From: Alphaproteobacteria bacterium
Lineage (GTDB): Bacteria; Pseudomonadota; Alphaproteobacteria; Rs-D84
Reading direction: 5' to 3'
NCBI GenBank assembly: GCA_017436325.1
Contig: JAFSDI010000004.1
Span: forward strand, 1-41,416
Length of the DNA: 41,416 nt
The notes beneath the pieces are model-generated. The model searched no databases. It had not been told where the DNA came from and worked only from the letters and a program-made list of their open reading frames with translations. This document shows positions 1 to 41,416 of the stretch, in pieces; the first letter of the stretch is position 1, and each line of letters starts with the position of its first letter. The position numbers and the translations under genes are program-made.

Positions 1-495
1 CGCAAAATTTTTGGAAAAAATTTTGTGGGTGAATGCCCCACAGGACCCAGGTTTTGCAAATAAAAAATGATTCTATGACCTAGGTTCCATGGTCAAGCCA
101 TGGAATGACAATTTTTTTTTGCAAAAAAATTGTTGTACTTTCAACACAATTTCTCAGTAAAAATTTTTAGAAATTAATCTTTTGTCATCCTGTGGCTTGA
201 CCACAGGACCCAGGTTTGCAAATAAAAAAAGATTCTATGACCTAGGTTCCATGGTCAAGCCATGGAATGACAATTTTTTTTTGCAAAAAAATTGTTGTAC
301 TTTCAACACAATTTCTCAGTAAAAACTTTAGAATTTAATCTTTTGTCATCGCTGTGGTTTTTTCATGCCCCGCAAAATTTTTGGAAAAATTTTGTGGGTG
401 AATGCCCCACAGAACCCAGGTTTTGCAAATAAAAAATGATTCTATGACCTAGGTTCCATGGTCAAGCCATGGAATGACAATTTTTTTTTTGTAAA
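1..495. repeat. Three tandem copies of an intergenic palindromic repeat
   Basis: Each unit carries a palindrome CCATGGTCAAGCCATGG (87-103, 249-265, 456-472) followed by an AT-rich tract and, in the first two units, a conserved stretch around CAACACAATTTCTCAGT. Copy two also carries a CCTGTGG...CCACAGG palindrome. Spacing of the palindromes is 162 and 207 bp. No coding potential is seen up to 562. The same family sits at the other end of the window in the opposite orientation. Repeats with this GGTCAAGCC palindrome core resemble intergenic palindromic repeats of several alphaproteobacterial genomes; that comparison is from memory. Confidence 0.9.
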
Positions 496-562
496 AAAAT
501 TATTATTATTTAAATCACAGATTTTTTATTTGTGTTTTCTTGTTGTTTTAATCAAAGTTATT

Positions 563-1207
563 TTATTTGAAATATGGGTTGTTTTTATGTAACAAGGCAA
601 TTGTTGTGTCTGTGCCATGACCATGTATCACATTTGTTGTGTCAGGTAAATGCATATTGTATAGGCTTGAAATCGATTGAAATAGCATTTTTTTATCACC
701 ACCTGGTAAATCATAGCGGCCGATGTTATCTTGGAATATTGTGTCGCCAATGATTAATATTTGTTCGTTTGGAAAATGGTATGCAACACCGCCTGGGGTA
801 TGGCCAGGTGTTTCAATGATGTTCATTGTCAAATCGGGCAGAATTTCTGTTTGTTTGATTTCTAGTGCTGTTGGTCGATTGTCGTTTAGACTTATCGGGG
901 CCAGTCCAAAATAATTTAGTAAATCGTTGCCCCAGCCAACTAATCTAAAGTCGCCACTGTGTAAAAACCATGGTATATTAAAATGTTCTGATAATGTAGG
1001 GGCCGCAGAAATATGGTCGGGGTGACCGTGTGTTGCGTAAATTGCAACAGGGGTTAATTTGCGTTCTGTTAATACGGTTAACCAATCGCTTGCGCGACCC
1101 CATGGGTCAAAAATAACACACTTGTCACCAACAGATGCAATCACAGAATTTGTGTTCTGGGGTGGCATCTGCAGAATTTCAAATTTATTGTTTTTTAGAT
1201 GCTGCAT
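563..1207 (-). CDS. MBL-fold metal-dependent hydrolase (glyoxalase II-like)
   Basis: A metallo-beta-lactamase-fold hydrolase of about 214 residues. The metal ligands are visible: THGHPDH (His60, His62, Asp64, His65), PGHTPGG (His136), GDT (Asp155) and HGHG (His195 or 197). This pattern fits the small cytosolic glyoxalase II-like thioesterase group, but the exact substrate cannot be read. I chose the ATG at 1207; a TTG at 1255 gives 16 more residues but runs 71 bp into ftsH, and neither start has a convincing ribosome binding site. Even the ATG overlaps the end of ftsH by 23 bp, so the gene is probably the last of a tilS-ftsH-hydrolase transcript. An ATG at 1168 would remove the overlap but also cut into the first beta strand. 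Confidence 0.9.
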   Translation of the reverse strand: MQHLKNNKFEILQMPPQNTNSVIASVGDKCVIFDPWGRASDWLTVLTERKLTPVAIYATHGHPDHISAAPTLSEHFNIPWFLHSGDFRLVGWGNDLLNYFGLAPISLNDNRPTALEIKQTEILPDLTMNIIETPGHTPGGVAYHFPNEQILIIGDTIFQDNIGRYDLPGGDKKMLFQSISSLYNMHLPDTTNVIHGHGTDTTIALLHKNNPYFK

Positions 1208-3110
1208 TCTTTTGACCAGTTTTTTTTGTTGTTGACTTTGTCTTTTTATTGCCAAATACGATTTCGCGGATTTCTTCGCCGGTTAATGTTTCGCGATTTA
1301 GCAGTTCGTTAGCAAGTTTTTCAACCGTTTTTTTGTTTTTGGTCAAGTGATTTGTGGCATCTGTATGTGCAGCGGTTAGCCAATTTTGAATTTCGTTGTC
1401 AACAAGTTCTGCTGTTTTTTCAGATGCATTTTCTAGTGCACCACGTGTACCGAATGTGCCAACTTGATTTATGGCGGCAAGTCCAACTTTCTTGGATAGA
1501 CCAGCAGTTGTGATAGAATAGCGCGCCAGACGTGTTGCCATGGCGATATCGCTTTCTGCACCAGTGGTTATTTTATCAGCACCAAAGAATATTTCTTCGG
1601 CACAGCGCCCAGCCAATGCAATTGATAAATTTGCACGAACTTCGGCCAGTGTCATAGATACTTTGTCGTCAATCGGCAGGTGCTGAACCATCCCAAGTGC
1701 GCGACCGCGTGGAATAATTGTCGCCTTGTGAATTGGGTCAGCAATATTTTCGTACATTAGGCTGACAAATGCGTGGCCCGCTTCGTGAAATGCGGTTAGT
1801 TTGATGTCTTCGGGGCGCATTTTGCGTATTTTCCGTGGCCCCATTGTGATTTTATCGCGTGCTTCTTCAATGTCATCAGGGGTGATTTTATCGCGTTTGT
1901 TGCGAACAGCATGCAGGGCGGCCTCGTTCAATAAATTTTCAAGGTCCGCACCAGAAAATCCTGTTGTGCCACGTGCGATGTCTTGCAGGTTTATGTTGTC
2001 ATCGATCTTTACACGCTTGGCATATAAGTCAAGAATTTCACGTCTGCCAGCCATATCTGGTAAATCAATATAAACTTGGCGGTCAAAACGCCCAGGACGT
2101 AATAATGCCGCATCTAGCATATCAACACGATTCGTTGCGCCAATTACAATTATTCCAGTCTCGTTCGCAAAACCATCCATTTCAATCAATAATTGATTTA
2201 AGGTTTGTTCACGGTCTTGGTCGTTATATGAATGCGTAGAACGTTTTTGCCCAATCGCGTCAATTTCATCAATAAATAAAATGCATGGTGCGTTGCGCTT
2301 TGCCATTTCAAAGATTTCTTTTATCTTTGCAACACCAAGCCCAACAATAATTCCAGAAAAATCAGAACCAGATGCAGCAAAAAATGGAACATCTGCTTCG
2401 CCTGCGATTGCACGTGCAAGCAGGGTTTTACCAGTGCCAGGTTGTCCAGATAATAATACACCACGTGGTACACGCGCACCAAGTGATATATATTTGTCTT
2501 TGTTTTTTAGGAAATCAACTATTTCGGATAATTCTTGTTTTTCAGAATCTATACCGGCAACATCTGCAAATGTTGTTTTTGGTTTGCCCGTGGCAATCTT
2601 GGTTGGATTTTGGCCAATTAAACTGCGACTAATACCGCCAGCGCCACCACGACGCAGACCACGGAATATCCATACTATGAACAGTAATGTTAAAATTAAT
2701 GGTGCAAATGTTGCAATGGATTCAAACCATGATTTTGATGTGTCGATGGTAATGGATGTTCCAGCATCAGACAGGCTTTTTAGCATTTCTGGGTCGTATG
2801 TAATCGTTGCAGTATATTTTGTGCCATCTGATAATACACCAGTTGCATTGTTGCCATTAATTGTCATTGTTTTAATGTCACTGCCACGTTTTAAAATATC
2901 TGAAAAAGATAATTCTATTGGACGTGATGTTTGTGTGGTGTTAAGCCCAATTTGTGGTGTGTTGATATTTGCGCTTGAAAAAAATACGCGTGCAATCATT
3001 GCACAAAAAAGTGCACCAAAAATAATTAAAAACCAATTTGAATTGTCACGTTTCTTGTGTTGTGGATTAGTTTTGTTTTTTGATTTTTTTAAGTCTTTTA
3101 AGTTTTTCAT
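1185..3110 (-). CDS. ftsH: ATP-dependent zinc metalloprotease FtsH with altered pore loop
   Basis: Membrane-anchored AAA+ protease that degrades membrane and short-lived cytosolic proteins. Two membrane segments (about 26-44 and 134-150) flank a periplasmic domain. Then come Walker A GQPGTGKT (222-229), Walker B LFIDEID (about 278-284), the second region of homology RPGRFDR (338-344) and the zinc site HEAGH (442-446). The length of 641 is normal. The ATG at 3110 is preceded by AGGAAG at good spacing; a longer start at 3149 has no such signal. It overlaps tilS by 44 bp, a tilS-ftsH order common in proteobacteria. Oddity: the pore loop, normally ending MFVG, reads IIVG, so the substrate-gripping Phe is replaced by Ile (about residue 255). 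Confidence 0.97.
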   Translation of the reverse strand: MKNLKDLKKSKNKTNPQHKKRDNSNWFLIIFGALFCAMIARVFFSSANINTPQIGLNTTQTSRPIELSFSDILKRGSDIKTMTINGNNATGVLSDGTKYTATITYDPEMLKSLSDAGTSITIDTSKSWFESIATFAPLILTLLFIVWIFRGLRRGGAGGISRSLIGQNPTKIATGKPKTTFADVAGIDSEKQELSEIVDFLKNKDKYISLGARVPRGVLLSGQPGTGKTLLARAIAGEADVPFFAASGSDFSGIIVGLGVAKIKEIFEMAKRNAPCILFIDEIDAIGQKRSTHSYNDQDREQTLNQLLIEMDGFANETGIIVIGATNRVDMLDAALLRPGRFDRQVYIDLPDMAGRREILDLYAKRVKIDDNINLQDIARGTTGFSGADLENLLNEAALHAVRNKRDKITPDDIEEARDKITMGPRKIRKMRPEDIKLTAFHEAGHAFVSLMYENIADPIHKATIIPRGRALGMVQHLPIDDKVSMTLAEVRANLSIALAGRCAEEIFFGADKITTGAESDIAMATRLARYSITTAGLSKKVGLAAINQVGTFGTRGALENASEKTAELVDNEIQNWLTAAHTDATNHLTKNKKTVEKLANELLNRETLTGEEIREIVFGNKKTKSTTKKTGQKNAASKKQ

Positions 3111-4062
3111 TTTTCTTCCTGATGCTTGTTTTTGAACCTTCGGGTACAATTAGAATTTGACCGTTGAAACGCCGAATTGTACAGTGCCCTAAAGTGAATT
3201 TACATTCTGACTTTAGTTTATTTAGTGCCGTATTCAGCGAATTCAAGCGCGGTTGATAATAATTCTTGCCAATCGTTTTGATTAATGTTCCCAGCAACTT
3301 TAAACTAATATCTGTGGGTTCGTCAAATAGAAAAGAATCAGTGAATAAGGCATAATCATCATGTAAAACATTTGCTATCTTGGTATCTATCCCAGAATCT
3401 AGTGCATCGCGGGCGCGCCCCAGGTTCTTAATCGCCAGTAAAATTCTGTTGTCGCTGATGCCAAGTTTTTCTGATAATAAATGACGATTTTGTCTGATTT
3501 TTACACGTGTATATTTATCGTCATAATTCATTTCATCAGAAAAATATTTTATGTCGTTCTTTGTGCAATATTCAATCAGTTCATTACGAAATACATTTAA
3601 CAACGGACGTACAATCTTTATACCGTTGCGGTATGATATCGGCTGCATCGCAGATAGGCCAACAACACCGCTGCCACGTGCAAGATTCATAAGAAATGTT
3701 TCGATTTGGTCATCTGCTTGATGTGCAACCAGTAATGTATCAATGTTGTTCTGGTGACACCAGTCCGTCATCATTTTATATCGTGCGTCACGGGCGGCAG
3801 CTTCAAGTCCTGTGTCAGGTTTGTCATCAGTCCAACAAAAGATTTGACATGGTAAGCCCAGGGTTGTGCAAGTGTCTTGGACATATTGCGCTTCGACCAC
3901 TGCGGCATCGCGCAGGCAATGATTAACGTGTAGTACGGTTGGTTTCAAATTTATTTTTGCCAGCCAATGAAGAAGGCATATCGAATCGACACCGCCACTG
4001 ACAGCGACAGCGATTGCTTGGTTACGGAATTGTTGAATAAAATCTAGAAACTTTTCGTTCAT
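3067..4062 (-). CDS. tilS: tRNA(Ile)-lysidine synthase
   Basis: Cytosolic N-type ATP pyrophosphatase that converts C34 of the CAU-anticodon tRNA-Ile to lysidine, so that the tRNA reads AUA. The PP-loop SGGVDS is at residues 22-27, and the family segments LHVNHCLR, EAAARDARY and VAHQADDQIETFLMNLARGSG follow. At 331 residues it is shorter than the E. coli enzyme (about 430), and the C-terminal part is reduced. The start at 4062 is divergent from the LOG-family gene at 4111. A TAAAAT box lies about 9 nt upstream, so the leader would be extremely short. The end overlaps ftsH, which argues for cotranscription and translational coupling. Confidence 0.95.
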   Translation of the reverse strand: MNEKFLDFIQQFRNQAIAVAVSGGVDSICLLHWLAKINLKPTVLHVNHCLRDAAVVEAQYVQDTCTTLGLPCQIFCWTDDKPDTGLEAAARDARYKMMTDWCHQNNIDTLLVAHQADDQIETFLMNLARGSGVVGLSAMQPISYRNGIKIVRPLLNVFRNELIEYCTKNDIKYFSDEMNYDDKYTRVKIRQNRHLLSEKLGISDNRILLAIKNLGRARDALDSGIDTKIANVLHDDYALFTDSFLFDEPTDISLKLLGTLIKTIGKNYYQPRLNSLNTALNKLKSECKFTLGHCTIRRFNGQILIVPEGSKTSIRKKNEKLKRLKKIKKQN

Positions 4063-4110
4063 TGTTTTGATATTTTATGCTATAATTTCTAAAAATAAAG
4101 GAAAAATAAA

Positions 4111-4665
4111 ATGTCAGGTAAATTAAAATCTGTTGCTGTATATTGTGGACATCAAATGGGTAATAAACCGGAATATGCCCGTGATGCAGCCAAGATTGGT
4201 GAAATGTTGGCTAAGAATGGTATTAAACTTGTTTTTGGTGGTGGTGATGTTGGATTGATGGGAACTGTTGCAACAGCTGCATTAAATAACGGCGGACACG
4301 TAACAGGTATTTCAACGCATGATGTTATGGCAAAGCAAGAACCAATGCATGCAGATTTGCAGTGTTTTGAGGTCGTAAATGGTGTTAACGAAAGAAAACA
4401 GCGAATGTTCGATTTGTCTGATGCTTTTATCATTTTGCCTGGTGGAACAGGGACACTTAATGAATTAACTGATGTTATGACCATGCAACAAATCGGTGAA
4501 ACTAAAAAGCCGTTGTTCTTTATGAATACAAATTATTTTTGGGCACCGTTTGGGCGCTTGATTGTTCATATGAAAAAAGCAGGTTTTTTTGTGCGACCCC
4601 AAGATTATAATTTGCATACTGCAAATACCCCAGAAGAATTGATGAAAAAGGTTTTGAATTATTAA
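4111..4665 (+). CDS. LOG-family nucleotide 5'-monophosphate phosphoribohydrolase
   Basis: A 184-residue Rossmann-fold protein of the LOG/TIGR00730 (lysine decarboxylase-like) family. Family members hydrolyse the N-glycosidic bond of purine (or cytokinin) riboside 5'-monophosphates; they are not lysine decarboxylases. The phosphate-binding signature GGGDVGLMG is at 43-51, the ERKQRM segment at 94-99 and the catalytic PGGTGTLNE at 110-118. A TATAAT box at 4081-4086 and an AAAGGA ribosome site precede the ATG. The gene converges with the DUF167 gene, and their stop codons overlap by 4 bp. The physiological substrate in this organism is unknown. Confidence 0.93.
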   Translation: MSGKLKSVAVYCGHQMGNKPEYARDAAKIGEMLAKNGIKLVFGGGDVGLMGTVATAALNNGGHVTGISTHDVMAKQEPMHADLQCFEVVNGVNERKQRMFDLSDAFIILPGGTGTLNELTDVMTMQQIGETKKPLFFMNTNYFWAPFGRLIVHMKKAGFFVRPQDYNLHTANTPEELMKKVLNY

Positions 4666-4877
4666 AATTCAAAAACTTTATCGCGTGATGTTGCACCACG
4701 AATTAGTTTTATGCTGGTTTTTGGGACATTATAATGTTCAGCCAGCATTTTTATTACGTCTGATGTTGCTTTGCCATCTGTGGGGGCGGTGGTTGTGTGT
4801 ATGCGTAATGTGCCATCGGATTGAATTTCAATCCGATTTAGTTTGGCACGTGGAATTACGCGGACATTTATTTTCAT
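4662..4877 (-). CDS. DUF167 (YggU-family) protein
   Basis: A 71-residue protein with the DUF167/YggU pattern: an N-terminal strand with VRVIPRAKLN, a central TTAPTDGKATSDVIKMLAEH segment and a C-terminal strand plus RGATSRDK. Members are small, widely conserved cytosolic proteins of unresolved function. Its ATG overlaps the stop codon of the upstream HIT gene (TAATG), so translation is probably coupled. The 3' end overlaps that of the convergent LOG gene by 4 bp, leaving no room for a terminator between them. Confidence 0.9.
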   Translation of the reverse strand: MKINVRVIPRAKLNRIEIQSDGTLRIHTTTAPTDGKATSDVIKMLAEHYNVPKTSIKLIRGATSRDKVFEF

Positions 4878-5257
4878 TATTTGAATTCGGCCTTCAGTTG
4901 TTCGTGAAATGCAGGTTTGCGATTGCCCGCCACTAAGTGCAAGTGAAAGTGAAATACACTTTGCTTAATAAACGGTGCGTTTGCGCCTGCATTCGCAACA
5001 CAGTTAAATTCACACTCTACCCCCAGTTTATCTGCTGTTTTGTTAAAACAATCCCAAAAGCCGGCAACTTCGTCCAAAGAAGCGTTTTTAGAGAAATCTA
5101 GAATGTTTTTATATGGTCCTTTTGGAATAACTAATACGTGCGTGTCAAACATAGGGTTTATATCATAGAAAGACATCGCAAATTCATTTTCATATACTTT
5201 ATTTGTTGGAATTTCGCCGCGTATCATTTTCGAAAAGACATTGTTTTTGTCATACAT
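4877..5257 (-). CDS. HIT-family nucleotide hydrolase (HinT-like)
   Basis: A 126-residue histidine-triad protein. The active-site motif HFHLHL has His103, His105 and His107, and the N-terminal FSKMIRGEIPTNKVYEN segment is typical of HinT-type purine nucleoside phosphoramidases. I chose the ATG at 5257 because AAGGAG lies just upstream; a longer form starting at 5314 would overlap the groES promoter region and lacks this signal. It is the first gene of a two-gene unit with the DUF167 gene and is divergent from groES. The substrate range (AMP-lysine and similar phosphoramidates) is inferred from the family. Confidence 0.94.
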   Translation of the reverse strand: MYDKNNVFSKMIRGEIPTNKVYENEFAMSFYDINPMFDTHVLVIPKGPYKNILDFSKNASLDEVAGFWDCFNKTADKLGVECEFNCVANAGANAPFIKQSVFHFHLHLVAGNRKPAFHEQLKAEFK

Positions 5258-5303
5258 ACTTTTATTCTCCTTGTGTTTATGATGTAGCATATTAAAATCA
5301 ATA

Positions 5304-5331
5304 CTTGAAATCAATAAATTTCAGACTATAT
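5304..5331 (+). promoter_or_regulatory. RpoH (sigma-32)-type heat-shock promoter of groESL
   Basis: CTTG at 5304-5307, an 18-nt spacer and CTATAT at 5326-5331 match the alphaproteobacterial RpoH consensus (CTTG, 17-18 nt, CYTATNT). It lies 33 nt before the groES start. No CIRCE inverted repeat is visible, so HrcA control is not supported. Confidence 0.75.
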
Positions 5332-5363
5332 CATTCTTACAGGTTTATAAAGGAGTTTGTAAA

Positions 5364-5651
5364 ATGTTTAAACCGTTACATAATTATGTTTTGCTGGAAA
5401 GAATCGAAGAAGAAAATAAAACAGCAGGTGGAATTATTATACCTGATAATGCCAAAGAAAAGCCATCACGTGGACGTGTTGTTGCCTGTGGTGATGGTGT
5501 ATATGACGCAGGTGTGCAGGTGCCGGTTAATGTAAAAGAAAATGATGTTGTCTTGTTTGCAAAATGGGCACCAAGTGCAAATGAAGTTAAAATTGATGGC
5601 AAAGATTATGTCATAATTAAAGAAACAGATATTTTAGGAATAATTAAATAA
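5364..5651 (+). CDS. groES: Co-chaperonin GroES
   Basis: The 10-kDa heptameric lid of the GroEL chaperonin, 95 residues as expected. The opening [20 protein letters not shown], the mobile-loop [20 protein letters not shown] region and the final [11 protein letters not shown] are typical. AAGGAG stands seven bases before the ATG. It is followed by groEL after 10 bp, so the two are one operon, read from the RpoH-type promoter just upstream. A weak reading frame at 5305 with a shifted phase is a shadow. Confidence 0.98.
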
Positions 5652-5661
5652 GGATGAAAAA

Positions 5662-7275
5662 ATGGCAAAAGATATTACTTTTGATACAGATAAATTGGCG
5701 GCTGGTGTTGATAAACTGGCAAATGCTGTAAAAATTACTATGGGTCCAAAAGGACGTACAGTTGTTATTGAAAAATCTTATGGTGCGCCAGTCGCAACCA
5801 AGGATGGTGTGACTGTGGCCAAGGCAGTATCCTTGCCAGATCCACAGGAAAATATCGGTGCACGTATGGTTCAAGAAGTCGCAAAGAAGGCGGGTGATGA
5901 TGCCGGTGATGGTACAACAACTGCAACTGTCTTGGCACAGAAATTGATTCGCGAAGGTCGGCGTGTTATTGCCGCAGGTATGAATCCGATGGATGTAAAA
6001 CGTGGTATTGATATGGCTGTTTCCGCAGTCGTTGCAGATATTACCGCACATGCAAGACCTGTAAAAGATAGTGCTGAAATTGCACAGGTCGCAACAATTT
6101 CTGCAAATTCTGATAGTGATATTGGTGAAAAAATAGCAGGTGCAATGGCACGCGTTGGTAAAGAAGGTGTTATTACAGTTGAAGAAGCCAAGGGATTGGA
6201 TACAGAAATAGATGTCGTAGAAGGTATGCAGTTCGATCAGGGCTTTATGTCGCCTTATTTTGTTACAAACAGTGAAAAGATGTTGGCGGAACTTGATGGG
6301 GCGCAAATCTTGGTTTCTGAAAAGAAAATTACAGGATTGCAGGCATTGTTGCCAATCTTGGAACCAATTGCGCAATCAGGACGACCATTATTGATTATTG
6401 CCGAAGATGTTGAGTCAGAGGCGTTGGCAACATTGGTCTTGAACCGTCTGCGTGGTGGTTTAAAAGTTTGTGCGGTCAAGGCACCTGGGTTTGGTGATAG
6501 ACGCAAGGAAATGTTGAAAGATATTGCAGTTGTGACAGGTGCAACAGTTATTTCAGATGATATGGGTATGACGTTTGAAAATATTACACCTGATGTTTTG
6601 GGCAGCGCAAAAAAAGTAGTTGTTTCAAAAGATTCTACCTTGTTGGCGCATGGCGCAGGTGATAAAAAAGCGATTGATGCCCGTGCTGATGAGATAAGGG
6701 TCGCAATTGCTGCGTCGAACAGTGACTATGATCGTGAAAAATTATCGGAACGTTTGGCTAAATTGGTTGGTGGCGTTGCAGTTATCAAAGTTGGCGGAAT
6801 GACCGAGGTTGAAGTAAAAGAAAAGAAAGATCGTGTTGATGATGCGCTGGCTGCAACACGTGCAGCAGTTGATGAAGGTATTGTTGCAGGTGGTGGTATC
6901 GCCTTGGTTCGTGCGGTTTCAGCACTGGAAAATTTAGCAGGTGCAAATACAGATCAAAATGTAGGTATTGATATTGTGCGGCGCGCTATTGTTGCCCCCT
7001 GTGCACAAATTGCGGAAAATGCTGGTGTTTCCGGTGAAATAGTTGTTGGTAAGGTTATGGAATCTGCAGATTATAACTTTGGTTATAATGCCCAGACTGG
7101 TGAATATGTTGATATGATGGCTGTTGGGATTATTGATCCTGCTAAGGTTGTGAAAACAGCAATTGCAGCCGCAGCAAGCACAGCGGGTGTAATGTTGACC
7201 ACAGGTGCTGTTTTAACTGAAATCCCCGAAGAAAAATCTGCGGTTGGGACGCCAGCGATGCCCGCAATGATGTAA
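5662..7275 (+). CDS. groEL: Chaperonin GroEL
   Basis: The 60-kDa chaperonin subunit that encloses unfolded proteins with GroES. It is 537 residues, with the ATP-binding [11 protein letters not shown] block near residue 87, [11 protein letters not shown] near 190 and [15 protein letters not shown] near 405. The C-terminus ends PAMPAMM instead of the usual Gly-Gly-Met repeats, though Met-rich character is kept. The stop codon is part of the left arm of a long hairpin element (7274-7380), which may act as the 3' end of the mRNA. Heat induction is likely from the promoter ahead of groES. Confidence 0.98.
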
Positions 7276-7380
7276 AATTAAATATAATAATATATCTAAA
7301 CAGGATTGGGGTTGGCTTATGTAGCATTTGTACACTGCGCCAACCCCAATCCGTTTATCTATATCATTCTATTTAATTTT
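7274..7380 (+). repeat. Long hairpin element starting at the groEL stop codon
   Basis: Left arm 7274-7316 and right arm 7339-7380 are near-perfect reverse complements, with a few mismatches in the AT-rich outer part and a perfect GC-rich inner stem (GGATTGGGGTTGGC pairing with GCCAACCCCAATCC). The apical loop 7317-7338 begins TTATGTAGC and ends TTTGTACACTGC. The same loop recurs at five other places with different stems. Confidence 0.95.
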
Positions 7381-7384
7381 ATCC

Positions 7385-7440
7385 CCAGTGCAAGGGGGCT
7401 ACAACTTATGTAACTGATGTACACTATGTTGCTGGCGTTG
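7385..7440 (+). repeat. Degenerate second copy of the hairpin element
   Basis: After the linker CAGTGCAAGGGGG comes a decayed unit: CTACAAC, a loop beginning TTATGTAAC and containing TGTACACT, then GTTG. The stem is largely lost. Linker and order match the intact second copy after the FKBP gene. Confidence 0.75.
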
Positions 7441-7477
7441 TGTTTTATAAAATTTAATTGTTGCGTTGAATATCTAA

Positions 7478-7506
7478 TTGACTTTCGGGGATTTGTGATA
7501 TAAAAT
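7478..7506 (+). promoter_or_regulatory. Likely sigma-70 promoter of rpoA
   Basis: TTGACT (7478-7483), a 17-nt spacer and TAAAAT (7501-7506) lie about 84 bp before the rpoA start. This gives rpoA its own promoter, in keeping with its separation from the rest of the ribosomal-protein operon. The remaining bases between groEL and rpoA hold only the hairpin elements. Confidence 0.55.
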
Positions 7507-7589
7507 GTGCGGGCGTTTGCAAATGGTTATGCTGTTTGTGATGTGCCGAATTGGTGAAAATGATAAACTAAGCCGAAAAGGAATTTTAA

Positions 7590-8618
7590 ATGATTGAAAA
7601 AAATTGGATGAGCTTAATTAAGCCAAAAAAATTGACTATTAATGTCGATGAACATAATCCTAATATTGCAACTTTGGTCGCTGAACCGCTGGAAAAAGGT
7701 TTTGGTCTGACATTGGGGACTGCGTTACGTCGTGTTTTGCTGTCTTCATTGCAGGGGTGTGCGCCAATCTATATCAAGATTGATGGTGTACAGCACGAAT
7801 TTTCTAGTATTTCTGGTGTGCGTGAAGATGTGACAGATATCGTCTTGAATTTAAAAGGTGTTTATTTCAAGGCTTTGAACGAAGGGCAACATAAAGCATA
7901 TTTGAAAGTAAAAGGCCCAGCAGTTGTTACAGCAGGTATGATTGAAACATCTGGTGGTGTCGAAGTAATGAATAAAGATGTTGAAATTTGTACTTTGGAC
8001 AAAGGTGCGAATTTAGATATGGAAATTACCTTGGCATCAGGTCGTGGTTATGTTCCTGCATCTGCGCATTCTGATGGTTTGCCATTGGGTGTGATTCCTG
8101 TTGATTCTATATTTTCGCCAATATTAAATGTGGCAAGTGATGTTTATCCAACACGTGTTGGTCAATCAACAGACTATGATAAATTGGAATTGACAGTTAA
8201 AACAAATGGTTCTGTTTCGCCAGAAGATGCAATTGCATTTGCTGCACGTATTCTGACAGATCAATTGTTGGTCTTTATTAACTTTGAAGATCCTGCACAA
8301 ATTGCAGCGCCTGTTGATGAAGAAAAAGCAAAAGATGCACTGCCGTTTGATCCAAAATTATTAAAGCATGTTGATGAACTGGAATTGTCAGTTCGTGCAA
8401 ATAATTGTTTGAAGAATGACAAGATTAATTGGTTGGGTGAATTGGTTCAAAAGACCGAAGCGGATATGTTAAAAACACCAAACTTTGGTCGCAAGTCTTT
8501 GAATGAAATCAAAGTCCAACTAGAAGCGATGGGGCTTGGTTTGGGTATGGAAGTTCCAGGTTGGCCACCAGAAAATATTGCGGAGTTGGCCAAAAAATAC
8601 GAAGACCCATATAAATAA
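7590..8618 (+). CDS. rpoA: RNA polymerase alpha subunit
   Basis: Alpha subunit, which nucleates RNA polymerase assembly and contacts activators and UP elements through its C-terminal domain. The 342 residues cover the N-terminal domain ([20 protein letters not shown] near residue 32) and the C-terminal helix-hairpin-helix domain ([11 protein letters not shown] and [10 protein letters not shown] near 268 and 301). AAAAGGA precedes the ATG. The usual neighbours rpsM and rpsK upstream are absent and groEL takes their place; rplQ follows, as is normal, but 537 bp away with hairpin elements and a small gene between. Confidence 0.98.
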
Positions 8619-8718
8619 ATTAATTTCTGAGAATGCTTGTTGTGTTTGCCGGTTCTTATGTAGCGTTTGTACACTGCGAACCGGCAAACACTTCCAATCA
8701 TTTCACAGAAATTAATTT
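8617..8718 (+). repeat. Long hairpin element starting at the rpoA stop codon
   Basis: The left arm begins at the last bases of the rpoA stop codon. The inner stem GTGTTTGCCGGTTC pairs with GAACCGGCAAACAC, and the AT-rich outer arms pair with a few bulges (AAATTAATTTCTG with CAGAAATTAATTT). The loop at 8656-8677 is the common one: TTATGTAGC to TGTACACTGC. Confidence 0.95.
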
Positions 8719-8719
8719 C

Positions 8720-8830
8720 TTTGCACAGCAAGGGGTTGGATTCTTGTTGTGTTTGTCGGTTCTTATGTAGAGTTTGTACACTGCGAACCGGCAAACCCTT
8801 CCAATCATTTCACAGAAATTAATTTCTTAG
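8720..8830 (+). repeat. Second hairpin element after rpoA
   Basis: A tandem copy after the linker CAGCAAGGGG. The loop at 8763-8784 differs from the first by one base (TTATGTAGA). The stem GTCGGTTC pairs with GAACCGGC, in which a T has replaced the C of copy one but can still pair with G. A further GGGGCAAGGG linker follows at about 8837-8847. Confidence 0.9.
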
Positions 8831-8862
8831 TGTCACAGGGGCAAGGGACGAGATGATTTTCC

Positions 8863-8890
8863 TTGCTTAATTTGTTTTTTAATGTATAGT
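8863..8890 (+). promoter_or_regulatory. Possible promoter of the 47-residue gene and rplQ
   Basis: TTGCTT (8863-8868), a 16-nt spacer and TATAGT (8885-8890) lie 21 bp before the small gene. If used, rplQ would be transcribed apart from rpoA. Confidence 0.4.
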
Positions 8891-8911
8891 TATGTCAAGA
8901 TAGGTGTTCAA

Positions 8912-9055
8912 ATGGCTGAAAAAAAAGAAAAATACGAAAATGCAACTAATAAAATAAAGCAGAAGAAAGTAAAAACTGCTGAAAGGGTTGCGCGTAAACC
9001 GGGGGTATTGGGAACGATTATGAATATCTTTTTCTTTGGTCGTGCACGCTATTAA
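8912..9055 (+). CDS. Small basic hypothetical protein, 47 residues
   Basis: I do not recognise this gene. It encodes 47 residues: a strongly charged Lys-rich first half (MAEKKEKYENATNKIKQKKV), then ERVARKPGVLGTIMNIF and a final FFGRARY. AGGTG stands 5-6 bases before the ATG, a promoter-like sequence precedes it, and the stop is followed by the rplQ leader. The Lys- and Arg-rich composition and its place between rpoA and rplQ would fit a small ribosome- or nucleic-acid-binding protein, but the hydrophobic GTIMNIFFF stretch could also point to membrane contact. It fills the only open part of the rpoA-rplQ gap. Confidence 0.55.
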   Translation: MAEKKEKYENATNKIKQKKVKTAERVARKPGVLGTIMNIFFFGRARY

Positions 9056-9155
9056 TAACTTAAATCTGCGGTTCTGGCAATGGTGTCAGGTCGTGGAAGT
9101 CTCAAAATAATCCCGTCCCATGGTGGGGCAGGGCAGAAACACAAAGGAGTAATCG

Positions 9156-9590
9156 ATGAGACATATGAAAGCAGGTCGTACTTTCAATCGCGACACAAAT
9201 GCTCGCAAGGCCTTGTTTATTGGTCTGGCAAAAAATTTGATTGAAAAAGAACAGATTAAGACAACTTTGCCAAAGGCAAAAGATTTGCGCAGTGTCGTTG
9301 AGAAGTTGATTACCCGCGCAAAAGTTGATTCTGTTGCAAATCGTCGTTTGACTGCAAGTGAATTGGGCAATTCTTCGGCGGCAACTGTTAAAAAGTTGTT
9401 CGAAGTTTTGGGACCACGCTATGCAAATCGTAACGGTGGTTATACACGTGTGTTAAAGGCTGGGTTTCGTTATGGCGATGCAGCACCAATGGCGATTATT
9501 GAATTGGTTGAACGTGATGTTAATGCTAAAAAAGCGCCAGTTGCACCAGTTGTAGAAGAAAAAGCAACAGAAGAAAAAACAGAAGCATAA
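9156..9590 (+). CDS. rplQ: 50S ribosomal protein L17
   Basis: Large-subunit protein near the peptide exit tunnel. The 144 residues begin [20 protein letters not shown], the family's hallmark start, and include RDVN near the end of the core domain. A tail of about 25 residues rich in Ala, Val, Lys and Glu extends beyond the core, as in other alphaproteobacterial L17 proteins. AAAGGAG precedes the ATG. The gene is preceded by the 47-residue gene and followed by a strong terminator. Confidence 0.97.
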
Positions 9591-9691
9591 GTGACATATT
9601 GCTTATGTGAAAATCTGTAAGTAAACTGTATCTTGGTAAATAATAATCTGATTATTCTATTTGGATACCGGTTTGTTTAGTGGATATTAAT

Positions 9692-9721
9692 AAAAACCCC
9701 GATGATTATATCGGGGTTTTT
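9692..9721. terminator. Bidirectional terminator between rplQ and bamD
   Basis: AAAAACCCCGAT, a six-base loop and ATCGGGGTTTTT form a perfect 12-bp hairpin with T-runs on both strands, serving the convergent rplQ and bamD. Confidence 0.93.
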
Positions 9722-9724
9722 GTC

Positions 9725-10465
9725 TTAGTGATTTTTTTGATGTTTGTCTAATCGTGATGTCCATTCGTTATCTGGAAAATTTAGACGCAACATTTCTGCA
9801 TAGCCAGCTGCTTGTTCGGGTAGGCCGATTGCAGTATAGCATTCTGTTAAGCGGTACATAGCCTCAGCCGGCATAACTGTTTCTTGGGCATCTTTGATAA
9901 CAGACTGCAGACGATTAATCGCGCTGGGCCAATTTTCACGCGCCATATCATTGCGTGCAGAATACATTACTTTGCCTGCAATATAGTTTTTTAGAATCAA
10001 TATTTTATTTTCTGCATTTTTTGCATAGGGACTGTTTGGGAAACGTTGTACTAATGTTTGAAATTGCTGTAATGCATATGCGGATTCCCCTGGTTCGCGG
10101 CGAACGTCACTGACCTGACGATAATGACACATTGCGCGTAAATACATTACATATGGTACGTCTTTATGACCGGGGTGAAAACGCATAAACCTGTCTGTTG
10201 TTAAAATCGCACCTGCAAAATCGTTGTCCATATAATATGAATATGCTGCCATTATTAATGCGTCTGGGGCCCAAGGGCTGGCAGGATGTTGGCTTTCTGC
10301 TTTTAGAAATTCTGTGGCGGCGGCTTCATAATTTTCATCGTTGAATTCTGTGTATGCTGTTGAATAAATGTCAGTCAAGGTTTTGTCAACGATGATTTCA
10401 TTGTTTGTGCCGGTGCAACCGCCCAGTACGCTTAATAATCCCACCAAGATAATTTGTTTTTTCAT
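9725..10465 (-). CDS. bamD: Outer membrane assembly lipoprotein BamD
   Basis: Essential lipoprotein of the BAM complex, which inserts beta-barrel proteins into the outer membrane. It has a lipoprotein signal with lipobox LGGC (Cys17) followed by TPR-like repeats: YTEFNDENYEAAATEFLKAE, FAGAILTTDRFMRFHPGHKD, YALQQFQTLVQRFPNSPYAKNA. The 246-residue length and the YVMYLRAMCHYRQ segment fit BamD/YfiO. It is divergent from murJ, with about 53 bp between starts. Only BamD is seen here; BamA lies elsewhere. Confidence 0.94.
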   Translation of the reverse strand: MKKQIILVGLLSVLGGCTGTNNEIIVDKTLTDIYSTAYTEFNDENYEAAATEFLKAESQHPASPWAPDALIMAAYSYYMDNDFAGAILTTDRFMRFHPGHKDVPYVMYLRAMCHYRQVSDVRREPGESAYALQQFQTLVQRFPNSPYAKNAENKILILKNYIAGKVMYSARNDMARENWPSAINRLQSVIKDAQETVMPAEAMYRLTECYTAIGLPEQAAGYAEMLRLNFPDNEWTSRLDKHQKNH

Positions 10466-10481
10466 TGTGTTATTTCCTGTC

Positions 10482-10511
10482 TTGATTTTTATTTCCGTAT
10501 CGCAGTATAAT
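10482..10511 (+). promoter_or_regulatory. Promoter of murJ, giving a leaderless mRNA
   Basis: TTGATT (10482-10487), an 18-nt spacer and TATAAT (10506-10511). The ATG of murJ follows only 7 nt after TATAAT, so transcription would begin at or next to the start codon, and no ribosome site is present. Confidence 0.65.
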
Positions 10512-10518
10512 CTAAACT

Positions 10519-11979
10519 ATGAAACTAGGCAAACATATTTTCGGGGTTGGTGCAATGACTGGTATCAGCCGTATTTTTGGCTTTGTGCGTGATATGCTGA
10601 TTGCGCGCGTGCTGGGTGCAGGAAAGTTATCGGATATATTTTTGGCCGCATTTAAGTTGCCGAATCTATTTCGTGACTTGTTGGGCGAAGGGGCATTGTC
10701 TGCAATTTTTATACCGATGTATACCGATTCAAAAAAAGATGAAAATTTTGCAAGGAATGTTTTTTCTTGGTTGATGGTCGGGTTGTTGGGGATTGTAATT
10801 CTGTTTGAAATATTTATGCCATTGGTTGTTTGTGTGTTGGCCCCAGGATTTGATGAAATCGCAGGTAAAATGGAAATGACTGTTTTGATTGCGCGTATAA
10901 TGTTTGTATATGTTATTTTTATATGTGGCGCGGCTTTCTTGTCTGCTATTTTAAATGCGTTTTCAAGATTTTTACTGGCGGCATTTATGCCTGTGTTATT
11001 AAATATTATGTTGATAGCTGCGTTGTTGATAGCAATGTTTTTTGGCAGTGAAAATGTCTTGTATTTAATGGCCGGGACTGTTGTGTTGTCTGGAATTATA
11101 CAGTTTTTAATTTTATGGTCGCGAATCAGAAAAAATCATTTTGGATTGCGATTAATTGTACCGCGATGGACACCCAAAATAAAAAGCTTGTTTAAACGTA
11201 TGGGGGTTAGTATTGTTGGCACTGGTTTTTATCAAATTACTATGATTGTTGGTACCTTGGTGGCCAGCTTTCAAAGTGGTGCCGTTTCATGGTTGTATTA
11301 TTCAGATAGAATCGTTCAGTTGCCTTTTGCGATGATTGGTTTGGCAGTTGGAACTGTTTTGATGTCATCTATATCTAATGCATTGGCGGATAATAATATG
11401 CGCAGTGTTTATATTCAGCAAAATTCTTCTTTGCGGCGTTCTATGATGCTGATATTGCCGTGTGTGGTGGGATTGATGATTTTGGCTGAACCAATAATAA
11501 AAAACTTGTTTGAATATGGCGCATGGACCCCAGAATCAACGACGGCTGTGGCGCGCGCAATAATGATTCAAGTGCTGGTTTTACCAGCAATGATGGTTAG
11601 CCAAATTTATAGCAAGACTCTTTATGCGTCTCAAGATGTTAAAACACCTGTTAAGACAAGTATGATTTCGCTGGGGGTGGCAGCTGGGTTATATCTGGGG
11701 TTGTTCCCGTTGTTTGGATACTTGGCGGTTCCAATCGGTATTGTTGTTAGTGGATATTTAAAGAATTATTTGTTGGGGTGTGCGTGCAGAAAACGTGGAT
11801 TGATAAATCATGACAGACATACATTCCGTACGGTTGTTGCGTTTGGTGTGTGGGCAATTATCTTGGGAATTGGATTAGCGGCATTACCAATAACGAATAT
11901 ATTTGCTTTGGCTGGGGCGATTGCGGGATATGCGATTCTTTATTTGCCGGTCGCCTTTGTTATTGACAGGAAATTATAG
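10519..11979 (+). CDS. murJ: Lipid II flippase MurJ
   Basis: Polytopic inner-membrane protein (MviN/MATE fold) that flips lipid II to the periplasm for peptidoglycan synthesis. The 486 residues contain some 13-14 hydrophobic segments. The family hallmark runs SRIFGFVRDMLIARVLGAG, DIFLAAFKLPNLFRDLLGEG and ALSAIFIPMY at the N-terminus, with the conserved Arg residues present. The start at 10519 directly follows a TATAAT box, so the message is probably leaderless. It is divergent from bamD. Presence of murJ with dacA and the rlpA-like gene shows that a peptidoglycan wall is made. Confidence 0.96.
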   Translation: MKLGKHIFGVGAMTGISRIFGFVRDMLIARVLGAGKLSDIFLAAFKLPNLFRDLLGEGALSAIFIPMYTDSKKDENFARNVFSWLMVGLLGIVILFEIFMPLVVCVLAPGFDEIAGKMEMTVLIARIMFVYVIFICGAAFLSAILNAFSRFLLAAFMPVLLNIMLIAALLIAMFFGSENVLYLMAGTVVLSGIIQFLILWSRIRKNHFGLRLIVPRWTPKIKSLFKRMGVSIVGTGFYQITMIVGTLVASFQSGAVSWLYYSDRIVQLPFAMIGLAVGTVLMSSISNALADNNMRSVYIQQNSSLRRSMMLILPCVVGLMILAEPIIKNLFEYGAWTPESTTAVARAIMIQVLVLPAMMVSQIYSKTLYASQDVKTPVKTSMISLGVAAGLYLGLFPLFGYLAVPIGIVVSGYLKNYLLGCACRKRGLINHDRHTFRTVVAFGVWAIILGIGLAALPITNIFALAGAIAGYAILYLPVAFVIDRKL

Positions 11980-11993
11980 TATATAAATAAAAT

Positions 11994-12022
11994 TTGAATA
12001 TCGGACTTTTTTATGGTATTAT
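11994..12022 (+). promoter_or_regulatory. Likely promoter of the rlpA-like gene
   Basis: TTGAAT (11994-11999), 17 nt, TATTAT (12017-12022), followed by TAAGGAG and the ATG at 12058. Confidence 0.5.
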
Positions 12023-12057
12023 ATTAGTATAATTAGAATGTAAGGAGTCTTAAAACC

Positions 12058-12948
12058 ATGAAAAAAATTATATCTTTGACTGCATTAATCGCAATGTTGG
12101 CGGGATGTGCAGACCTTAGTCAAACAGGCTCAGCAAATGTTATGTCAGATGGATTTGGTGAAGAACCGTTGGTTGCAGCACCAGTGGATGCACAGCAATC
12201 CTTGAATGATGCATATTTGATGACGGCGGCCCCAAAGTATTATGTTGGGTCTGCGTATAAAGTTGATGGGGTGCAGTATATCCCTGTTGAGGATTTAACA
12301 TATAATCAAACGGGTGTTGCTGGTGTAATACCGATGGAGTTGAATGGTACAAAAACTAGTAATGGTGAGGTGTTTGATGCTGCACAAATGTTAGCAACCA
12401 GCAAGACTTTACCTTTGCCAACGATTGCACGTGTTACAAATTTGGAAAATGGTCAGTCTGTAATTGTTCGTGTGAATAATCGTGGGCCTTTTGTAAATAC
12501 ACGTTTAATGGATTTGTCACCTGCGGCAGCACAGCAGATTGGATTAAATGGTCAGGGTAAGGTACAAATTCAGGTCTTGGCAGAACAATCGACAGCTGTT
12601 AAAAATGCAACATTGGGTGTTGTTGCCCAGCCAGTAGGTGAAACAGTTGTTGTTGAAACAACTGCGGCAGCACCTGCAACGCCTGAGGCAGTTGCACCAC
12701 AGGTAACCGGCGAATATAGTGTTCAGGTTGCAGCTTTTTATGCACAAGATAGTGCCGATTCTTTGGCGCAGCGTATGAAGGCATATGGTGATGCGGTTGT
12801 TATTAACGAAGGTGATATGTTTAAAGTGCGTATCATTAATTTGGATGCAACAAAGGCGCGTGGTGTGATTGATGCGTTACGTAATAATGAAGGTATGGCC
12901 CCAGGATTGTTAAAGAATGGTCGTTGGGTAAATGCCGATAGTATTTAA
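12058..12948 (+). CDS. rlpA: RlpA-like septal lipoprotein with SPOR domain, likely without enzymatic activity
   Basis: A lipoprotein (lipobox LAGC, Cys17) with a double-psi beta-barrel domain (about 80-185), an Ala/Val/Pro linker and a C-terminal SPOR domain (about 220-295, SVQVAAF) that would bind denuded glycan at the septum. The RlpA landmarks are clear: LPLPTIARVTNLENGQSVIV and DLSPAAAQQIGL. But AAH-xTLP reads ATSKTLP and NDRGP reads NNRGP, so the His and Asp reported as needed for the lytic transglycosylase of Pseudomonas RlpA are both missing. It probably acts as a structural septal protein. A terminator follows directly. Confidence 0.88.
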   Translation: MKKIISLTALIAMLAGCADLSQTGSANVMSDGFGEEPLVAAPVDAQQSLNDAYLMTAAPKYYVGSAYKVDGVQYIPVEDLTYNQTGVAGVIPMELNGTKTSNGEVFDAAQMLATSKTLPLPTIARVTNLENGQSVIVRVNNRGPFVNTRLMDLSPAAAQQIGLNGQGKVQIQVLAEQSTAVKNATLGVVAQPVGETVVVETTAAAPATPEAVAPQVTGEYSVQVAAFYAQDSADSLAQRMKAYGDAVVINEGDMFKVRIINLDATKARGVIDALRNNEGMAPGLLKNGRWVNADSI

Positions 12949-12954
12949 ATAAAG

Positions 12955-12981
12955 ACTGCCTTAATATTAGGCAGTTTTTTA
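12955..12981 (+). terminator. Terminator of the rlpA-like gene
   Basis: ACTGCC, nine-base loop, GGCAGT followed by TTTTT, seven bases after the stop codon. Confidence 0.85.
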
Positions 12982-13106
12982 TTTGTTATTAGATTCACCT
13001 GAAACAGGTTCTGCTAAATGCAGATGCAGCGCTATTCTTAACAAATATAAATATTTATAAAATTGATAAAAATGATAGAAACATTTAAAAATGTAAATTG
13101 AATAAA

Positions 13107-13682
13107 CTAGCCAAGCTGGCGCTTTCGTGTATATTGCCAGAATGTTTGTGAAATATGGGGGGGATTCTTTGGCAGTGTTTCTGTTTGGACTGTTATTTGT
13201 TTGGCTGCCCATTTGTTTGGTGTAAAAAATGTATTAATATCTACGGGAAAATAAGTATATTGTTCTGGGTTTTGTATAATTTGTTTTTGTAATTTTGGGC
13301 TTTCGATTTTAGTCAGATAAAATATATCGATTAAATCTTGGGATAATACGTATTTATAAATTTGCGCGCCACCACAGATAAATATTTTATCATAGTGTTT
13401 AAAGTTGGCTATTGCAGATTCAATACTTGATGCGTGCCAATAATTTAAATCTATCATTTCATCATTGTGTTTAGAACTGCAGATAATATTGATTCTGTTT
13501 TTTAGCGGTTGATTGTTCATACCTGTGAAGGTATTTTTACCAAATATACATGGATATGGTGTGGTTGTTATCTTGAAATATTTTAAGTCTGCTGGACAAT
13601 ACCATGGCATAACATTATTTTTCCCGATAACATTTTCGGGACCAACAGCAACAATTGCGCAAATCTTAGTCTTTTTATTCAT
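13107..13682 (-). CDS. folA: Dihydrofolate reductase
   Basis: Reduces dihydrofolate to tetrahydrofolate with NADPH. The 191 residues show the family landmarks: VIGKNNVMPW with the following PADLKYFK (active-site Asp), CIFGKNTF for the MGRKT motif, and the C-terminal CGGAQIYKYVL for the GG-x-x-IY motif. I chose the ATG at 13682; a TTG at 13748 would add 22 residues without similarity to the family. No good ribosome site is seen. No thyA lies next to it. The MPWYCPAD loop and the GKN in place of GRK are somewhat divergent, which could affect trimethoprim binding. Confidence 0.92.
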   Translation of the reverse strand: MNKKTKICAIVAVGPENVIGKNNVMPWYCPADLKYFKITTTPYPCIFGKNTFTGMNNQPLKNRINIICSSKHNDEMIDLNYWHASSIESAIANFKHYDKIFICGGAQIYKYVLSQDLIDIFYLTKIESPKLQKQIIQNPEQYTYFPVDINTFFTPNKWAAKQITVQTETLPKNPPHISQTFWQYTRKRQLG

Positions 13683-13846
13683 TTTATACAGCCGTTTGTT
13701 TTGCAGGATATGGTCTAAATTCGTAATAATAACCGAAAATATCACCAATAATTGCCTTTAATGAATATTAATAATATTAATTTTTAACTGTTTTTCAAGT
13801 TGATGATATTTATTTTCTCTATTGACCAGGGGGGGCAATTTTTACT

Positions 13847-15076
13847 ATGGTTTATGTTATGAGAAGAATGTTTTTCTTTTTTATTGTATTGTTTTCTGGC
13901 GTTTTATCTGTTGGTGCATTTGGTGCGCAATATCGTGCGGCACTGGTTGCTGATATGGATACAGGACGTGTGTTATACCAAGAAAATGCAAATCAATTGA
14001 ATTATCCTGCTAGTCTGACTAAGATTATGACGTTGTATTTGACGTTTGATGCGTTGGAACATGGGCGTTTGTCTTTGGACGATTATTTGATTGTATCTCA
14101 ATCTGCGGCGAATGCGGAACCAGTAAAACTGGGGTTGATGGCGGGTGCTAAAATCAAGGTTGAAGATGCGATAAAGGCTGTTGCTGTGTATAGTGCAAAT
14201 GATGTTGCACGTGTGTTGGCAGAAAATCTTAAGGGTGGACAAGAAGAGTCTTTTGCAGATTTGATGACGCGTGTTGCGCGTGAAATAGGGTTAAATAATA
14301 CTAATTTTGAGAATTCTTCTGGTTTGCCAAATGATGATCATATGTCGACTGCGCGTGATATTGCGTTGTTGTCGATGGCTGTGTATAAGCATTTCCCACA
14401 ATATTGGTACTTTTTTGGTATAAAGTCATGGACTTATAATGGTAAGACGTATACAAATGGAAATCGATTGCTGACATCATTTAATGGTTGCGATGGTATG
14501 AAAACAGGGTATACAAAAAAGTCAAAGTATTCATTGGTTGCAACTGCAAATCGTAATGGGCGACACTTGATGTCTGTGGTTTTGGGGGCTGAAAATAAAG
14601 ACGTTCGGGCAAATGTTGCAGCGCAAATGTTAACCAAAGGTTTTTTAATGCTGCAAAATGATGAACCGCCAATCGTTCATAATACTTATGTGCCGCCAGT
14701 TGAAAAAACAACAGATGTAATGGTAAATAATGCATCTGCGATGGTTGAATATAGTGGGCCAAATACATTTTCTGCGGCATATAATGCTGCAACATCTGCC
14801 GCAACACCAAAATATAATGCAATTAAAAATACGTCACAAAAATCAACAGTTGTAACCAATGGTGGTACAGGTGTTCAGTTCGGTGCTTTTTCGTCTGAAA
14901 CAGCGGCGAAAAATCAGGTTGTAAATGTTCGTAATAAACTGGGGGTGAATGCTGTTGTTGAACCAACGGGCAGTGGACTTTATCGTGTTCGTGTATATGG
15001 GGTAAGTGAATCTGTGGCCCAGAATTTAAAATCGTCTGCAACTGCAAATGGTATTGACAGTTATGTTTTTCATTAG
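13847..15076 (+). CDS. dacA: D-alanyl-D-alanine carboxypeptidase with SPOR domain
   Basis: Periplasmic penicillin-binding protein of the DacA/DacF group that trims the terminal D-Ala from peptidoglycan stem peptides. After a signal peptide (about 1-27) come the active-site motifs SLTK (56-59), SAN (116-118) and KTG (219-221). A low-complexity Ala/Thr/Asn linker leads to a SPOR domain at about 340-409 (VQFGAFSSETAAKNQV), the second SPOR protein in this stretch. SPOR domains are frequent on alphaproteobacterial DacA proteins and target them to the septum. A G-run before the ATG may serve as ribosome site. ATGs at codons 5 and 8 are possible alternatives. Confidence 0.94.
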   Translation: MVYVMRRMFFFFIVLFSGVLSVGAFGAQYRAALVADMDTGRVLYQENANQLNYPASLTKIMTLYLTFDALEHGRLSLDDYLIVSQSAANAEPVKLGLMAGAKIKVEDAIKAVAVYSANDVARVLAENLKGGQEESFADLMTRVAREIGLNNTNFENSSGLPNDDHMSTARDIALLSMAVYKHFPQYWYFFGIKSWTYNGKTYTNGNRLLTSFNGCDGMKTGYTKKSKYSLVATANRNGRHLMSVVLGAENKDVRANVAAQMLTKGFLMLQNDEPPIVHNTYVPPVEKTTDVMVNNASAMVEYSGPNTFSAAYNAATSAATPKYNAIKNTSQKSTVVTNGGTGVQFGAFSSETAAKNQVVNVRNKLGVNAVVEPTGSGLYRVRVYGVSESVAQNLKSSATANGIDSYVFH

Positions 15077-15092
15077 TACCTTATGGTGTAAA

Positions 15093-15692
15093 ATGAATCC
15101 AAAAATAGAAAAGTTAATAAAATTATTTGCAAAATTGCCACGCGTTGGTTCGCGTGGGGGACAGCGTATTGCACTGGCGCTGTTGCAAGATAAGACAGGG
15201 CGCGGGGCGGCATTGGCATCTGCGATAATTGATGCCACAGAAAATATTGCACCATGTCCGTGTTGTGGTGTTTTAACAGATTCTAATGCAGAATGTTGTG
15301 AATTTTGTCGTGATTTAAGTCGTCAAAATGGGCAATTATGTATTGTACGTGATTTGTCGGATGTTTGGGTTTTGGAAAAATCATCTGTTTTTCAAGGACG
15401 TTATCATATTATTGGTGGTTTGTTGTCTGGTGCGTCTGGTATCTTGCCACAGGATTTAAATATCGCACAAATACCAGAACGAATTGCCAAAGAGAAAATT
15501 ACAGAAATTATTTTTGCATTGCCGAATACTGTCGAAGGTAAAACAACACAACATTATGTTATGTCTGTGATAGGTGATGTTAATGGGGTTGGTTTTTCTG
15601 AATTAGCATCTGGTGTGCCATTGGGGGGGGATTTGGATTATTTAGATGATGGTACGTTAACATTGGCTTTTGGGGGGCGTAAGACATTATGA
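15093..15692 (+). CDS. recR: Recombination mediator RecR
   Basis: Acts with RecF and RecO in loading RecA at gaps. The 199 residues carry the helix-hairpin-helix LPRVGSRGGQRIAL, the zinc finger Cys55/57-58 and Cys69/72 (CPCC and CEFC), and the Toprim domain with IVRDLSDVWVLE and the C-terminal ELASGVPLGGDLDYLDDGTL. The ATG at 15093 fits the family start; a longer form from 15048 would overlap dacA. Its TGA stop overlaps the rsmA start as ATGA. The usual partners dnaX and ybaB are not adjacent. Confidence 0.96.
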   Translation: MNPKIEKLIKLFAKLPRVGSRGGQRIALALLQDKTGRGAALASAIIDATENIAPCPCCGVLTDSNAECCEFCRDLSRQNGQLCIVRDLSDVWVLEKSSVFQGRYHIIGGLLSGASGILPQDLNIAQIPERIAKEKITEIIFALPNTVEGKTTQHYVMSVIGDVNGVGFSELASGVPLGGDLDYLDDGTLTLAFGGRKTL

Positions 15693-16513
15693 CAGATAAA
15701 ATTTTTTCCTTGGCACCTGTATCTGTAATGATGCGTGCACATGGATTAGAGCCTAAGAAGCAATTTGGGCAAAATTTTTTGTTTGATCTTAATTTAACTG
15801 GGCGTATTGCGCGTAGTGTTCCAAATATAAAATCTGTGCCAGTTGTTGAAGTTGGACCTGGGCCAGGGGGATTAACGCGTGCATTGTTAATGGCGGGTGC
15901 ACCACGTGTTATCGCGATTGAAAAAGATAAAACAACTGCGCCAATTTTATTGGATATAATAAGCGCGTCTGATGATAGATTAAGTGTGATTTTTGATGAT
16001 GCATTGCGTGTGAACTTAGCGGATTTAGGGTTAAAAGAATATGCGGTTTGTGCGAATTTGCCGTATAATGTTGGTACTGAATTATTGGTCGGCTGGTTGC
16101 AGAAAATTGCATCAGGGGAACCAATACGTTCTTTGACGTTGATGTTCCAGCGTGAGGTTGCACAGCGTATCATCGCAAAACCAAATGATAAAGCATATGG
16201 ACGGCTGTCTATATTAACATCACTGATTGCAGATGCAAAAATCTTGTTTGATGTCCCCAGTACCGCTTTTTTCCCACAGCCAAAGGTTCAGAGTGCGGTG
16301 GTTCAAATCATCCCAAATCTTGAAAAAATTCAAAAGATTGAAAATTTGGGGGCGATAGAACAAATAACTGCGCGCTTGTTTAATCATCGGCGCAAGATGA
16401 TACGCGCAATAATTCCAAATGTAGAGTGGGAAAGGTTTGGATTAACTGGGGCAGAACGTGCTGAAAATTTAACACCAGAAACATTTGCATTGTTGGCTAA
16501 AAGTTTGCTATAG
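15689..16513 (+). CDS. rsmA: 16S rRNA dimethyladenosine transferase RsmA/KsgA
   Basis: SAM-dependent enzyme that dimethylates A1518 and A1519 of 16S rRNA, a late step in 30S assembly. Motifs: KKQFGQNFLFD near 25-35, the SAM loop VEVGPGPGGLTRALL near 54-68, and the catalytic NLPYN near 122-126. The 274-residue length is normal. It overlaps recR by 4 bp (ATGA), so it is translationally coupled, and the antiporter gene follows after 31 bp, making a probable recR-rsmA-antiporter operon. Confidence 0.97.
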   Translation: MTDKIFSLAPVSVMMRAHGLEPKKQFGQNFLFDLNLTGRIARSVPNIKSVPVVEVGPGPGGLTRALLMAGAPRVIAIEKDKTTAPILLDIISASDDRLSVIFDDALRVNLADLGLKEYAVCANLPYNVGTELLVGWLQKIASGEPIRSLTLMFQREVAQRIIAKPNDKAYGRLSILTSLIADAKILFDVPSTAFFPQPKVQSAVVQIIPNLEKIQKIENLGAIEQITARLFNHRRKMIRAIIPNVEWERFGLTGAERAENLTPETFALLAKSLL

Positions 16514-16544
16514 TTTTTATGTGGATTTAAAGTAGAGAGAATAT

Positions 16545-18254
16545 ATGTCTTTATCAATACTTGCATTTTTGGCAATTTTGTTTGTCTTTGTGTATTTCTT
16601 GCGTATGGCAAGAATTGGTGTTTTGGTCGCTTTTTTATTTACAGGAATATTATCAGGCCCTTATGTTTTTAATTTTTTTGAATTGAATGATATGTGGGCA
16701 ATTCTGGGGAATTTAGGAATTTTATTTTTGTGGTTTAATATTGGTTTGGAAATAAATATACATCGCTTGTGGAATATGCGCCGTACGATATTTGGTTTTG
16801 GGGCAGCGCAGGTTATGATGGTTGTTGTGATGTTGTTTCCGATATTGTTTGGCCTGACCCAATGGTCGATTATGGGGTGTATTATGGTTTCTATGTTGCT
16901 GGCGATGTCCAGCAGCAGTACAGATATCCAATTGTTAACAGACCGTAATCAATTGAATACTATTATGGGGCGCCAGACTTTTTCCATATTGCTGTTTCAG
17001 GATTTATTAGCGATACCTTTGTTGGCAATGTTGCCAGCTTTGGCGGGCAGAACTTTTAATCTGGGTGCCAGTATTATTGATATTGTTGTTATATCTGTTG
17101 CATTAATTTTATCCGTTATAATTATTGGTCGTTTTATAATGACACCTGTTTTGCGCAGGGTTGCGATGTTAAAATCCAAGGAAGCTTTTTTGTTGGCGGT
17201 TGTATTAAATATTGCTATATGGGCTGTGTTGGTTGATTTGATGGGGTTGCCAATTGGTTTGGGGGCTTTTTTGGCGGGTATGCTGATGTCAGAAACTATA
17301 TATCGTCATCAGATTGCGTCAGAAATATCGCCGTATTATACATTGTTTATGGCTTTCTTTTTTATTGCATTGGGGATGGGGCTAAATCTGTCATTGTTGG
17401 GTCATTATTGGTATATTGTTTTGTTTGCTGTTGTTGCATTGATTGCGCTAAAGTTCTTTGCAATATATATGGTTGCGCGTGTTCGCGGTGTGTCCAGTCC
17501 GGATGCAGTTTTAATTGCCTTGATATTGGCACAGGGGGGTGAATTTGCGCTGTTGTTGTTACAGACAATGAAGACAAGTGGTATTACGGTTGTCCCGTCT
17601 GAGCATGAGGAGATTTTGATTGCAATAATTATTTTGTCTATTATGCTGACACCAATATTGTTGTTCTTGTATGATTATTTACAACGTCGTGGAAAGTTAT
17701 TTCAGCAGCGAAACGTGCGGGTGTTTGATAGAATGGAAAGTACTGTAAAACCAACTGTTGTGGTATGTGGCTTTGGCCGTGTGGGGCAAATAATATGCCA
17801 GATGTTAGATGCAGAAAATATCCCGTATGTCGCAATTGATTTAGATGTAAGTGTTGTTATGATGGGACGCGAACAAGGCTTTAATGTTGTCTATGGTGAT
17901 ACAACAAATCGTGATGTTCTGATTGAGTTCGGATTAAATAAACGACATACGCGCGCGGTTGTAGTTGCACTGGATAATGCAACAACAGCACGCAAGGCAA
18001 TATTGACGATAAAGTCTGTTGGCAGACGTATAAAAATATTTGCACGTGCGCGAAATTTGGCTGATTCACAGATTTTGTTACGTGAAGGAATCGTTTTCTC
18101 TTTGCCAGAAACGATTGAGTCATCGTTCTTGTTGGGGACACAGGTTCTGCAACAGGTTGGATTATCAAATTCATCTATTAATGCGTTGTTGCATAGTATG
18201 CGTGCTGATAATTATGCGGCATTGTCTACGGTGATTTCTGATAAATATGACTAG
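16545..18254 (+). CDS. Kef-type cation:proton antiporter (CPA2) with RCK domain
   Basis: Inner-membrane monovalent cation:proton antiporter of the CPA2 family. About 12 hydrophobic segments fill residues 1-385, with FNIGLEI, LAMSSSSTDIQLL, FQDLLAIPLLA and LAQGGEFALLLL as in KefB/KefC. A cytosolic Rossmann-type RCK/TrkA-N domain follows (VVCGFGRVGQIICQML near 405), ending with a short helical tail. Glutathione gating, as in E. coli KefC, cannot be judged; no KefF/KefG-like quinone reductase gene is adjacent. AGAGAGA precedes the ATG. The physiological ion (K+ or Na+) is unknown. Confidence 0.9.
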   Translation: MSLSILAFLAILFVFVYFLRMARIGVLVAFLFTGILSGPYVFNFFELNDMWAILGNLGILFLWFNIGLEINIHRLWNMRRTIFGFGAAQVMMVVVMLFPILFGLTQWSIMGCIMVSMLLAMSSSSTDIQLLTDRNQLNTIMGRQTFSILLFQDLLAIPLLAMLPALAGRTFNLGASIIDIVVISVALILSVIIIGRFIMTPVLRRVAMLKSKEAFLLAVVLNIAIWAVLVDLMGLPIGLGAFLAGMLMSETIYRHQIASEISPYYTLFMAFFFIALGMGLNLSLLGHYWYIVLFAVVALIALKFFAIYMVARVRGVSSPDAVLIALILAQGGEFALLLLQTMKTSGITVVPSEHEEILIAIIILSIMLTPILLFLYDYLQRRGKLFQQRNVRVFDRMESTVKPTVVVCGFGRVGQIICQMLDAENIPYVAIDLDVSVVMMGREQGFNVVYGDTTNRDVLIEFGLNKRHTRAVVVALDNATTARKAILTIKSVGRRIKIFARARNLADSQILLREGIVFSLPETIESSFLLGTQVLQQVGLSNSSINALLHSMRADNYAALSTVISDKYD

Positions 18255-18331
18255 GTTTGTTTACGGTTGCAAGCTGGTGTTTTTGGTGGTATCTTAATAT
18301 TTGTCCAATAGATAAAATAAAGGATGTTTTT

Positions 18332-19138
18332 ATGTTATTAACAGGAAAAAAGATTTTAATTACAGGTGTTGCAAATGACTGGTCAATGGCATGGGCAATC
18401 GCAAAGCGGGCGGCAGAGGCAGGGGCACAAATTGCAATGCCATATGCAATGCCCGCATTGGAAAAGCGTGTGCGTCCGTTGGCTGAATCAATTGGTGCCG
18501 AATTTGTCCAGGAATGTAATGTTCAAAATGATGCGCAAATGGATGACTTATTCGGTCAAATTCGTGAAAAATGGGGACATCTTGATGGTGTTTTGCATGC
18601 AATTGCTTTTTCAGATAAGAATGAATTAACGGGTCGTTATGCAGATACCAGTCGCGAAAATTTTAAGAATACAATGGATATATCTGTATTTTCATTGGTT
18701 GATATTGCGCGTCGTGCATCAGAATTGATGTCTGGTGGGGGCAGTATTGTAACATTGACTTATTATGGTGGTGAAAAATCTGTACCAAATTATAATGTTA
18801 TGGGGGTTGCGAAATCCGCACTGGACAGCAGTGTTCGATATTTAGCATCAGATTTTGGTCGTGATGGTATTCGTGTAAATGCAATTAGCGCAGGGCCAAT
18901 TATGACATTGGCATCAAGTGGTGTTGGTGGTTTCAAGGCGATGTTGCGCCTGAATGCAGATACAACACCGTTGCGGCGTAATATGACATTGGATGATGTA
19001 TCAGGTGCTGCATTATATTTATTTAGTGATTTGTCCAGTGGTGTTACAGGTGAAGTGCATCATGTTGATTGCGGATATTCAACAACAGGTATGTTGCCAA
19101 ATGAATTAAAAGATATCTTGTTAAATAATTTGGACTAA
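18332..19138 (+). CDS. fabI: Enoyl-[acyl-carrier-protein] reductase (NADH)
   Basis: Last reductive step of type II fatty-acid elongation. The 268 residues form a short-chain dehydrogenase fold with the FabI glycine pattern TGVANDWSMAWAIA at 11-24 and the catalytic Tyr154 and Lys161 in YNVMGVAK, plus the FabI-typical LTYYGGEK before them. ISAGPIMTLAS near 190 is also typical. The ATG at 18332 has AAAGGA upstream; a longer frame from 18257 would sit directly behind the antiporter stop and lacks family similarity. This enzyme class is the target of triclosan. Confidence 0.96.
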   Translation: MLLTGKKILITGVANDWSMAWAIAKRAAEAGAQIAMPYAMPALEKRVRPLAESIGAEFVQECNVQNDAQMDDLFGQIREKWGHLDGVLHAIAFSDKNELTGRYADTSRENFKNTMDISVFSLVDIARRASELMSGGGSIVTLTYYGGEKSVPNYNVMGVAKSALDSSVRYLASDFGRDGIRVNAISAGPIMTLASSGVGGFKAMLRLNADTTPLRRNMTLDDVSGAALYLFSDLSSGVTGEVHHVDCGYSTTGMLPNELKDILLNNLD

Positions 19139-19164
19139 ATTAAAAATTAGTTTTGTTCAAAAAA

Positions 19165-19190
19165 AACAAAGGGCTTTTATGCCCTTTGTT
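19165..19190. terminator. Terminator between fabI and the large secreted-protein gene
   Basis: AACAAAGGGC, six-base loop, GCCCTTTGTT: a 10-bp hairpin with A/T tracts on both sides. Its right arm touches the stop codon of the minus-strand gene. Confidence 0.85.
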
Positions 19191-21403
19191 TAATATACAG
19201 GTGGTGTTGGGTTGAATGGAATTGGCCCAGACGGCGATGATGGAATTGGCCCAAACGGCGATGGTGCTGTACCATTGCATGTTTGGTTGTATTTTTGTTC
19301 ATTTGGAATACATGTGCTGCCCGATACGCGACATGGGTTTTGTATGTTTTGTGGAATTGAACTTGCGTCCGGAACCCAGTTGAATTCTGCATTTGTGCAT
19401 TCTTCCAAATCTGTATATGTTGCGCATGCGCGTCGCCAAGTAGCGCAGTCAGATACGGTTGCAGTTGGTGTGATAACATCGGGCAGGTTAAGACTCCATT
19501 TGACGTAAATGTCTTTTAATGTATCGATTGAATGTGATTTCCCAAAGCCAACTTGTGATAATCCGTCACCAACGCGACAATTGATATTGCCTTTTTCGAC
19601 AAACGCGGTGATTGCGGTTGCTAAACCACCTGCGCCGGCACCAATTGCGGCACCTGTGGCGATTGTTTTACCGCGATTTCCTTGGTCGCCTTCGATTAAC
19701 AATTCGCGAACGTCACTGGTGAATACATAGTCATTTAATTCTTTTAATTCAGCTTTGACTTTGTCTGTTGATATACAATCCTTGCCTGGACTGCTACAAT
19801 AGAAATTAGAGTTTTCCTTTAGGCGTTCTTTATTTAGTGCTTTTACTAAACATGTTTCACCGGATAATACTTGATTTATTTTATCTTCGCAATCTTCCTT
19901 TCTGGGTATGCTAACTTCATTCCCATTGTAGCAATGTTTTTGTATGAGTTCAGCGAAGCCTTTTGTTGTGTCTTTGGCGTTTAAGGCATCGTAGCACTTT
20001 TCTGTTTCTATAATAGGAATGTCACCGGGGGATATTACACAATCGAGTTTTATATTTCTTACATCTTCTTTTGGCTTTAAATCACATTCGTTTACATATG
20101 ATTGATACATATTGGTTATGTCAAACAATCTTACGATTTCGTCACATGATTTTTTTGACATACTATCTTTATTAATATTTATGTCTTTGTCAGTTAGATA
20201 TTGGTTTGTAATACTGATTGCGCGGGTGTTACGCAGATATTCGGTCAGCTGTTCACGGTGTTCTTTGATGTCGCAGTCGAATTTTCGATCCCCGTGACCT
20301 GCAACAGCACCGATGCCTGCGCCCAGTAACGTTCCGCCACCAATTCCAACAGCAGCAGCTGTTTTTGTCTTGTTCATTAATGAAAAGCCAAACAGGTCTT
20401 TGTTGCATGTGAATGTATCGCCGGCATTCATCCATACTTCGGCACTTTGGTCATCGCCTGCGATTCCGAATAACCATTCGTTCGTAATTGGTTTATCTTT
20501 GTTATATGCAGCGACACGGATGTGGCATGTCGCAGTGCTGGCATCCCAACGTGCATAGTGGCCACGTTTTGCGTCAACAGTGCCACTGTTGTTAACGGTT
20601 GCACCAAGTGGTTGTGTTTTGATAGAAACGCTCCCTTGTTGGCCATTGTATGGTTTGATTGCTTGGTTGTATTCGCCGGTTGTTTTGCCGTCTGCGGCAA
20701 CTGCGGCAAAGGATTTTCCGTATGTGTTTTTATCAATCAGCCAGCATGTGTTTTCTGCCTGATGTGGTGTAAGTCCTGTCTTGCGCAGAACAAAATTGTA
20801 GTATTCTGGTTGTACCTTGCGATAGTTAAAGTCAATCCATACGTCTGTTGGTGTGCGATATACATATTGACAGTTTTGTCGTACACTGGCGATACATTGT
20901 TCAATCTGGGTGTTGCACAGGCCCATACCATTCATAATTGCATAGCGTTGGTCTTGATTAAACATATCGTTAAGGCCATTTGGCAGTGCACCGTTGTTTA
21001 TACAGCGTAACAGGTCATTCATACACATATTCACGTTGTATGCAGAATTTTGTTCCCCACCATCATCACATGGTGTTTCAGGTGTATTTGGATTGTCCGG
21101 TGTGTCCGGATTGTCTGGGGTGTCCGGATTATCAGGCGTATCAGGGTTGTCAGGTATGTCCGGATTGTCGGGTGTATTGGGGGTGTTTGGAACACCGCCA
21201 CCAGATGGTAAATCTGTTGAAATATTGCCAACTGATATTAATGGCAGGGTTGGCATATTGGGCATACGTGCGGTTGTGGCACCACCAAGTGTGCGTGCAG
21301 TATTTGCGCCGGTACGACTGGTGACAGCATCTGCACCACTTGCAAGCAGGCATAACCCCATCGATAGTGCGGATATTTCAAACAATTTTGATGTTCTGGA
21401 CAT
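19190..21403 (-). CDS. Large Cys-rich secreted protein with DNPDTP repeats and glycine zippers
   Basis: Unrecognised. The 737-residue protein has a signal peptide (about 1-26), then a stretch of six-residue Pro repeats of the DNPDTP type (about 75-110), a Cys-rich domain (about 120-330), a glycine-zipper segment (AAVGIGGGTLLGAGIGAVAG, near 355), a second Cys-rich part, a second glycine zipper (ATGAAIGAGAGGLATAITAF, near 600) and a Pro-rich end (PFGPIPSSPSGPIP). Two glycine zippers suggest membrane insertion or oligomerisation; the many Cys residues suggest disulfides in the periplasm or outside the cell. GAGAGGG precedes the ATG. No conserved enzyme motif is visible, and an envelope or surface role is only an inference. 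Confidence 0.82.
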   Translation of the reverse strand: MSRTSKLFEISALSMGLCLLASGADAVTSRTGANTARTLGGATTARMPNMPTLPLISVGNISTDLPSGGGVPNTPNTPDNPDIPDNPDTPDNPDTPDNPDTPDNPNTPETPCDDGGEQNSAYNVNMCMNDLLRCINNGALPNGLNDMFNQDQRYAIMNGMGLCNTQIEQCIASVRQNCQYVYRTPTDVWIDFNYRKVQPEYYNFVLRKTGLTPHQAENTCWLIDKNTYGKSFAAVAADGKTTGEYNQAIKPYNGQQGSVSIKTQPLGATVNNSGTVDAKRGHYARWDASTATCHIRVAAYNKDKPITNEWLFGIAGDDQSAEVWMNAGDTFTCNKDLFGFSLMNKTKTAAAVGIGGGTLLGAGIGAVAGHGDRKFDCDIKEHREQLTEYLRNTRAISITNQYLTDKDININKDSMSKKSCDEIVRLFDITNMYQSYVNECDLKPKEDVRNIKLDCVISPGDIPIIETEKCYDALNAKDTTKGFAELIQKHCYNGNEVSIPRKEDCEDKINQVLSGETCLVKALNKERLKENSNFYCSSPGKDCISTDKVKAELKELNDYVFTSDVRELLIEGDQGNRGKTIATGAAIGAGAGGLATAITAFVEKGNINCRVGDGLSQVGFGKSHSIDTLKDIYVKWSLNLPDVITPTATVSDCATWRRACATYTDLEECTNAEFNWVPDASSIPQNIQNPCRVSGSTCIPNEQKYNQTCNGTAPSPFGPIPSSPSGPIPFNPTPPVY
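21075..21195 (-). repeat. 18-bp coding repeats (DNPDTP)
   Basis: Inside the large secreted-protein gene, an 18-bp unit encoding Asp-Asn-Pro-Asp-Thr-Pro recurs about six times with small changes (IP, TP, NP). Such in-frame repeats can change copy number by slippage and lengthen or shorten the linker. Confidence 0.85.
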
Positions 21404-21511
21404 ATTTCCCTCTCGTGTTTATTCTTTTAATCTTTTATATTATGCCATAAAAGCAAATATAAAAAAAGTTTTTTTTAAAGAAATGAAAAATAATATTTTT
21501 ATAATTATTGA

Positions 21512-21539
21512 TTGACAAAAATATATAATTGTCTATTAT
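21512..21539 (+). promoter_or_regulatory. Promoter of the 21547 gene, giving a leaderless mRNA
   Basis: TTGACA (21512-21517), a 16-nt spacer and TATTAT (21534-21539). The ATG at 21547 comes 7 nt later and no ribosome binding site is present. Confidence 0.6.
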
Positions 21540-21546
21540 TATAGTG

Positions 21547-22569
21547 ATGAAGAAAATTTATGATTTTTTGAAAACGCATAAATATGTCCTTTTCTGGACA
21601 ATTGGTTATGTGTTTGTTATGTGGGCAATATTGTATTTTTTATTTAATTTTGATATGTTTAATATGGCGCAATGGCATCGTCTGGTTCGGGCGCATTTGC
21701 ATGGATTTGCTGGGTTTGTTTTTGGTTTGTTGATTTTGGCTGCGGTGCCGCTGTATGTTGCCACTGTGGTAATTATAATAAAGAAAAAAAAGCCTTTGAT
21801 AACTATTCCTGTTCAAAAAATCAATCTGCAGGTATTATTTAATAAAAAGCCAGAACCGGAAGTAGATAAAGTAGTAGAGGAAGAAAAGAAAGAGCCAGAA
21901 AATCTAGAAAAGGATTTGCCGGCTGATTTGCCGTTGGAAATGAAGCCTATTTTCTTGCGTGCAAAACAAAATTTGTTGTTTATGCAACAGTCTGGTGGAA
22001 CAGCCCCTGATGGGGCAGCAGAAGCGCAACAGGCTGTCTTAGACGTTGTTGATGCACTGCCTGTTCCAACTGATTTTGATATTGATTTTTCAGATGATGA
22101 AACAAATGATGGTGATGATGATGATTTTGGAGTGTCTTTGTTTGGTGGCGGTGCGCCTGTTTTTAAGTCGCTTAGTTTTGATTCTGATAATAGTTCAGAG
22201 GCAATAGAAGAAACATCTGGGGGTGAATTTTCAAATTCTGTTAATAATATTTCTGATAATTCGCAATTGTTGAAATTTTTATTAGACGCAAAACGAGATT
22301 TTAAAACAGAAGAAAATATTGTTTTGACAGAAAAGTTGGCAATTGCAACGCATAGTGATACTGATTTCTGGGTTGCTGATAATGAAAACTGGTTTGCTGC
22401 AGGCAAGGTTTGTGAATCACCAATAATTGCCGCAAAGCGTATGGCGGAAAAATATGGCTTGGTTCCCGCAATCTATCTGCAGGAAAAAAATATTTTAAAT
22501 ATAGATGATTTGATTGTTCAATGGCAAAAAGATGGTCTGGTTGTAATAACGGATTTAAGCGAGATTTAA
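21547..22569 (+). CDS. Hypothetical inner-membrane protein with acidic cytosolic tail
   Basis: Unrecognised. The 340 residues start with two membrane segments (about 16-37 and 52-78), followed by a Lys-rich turn (IIIKKKKP), a Glu/Lys-rich stretch (VVEEEKKEPENLEKDLP) and a very acidic part (FDIDFSDDETNDGDDDDFG) that looks disordered. The last 110 residues look folded and contain DTDFWVADNENWFAAGK. The basic turn after the second segment points to a cytosolic C-terminus. It stands alone between divergent secreted-protein and convergent ribosomal-protein genes. ATG 21547 was chosen over a TTG at 21529, which lies inside the promoter. Confidence 0.75.
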   Translation: MKKIYDFLKTHKYVLFWTIGYVFVMWAILYFLFNFDMFNMAQWHRLVRAHLHGFAGFVFGLLILAAVPLYVATVVIIIKKKKPLITIPVQKINLQVLFNKKPEPEVDKVVEEEKKEPENLEKDLPADLPLEMKPIFLRAKQNLLFMQQSGGTAPDGAAEAQQAVLDVVDALPVPTDFDIDFSDDETNDGDDDDFGVSLFGGGAPVFKSLSFDSDNSSEAIEETSGGEFSNSVNNISDNSQLLKFLLDAKRDFKTEENIVLTEKLAIATHSDTDFWVADNENWFAAGKVCESPIIAAKRMAEKYGLVPAIYLQEKNILNIDDLIVQWQKDGLVVITDLSEI

Positions 22570-22572
22570 AAA

Positions 22573-22594
22573 AAGCCCCATAATTATGGGGCTT
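22573..22594. terminator. Bidirectional terminator between the membrane-protein gene and rplI
   Basis: AAGCCCCATAATTATGGGGCTT is a perfect palindrome with an A-run on the left; it serves the two convergent genes. Confidence 0.85.
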
Positions 22595-22614
22595 GTTAAT
22601 TAGAATAATATCTA

Positions 22615-23232
22615 TTATTCTGCATCAGCAGTTTCTGCAACTGGTTCGGCAGTTTCTGTGTTTTCAGATTCAACAGCTGTGTCTGCTGTTGTTTCTTCTG
22701 CGACAGTATCTTCTTCAACAGTTTCTTCTGCTTTTTTCGTGCCGAATGTTAATGCTTTGCCTGCAACTAATGCATCAATTTCGTCTTGTGTTTGTGCAAC
22801 ATAGACCTTTACAGGTACGATAACATCTGGGTGTAATGCGATTTTGGTGTCAAATGTGCCAACTGATTTAATTGGCGCACCCAACAAAACTTGTGCAGAT
22901 TCAACAGATACGTTGGCGACTTCTTTTAACATACGCGCGATATCGCGTGTTGATACAGAACCGTATAGTTGACCAGTGTCACCAGCCTGACGAATCATAT
23001 GTAATTTTGCATTCTTGACAGCGTCTACATTTGATTCTGCTGTTTTCTTGGCGGCTTCTTGGCGTGCAGTTAATTCTGCTTTCTTTGCTTCGAATAATGC
23101 AACGTTTTCGCGTGTATAACGCATTGCCTTGCCGTTTGGTAATAAATAGTTACGTGCGTAACCTGTTTTTACCTCAACAGCGTCACCAATATTGCCTAAT
23201 TTTGTAATTTTTTCTGTTAAAATTATTTTCAT
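22615..23232 (-). CDS. rplI: 50S ribosomal protein L9
   Basis: Binds 23S rRNA at the base of the L1 stalk. The N-terminal domain is classic (ILTEKITKLGNIGDAVEVK, GYARNYLLPNGKA), followed by the long connecting helix and the C-terminal domain (about 80-150). At 205 residues it is longer than usual (about 150): the last 45 residues are an acidic Glu/Thr/Ala tail (for example EETVEEDTVAEETTAD) that looks disordered. Third gene of the rpsF-rpsR-rplI operon, 30 bp behind rpsR. Confidence 0.96.
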   Translation of the reverse strand: MKIILTEKITKLGNIGDAVEVKTGYARNYLLPNGKAMRYTRENVALFEAKKAELTARQEAAKKTAESNVDAVKNAKLHMIRQAGDTGQLYGSVSTRDIARMLKEVANVSVESAQVLLGAPIKSVGTFDTKIALHPDVIVPVKVYVAQTQDEIDALVAGKALTFGTKKAEETVEEDTVAEETTADTAVESENTETAEPVAETADAE

Positions 23233-23262
23233 AATCTGTCCTTATTGTTTATAAGTTAGGGA

Positions 23263-23490
23263 TTAACCCAAATTGTTGCGAACGAATGGCATTAAACCCA
23301 AATGACGTGCGCGTTTGATGGCAGTTGCCAATGCGCGTTGGTCTTTTTGTGATACGCCACTGATGCGTGATGGCACAATTTTACCACGTTCTGTGATATA
23401 ATGTGACAGTGTTTTAATATCTTTATAGTCGATAATCTTGCCCTTTAATGGGTTTGATTTTTTACGATAAATTGCTGCGCGGACTGCCAT
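23263..23490 (-). CDS. rpsR: 30S ribosomal protein S18
   Basis: Small-subunit protein that pairs with S6 on the platform. The 75 residues include [33 protein letters not shown] and the C-terminal [12 protein letters not shown], all typical. The start overlaps the rpsF stop as TAATG, so translation is coupled and equal amounts of S6 and S18 are likely. Confidence 0.97.
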
Positions 23491-23828
23491 TATTCTGCCT
23501 CCTCGGTATTCTTTTTCATCATGATTGATGGGGTTGTTGCCAGTTCATCAACGCGAACGTTTAAGAAACGAATAACGTCTTCGTCAATGCGTGAGCGTCT
23601 TTCAAGTTCTGTGATTTGACTGCCAGGCAATTCAATATTTAACATAACATAGTGTGCCTTGCGGTTTTTGCGAATGATGTATGCTAAATTTTTTAAGCCC
23701 CAGAATTCTGTGGATTTAACATCACCACCCAGTTCACGGATAATTTCAGTAAATTTTGTCGCTTTTTCTTTAACTTGCGACTCAGTCAGGTCTTGACGAA
23801 ATACCAAGACACTTTCATAGTAAGCCAT
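23490..23828 (-). CDS. rpsF: 30S ribosomal protein S6
   Basis: Partner of S18 on the 30S platform. The 112 residues begin [14 protein letters not shown] and include [31 protein letters not shown], the family core. The short tail ends TEEAE, a much-reduced version of the Glu tail modified by RimK in E. coli. AAAGGAAAT precedes the ATG. The first gene of the operon has a leader of roughly 100 nt with a strong hairpin. Confidence 0.97.
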
Positions 23829-23894
23829 TTTATTTCCTTTGGTTTAGTAAATTGATTCAACAATGTTTTTGCATCGTTTTATCAGCTTTAGTCA

Positions 23895-23918
23895 GCCGAC
23901 AACACCATTGTTGTCAGC
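23895..23918 (-). promoter_or_regulatory. Hairpin in the rpsF leader
   Basis: On the minus strand GCTGACAACA, loop ATGG, TGTTGTCGGC forms a 10-bp stem with one G-T pair, about 65 nt before the rpsF start. Leaders of rpsF operons in many bacteria carry an S6:S18-binding motif for autoregulation; I cannot confirm the conserved bases of that motif here. Confidence 0.4.
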
Positions 23919-23999
23919 AGGAACGCCGATTATTATTACAAAAATTCTTTAAAAATCAAGTGTTTTATGATATTATCTATCTTTGATAGGATAGAGAGA

Positions 24000-25052
24000 A
24001 TGGTTTTGCATCGTTTTTTATCTTTGTTTTTTTGTTTTTATATAGGGACTGCAGTTGCAGCAACGTCGACTGTTGCAATTGTAAAAGAGGAAGATATTGA
24101 AAAAATAAACAAAGAAAGTAAAAATATTTTATGTATTAATGTCGATGAAGGTAAAGAAAAATGTTTTAGGTGTAAATCAGGAAGTGATTTTTATGTTAAT
24201 CCAGATGAGTATGTTTATTTTTGGGATGACTATTTACCAATACGGGGATTTAAATGTGAATATAAAGGGGGAAATTCCAGATTAGATAAAAATTTTGAGT
24301 TTAGTGAAGTTGATTTGTCTGTGTGTGATAGCAACTGTAGTAATATGGTATTGGATTACGATAAATATCAGAAACTTGGATTGTGTATTGATGATGGTGC
24401 TGGTTGGAAACAGTATGTAGATCCACAGTTGTATGATAATTATAATAATCGCCGAAAAAGGTATGATATTGTGTTTGCCACTAAGCCGTTATGTTTTCAT
24501 AATCTAGAAAGTAATGATGAAGGGGCAGTGACTGTAACAGAAGAACCTAAACAGCGGGATGAAGTTGCTAAGATTGAGAAGGCTCAACCACAAGGTGCTA
24601 GTGGTGGGGGTGGTGGTAAAGATGAAAAAAAGCAGGCAAACATAACTGTTGTTTCGACTGGGGTGCAAGAAAAAGAAGAAATAATAGATAATAATTCTAA
24701 ACAGCGAGATGAAGTTGCTAAGATTGAGAATGATCAATCACAAGGTGCTAGTGGTGGGGGTGATGATAGAAATCAAAATGAGCAAGTAAACATAACTGGG
24801 GTGCAAGAAAAAGGTGAAGAAAAATTAACACCATCTTTTGTGGATGATAATGTTATGAATGAATTGTCAGATGATGAAAAAGAACAGTTAAATACACAAG
24901 TAGCAGATTTGTTTAATGATACTATTGAAGATGTAAAAGATTTTTGTAAACAAAATCCAGCAGAATCAGAATGTGATAATATGGATAGCGTGATAAGATC
25001 GTTAGAGCAGTTGAGAGATGAGGCGTTAGAAGACTTAAGTGCCAGTGATTAG
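24000..25052 (+). CDS. Secreted hypothetical protein with a tandemly duplicated segment
   Basis: Unrecognised. The 350 residues begin with a signal peptide (about 1-22, cleavage near AVAA) and a Cys-rich domain (about 40-180; for example CFRCKSGSDFYVNP and DNNRRKR-type turns). A low-complexity part holds two copies of a segment of about 50 residues starting KQRDEVAKIE and including QGASGGG and NITGVQEK. The acidic C-terminal domain (LSDDEKEQLNTQVADLFNDT) has two more Cys. I chose ATG 24000, which follows GAGAGA; codon 1 at 23967 would place a charged stretch before the signal. It is probably periplasmic or surface-exposed. Organisation resembles the large Cys-rich gene at 19190 but no sequence similarity is evident. 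Confidence 0.78.
   Translation: MVLHRFLSLFFCFYIGTAVAATSTVAIVKEEDIEKINKESKNILCINVDEGKEKCFRCKSGSDFYVNPDEYVYFWDDYLPIRGFKCEYKGGNSRLDKNFEFSEVDLSVCDSNCSNMVLDYDKYQKLGLCIDDGAGWKQYVDPQLYDNYNNRRKRYDIVFATKPLCFHNLESNDEGAVTVTEEPKQRDEVAKIEKAQPQGASGGGGGKDEKKQANITVVSTGVQEKEEIIDNNSKQRDEVAKIENDQSQGASGGGDDRNQNEQVNITGVQEKGEEKLTPSFVDDNVMNELSDDEKEQLNTQVADLFNDTIEDVKDFCKQNPAESECDNMDSVIRSLEQLRDEALEDLSASD
24549..24836 (+). repeat. In-gene tandem duplication, period 150 bp
   Basis: Copy one starts at 24549 and copy two at 24699; the first 60 bases of each differ at only a few positions. Copy two lacks about four codons before GVQEK and differs in the Gly/Asp stretch, so the duplication is recent but already drifting. 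Confidence 0.88.
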
Positions 25053-25098
25053 TTGGTGGATACGATTGATAAAAAAATAAACCTTAAAATAATCCCTA

Positions 25099-25128
25099 TT
25101 GACATATGTTGTTAAAATTTACTAATCT
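25099..25128 (+). promoter_or_regulatory. Likely promoter of the MotA/MotB-like operon
   Basis: TTGACA (25099-25104), an 18-nt spacer and TAATCT (25123-25128) precede the 25156 gene. Confidence 0.5.
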
Positions 25129-25155
25129 GTTTTATGTAAAGTAGGGGTTATATAT

Positions 25156-25911
25156 ATGAAGAAAAGTTTTCATCGTGCTCTTAATTTTATGGCTTTGTTT
25201 ACTGCGTTGATTATTGCGGGGTGTATTTATTTTAATGCAGAATTTTTACAAATCGCGGTTTCTAATGTAATCTTGAATGGTATTATTATTGGTGCAACTG
25301 TTTTTGGTGTTGGTTTGTGCTTTTATCATATCTTTGCTTTGGTGCCAGAATATAGGTGGTTAAAGGCATATGTCGCGGGGCAAAGGAATTTAAAGCTGCC
25401 ACCTGTGTTGTTGCGACCTGTTGCACAAATTTTGTTACAGCGGCCACGCCGTATTTCTGCGGGGGCATTGAATAGCATACTGGATATTATATTAATGCGT
25501 TTTGATGATACGCGCGAATCGATTCGCTATGTGACAAATACTTTAATCTTTTTGGGGTTGTTGGGGACTTTTTGGGGATTGATTCTGACGGTTGGTGGAT
25601 TTGCAGAGTTAATCGGCGGTTTGGACTTTTCTAATGAAATGGTTTTGGAATCAATGCAGGCAGGGTTAAGTGTACCATTGTCTGGTATGGCGACTGCGTT
25701 TACCAGTTCTTTATTAGGGCTGGGGGGCAGTTTGGTTGTTGGCTTTTTGGCAATGCAGCTTCAATATGCACAAAATTCCGTCTTTCATGAGATAGAAGAT
25801 TATTTGGCAAAACACACACGTGTTGCACAGGTTATACCACAGATAAATTTGAATGAGCAGGAAATAGTGACAGCGCCTGTGTTGTCAGATGAAAATTTAG
25901 AAGTTTTCTAA
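25156..25911 (+). CDS. MotA/TolQ/ExbB-like proton channel subunit
   Basis: A 251-residue inner-membrane protein. Two N-terminal membrane segments (about 12-27 and 33-60), a cytosolic loop with PEYRWLKAYVAGQRN and RFDDTRESIRYVTN, then two further segments with LIFLGLLGTFWGLILTV and MQAGLSVPLSGMATAFTSSLLGLGGSL form the MotA/ExbB pattern. No flagellar genes are near. The next gene encodes the matching MotB/OmpA-like subunit, so the pair should make a proton- (or ion-) driven stator-like complex that pulls on peptidoglycan or a partner. AGGGG precedes the ATG. The physiological role is unknown; ZorA of Zorya defence is a possible relative. Confidence 0.85.
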   Translation: MKKSFHRALNFMALFTALIIAGCIYFNAEFLQIAVSNVILNGIIIGATVFGVGLCFYHIFALVPEYRWLKAYVAGQRNLKLPPVLLRPVAQILLQRPRRISAGALNSILDIILMRFDDTRESIRYVTNTLIFLGLLGTFWGLILTVGGFAELIGGLDFSNEMVLESMQAGLSVPLSGMATAFTSSLLGLGGSLVVGFLAMQLQYAQNSVFHEIEDYLAKHTRVAQVIPQINLNEQEIVTAPVLSDENLEVF

Positions 25912-25934
25912 AATAATAAAAAGAGTGAAATAAA

Positions 25935-27047
25935 ATGATGAATGTTCGTTATCGTACACAAACAAATGCATGGCCTGGGTTCGTTGATTTGTTTTCAAAT
26001 CTGGTTATTATTTTGATATTTTTGTTGATTGTGTTTGTGTTTTTATGGACAACAACCAGTGTGTTTAATAAGTCAAGTGGTGCGAAAATGGTTGCTGATT
26101 TAAAACAGACTAATGAGCAGCAGGCACAAACGATTCAGCAAATGTTGGCTGATGAACAAGAAGCAAAAAGGTTGTTGATTTTAGCACGAAATCAATTGGA
26201 AACTTTAGAGAAAGATAATATCGCGCTTAGTGATGAATTAACAGAAATAGATGCCAGTGTTGAAGATTTGATAACTGCGTATGAGGTAAAAGTTGCAGAA
26301 TTGCAAGCCAATGGTGATAATATGCAGAAAATGCTGGATGAACTAACCATGCAGTTAAATCAGGTTAGTTTGGATAAAGAAAAAACAGCACAGTTGGAAC
26401 AGGAAAGAAAAAAGCTGCAGGATGATATGGAGGCGCAACGTGTTCAATTGGCGCAGCAATTGGAAAAACTGCAGGCGGCATTAGATGCGTCTGAGGAGAA
26501 ATCGCGTGCGCAAGAAATCGAATATGTTGAAATGTCGAATCGCTTGAATAAAGCATTGGCGGATAAAGTTGCAGAATTAAAAGAAATGGAAAAATATCAG
26601 TCTGATTTCTATAAGGGGGTCAAAATTGCGATTGGTGAACGTTCGACTATGCATGAAAAAGGTGATAGATTTGTTGTAAATAGTGATATTTTATTTAAAA
26701 GCGGTTCGTATAAATTGTCTGCAGAAGGCAAGAAACAATTACAAGCAATTGCAGGGGTTATTAAGGATATGGAAGAAAAAATCCCAACTGATATAGACTG
26801 GATTATTCGTGTCGATGGGCATACTGATAAGAAAAAGGTTATTCCAGGTACGTGTGATTATAAAAATAATACAGAATTATCTTTGTTGCGTGCAACAGCG
26901 GTTGTTAATGAATTGGTAAAAGATGGGGTTTCAAGGCGTAGATTGATACCGACTGGTTTTGGTGAACTGTATCCGATTGCGCTGGGCAATGACGCAGATA
27001 CGTTGCGTAGAAATCGCCGTATAGAGTTGCAATTGACTAATCAATAA
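25935..27047 (+). CDS. MotB/OmpA-like peptidoglycan-binding stator subunit
   Basis: A 370-residue protein with one N-terminal membrane segment carrying an Asp in MotB position (FVDLFSNLVIILIFLLIVFV), a long coiled coil (about 55-235, rich in Gln, Glu and Leu) and a C-terminal OmpA-like peptidoglycan-binding domain (about 245-370) with VDGHTD, NTELSLLRATAVVNEL and GFGELYPI, ending RRNRRIELQL. The coiled coil is longer than in flagellar MotB. It begins 23 bp behind the MotA-like gene and is surely its partner. A short hairpin terminator follows. ZorB-like proteins have the same order, but no ZorC/ZorD or other defence gene lies next to it. Confidence 0.87.
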   Translation: MMNVRYRTQTNAWPGFVDLFSNLVIILIFLLIVFVFLWTTTSVFNKSSGAKMVADLKQTNEQQAQTIQQMLADEQEAKRLLILARNQLETLEKDNIALSDELTEIDASVEDLITAYEVKVAELQANGDNMQKMLDELTMQLNQVSLDKEKTAQLEQERKKLQDDMEAQRVQLAQQLEKLQAALDASEEKSRAQEIEYVEMSNRLNKALADKVAELKEMEKYQSDFYKGVKIAIGERSTMHEKGDRFVVNSDILFKSGSYKLSAEGKKQLQAIAGVIKDMEEKIPTDIDWIIRVDGHTDKKKVIPGTCDYKNNTELSLLRATAVVNELVKDGVSRRRLIPTGFGELYPIALGNDADTLRRNRRIELQLTNQ

Positions 27048-27057
27048 GGATATGAAT

Positions 27058-27081
27058 AAAGCCTCCAAAAGGGGCTTTTAT
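27058..27081 (+). terminator. Terminator after the stator pair
   Basis: AAAGCCTC, loop CAAAA, GGGGCTTT: an 8-bp stem with one T-G pair, 11 bases after the stop codon. The T-run is short. Confidence 0.6.
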
Positions 27082-27196
27082 CTGTGTCGGTTTGTGAATG
27101 TTTGATGTGTTTTTACAAGATTCGAAATTTGATTTTGGTTGTATTAGTGTAAAACTAAAACACACAAAAAGGAATATATTGTCGATATATTGTGCT

Positions 27197-27925
27197 TTAC
27201 ATCACGAAATCTTCGCCCAGATAGACTTTTTTTACCATTTCGTCTTGGACAATTTCAGGTGTTGTTCCGTGCTTTAAAATTTTTCCATCATGTAAAACAT
27301 AACTGCGGTCTGTGATGCCAAGTGTTTCACGAACATTGTGGTCAGTTATAATTACACCCAGTCCACGATTCTTTAGTTGTGATACCAGACTGCGGATTTC
27401 GTTTACGGCAATTGGGTCGATGCCGGCAAATGGTTCGTCTAGTAAAATGAATTTAGGGTCGTTTGCCAGCGCGCGTGCGATTTCTACGCGTCTGCGTTCG
27501 CCACCAGATAATGCTGTCGCAGGACTGCGGCGTAATGCAGTTATAGAAAATTCTTCTAGTAAAGAGTCAAGCTTCTTTTTTCGTTTTTTCTTGTCTGGTT
27601 CGACTACTTCTAAGATTGCCATTATGTTTTGTTCGACCGTCAGACCACGAAATACACTATTTTCCTGGGGTAAGTATCCGATATGCAGGCGTGCGCGTTG
27701 GTAAAATGGCAGGTGTGTAATGTCCTGAGAATTTAAAAATATTTGTCCGCCAGTGGCAGCAAGCTGTCCTGTTATGCAATAAAATGCAGTTGTCTTGCCA
27801 GCGCCGTTTGGGCCCAACAGACCAACGGATTCGCCTTGGCGTGCCTCCATCGATATGTCGCGTATAACCATTCGCTTGCCATATGATTTTGATAAATGTT
27901 GAATACGTAGTATTGATTGTTTCAT
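27197..27925 (-). CDS. lptB: LPS export ABC ATPase LptB
   Basis: The cytosolic ATPase of the LptB2FGC exporter that moves lipopolysaccharide from the inner membrane. The 242 residues have Walker A GPNGAGKT, the Q-loop, the signature LSGGERRRVEIARAL, Walker B FILLDEPFAGIDP and the switch His in IITDHNVRETL. LLGPNGAGKTTAFYCI and GLTVEQNIMAILE are LptB-specific. The start overlaps the lptC stop as ATGA. The usual third member, lptA, and rpoN, which often follows, are not in this window. Confidence 0.95.
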   Translation of the reverse strand: MKQSILRIQHLSKSYGKRMVIRDISMEARQGESVGLLGPNGAGKTTAFYCITGQLAATGGQIFLNSQDITHLPFYQRARLHIGYLPQENSVFRGLTVEQNIMAILEVVEPDKKKRKKKLDSLLEEFSITALRRSPATALSGGERRRVEIARALANDPKFILLDEPFAGIDPIAVNEIRSLVSQLKNRGLGVIITDHNVRETLGITDRSYVLHDGKILKHGTTPEIVQDEMVKKVYLGEDFVM

Positions 27926-28422
27926 AGTTTAATCACCAGTTCGTTCGTTTTGACGCGGTCGCCATTGCTGGAATCAACGCGTACGTTACCAATAAGAGTA
28001 ATTGTTTTTTTTGTTTTGTTATATTGCCCTGTATCCGCAACAATATTGTCTGTGATAGTTGTTCCATTGCTTTTTCGATTGATTGTGCCGGATACGGTGT
28101 CTAGGAACACAATATCTGGTGTTTCATATTCTTGATATCCCGTTTTTGCATATAATTTAAATGGTGAGCCGTTTTTATCAATGCCAGAAAATGCAGCGCC
28201 AGACATCTTGAATTGATTGCTGACAATGTCGGTCATATTTATCGCCGATATCGGTGTCCATAGTAATTGTTTGGTGAATAGAGAACTGGCCACCAATGCT
28301 GCAATCATAACAAGGCCCCATCCTGTGAAAAAAAACTGCCATAAACGTTTCAGACGTTTATGTTTAGATAATATGATAAAGTTGCGCTTGTTTGTTTGCA
28401 TATTTGTTAGTTTAGCGCGCAT
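27922..28422 (-). CDS. lptC: LPS export protein LptC
   Basis: Bitopic protein that passes lipopolysaccharide from LptFG to LptA. One membrane segment (about 29-50, WGLVMIAALVASSLF) is followed by a beta-jellyroll periplasmic domain with MSGAAFSGIDKNGSPFKLYA and GNVRVDSSNGDRVKTNEL, typical of LptC. The 166-residue length fits. The start is uncertain: ATG 28422 or 28401; a TTG at 28437 is less likely. None has a clear ribosome site. It overlaps lptB by 4 bp, which, with sequence, fixes its identity. Confidence 0.88.
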   Translation of the reverse strand: MRAKLTNMQTNKRNFIILSKHKRLKRLWQFFFTGWGLVMIAALVASSLFTKQLLWTPISAINMTDIVSNQFKMSGAAFSGIDKNGSPFKLYAKTGYQEYETPDIVFLDTVSGTINRKSNGTTITDNIVADTGQYNKTKKTITLIGNVRVDSSNGDRVKTNELVIKL

Positions 28423-28488
28423 ATTATAAAAATGCAATTTTTATATTTGTGATAAATTCTTTTTGTGATATAATCTTTCTAAAGAGAG

Positions 28489-29298
28489 ATGAAGAAAACC
28501 CTAATTTGTTTTATTTCTGGTGTTTTAATGGCGCAAAGTGGCGCCATGGCGGCTGTTACTATCAAAAAGGCTGCGTCTGTATCAAAAAAAGAAACAACTG
28601 TTCAAGATGTTGGGGGCAGTTTAGTGCCAACAGCAATTAGTTTGTATTCAACAATTCAACAGTTAAATCAGAAACAGCAACAATTAAGTGCAGAATGTGA
28701 ACCAACCAGTCAAGAAGTTAACTGGGTTAATGATATGATAAAAGAATGGGCGAAGTCTGGTGGTATTGTGAAAAATAATTTGAATATTGGTGGTATGGAG
28801 CCTTGTACCGAACGCAGAACATATGCGGAAAGTATCAAAGGAAATGTGAACTTTGAAGAACCGATATGTTATGAAACGTATAATACAGAGGCTGATGCAA
28901 AAATGGTTTGGTGGAATTATCCTAAGGCTTCGGTGACGACATATTATGTTGTTGATGGTGAATATGCAAATACAGGTAATGTCAGAAACAGGACTGTTGC
29001 ATCAAATATATATGATATATTTAATTTAATTGATTTTGGTACAGAAGATTATTCTGCAGATGAAGCAGCGATGGCTTCAAAATTAATGGCCAAGATGGAA
29101 AAGTGCGCCCCAGCAAAACTGAATGCGAAAAAGCTTGCCTTGTGGGGTGATTTTGTTGTTTCCACCGTTGGTGGAATTGGGCAAAAGACGAATACAGGTT
29201 CTATTATGGATGCGGTTAGTGGTATAATTTCATCTGGTGGTGGAATGGGTGCGGTACAGAGTTTGGGTGGTATTGCGACTCAATTACTGGATAAATAA
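28489..29298 (+). CDS. Secreted hypothetical protein
   Basis: Unrecognised. The 269 residues start with a signal peptide (cleavage near AMAA, residue 22). The mature part has several Cys (for example AECEPTSQEV, MEPCTERRTY, EPICYETY, KCAPAKL), an aromatic stretch (MVWWNYPKASVTTYYV) and a Gly/Ser/Ile-rich end (SGIISSGGGMGAVQSLGG). AAAGAGAG precedes the ATG. Location next to a VirB11-type ATPase and a VirB2-like pilin could mean a secretion-linked protein, but no direct sign is seen. The stop codon is built into the first of six tandem hairpin elements. Confidence 0.8.
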   Translation: MKKTLICFISGVLMAQSGAMAAVTIKKAASVSKKETTVQDVGGSLVPTAISLYSTIQQLNQKQQQLSAECEPTSQEVNWVNDMIKEWAKSGGIVKNNLNIGGMEPCTERRTYAESIKGNVNFEEPICYETYNTEADAKMVWWNYPKASVTTYYVVDGEYANTGNVRNRTVASNIYDIFNLIDFGTEDYSADEAAMASKLMAKMEKCAPAKLNAKKLALWGDFVVSTVGGIGQKTNTGSIMDAVSGIISSGGGMGAVQSLGGIATQLLDK

Positions 29299-29860
29299 AT
29301 TATAATGCTTTATCTACAAGTAATGCCGACAACTTATGTAACTTTTGTACACTGCGTTGTCGGCATTACTTGTATCTAAACCATTCTAATTTATTTCTTT
29401 TCAAGTGCAAGGGGGGGGCGACAACTTATGTAGCGTTTGTACACTGCGTTGTCGGCATTACTTGTATCTAAACCATTCTAATTTATTTCTTTTTAAGTAC
29501 AAGGTGGGGGCGACAACTTATGTAGCGTCTGTACACTGCGTTGTCGGCATTACTTGTATCTAAACCATTCTAATTTATTTCTTTTCAAGTACAAGGGGGC
29601 GACAACTTATGTAACTTTTGTACACTGCGTTGTCGGCATTACTTGTATCTAAACTATTCTAATTTATTTCTTTTCAAGTACAAGGGGGGTGACAACTTAT
29701 GTAGCGTTTGTACATTGCGTTGTCGGCATTACTTGTATCTAAACCATTCTAATTTATTTCTTTTCAAGTACAAGGGGGGCGACAACTTATGTAACTTTTG
29801 TACACTGCGTTGTCGGCATTATTTGTATCTAAACCATTCTAATTTATTTCTTCTTAAGTG
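29291..29860. repeat. Array of six tandem hairpin elements, period about 90 bp
   Basis: The common loop (TTATGTA...TGTACACTGC) begins at 29334, 29426, 29518, 29607, 29697 and 29787, so spacing is 92, 92, 89, 90 and 90. The first copy has a left arm of about 41 bases that starts next to the stop codon of the 28489 gene and pairs with the right arm except for a few positions. Later copies have a short stem CGACAAC/GTTGTCG and share the linker (T/A)AGT(G/A)CAAGGGGG, with G-run length changing between copies. Two loop variants occur, GTAAC-TTTT (copies 1, 4, 6) and GTAGCGT (2, 3, 5). The array fills the whole interval up to the virB11-like stop codon. Confidence 0.97.
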
Positions 29861-29862
29861 CG

Positions 29863-30822
29863 TTATACAACCTCTGTTACTGCGCGTAGTGAGCCATCGC
29901 GCGAAAGTTGCACAACGCGAATTTTTTTCTTCATTTCTTCAATTAAGTCTGTGCGGTCGTATGCTGGTTGGGTGTGTAATATTCTGTCCGCAAATGCTGC
30001 ATAGGCTGCCTGAGCGCTTTCTGCGTGTATGGTTGTGTAAAAATGGTCGTGTCCTGTGCCCAGCATTTCCCACAGTACCGCGGCATTGTCAGTAGAAATT
30101 TCGCCACCAATAATTACATCAGGTGTCATACGTACGACCAGATCAAGCAGGCGTGCATAGTTAAAATTATTATTTTGTTCGGTGCGCGATAGTACAAAAT
30201 GTACACGATTTTTTTGTGGTACGCGAATTTCACGTGCGTCTTCGACAGTTATTACGCGACTGTTTTGGTCGATAAGGGTCAACATATGGTTTAAAAATGT
30301 CGTCTTACCGGTTGCAGTTGCGCCAGATATAAGAATTGGGCTGCCGTCATTAATTGCAGACATAAGTCTTTCGTATGGATCGTCTGGGCGAATGTTTTCG
30401 CGTGGTTTAACTTTTAGTAATGCCTTGCCACGTTGCAGGTGATAATTTTCGAAAGAAGTGCTTTTTGCACTGCCACCACGGATGTTTAGCGCGACACCAC
30501 CGGTGACATCGTTTTCATCGTATTGAACATTCGGGCCCGCAATAGCCGAAAAACGGTGGTTCCCAGGAAGGGTTGCATATACGACCGGAATCCCATGTGT
30601 TGGATTGAATGGGCGTTCGTATATATTTGCGACTGTGTGTATCAGGTCAATCAGATATTGTTTGGTTAGCGATTCGGCCTGATATGATACCCATGGTATA
30701 CGGGCACCGTGCAGTCGTAGCCATACTTCGCCGGCGTGATTGATTGCAATTTCTTCTACAAATGATGGTTTATAGAATTCTTCCAGGGGTTTTAATAAAG
30801 ATTCAAGTACTATATTTGACAT
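29863..30822 (-). CDS. virB11: VirB11-type secretion ATPase
   Basis: Hexameric cytosolic ATPase that powers type IV secretion (pilus biogenesis and substrate transfer). The 319 residues have an N-terminal domain ending in the PFNPTHGIPVVYATLPGNHR region, Walker A GATATGKT (167-174), the Asp-box VEDAREIR (193-200), a Walker B-like DVIIGGE (235-241) and the His box TTIHAESA (His266). The length is close to the usual 330-340. ATG 30822 was chosen over a TTG at 30858. Tad/CpaF-type ATPases are longer, so VirB11 is favoured. The other VirB genes are missing except for a VirB2-like gene 1.3 kb away. Confidence 0.9.
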   Translation of the reverse strand: MSNIVLESLLKPLEEFYKPSFVEEIAINHAGEVWLRLHGARIPWVSYQAESLTKQYLIDLIHTVANIYERPFNPTHGIPVVYATLPGNHRFSAIAGPNVQYDENDVTGGVALNIRGGSAKSTSFENYHLQRGKALLKVKPRENIRPDDPYERLMSAINDGSPILISGATATGKTTFLNHMLTLIDQNSRVITVEDAREIRVPQKNRVHFVLSRTEQNNNFNYARLLDLVVRMTPDVIIGGEISTDNAAVLWEMLGTGHDHFYTTIHAESAQAAYAAFADRILHTQPAYDRTDLIEEMKKKIRVVQLSRDGSLRAVTEVV

Positions 30823-30900
30823 TATTATAATTTTATCATAAATCCTTGCTTGAAACAATCGTGTTTATTTGGTATAAATAAATAAAAGAGAGATATTGAT

Positions 30901-31464
30901 ATGAAGCATTCTTTTTTATTTTCTTTAATAGCCGCATTGTTTTTAGCTGCGTGTACCGGTTCTTCGGACGCGCCGTACAATGTTGATGATTTTGAGATGG
31001 GTGGGGCTGATGCGCCGTTGTATAATGATAGAACTGGAAATTTTATGCAGGCTGCGAATCAGTATTCTGCAATTGATTCGTACAAGCCGGTAACGGAACG
31101 CGATAAAGAAAAAAATAATAATCGTTGGAATACGTCACGCAAAGAAACACGTTGGCAAGAATACAAGGGTGCAATGGTTCGTGTTGAAATACTGTTGGGT
31201 AACAGTGATGTTCGTGAAATGCGATTGCGTTTAATGCAGGGTGCGAATGGAATGGATATTGATTCCGATTCGCGTGATATATTGGCGGCTGTTTCGGATT
31301 ATGAGATGAAACGTGTGTGTGGTCGTAACGCGGATAGTATTGTTATGATATATGATGAACCTTCTTTTGAAGTTATGCAGCCTACGCCATATTTTGATTT
31401 TCGTATAGAGGCAGAGGGTGCGACTATGCGTGAATATGGATTTAGATGTGTTTATAATAATTAA
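30901..31464 (+). CDS. Hypothetical lipoprotein
   Basis: Unrecognised. The 187 residues start with a lipoprotein signal (LAAC, Cys18). A low-complexity acidic start (YNVDDFEMGGADAP) is followed by a compact domain with WQEYKGAMVRVEILLGNSDV, MRLRLMQGANGM and an ending FDFRIEAEGATMREYGFRC. AAGAGAGA precedes the ATG. The FKBP lipoprotein gene follows after 18 bp, so they are one operon. It is divergent from virB11; a VirB7-like role is not supported by its size. Confidence 0.75.
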   Translation: MKHSFLFSLIAALFLAACTGSSDAPYNVDDFEMGGADAPLYNDRTGNFMQAANQYSAIDSYKPVTERDKEKNNNRWNTSRKETRWQEYKGAMVRVEILLGNSDVREMRLRLMQGANGMDIDSDSRDILAAVSDYEMKRVCGRNADSIVMIYDEPSFEVMQPTPYFDFRIEAEGATMREYGFRCVYNN

Positions 31465-31482
31465 TTAACAAAGGAGTAAAAA

Positions 31483-31806
31483 ATGAAAAAGTTAGCATCT
31501 GTAATTGGTTTGTGTAGTGTTCTGGGCTTAACAGCATGTGGTAATCCTGTTGCTGAAAATGGTGATAAGGTAATTATTAACTTTGCAGGATATTTAGATG
31601 GTGTTCAATTCCCAGGTGGCACTGCCGAGAATTTTCCATTAACTTTGGGCAGTGGTCAATTTGTCCCTGGTTTTGAAGATCAGGTTGTTGGTATGAAGGT
31701 TGGTGAAGAACGTGATGTTAATATTACTTTCCCAACTGAATATGTTCCAGACTTGGCGGGTAAGTCGGTTGTGTTTAAGGTAAAATTAATCGACATCCTT
31801 GATTAA
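31483..31806 (+). CDS. FKBP-type peptidyl-prolyl isomerase lipoprotein resembling the trigger-factor PPIase domain
   Basis: A 107-residue lipoprotein (LTAC, Cys19) composed almost only of an FKBP domain. The pattern [40 protein letters not shown] and [18 protein letters not shown] matches the PPIase domain of trigger factor more closely than classical periplasmic FKBPs. It therefore looks like a stand-alone trigger-factor-type isomerase exported to the envelope. AAAGGAG precedes the ATG. The stop codon lies in the left arm of a hairpin element. Substrates are unknown; exported outer-membrane or secreted proteins are plausible. Confidence 0.9.
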
Positions 31807-31910
31807 AATTAAATATAATAATATATCTAAAATCCACCCCGACAACTTATGTAGCGTTTGTACACTGCGTTGTCGGGGTGAATTTTATCTATATCATTAT
31901 CTTTAATTTT
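31805..31910 (+). repeat. Long hairpin element starting at the FKBP gene stop codon
   Basis: Left arm 31805-31846 and right arm 31869-31910 pair almost perfectly. The inner stem CCACCCCGACAAC differs from that after groEL, but the first 27 bases of the left arm are identical with those at 7274-7300. The loop (31847-31868) is the common one. Confidence 0.95.
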
Positions 31911-32020
31911 ATCCCCAGTGCAAGGGGGCGACAACTTATGTAGCGTTTGTACACTGCGTTGTCGGGGTGAATTTTATCTGCACCTTTATCTTTAATTTTA
32001 TTGCCAAGCAAGGGGGCTGG
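31911..32020 (+). repeat. Second hairpin element after the FKBP gene
   Basis: Linker CAGTGCAAGGGGG (31916-31928), then stem CGACAAC (31929-31935), the common loop (31936-31957) and GTTGTCG, continuing into a copy of the right arm and a further CAAGCAAGGGGGC linker. Confidence 0.92.
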
Positions 32021-32035
32021 GATAGGGTGGTGTTT

Positions 32036-32125
32036 TTATTTTCCAATCATATATCCGCATAATAAAATTAATGTCACCATAACGGTAAAAACAATCTTTT
32101 TTTTGGTTTTGTATGATAGTTTCAT
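32036..32125 (-). CDS. 29-residue single-span membrane peptide behind virB2
   Basis: A small gene with a strong ribosome site (AAAAGGAG, 6-7 bases before the ATG). It encodes a basic N-terminus (MKLSYKTKKK) and one hydrophobic segment (IVFTVMVTLILLCGYMIG), ending GK. It starts 23 bp after the virB2-like stop codon on the same strand, so it should be cotranscribed. I do not recognise it. It could be a small pilin chaperone, a VirB-associated peptide or an unrelated membrane peptide; the lone Cys is within the segment, not in a lipobox. Confidence 0.6.
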   Translation of the reverse strand: MKLSYKTKKKIVFTVMVTLILLCGYMIGK

Positions 32126-32147
32126 TTTTGTTCTCCTTTTGTTTTTT

Positions 32148-32507
32148 TTACCAGCCACCGAATAATTGCTTGTCACAACCGATTAATTCCATACCACTGA
32201 CACTGGTAAATAATTGTAATACAGTTCCGATTCCAAATAGTAAAACAAAGCCAATAATCATCGGAATTCCGACTGTTTTGATGCCTGTTACCATATCATC
32301 TTTGCCTGCAATTTTTTTCTCGGATATTGCTTCCCATGCGTATTTTGCCAGAATAAATCCAGCACCGACAAATGCAAATGTACGAATAATTTTAAAAACG
32401 CTTTGCATTTCTGTAATTAATTCGCACAGGCCATTTGTTTCTGCAGCCGATACGGGTAAATTAGTGATGCACAGTATTGTTGTTATGAAAAAAAGTTTTT
32501 TATTCAT
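32148..32507 (-). CDS. virB2: VirB2/TrbC-like pilin
   Basis: A 119-residue protein with a signal peptide (about 1-22, cleavage near VSAA) and two hydrophobic segments (about 40-57, FAFVGAGFILAKYAWEA, and about 75-95, IPMIIGFVLLFGIG) joined by a basic turn (SEKKIAGKDD). This order is the VirB2/TrbC pilin plan. Two Cys residues (LCEL and IGCD) could form a disulfide. AAGGGAAA precedes ATG 32507; the longer frame upstream crosses the RNA-B terminator and is not coding. Its leader is the structured RNA-B. The 29-residue gene follows. Confidence 0.8.
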   Translation of the reverse strand: MNKKLFFITTILCITNLPVSAAETNGLCELITEMQSVFKIIRTFAFVGAGFILAKYAWEAISEKKIAGKDDMVTGIKTVGIPMIIGFVLLFGIGTVLQLFTSVSGMELIGCDKQLFGGW

Positions 32508-32533
32508 ATTTTTCCCTTTTTTTGTTGTTATGT

Positions 32534-32784
32534 TAAAAAACCGCCAAGGGAAAACGGCGGTCGGGGTGTTAGAAAAACACAATACGATGTTCCTGTCGGT
32601 TTTTGGGGCAGGTCGCCCCTGTTGTATAACCGACAGCACCCCGACATTATGTCTGGGTATGAATTTGCACAATAAATGGCGCTGAAATGCGCCCCATAAT
32701 GTGCATGGGATTTGACACAAAATATGTGTCTGCGTATTGTAGGCTTTCTAAGGCCCCGAAACCACGTTCCCTTGTAGTTTCGCA
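32534..32784 (-). ncRNA. Structured RNA-B, leader-like, upstream of virB2
   Basis: Transcribed from a promoter at 32791-32819 toward virB2. From 5' to 3': a block with AAGGGAACGTGGTTTCGGGG; a hairpin GACACA/TGTGTC; a hairpin TGCACA/TTGTGCA enclosing GGCGC/GCGCC; a 9-bp stem GTCGGGGTG/CACCCCGAC (32637-32645 with 32560-32568) enclosing a perfect 9-bp stem CTGTCGGTT/AACCGACAG; and a terminator CCGCC/GGCGG with T-run (32535-32560). The 5' and 3' blocks match RNA-A. The terminator ends about 28 bp before the virB2 ATG. Not recognised as a known family. Confidence 0.72.
32535..32560 (-). terminator. Intrinsic terminator of RNA-B
   Basis: Minus strand: CCGCC, loop GTTTTCCCTT, GGCGG followed by TTTTTT. 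The loop contains TTCCCTT, complementary to AAGGGAA near the 5' end of the same RNA. Confidence 0.85.
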
Positions 32785-32790
32785 CTTTCT

Positions 32791-32819
32791 AGTGTATCAA
32801 AGTTTCTTTGTTTTTACAA
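32791..32819 (-). promoter_or_regulatory. Promoter of RNA-B
   Basis: Minus strand: TTGTAA (32819-32814), 17-nt spacer, TACACT (32796-32791). Predicted start about 32784. Confidence 0.5.
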
Positions 32820-32858
32820 GAATTAAAAATTATTTAGATTTCTTTTTGTTTTTTTATA

Positions 32859-32888
32859 TTTACAATAAATTGTAAACTGTGTTATAAT
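32859..32888 (+). promoter_or_regulatory. Promoter of RNA-A with an embedded palindrome
   Basis: TTTACA (32859-32864), an 18-nt spacer and TATAAT (32883-32888). The -35 box is part of a palindrome TTTACAAT-AA-ATTGTAAA (32859-32876), a likely repressor or activator site. Confidence 0.65.
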
Positions 32889-32894
32889 ATATTT

Positions 32895-33135
32895 TGAACT
32901 GGATGGGAATCTGGTTCGGGGCTGTAGCAGGCCTTACCTAAAAGCGGTATCGTAAAACGATACTGAATCCGCGACAAAAGGGCGCGTAAGCGTCTTTTAT
33001 TGTTTCCCCACCAGCCAAAAAGGTCGGGGAGCCGTCAGTTTATATAACAGGGTTTCCCGAAGGCTGGCGGAATCAGACTTTTAGGTGATTTGCTAACTCC
33101 CCGACCGCACGAATTCCCGTTGCGGTTTGTTTTTA
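32895..33135 (+). ncRNA. Structured RNA-A, leader-like, upstream of the BspA-like operon
   Basis: From 5' to 3': a block with GGGAATCTGGTTCGGGGC (from 32905); hairpin GTATCGT/ACGATAC (32947-32963); hairpin AAAAGGGCGC/GCGTCTTTT (about 32976-32998); CTGG..GGGAA (32899-32909) can pair with TTCCCC-A-CCAG (33003-33014) to close the first domain; a perfect 10-bp stem GGTCGGGGAG/CTCCCCGACC (33022-33031 with 33097-33106) encloses CCGTCAG/CTGGCGG (33032-33038 with 33064-33070); then a terminator. No tmRNA, RNase P, 6S or SRP landmark is seen. Homologous in order to RNA-B. Confidence 0.75.
33104..33133 (+). terminator. Intrinsic terminator of RNA-A
   Basis: ACCGCA, loop CGAATTCCCG(T), TGCGGT, then TTGTTTTT. 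It shares its first bases with the 3' side of the long stem, so the two hairpins compete slightly. The loop contains ATTCCC, complementary to GGGAAT near the 5' end. Confidence 0.85.
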
Positions 33136-33177
33136 TAAAAAATAATAATAAAACCCTAAATAGATGGAGGGAGCAAA

Positions 33178-33423
33178 ATGAAAAAAACAACTATTTTAAC
33201 ACTTACACTAATTTCAACAACTGCGCCGGCAGTCGCAAGTATTCCATCCAGTGCATTTATGCGGGAACAGATTACCGCACAAATCACAACCGCAATATCG
33301 TCTAAGGTCGACACATCGGCATCCGCAAATCAGACAATGGCGGGAACATATACGGTTTCTGGTTCAATGAATGTGACGGGCAGTCTTGTTGCCCCAACTG
33401 CACCACTGCCAACCGCAGAATAA
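33178..33423 (+). CDS. Small secreted protein, first gene of the BspA-like unit
   Basis: Unrecognised 81-residue protein with a signal peptide (about 1-20, TAPAVAS) and a mature part rich in Ser, Thr and Ala (AQITTAISSKVDTSASANQT, TYTVSGSMNVTGSL). GGAGGGAG precedes the ATG. It lies 43 bp behind the RNA-A terminator and 16 bp before the repeat-protein gene, so the two are cotranscribed. No Cys, no membrane segment. The repetitive strand-like pattern could support a surface or fibre role, but no family is evident. Confidence 0.72.
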   Translation: MKKTTILTLTLISTTAPAVASIPSSAFMREQITAQITTAISSKVDTSASANQTMAGTYTVSGSMNVTGSLVAPTAPLPTAE

Positions 33424-33439
33424 TAACAAGGGGGCAATC

Positions 33440-34831
33440 GTGAAAAAAATACTGTTATTATTTTTTGGATTTTTATGTATCTTTGCGGCGAATGCGGCAC
33501 AGGTTGCAAATGTTGAATATGTACACACACTGATTGAACAAGAATGGGATATCAGCATTCCGTACAATTCCGCCCTATCAGACGTTCATACGGTTGCGAA
33601 TATGAAATACTTGCTGACGGCGATTGATGTTGCAAATGAAATTTTAAATGGTGAAAAAACCACAAACTATGGCAACGGCGAATTTGCGACACTTCAGGTC
33701 GCCGATACAATCGCCACAAATCAGGCAGTGGAAACGTTAATTGAAAAGGAAGAAAAATACAAATTTTTTGTTACAATTGATCAAAATCTTTTTCCAATGG
33801 GGCGTAAATCTTTTTTCGGTTTTGAAATCAGCGCCGCAGGGACATTTTATATTGATTGGGGTGATGGTACCGAAGAAACAATAGTAAAAAATAATACTGA
33901 TAAAGTAGAATATTTACATGATTATGGAACAAAGGATGCGGTTTATACAATTAAAATTGGTGGACGGGCCACAATGTATCTTCAGGATTATTCAGCAATA
34001 CATTTTGGTGGCGGATCGGGCTTTACTAGCAGTGACGACAATGCTAAAATCATAAGTCAAATAGATGGTTCATTAGGAAAAATTTTTAGAACATTACCTG
34101 ATGGTTCCCAACCAACATTTATGAGTACTTTTGACCATGCTTCTAACCTAAAAACTATACCTGCGGGATTATTTTCTGGTATATATGGTGCACCAGTAAG
34201 TAATATGTTTAATCACACCTTTGCTTGGTGCCATAATTTAACATCAATACCTGCGAGATTATTTTCTGGCATCTCTGGCGCACCGGCAAAGAATATGTTC
34301 CTCGGCACTTTTTCTGATTGCCTTAGTTTGACATCGATCCCAGATGGATTATTTGCGGGTATATCTGGCGCACCTGCAAGTTATATGTTCAGCGGCACCT
34401 TTCAAGGTTGTAGTAAATTAACATCAATCCCAGCTGGATTATTTGTGGGTATATCTGGCGCACCAGCAGAGAGTATGTTCAACAGCACCTTTTCTGGTTG
34501 CAGTGGTTTGACTGGCGCAATTCCCGATGGGTTATTTGGTAATCTAACTGGCGCACCTGCAAGTAATATGTTCCTCGGCACCTTTCAAGATTGCAGTAAA
34601 TTAACATCAATCCCAGAAAACCTGTTTGGGAATATTTCTGGTACGGCACAGGATTATATGTTCAAGAATACATTCTATAACTGCACATCATTAACCGGCA
34701 CATCTGCACGTATAAATGGACAATACCTGTATGAAATCTGGCCAGATGCAAATTCAGACCAAGTTGGTGGTATGTACAAAAACGCAACAGGGTTGTCTGA
34801 TTATTCCAACATCCCAAGCGCGTGGAAATAA
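33440..34831 (+). CDS. Secreted BspA-like (DUF285-type) repeat protein
   Basis: A 463-residue protein starting at a GTG after AAGGGGG. Signal peptide (about 1-19, FAANAA), an N-terminal region with no known family (20-110), a domain with the WGDGTEE motif (about 139, typical of BspA/DUF285 surface proteins), and six 30-residue repeats (about 238-430) of the form IPxxLFxGISGAPAxxMFxxTFxxCxxLTS. Each repeat has one Cys and a Gly-Ala-Pro turn; the repeats should form a leucine-rich-repeat-like solenoid. Such proteins usually bind host or matrix surfaces. It is the second gene behind RNA-A. A TTG at 33386 is in frame but inside the preceding gene. Confidence 0.85.
   Translation: MKKILLLFFGFLCIFAANAAQVANVEYVHTLIEQEWDISIPYNSALSDVHTVANMKYLLTAIDVANEILNGEKTTNYGNGEFATLQVADTIATNQAVETLIEKEEKYKFFVTIDQNLFPMGRKSFFGFEISAAGTFYIDWGDGTEETIVKNNTDKVEYLHDYGTKDAVYTIKIGGRATMYLQDYSAIHFGGGSGFTSSDDNAKIISQIDGSLGKIFRTLPDGSQPTFMSTFDHASNLKTIPAGLFSGIYGAPVSNMFNHTFAWCHNLTSIPARLFSGISGAPAKNMFLGTFSDCLSLTSIPDGLFAGISGAPASYMFSGTFQGCSKLTSIPAGLFVGISGAPAESMFNSTFSGCSGLTGAIPDGLFGNLTGAPASNMFLGTFQDCSKLTSIPENLFGNISGTAQDYMFKNTFYNCTSLTGTSARINGQYLYEIWPDANSDQVGGMYKNATGLSDYSNIPSAWK
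34140..34705 (+). repeat. 90-bp coding repeats of the BspA-like gene
   Basis: About six units of 90 bp, each with GGCGCACC(A/T/G)GCA for Gly-Ala-Pro-Ala and ATGTTC for Met-Phe, diverged at third positions and in the stretch after TTT. Copy five has an extra residue (LTGAIPDG). Confidence 0.85.
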
Positions 34832-34872
34832 TCCCGACTGCATTAACAGTTTCTGTGTCACGGCACAGAAAG

Positions 34873-34914
34873 AACACCGGCGGTTTTGCCTCCTCCCCCG
34901 CCGGTGTTTTTTAT
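34873..34914. terminator. Bidirectional terminator between the repeat protein and comM
   Basis: AACACCGGCGG (34873-34883) pairs with CCGCCGGTGTT (34898-34908), followed by T-rich sequence. A smaller hairpin TTCTGTG/CACAGAA stands just before it. Confidence 0.9.
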
Positions 34915-34926
34915 ATAATCAAAAAA

Positions 34927-36453
34927 TTATTTTACACCGAATTTGCCGCGGTTTACAGGACGATAGGATAATGCCTCAACCAAATCGGACATTTCTATTT
35001 CCGCTGAACCACGCAGGTCTGCAACCGTTCGTGCAAGACGTTTAATACGGTTATATCCACGGGCAGACATCCCCATCTTTTGCGCGGCTGTATTTAAAAA
35101 TGTTGACAGGTCTTCATTCAGTGCGGCAAATCGTTCCAGTTCTGGGCCGTCTAGCAATGCGTTTACATGTCCTTGTCGTGTAATTTGACGTTCGCGTGCA
35201 GAAATTACGCGTGCGCGAATTGTTGCACTGCTTTCACGTGGTGCAATATCTTTTACCATTTCCCACGGATTCACTGCATCAACATCAACGTGTAAATCTA
35301 TTCTGTCCAACAACGGGCCAGAGATTTTATTCTGATATGCCTCTGCACAACGTGGGGCGCGACTGCATGATAAAGCCGCATTGCCCAAATGGCCACATGG
35401 GCATGGATTCATCGCAGCAATTAACTGAAATCGTGCGGGGTATGTTGCATTGCGACGGGCGCGCGAAATCAATATACTGCCAGATTCCATTGGTTGACGT
35501 AAAATTTCAAGTGTTGCACGATTGAATTCTGGTAATTCATCTAAAAATAATACCCCATTGTGGGCCAATGATATTTCACCAGGACGTGCATCAGAACCAC
35601 CACCGGCCAATGCAACAGGACTGGATGTATGATGAACACTGCGAAACGGACGCGCAGATATTAAACCACGGCCAGATAGTTGCCCTGCAATAGAATAAAT
35701 TGTTGAAGTCTCTAAAATCTCGGTCGCGGTCATTTCTGGCATAATTGTTGGCAGACGCGATGCCAACATTGTCTTACCTGAACCTGGGGGACCAACCATC
35801 AACATTGCATGACCGCCAGCCGCCGCAATTTCCAAGGCGCGTTTCGCCGCAGATTGACCATGAACATCGGCCATATCAATGGTTGAACAAGATTCTGTTT
35901 CTGGTGATGTTAAATCTGGTACTGGTAAAATCTGGACACCTTTGAAGTGATTTATTAACTGAATAACATGAAATGGCGCCAATATATTTGTATGTCCTGC
36001 CCATCTAGCCTCAACCCCTTGGTCGCCAGAACAAATTATGCCCATATTATGTGCACAGGCCCAAACACTGGCCGGCAATACGGCATCTGTCTTTACGATT
36101 GTACCGTTAAGTCCGACTTCCCCCAGTATTACATACTTTTCAAGTTCGGATTCTGGTAATATGCCAATTGCACATAAAATTCCACATAATATAGGCAAAT
36201 CAAAATGAGAACCTGTTTTTTCAACATCTGCTGGTGATAAATTTACAGTCAATCGCTTTGGCGGTAAAGATAAATTTAATGCCGATAAAACATTGCGAAT
36301 TCGTTCCGCAGATTCTTTAACCGCCCTGTCTGCTAAACCAATGATATTAAATTCTGGTTTCGATAAACCAGATGACAGTTGAACCTGAACATCAATCGGT
36401 GTCGCATCCATACCATTAAAAATAAGTGATTTTAAAGATATCATATCAGGCAT
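34927..36453 (-). CDS. comM: ComM/YifB-type Mg chelatase-like AAA ATPase
   Basis: AAA+ helicase-like protein; ComM drives branch migration during natural transformation, and YifB is the E. coli homologue. The 508 residues comprise an N-terminal Lon-like domain (IIGLADRAVKESAERIRNVL and VNLSPADVEKTGSHFDLPI), Walker A GPPGSGKT, Walker B LFLDELPEF, the zinc-binding NPCPCGHLG with later Cys and the C-terminal helical domain (SARGYNRIKRLARTVADL). I chose ATG 36453; ATG 36444 is also possible and TTG 36480 unlikely. Divergent from lepB. Confidence 0.94.
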   Translation of the reverse strand: MPDMISLKSLIFNGMDATPIDVQVQLSSGLSKPEFNIIGLADRAVKESAERIRNVLSALNLSLPPKRLTVNLSPADVEKTGSHFDLPILCGILCAIGILPESELEKYVILGEVGLNGTIVKTDAVLPASVWACAHNMGIICSGDQGVEARWAGHTNILAPFHVIQLINHFKGVQILPVPDLTSPETESCSTIDMADVHGQSAAKRALEIAAAGGHAMLMVGPPGSGKTMLASRLPTIMPEMTATEILETSTIYSIAGQLSGRGLISARPFRSVHHTSSPVALAGGGSDARPGEISLAHNGVLFLDELPEFNRATLEILRQPMESGSILISRARRNATYPARFQLIAAMNPCPCGHLGNAALSCSRAPRCAEAYQNKISGPLLDRIDLHVDVDAVNPWEMVKDIAPRESSATIRARVISARERQITRQGHVNALLDGPELERFAALNEDLSTFLNTAAQKMGMSARGYNRIKRLARTVADLRGSAEIEMSDLVEALSYRPVNRGKFGVK

Positions 36454-36517
36454 AATATATCTTGAATTAAATTTCTGCAAGTTATATTATAGCCATTATC
36501 AAAAGAAAGGATTTTTG

Positions 36518-37396
36518 ATGCCAGTAAAAAGTAAAAATAAAGCACGCGAATGGTTTAATACTATATTTTATGGCGCACTTATCGCCATTGTTTTTCGCAG
36601 TTTATTACTTGAACCATTCAATATTCCATCTGGTTCAATGATTCCAACACTGCATGTTGGTGATCATATCTTTGTAAAAAAATGGACATACGGTTATTCC
36701 AGATATTCTTTTCCGTTTGGTTCTTGGAAATTATGGAATGGACGCTTTTGGGCAACTGAGCCTGAAATTGGTGATGTTATTGTCTTTCGAAACCCAATTA
36801 ACGAATCGCAAGATTATGTAAAGCGACTGATTGGAAAACCAGGTGATAAAATACAGATGATTGATGGTCGTCTATATATTAATGACGTAATGGTTGAACG
36901 TGAAAATCCACGTCCTTATGTTGTTGCAGTTCTGCCAAAATCTATACGAAGTGTTGGGTTTTATACAGACAATCTGTCTATCAAAGGTAATAAAATATGG
37001 AAAAATAATCAGCCTGCGGACTTTAATTATACTATTGAATATAAATCAGATGATTTTTGTAAAGAATATCGCGGGGCTTGCGGGGTATTTGATGCAACCG
37101 AATATACAGAAATATTACCCAATGGTGTAAAACACAGTATCATTGAATTCAGTGATAATGCGTATTTTGATAATACACCTGTATTTACAGTGCCAGAAAA
37201 TCATTTCTTCTTTATGGGCGATAATCGCGATAACAGTGGTGACAGCCGTGGTGAAGTAGGTTTTGTGCCACGTGATAATGTACTGGGTAACGTATGGGGA
37301 ATTTGGTATTCTCATAATTACTATGCGCCGTTGCCAGCACTGTGGACATGGGGCAAGAAAATTAGATGGGATAGATTTGGTATGGGGATAGATTAG
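36518..37396 (+). CDS. lepB: Signal peptidase I
   Basis: Inner-membrane protease that removes Sec and Tat signal peptides from exported proteins. One membrane segment (about 13-30), catalytic Ser40 in PSGSM and Lys102 in YVKRLIGKPGD, and the conserved GDNRDNSGDSR box near the C-terminus. The 292-residue length is normal for proteobacteria; a lid of about 70 residues lies between the boxes. Start: ATG 36518 after AAAGG, with a TTG directly in front. It works on the many signal-peptide proteins in this window. rnc follows after 1 bp, the usual lepB-rnc order. Confidence 0.97.
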   Translation: MPVKSKNKAREWFNTIFYGALIAIVFRSLLLEPFNIPSGSMIPTLHVGDHIFVKKWTYGYSRYSFPFGSWKLWNGRFWATEPEIGDVIVFRNPINESQDYVKRLIGKPGDKIQMIDGRLYINDVMVERENPRPYVVAVLPKSIRSVGFYTDNLSIKGNKIWKNNQPADFNYTIEYKSDDFCKEYRGACGVFDATEYTEILPNGVKHSIIEFSDNAYFDNTPVFTVPENHFFFMGDNRDNSGDSRGEVGFVPRDNVLGNVWGIWYSHNYYAPLPALWTWGKKIRWDRFGMGID

Positions 37397-37397
37397 A

Positions 37398-38030
37398 ATG
37401 AATAAGATTAACTATGTTTTCAATGACGAATCATTGCTGGAATTAGCATTAACACAAAGTGGCGCTGATTCGCATAACAATAACGAAAGACTGGAATTCA
37501 TTGGCGACCGTGTGTTGGGCCTTAGTATCGCGACACTGTTGTTTGATATGTATCCAAATGAAACCGAAGGTGAACTGGCGCGTAGACATGCGATGTTGGT
37601 GTCTACGGAAACATTGGGTAATGTCGCAGAAGAATTGGGTCTTGGGAAAATGATAAAGCATGGACATATGACCGCCGGACGCGTAAAACATATGTTGGCA
37701 AATGCGATGGAGGCTGTATTAGGTGCGATTTATCTGGATGGTGGATTTGAAAATGCGAAAATACTGATATGCGATATTTGGCGAAATATAGCCGCAGCTG
37801 ATGTCACACCACCAAAAGATCCAAAAACTGCATTGCAAGAATTTGTACAGCAATCAGATAAAGGAAATTTACCTGTGTATGAATATATGGAAACATATGG
37901 TGCATCACATAACCCAACTTTTAAGGTCAAAGTAAGCGCGATGGGCAAAAACGCAATCGGAACAGGTATGTCCAAGAAAGAAGCAAGTATAAATGCAGCA
38001 GATGCACTGTTGAAAATCCTTGCAATTTAG
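37398..38030 (+). CDS. rnc: Ribonuclease III
   Basis: Double-strand-specific RNase that processes rRNA precursors and some mRNAs. The signature ERLEFIGDRVLGL is at 30-42; the second acidic box (AMEAVLGAIYLDGG) and the C-terminal dsRNA-binding domain (PKTALQEFVQQSDKG to KKEASINAADALLKIL) follow. The 210-residue length is slightly short. It starts 1 bp behind lepB. As the long hairpin elements and RNA-A/RNA-B stems are potential substrates, it may matter for their RNA levels. Confidence 0.96.
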   Translation: MNKINYVFNDESLLELALTQSGADSHNNNERLEFIGDRVLGLSIATLLFDMYPNETEGELARRHAMLVSTETLGNVAEELGLGKMIKHGHMTAGRVKHMLANAMEAVLGAIYLDGGFENAKILICDIWRNIAAADVTPPKDPKTALQEFVQQSDKGNLPVYEYMETYGASHNPTFKVKVSAMGKNAIGTGMSKKEASINAADALLKILAI

Positions 38031-38082
38031 AATTTTGAACATTAGAATTATATGCAAATAATTTTAACTCTAAGGATTTAAT

Positions 38083-38451
38083 ATGTTTTCTATTTTATTA
38101 GTGTTATTGATAATTGTCGCCATTTTAATGATTGGATTAATCTTGTTACAAAAATCCGAAGGATCTGGTATGTCTGGTTCGGCGGCGGCATCAATGTTTG
38201 GTGGTGCATTGACTGGCGCGGCGGCGGGAAACTTTTTGACACGTGCAACAGCATGGTTGGCAACATTGTTCTTTATTTTATGCGCGGCGTTGGCAGTTGT
38301 ATCTGCAAAAATGAATGTTAATCAGCAACAAAGTGAATTGCGTCAGGAACTTGTGACCCAGGGGGCAGTCGCACCGTCACAGGCACCTGTTGATGAAAAT
38401 GCACCTGTAAAAGATAAACCACAGACAATAGACGATTTATTAAAAAAATAA
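38083..38451 (+). CDS. secG: Preprotein translocase subunit SecG
   Basis: Small accessory subunit of the SecYEG channel. Two membrane segments (about 2-21 and 55-75) around a Gly-rich cytosolic loop with LLQKSEGSGMSGSAAASMFG and the NFLTRATAWLATLFF hallmark. A Pro/Gln/Glu-rich tail extends to residue 122. CTAAGGA precedes the ATG. It follows rnc at 52 bp and may form a unit with lepB and rnc. Confidence 0.96.
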   Translation: MFSILLVLLIIVAILMIGLILLQKSEGSGMSGSAAASMFGGALTGAAAGNFLTRATAWLATLFFILCAALAVVSAKMNVNQQQSELRQELVTQGAVAPSQAPVDENAPVKDKPQTIDDLLKK

Positions 38452-38456
38452 AAAAA

Positions 38457-38476
38457 ATCCCGCAATTGCGGGATTT
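38457..38476. terminator. Bidirectional terminator after secG
   Basis: AATCCCGCAATTGCGGGATT is a perfect palindrome between the convergent secG and acetyltransferase genes. Confidence 0.9.
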
Positions 38477-38486
38477 ATTACTGTAT

Positions 38487-39233
38487 TTAACGGTTATTTG
38501 GATATAACAACTTTTGTTGTAATAAATAGTTGTCTATTGTATTTTTTAAGCGCCACTTTACCCATTCTGTATTACCGAAAATAATTTGTTGTGATTGATT
38601 GTCGGTTGTATCAATAAGGCCATAGCCTGATATCACATTATTAACATCACGATATATGAATACAGGTTTATGTAATTTATTTACAATCTCTGGTTTCAGC
38701 TTATATTCGTTGTTCGATAATTTTGAACACGTACGTGCAAGGTTTGCAGTGCAATAAAACAACGGTACAGTATCACAATGCCCTTTGTCCTGAATATTTT
38801 TTTCATAGACATATGCTTCATTGTTCAGATAATAGTTATTTTTTTCACAAAAATTTTCTGTTTCAAAAGAAGAAAATAAATACAAAAACTTTCTGGAAAC
38901 TGACGCATATTTTTCAGTTGCATTTAGTAATCTTGTACCAACACCAAGATTTTGGTGTTTTGGCAAGACGTACAGGTTTTCAACAAAAATAGCCTCATCT
39001 ATCAAATAGCCGTTAATTTGCCCGACCATACTTTTACCACAATATGCAGCAAAAGCAAAATTGCCAGTTTTTGTTTGCCAGTTATTTTCAAAGACATACT
39101 TGCAATCAGTAATATCTTTATTTTTAAGATTTATTCCGTTACCCGCCAGGGCTGCAGAACGAATTCCTGTGAATTTATCCCATACACCATTGGTGTCTTG
39201 GTTAAATATAGGAAAGATTTTTACTTGTTTCAT
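38487..39233 (-). CDS. GNAT-family acetyltransferase
   Basis: A 248-residue protein whose middle part (about 50-150) is a GNAT domain: VGQINGYLIDEAIFVENLYV, then the acetyl-CoA loop PKHQNLGVGTRLLNATEKYA (Q-x-x-G-x-G). The C-terminal 90 residues have no clear family, with some Cys. Acceptor unknown. ATG 39233 has no ribosome site, and a TTG at 39281 would overlap the upstream gene; the ATG was chosen by position. The upstream lipoprotein hydrolase gene on the same strand ends 31 bp earlier, so they are likely cotranscribed. Confidence 0.8.
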   Translation of the reverse strand: MKQVKIFPIFNQDTNGVWDKFTGIRSAALAGNGINLKNKDITDCKYVFENNWQTKTGNFAFAAYCGKSMVGQINGYLIDEAIFVENLYVLPKHQNLGVGTRLLNATEKYASVSRKFLYLFSSFETENFCEKNNYYLNNEAYVYEKNIQDKGHCDTVPLFYCTANLARTCSKLSNNEYKLKPEIVNKLHKPVFIYRDVNNVISGYGLIDTTDNQSQQIIFGNTEWVKWRLKNTIDNYLLQQKLLYPNNR

Positions 39234-39264
39234 ACTGTAATATATAGCACATATATTCGTTTTG

Positions 39265-39996
39265 TCAATACCCGAAATCAATTTTTATTTTTTTCATATT
39301 TGTATGTGTCGCATTTGGTATTATAAATACTTTTTTTTCAGACAACCATTTATAAGACAATGATTTTGGAACAACATCATCATTTTCTGCAATATAATGT
39401 ACTTGTGGAATATTTGGCAACTTGTTCATATTTAATGATCCTGATAACGGTAAATCGCCAAAATAAGATGTCCAATCTGAATGATTTAGCACCCCTGCAA
39501 TTGTTATCCATTTCTTTATATTTAAATCGGGGTTTTGTTGAATAACAAGCCCGCTTATCATTGCACCACCAGAATAACCAATCAAAATAATTGGACGATT
39601 TTGTGAAATTTTCTTGATGGCGTATGCAATATTATCGATTTTATCAGCTGAAAAACGTTTGGATGTCCAATCAGATATATCACACCCAGATGACATAATA
39701 TACTGACAGGGGCGCGCCATATAGACAACATTTGGACTGTCGTCATTTATGGATAAATCACGCAAGAATGTACCGCGTGGTGTCGGATTAGACGTAGGCC
39801 GTCCCGCACCATTAAATGCATATCCGTCACCTTCGATATAAATATGAATTGGGGATATTGAATCAGATAGTTTTTGATACGTTAATATCTTATATTTATC
39901 AGATGATATTATAACTTCTTGAAAATCATATGGTATATGCCATACAGGTGCGCAGGCAATTAATACAAAAGGTAAAAATAAATTTTTTTTATACAT
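39265..39996 (-). CDS. Alpha/beta-hydrolase-fold lipoprotein
   Basis: A 243-residue predicted lipoprotein (lipobox LIAC, Cys15) with an alpha/beta hydrolase core: a nucleophile elbow GYSGGA (Ser142) after IILI, an oxyanion-region GDGYAFNGAG, a candidate Asp in AENDDVVP and a late His in NATHTNM. It could be an esterase or lipase of the envelope; no substrate is evident. Ribosome site is poor. It is the first gene of a two-gene unit with the acetyltransferase and is divergent from the 40147 gene. Confidence 0.83.
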   Translation of the reverse strand: MYKKNLFLPFVLIACAPVWHIPYDFQEVIISSDKYKILTYQKLSDSISPIHIYIEGDGYAFNGAGRPTSNPTPRGTFLRDLSINDDSPNVVYMARPCQYIMSSGCDISDWTSKRFSADKIDNIAYAIKKISQNRPIILIGYSGGAMISGLVIQQNPDLNIKKWITIAGVLNHSDWTSYFGDLPLSGSLNMNKLPNIPQVHYIAENDDVVPKSLSYKWLSEKKVFIIPNATHTNMKKIKIDFGY

Positions 39997-40046
39997 ATGT
40001 TATATATTATCAATATTTTTGAAAAAAATCTATCTTAACAACTGTA

Positions 40047-40117
40047 TTGACAAATAAAATATTTTTCAATAAACCTCTTGACAAATTGTTTGACAAATAC
40101 TATTTTTAGGGTATAAA
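40047..40117 (+). promoter_or_regulatory. Promoter region of the 40147 gene with three TTGACAAAT repeats
   Basis: TTGACAAAT occurs at 40047, 40078 and 40090, spaced 31 and 12 bp. The last, TTGACA at 40090-40095, pairs with TATAAA at 40112-40117 (16-nt spacer) as a likely promoter. The other two may be extra -35 boxes or binding sites. Confidence 0.5.
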
Positions 40118-40146
40118 GTTTAAAAACTAACCAAAGGGATACACAA

Positions 40147-40833
40147 ATGTCAAAGAAAGAAATAAAAAAGAATAACAAGTCTGGTAAATGGTATGTGAAT
40201 ATTTCAAAGGTTATCGCATGGCCATTCGTTATGATTGCAACAGTGCTTAAGAATATTTGGATATGGATTTGTAAAATAAATTTAGTTGGTCTTGCAAATT
40301 GTGCATTATTGGTTGCGATTATCGTTTTATTTAGCGTATTAATTATGGATTTTATAGGATGTCAAAAAAAGCAAGCAATTGTTGCAACTGCACCAGTACC
40401 AGTACCGGTGACATTAAAAACGACAGAGGTAAAAACACCTGCGTTACCATTGCCAGTTGATATTAACACACGTAAAAAGACAGAACAGTCTGTACGTGTT
40501 GTACCAGTCGCAAAAAAACAAATAGAAATAGTTAAAAAGCAAACTGCAATTCATAATAAACAGTTTTGGGGCGATGTTATTATTGACAACCGCAGTGCAG
40601 GTGCACTGATACAAAACAATACAAAAATTAACGGCAATCTGTACCTGCAGAATATGCGTAAGTATGTATTGCCATGCGGAATTCATATCAATGGGAACTT
40701 ATTCCTGCGTGATGTGAATATGTTGCAGTTCTGTGGTGATTTTATCATTACAGGCAACATATATGTCAGCCCACATTCGTCTTTTGGTCCGATTCCAAAG
40801 TCTGCACGTTTGGGTGGCTATGTGGTACTGTAA
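40147..40833 (+). CDS. Membrane protein with bactofilin-like repeat end
   Basis: Unrecognised. The 228 residues have a Lys-rich start (MSKKEIKKNNKSGKW), a membrane segment (about 25-50), a second and stronger one (about 52-78, VAIIVLFSVLIMDF) and a Pro/Thr/Lys linker. The last 90 residues have short strand repeats (WGDVIIDN, INGNLYLQN, INGNLFLRD, ITGNIYVSP) like a small right-handed beta-helix, as in bactofilin or polymer-forming proteins. That would fit an envelope scaffold. AAAGGGA precedes the ATG. The strong promoter region suggests regulated or high expression. Confidence 0.7.
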   Translation: MSKKEIKKNNKSGKWYVNISKVIAWPFVMIATVLKNIWIWICKINLVGLANCALLVAIIVLFSVLIMDFIGCQKKQAIVATAPVPVPVTLKTTEVKTPALPLPVDINTRKKTEQSVRVVPVAKKQIEIVKKQTAIHNKQFWGDVIIDNRSAGALIQNNTKINGNLYLQNMRKYVLPCGIHINGNLFLRDVNMLQFCGDFIITGNIYVSPHSSFGPIPKSARLGGYVVL

Positions 40834-40875
40834 ACCATAAATTACAGAAATTTATTCATATATATCTCCCTTTGG

Positions 40876-40906
40876 ATGCCATCGATATTTCGGTGGCATT
40901 TTTTTA
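40876..40906 (+). terminator. Terminator of the 40147 gene
   Basis: ATGCCATCG, loop ATATTT, CGGTGGCAT with one T-G pair, followed by TTTTTTT. Confidence 0.88.
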
Positions 40907-40969
40907 GAATATTATGATAACTGGATAATATTTTTTTGATTTAAAATATTTTACCTTATGATGTCATTA

Positions 40970-41416
40970 ACAAAATTGTAATTTTGCGGGGCATGAAAAA
41001 ACCACAGCGATGACAAAAGATTAAAATTTGTGATTTTGTGGGGTTTGAATTGAGGTAGAAAAAAGGATAACACCTGGGTCCTGTGGTCAAGCCACAGGAT
41101 GACAAGGAGCTGAAGATTTATTATAAAATTTTGTGGGGCACGAAAAAACCACAGGATGACAAAGGTTAAATTCTAAAGTTTTTACTGAGAAATTGTGTTG
41201 AAAGTATAACAATTTTTTTGCAAAAAAAATTGTCATTCCATGGCTTGACCATGGAACCTAGGTTATAGAATCATTTTTTATTTGCAAAACCTGGGTCCTG
41301 TGGTCAAGCCACAGGATGACAAAGGTTAAATTCTAAAGTTTTTACTGAGAAATTGTGTTGAAAGTACAACAATTTTTTTGCAAAAAAAAATTGTCATTCC
41401 ATGGCTTGACCATGGA
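40970..41416. repeat. Terminal repeats, inverted relative to the left end
   Basis: Units with CCTGTGGTCAAGCCACAGG (41080-41098) and CCATGGCTTGACCATGG (41238-41254, 41399-41415), and the ACTGAGAAATTGTGTTG stretch twice, are reverse complements of the units at 1-495. No coding potential is seen beyond 40833. Confidence 0.9.

Follow-up and report, generated by a model that had tools for sequence, protein, structure and literature searches.

The window, by which we mean the whole 41,416-nucleotide stretch of alphaproteobacterial DNA that was analysed, carries two divergent leader RNAs that belong to a large family in the same genome. On balance we favour the reading that these leaders control the adjoining gene by stopping RNA polymerase at a terminator-like hairpin or letting it read through, and that they are related to phage control RNAs of the C4 type that were reused for envelope genes; this reading is built on sequence patterns and folding models. 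An earlier note on this DNA had placed two structured RNAs here, one on each strand. Indeed, the plus-strand leader folds with a z of -6.61 and the minus-strand leader with a z of -7.91, and none of 200 dinucleotide shuffles of either was as good. The shared sequence blocks of the two RNAs were present as listed in that note, and the arrangement it described was also seen, namely a leader with a terminator-like hairpin just before a gene and a signal-peptide-like protein downstream; a promoter-like site of the leader's own was found as well.

Features of the two leader RNAs and the genes behind them (positions in the window)
Feature	Position	Strand	Basis
Plus-strand leader RNA, through T-rich tail	~32899..33136	+	sequence, folding, model match
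Promoter-like site of plus leader, TTTACA-18 nt-TATAAT	32859..32888	+	11/12 consensus matches
P0, 5' hairpin CTGGAT-GGGA-ATCTGG; GGGAAT also complementary to terminator loop	32899..32914	+	
P1 5' strand CGGGG, partner 33099-33103	32917..32921	+	nearly invariant in window's genome
P2 5' strand TAGCAGG, partner 33089-33095	32925..32931	+	covariation, own vs swapped
P3 5' strand ACCTAAAAG, partner 33078-33086	32936..32944	+	covariation, own vs swapped
PX 5' strand GTCGGGG, outer stem of Rfam RF02221	33023..33029	+	RF02221 alignment
P7 hairpin AATCA...TGATT, P3 3' strand in loop, alternative fold	33071..33090	+	
CCCCGAC, 3' strand contested between P1 and PX	33099..33105	+	invariant in 33 copies
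Terminator-like hairpin CCGCA...TGCGG, AATTCCC in 11-nt loop, T-rich tail	33105..33135	+	sequence
81-aa protein, signal-peptide-like start, first gene after plus leader	33178..33423	+	
PARCEL-repeat (BspA-like) ORF, GTG start, after 81-aa gene	33440..34831	+	TIGR02167, E 5.6e-9
Minus-strand leader RNA, same architecture as plus copy	~32532..32788	-	92.5 bits (R1), folding
Minus-copy P1 5' strand CGGGG	32754..32758	-	
Minus-copy P2 5' strand TTAGAAAG, partner TTTTTCTAA about 32569-32577	32744..32751	-	
Minus-copy P3 5' strand ACAATACG, partner CGTATTGT 32579-32586	32733..32740	-	
Minus-copy contested 3' strand CCCCGAC, PX partner 32639-32645	32560..32566	-	
Minus-copy terminator-like hairpin, TTTTCCC in loop, T run	32535..32560	-	6 pairs
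119-aa protein, signal-peptide-like start, after minus leader ('virB2' in the earlier note)	32148..32507	-	

Seven promoter-like sites were detected where 2.2 were expected by chance, and the site of the plus leader is among these seven. By eye, TTTACAA...TATAAT-type sequences were also found upstream of many copies in the window's genome. The terminator scan found four hairpins versus 1.1 expected, the minus-copy terminator being one of them; the plus-copy terminator was missed, probably because the scan takes loops of 3-8 only. The plus copy had been placed before a BspA-like operon; the 81-aa gene stands first there, followed by the ORF matching TIGR02167 (the open-reading-frame list starts the same frame at 33386). 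The 119-aa protein behind the minus copy, whose frame starts from a TTG at 32720 in the ORF list, matched nothing in Pfam (E<=0.1) or in NCBIfam (E<=1). Its earlier name 'virB2' therefore stays a label, based on length, signal peptide and a T2SSE ATPase gene nearby. A tRNA and tmRNA search returned none, and an Rfam scan of the window gave no family at the gathering threshold. At 31835-31985, behind an FKBP-type gene, we noticed by eye two direct copies of an inverted repeat of about 50 nt (CACCCCGACAAC...GTTGTCGGGGTG), which might be a repeated bidirectional terminator.

The two RNAs had been thought of as a duplication. Repeated use was indeed found, but the term understates it. When the window's own genome was searched by blastn with the plus copy, 59 pieces matched; on reading these places we counted 37 copies, of which four are truncated at contig ends. 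We then used R1, a covariance model of the leader 3' part built from 33 copies of this genome, the E-values of which are rough owing to a short calibration. At a cut-off of E<=0.01, R1 recovered the 3' part 48 times in the genome of 1.04 Mb. These 48 copies comprise 35 of the 37 blastn-read copies and 13 further ones; the two blastn-read copies that R1 did not match are 5' halves cut at contig ends. By eye, most of the 13 further copies carry the same 5' and 3' blocks, and one of them (L232) has no 5' block. The ends of four contigs of this genome (C9, C29, C17 and C32) fall inside leader copies. The leader family thus breaks up the assembly, and the true copy number may deviate a little from 48. 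A covariance-model search for homologues, as proposed in the earlier note, was successful beyond this genome as well, with R1 matches in 128 of the 141 genus genomes searched and in 170 of the 190 order genomes (17 of 22 genera). Among genomes sampled from the class, 24 of 289 had matches, three of them in the window's genus, and among those sampled from the phylum 7 of 299, all in the same class and two in the window's genus. At most 28, 20, 13 and 13 candidates per genome were scored in the genus, order, class and phylum searches, respectively, and the copies per genome outside the window's genome are hence lower bounds. Two of three viral-contig matches to the 5' block (L222 and L223) look like complete leaders, and L223 stands before a protein with a signal-peptide-like start.

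Within each leader, four 5' segments are complementary, in order, to four 3' segments: P0 to the terminator loop, P1 to CCCCG, and P2 and P3 to partners of their own. P0, P2 and P3 covary with these partners between copies. Conservation of the structure by compensating changes had been claimed from two copies, which alone are insufficient to prove it; it holds on 33 full copies of the window's genome. In the nested fold (P0, P1, P2, P3, P4, P5, P6 and terminator) 93.7% of cells are paired, compared with 35-43% in a control in which the partners were shifted by 1-3 columns, and two-sided changes occur in 33 of 62 pairs. For P2 all cells (100%) are paired and four of seven pairs show two-sided changes, for P3 the values are 94% and eight of eight, and P1 is invariant but for one cell. 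An alignment-free comparison of own with swapped partners gave 6.21 vs 3.21 for P2 and 8.85 vs 4.16 for P3 (33 copies; 0/5000 permutations as good in both cases). P0 and the terminator loop share at least five contiguous pairs in 33/33 copies, and their own partners again scored better than swapped ones, both in the window's genome (8.32 vs 7.27, 33 copies) and in the order (6.35 vs 5.13, 30 of 34 loci, three order rows being dropped), with 0/5000 permutations each. Examples of joint change of P0 and terminator loop are L046, L054 and L057.

The 3' domain can also fold differently. CCCCGAC then pairs with GTCGGGG (PX), which, with P7, gives the fold of sRNA-Xcc1. This fold of PX, P6 and second hairpin has 93.6% of cells paired versus 34-48% when slid (33 copies), and P7 has 99.4% paired with one of five pairs changed on both sides. 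For this 3' strand, the long GTCGGGG...CCCCGAC stem proposed earlier is in competition with a long-range stem formed with the 5' block. A single local attenuator stem was discarded in favour of the long-range 5'-3' pairings. In the plus copy, the PX 5' strand itself has two possible partners, either the weaker P5 strand just upstream or 33099-33105.

The genes behind the leaders were analysed for signal-peptide-like starts, called by a crude hydrophobicity rule. In a first survey of the 35 copies of the window's genome with a 3' end, 34 yielded a gene, and 33 of these start 17-45 nt past the RNA with a signal-peptide-like start. The 13 further copies yielded 12 genes, nine with such a start. 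In total, 42 of 46 readable downstream genes among the 48 copies pass the rule, compared to a baseline of 69 of 273 called ORFs of at least 100 aa in the same stretches, leader genes included. In 34 order relatives the downstream gene has a similar position and 22 pass the rule; the others include glycosyltransferases and sulfatase-type proteins. A Pfam scan of 58 downstream proteins found no family common to more than two. Many exported proteins of the window's genome begin with ...ASI(V/I)SxGFxxE. At L036, L039, L047, L056 and other loci of this genome, paralogous exported proteins combine this near-constant N-terminus with differing C-terminal parts. In a homologue search with an exported protein, many matches are 80-99% identical over only about a quarter of the query, and the few homologues with an organism name are called Alphaproteobacteria bacterium. 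Behind copy L046 (4622-4743, minus strand) a very short ORF stops after seven codons and the next frame lies at 121 nt, so this gene looks broken. Three copies of the window's genome, L231 (at 164 and 680) and L232, have a variant closing sequence, AACTGTCCCGACCAC; two of them form a tandem whose downstream gene encodes a small protein lacking a signal peptide, and one is without the 5' half.

Two other explanations were weighed. We regard it as very improbable that the RNA acts independently as a small RNA, terminated at its own hairpin and with no control over the gene behind. Its own promoter-like site and terminator-like hairpin would fit such an RNA, as would the short transcripts seen for Brt and sRNA-Xcc1 in the available parts of PMC5387305 and PMC2996969, but the close and regular gene start behind 33 of 34 copies and the similar position in relatives argue against it, as does the fact that the terminator loop itself lies within the covarying structure. 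It is hardly credible to us that the repeats are mobile-element or recombination hairpins with no expressed RNA, although they are dispersed near-repeats, several contigs end inside copies, and integron cassettes carry sRNA-Xcc1 according to the accessible text of PMC12444791. Orientation and start-codon spacing are fixed, promoter-like and terminator-like sites are present, and the long-range pairs covary.

The downstream genes start so close to the RNA that there is little room for a separate promoter, and they would therefore depend on read-through. We propose that, during transcription, P3, P2 and P1 zip in succession like a clamp and bring P0 to the emerging terminator loop. With P0 holding this loop, the terminator would fail and the gene would be on. 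Alternatively, the 3' domain could form its own internal fold (PX with P7, the Rfam sRNA-Xcc1 fold); the clamp would then stay open, transcription would end after about 240 nt and the gene would be off. In folding calculations, the forced P0:terminator form differed from the forced terminator form by +0.6 kcal/mol (sd 1.6, n=33; all 33 within 5), and the terminator form was better or equal in 26 of 33 copies. With P0 shuffled, the same difference was +4.7 kcal/mol (sd 3.9, n=132; Mann-Whitney p 1.8e-9). These near-equal energies suggest, at the level of the folding model, a poised antitermination switch. Forcing PX costs 14.1 kcal/mol on average in nested folding; RNAfold is unable to score pseudoknots. 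Equating the clamped state with an active gene is a choice, and the assignment could be the reverse. P0 might make a kissing contact with the loop that does not disrupt the terminator stem, or that even makes it stronger. In addition, the terminator stem shares its first bases with PX, an overlap that would speak for swapping on and off.

The suggestion of an attenuator or riboswitch in the earlier note fared differently in its two halves. The terminator-like hairpin and the alternative pairings support a putative attenuation, but nothing found here points to a small-molecule ligand. It seems quite unlikely to us that the RNA is a riboswitch whose fold is set by a metabolite or ion binding to the unpaired, conserved blocks (TATACAACAGG...AAA and neighbours). 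Such blocks do lie among freely varying stems, and one RNA with a terminator-like hairpin at its end does precede many envelope genes. However, scans of the window and of sampled loci gave no Rfam riboswitch match, and antirepressors, SymE, XRE proteins, exported proteins and glycosyltransferases have no metabolic theme in common.

The RNA has a relative in sRNA-Xcc1, which was reportedly first described as an integron-borne RNA (RNA Biol, 2011). The earlier note had held that an Rfam family with another role would speak against its reading, and this applies by half: RF02221 (sRNA-Xcc1) matches the two window copies with 42.1 and 30.8 bits, below the gathering score of 53. The 87-position model shares with them the PX closing stem, P6 with its ATACAA motif and the second hairpin. 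It covers only the 3' part, and the 5' half of the leader is absent from it. In the available excerpt of PMC2996969, sRNA-Xcc1 is an 88-nt RNA with mapped ends; this extent equals that of the Rfam model, which starts at the PX strand. In the phylum sample RF02221 matched 47 of 249 genomes, 32 of them over the cut-off. Extending 15 sRNA-Xcc1 loci in the 5' direction revealed a G-rich hairpin; in most loci its loop can pair with the segment that precedes the 3' strand of PX, as in the window family. In a restricted P2 test, in which the hairpin was chosen by its stem alone, own loops were better than swapped loops in sRNA-Xcc1 loci (12 of 15 used), in distant alphaproteobacterial loci (16 of 18 used) and in order loci (30 of 34 used), with 0/5000 permutations as good in each group. 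For the alphaproteobacterial group, a narrower search range that cut off short leaders had given 10/5000 and was then widened. This test replaced an unrestricted duplex search, for which 4, 687 and 60 of 5000 permutations were as good (RF02221, alphaproteobacterial and order loci, respectively). L093, L102, L107, L117 and L120 were dropped for having no recognisable PX strand, as were one further RF02221 row and three order rows.

Phage-type genes stand behind several of these RNAs. Pfam families were found behind 7 of the 15 sRNA-Xcc1 loci, namely Bro-N at three (one below cut-off), P22_AR_N at two, KilA-N at one and SymE at one; 14 of the 15 downstream proteins were scanned (L119 was left out) and seven of the 14 are without family. 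At L115, L116, L121 and L122 the distance from the RNA to the matched frame is 109-224 nt, with a nearer start codon in between. Haemophilus phage Aaphi23, Escherichia phage Rac-SA53 and Acinetobacter phage 4316 carry the RNA at 78-86 bits, and the genes behind it are annotated ant, ant and KilA-N, respectively. Blast searches gave no match in phages with L113 and two partial ones in plasmids. Both variable 3' segments also match the region of the ribosome-binding site (RBS) in the 15 sRNA-Xcc1 loci plus the three phages: P2 scored 6.64 vs 5.32 swapped and P3 6.72 vs 4.90 swapped, each with 0/5000 permutations and 0/300 shuffles as good. In the window's genome the segments showed no such match: of 5000 permutations, 538 and 735 reached the observed score. 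Elsewhere it was not clear, with 126 (P2) and 446 (P3) of 3000 permutations as good in alphaproteobacterial loci, 2666 and 577 in order loci, and 61 and 956 in Bartonella. The window RNAs thus keep the 5'-3' pairing and not the RBS pairing, and have a terminator-like hairpin instead.

A further branch was seen in Bartonella, a genus of the same class. R1 gave no significant match there (best E 0.2); the link was found by reading a weak match, L139 (E 0.43), and then named loci. In the other weak match, L138, the plan was not seen. We collected 44 distinct leaders of 185-193 nt (between chosen anchors) from 49 loci around Bartonella XRE genes, and these have the same P0, P2, P3, PX, P6 and P7 plan as the window family. 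With P2 and P3 as pseudoknots, 93.3% of cells are paired versus 31-49% when slid. The share of paired cells is 88% for P2 and 78% for P3, with two-sided changes in six of seven pairs in each. Own partners were better than swapped ones (0/2000 permutations); in this comparison five P3 rows score low because the segment was cut short on extraction. In the pair counts, further pair types were not above shuffles (158/500), but the other measures were. P2 and P3 are the least conserved helices, at 0.62 and 0.55 compared with 0.76 for unpaired columns. Five copies are without the TATGTCCA motif. On our reading, P2 or P3 is also mismatched in four of these five, but in just two or three of the remaining 39 (Fisher p 0.0005-0.001). 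At L143:913, L164, L174, L179, L180 and L183:496 the 5' and 3' codes are mismatched as if recombined, and four of these six copies also lack the motif. No T run was seen behind the last hairpin of the Bartonella leaders, and the off-switch there may hence differ. In L141 the leaders stand in tandem (529, 912 and 1293) with a spacing of 381-383 nt; clustered sRNA-Xcc1 copies in Xylella are spaced 381-386 nt according to the accessible part of PMC12189769. As far as the available text of PMC5387305 goes, the B. henselae RNAs Brt1-9 are abundant and 194-203 nt long; an XRE gene follows each after 10-18 nt and is poorly transcribed. The leaders collected here are probably the Brt RNAs of other species, an identity that rests on genus, position and similar length, as our loci come from named Bartonella species other than B. 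henselae.

The variable segments P2 and P3 can be read as a code. We compared three bases of P2 and twelve around P3 in all 48 copies of the window's genome. The P3 stretch is common to ten pairs of copies, and P2 and P3 together to one pair, L231 (at 164) and L232; 46 of 48 copies have a private P2/P3 combination. Among the first 35 copies, the lack of shared combinations was not beyond chance (p 0.22). The window copy at 32899, L031 and L032 share a P3 code, as do the members of each of six further pairs, with differing P2 and often differing P0 and terminator. A shared inner part with a differing outside is the pattern that gene conversion of the inner part would leave.

Such individual codes would also fit a control in trans of the C4/IsrK type, in which the terminated leader, or its 3' domain, pairs through P2 and P3 with the 5' half of leaders of the same code, pairing thus occurring both between and within molecules. 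We consider this possible, but doubtful. The RBS matches of both segments in the 18 sRNA-Xcc1 and phage loci, the low conservation of P2 and P3 in Bartonella and the private combinations of 46 copies speak for it. So do the precedent of IsrK, for which the available part of PMC4825925 describes control of this type, and the 88-nt form of sRNA-Xcc1 with the extent of the Rfam model (PMC2996969). Against it, the RBS is unmatched in the window's genome and not clearly matched in order, alphaproteobacterial and Bartonella loci, L231 (164) and L232 share both 3' segments and L232 has no 5' half, the chance result for the first 35 copies removes weight from the codes, and gene conversion of the inner segment would yield the same pattern. 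A bolder version, which we regard as improbable, holds that an RNA lock of the phage immunity type was domesticated and multiplied into 48 leaders, almost every one with its own key. The short terminated RNA of each would recognise only leaders with the same code of independently recombined P2 and P3, allowing a choice among dozens of surface proteins without cross-talk, and Brt and sRNA-Xcc1 would be branches of the same coded family.

Coming back to read-through control of the adjoining gene, which we prefer, its origin can be addressed by the relatives. A related RNA with a third complementary site, at the RBS, precedes phage antirepressor genes, and the ancestor is therefore taken to be a phage C4-like control RNA; we infer that the phage form is ancestral. 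The covarying 5'-3' pairings of P2 and P3, together with relatives before antirepressors and Bartonella XRE genes, likewise suggest an ancestry in RNA-RNA control. One RNA architecture would link a Xanthomonas small RNA tied to virulence regulators, the Bartonella Brt/Trp circuit and the leader family of an alphaproteobacterial order, which are treated apart in the literature we searched; there we found no paper joining sRNA-Xcc1 with Bartonella and none joining it with an antirepressor. If the switch reading is true, it offers a testable mechanism by which as many as 48 genes in a genome of 1 Mb, most of them encoding predicted-exported proteins, are set, and hints at the type of trigger to seek in Bartonella and Xanthomonas. 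An Rfam model extended by the 5' half should annotate many leaders that are now missed.

C4 antisense RNA (RF01695) gave no match at E<=10 in 32400-33200 and none in the other loci scanned, and isrK (RF01394) matched with only 16.2 bits (gathering score 50). We know of no 5' half in C4 that mirrors the target sites. The likeness is one of design, two short antisense segments matching the RBS in the sRNA-Xcc1 group as in C4, and of position, since relatives of the window RNA precede antirepressor genes just as C4 of P1/P7-type phages and IsrK do. The RBS match is present in sRNA-Xcc1 and phage loci and absent from the copies of the window's genome. While sRNA-Xcc1 is followed by antirepressor, KilA-N, SymE or genes without family, and Brt by an XRE helix-turn-helix gene directly downstream, the leaders of the window and its genome stand mostly before exported proteins with signal-peptide-like starts.
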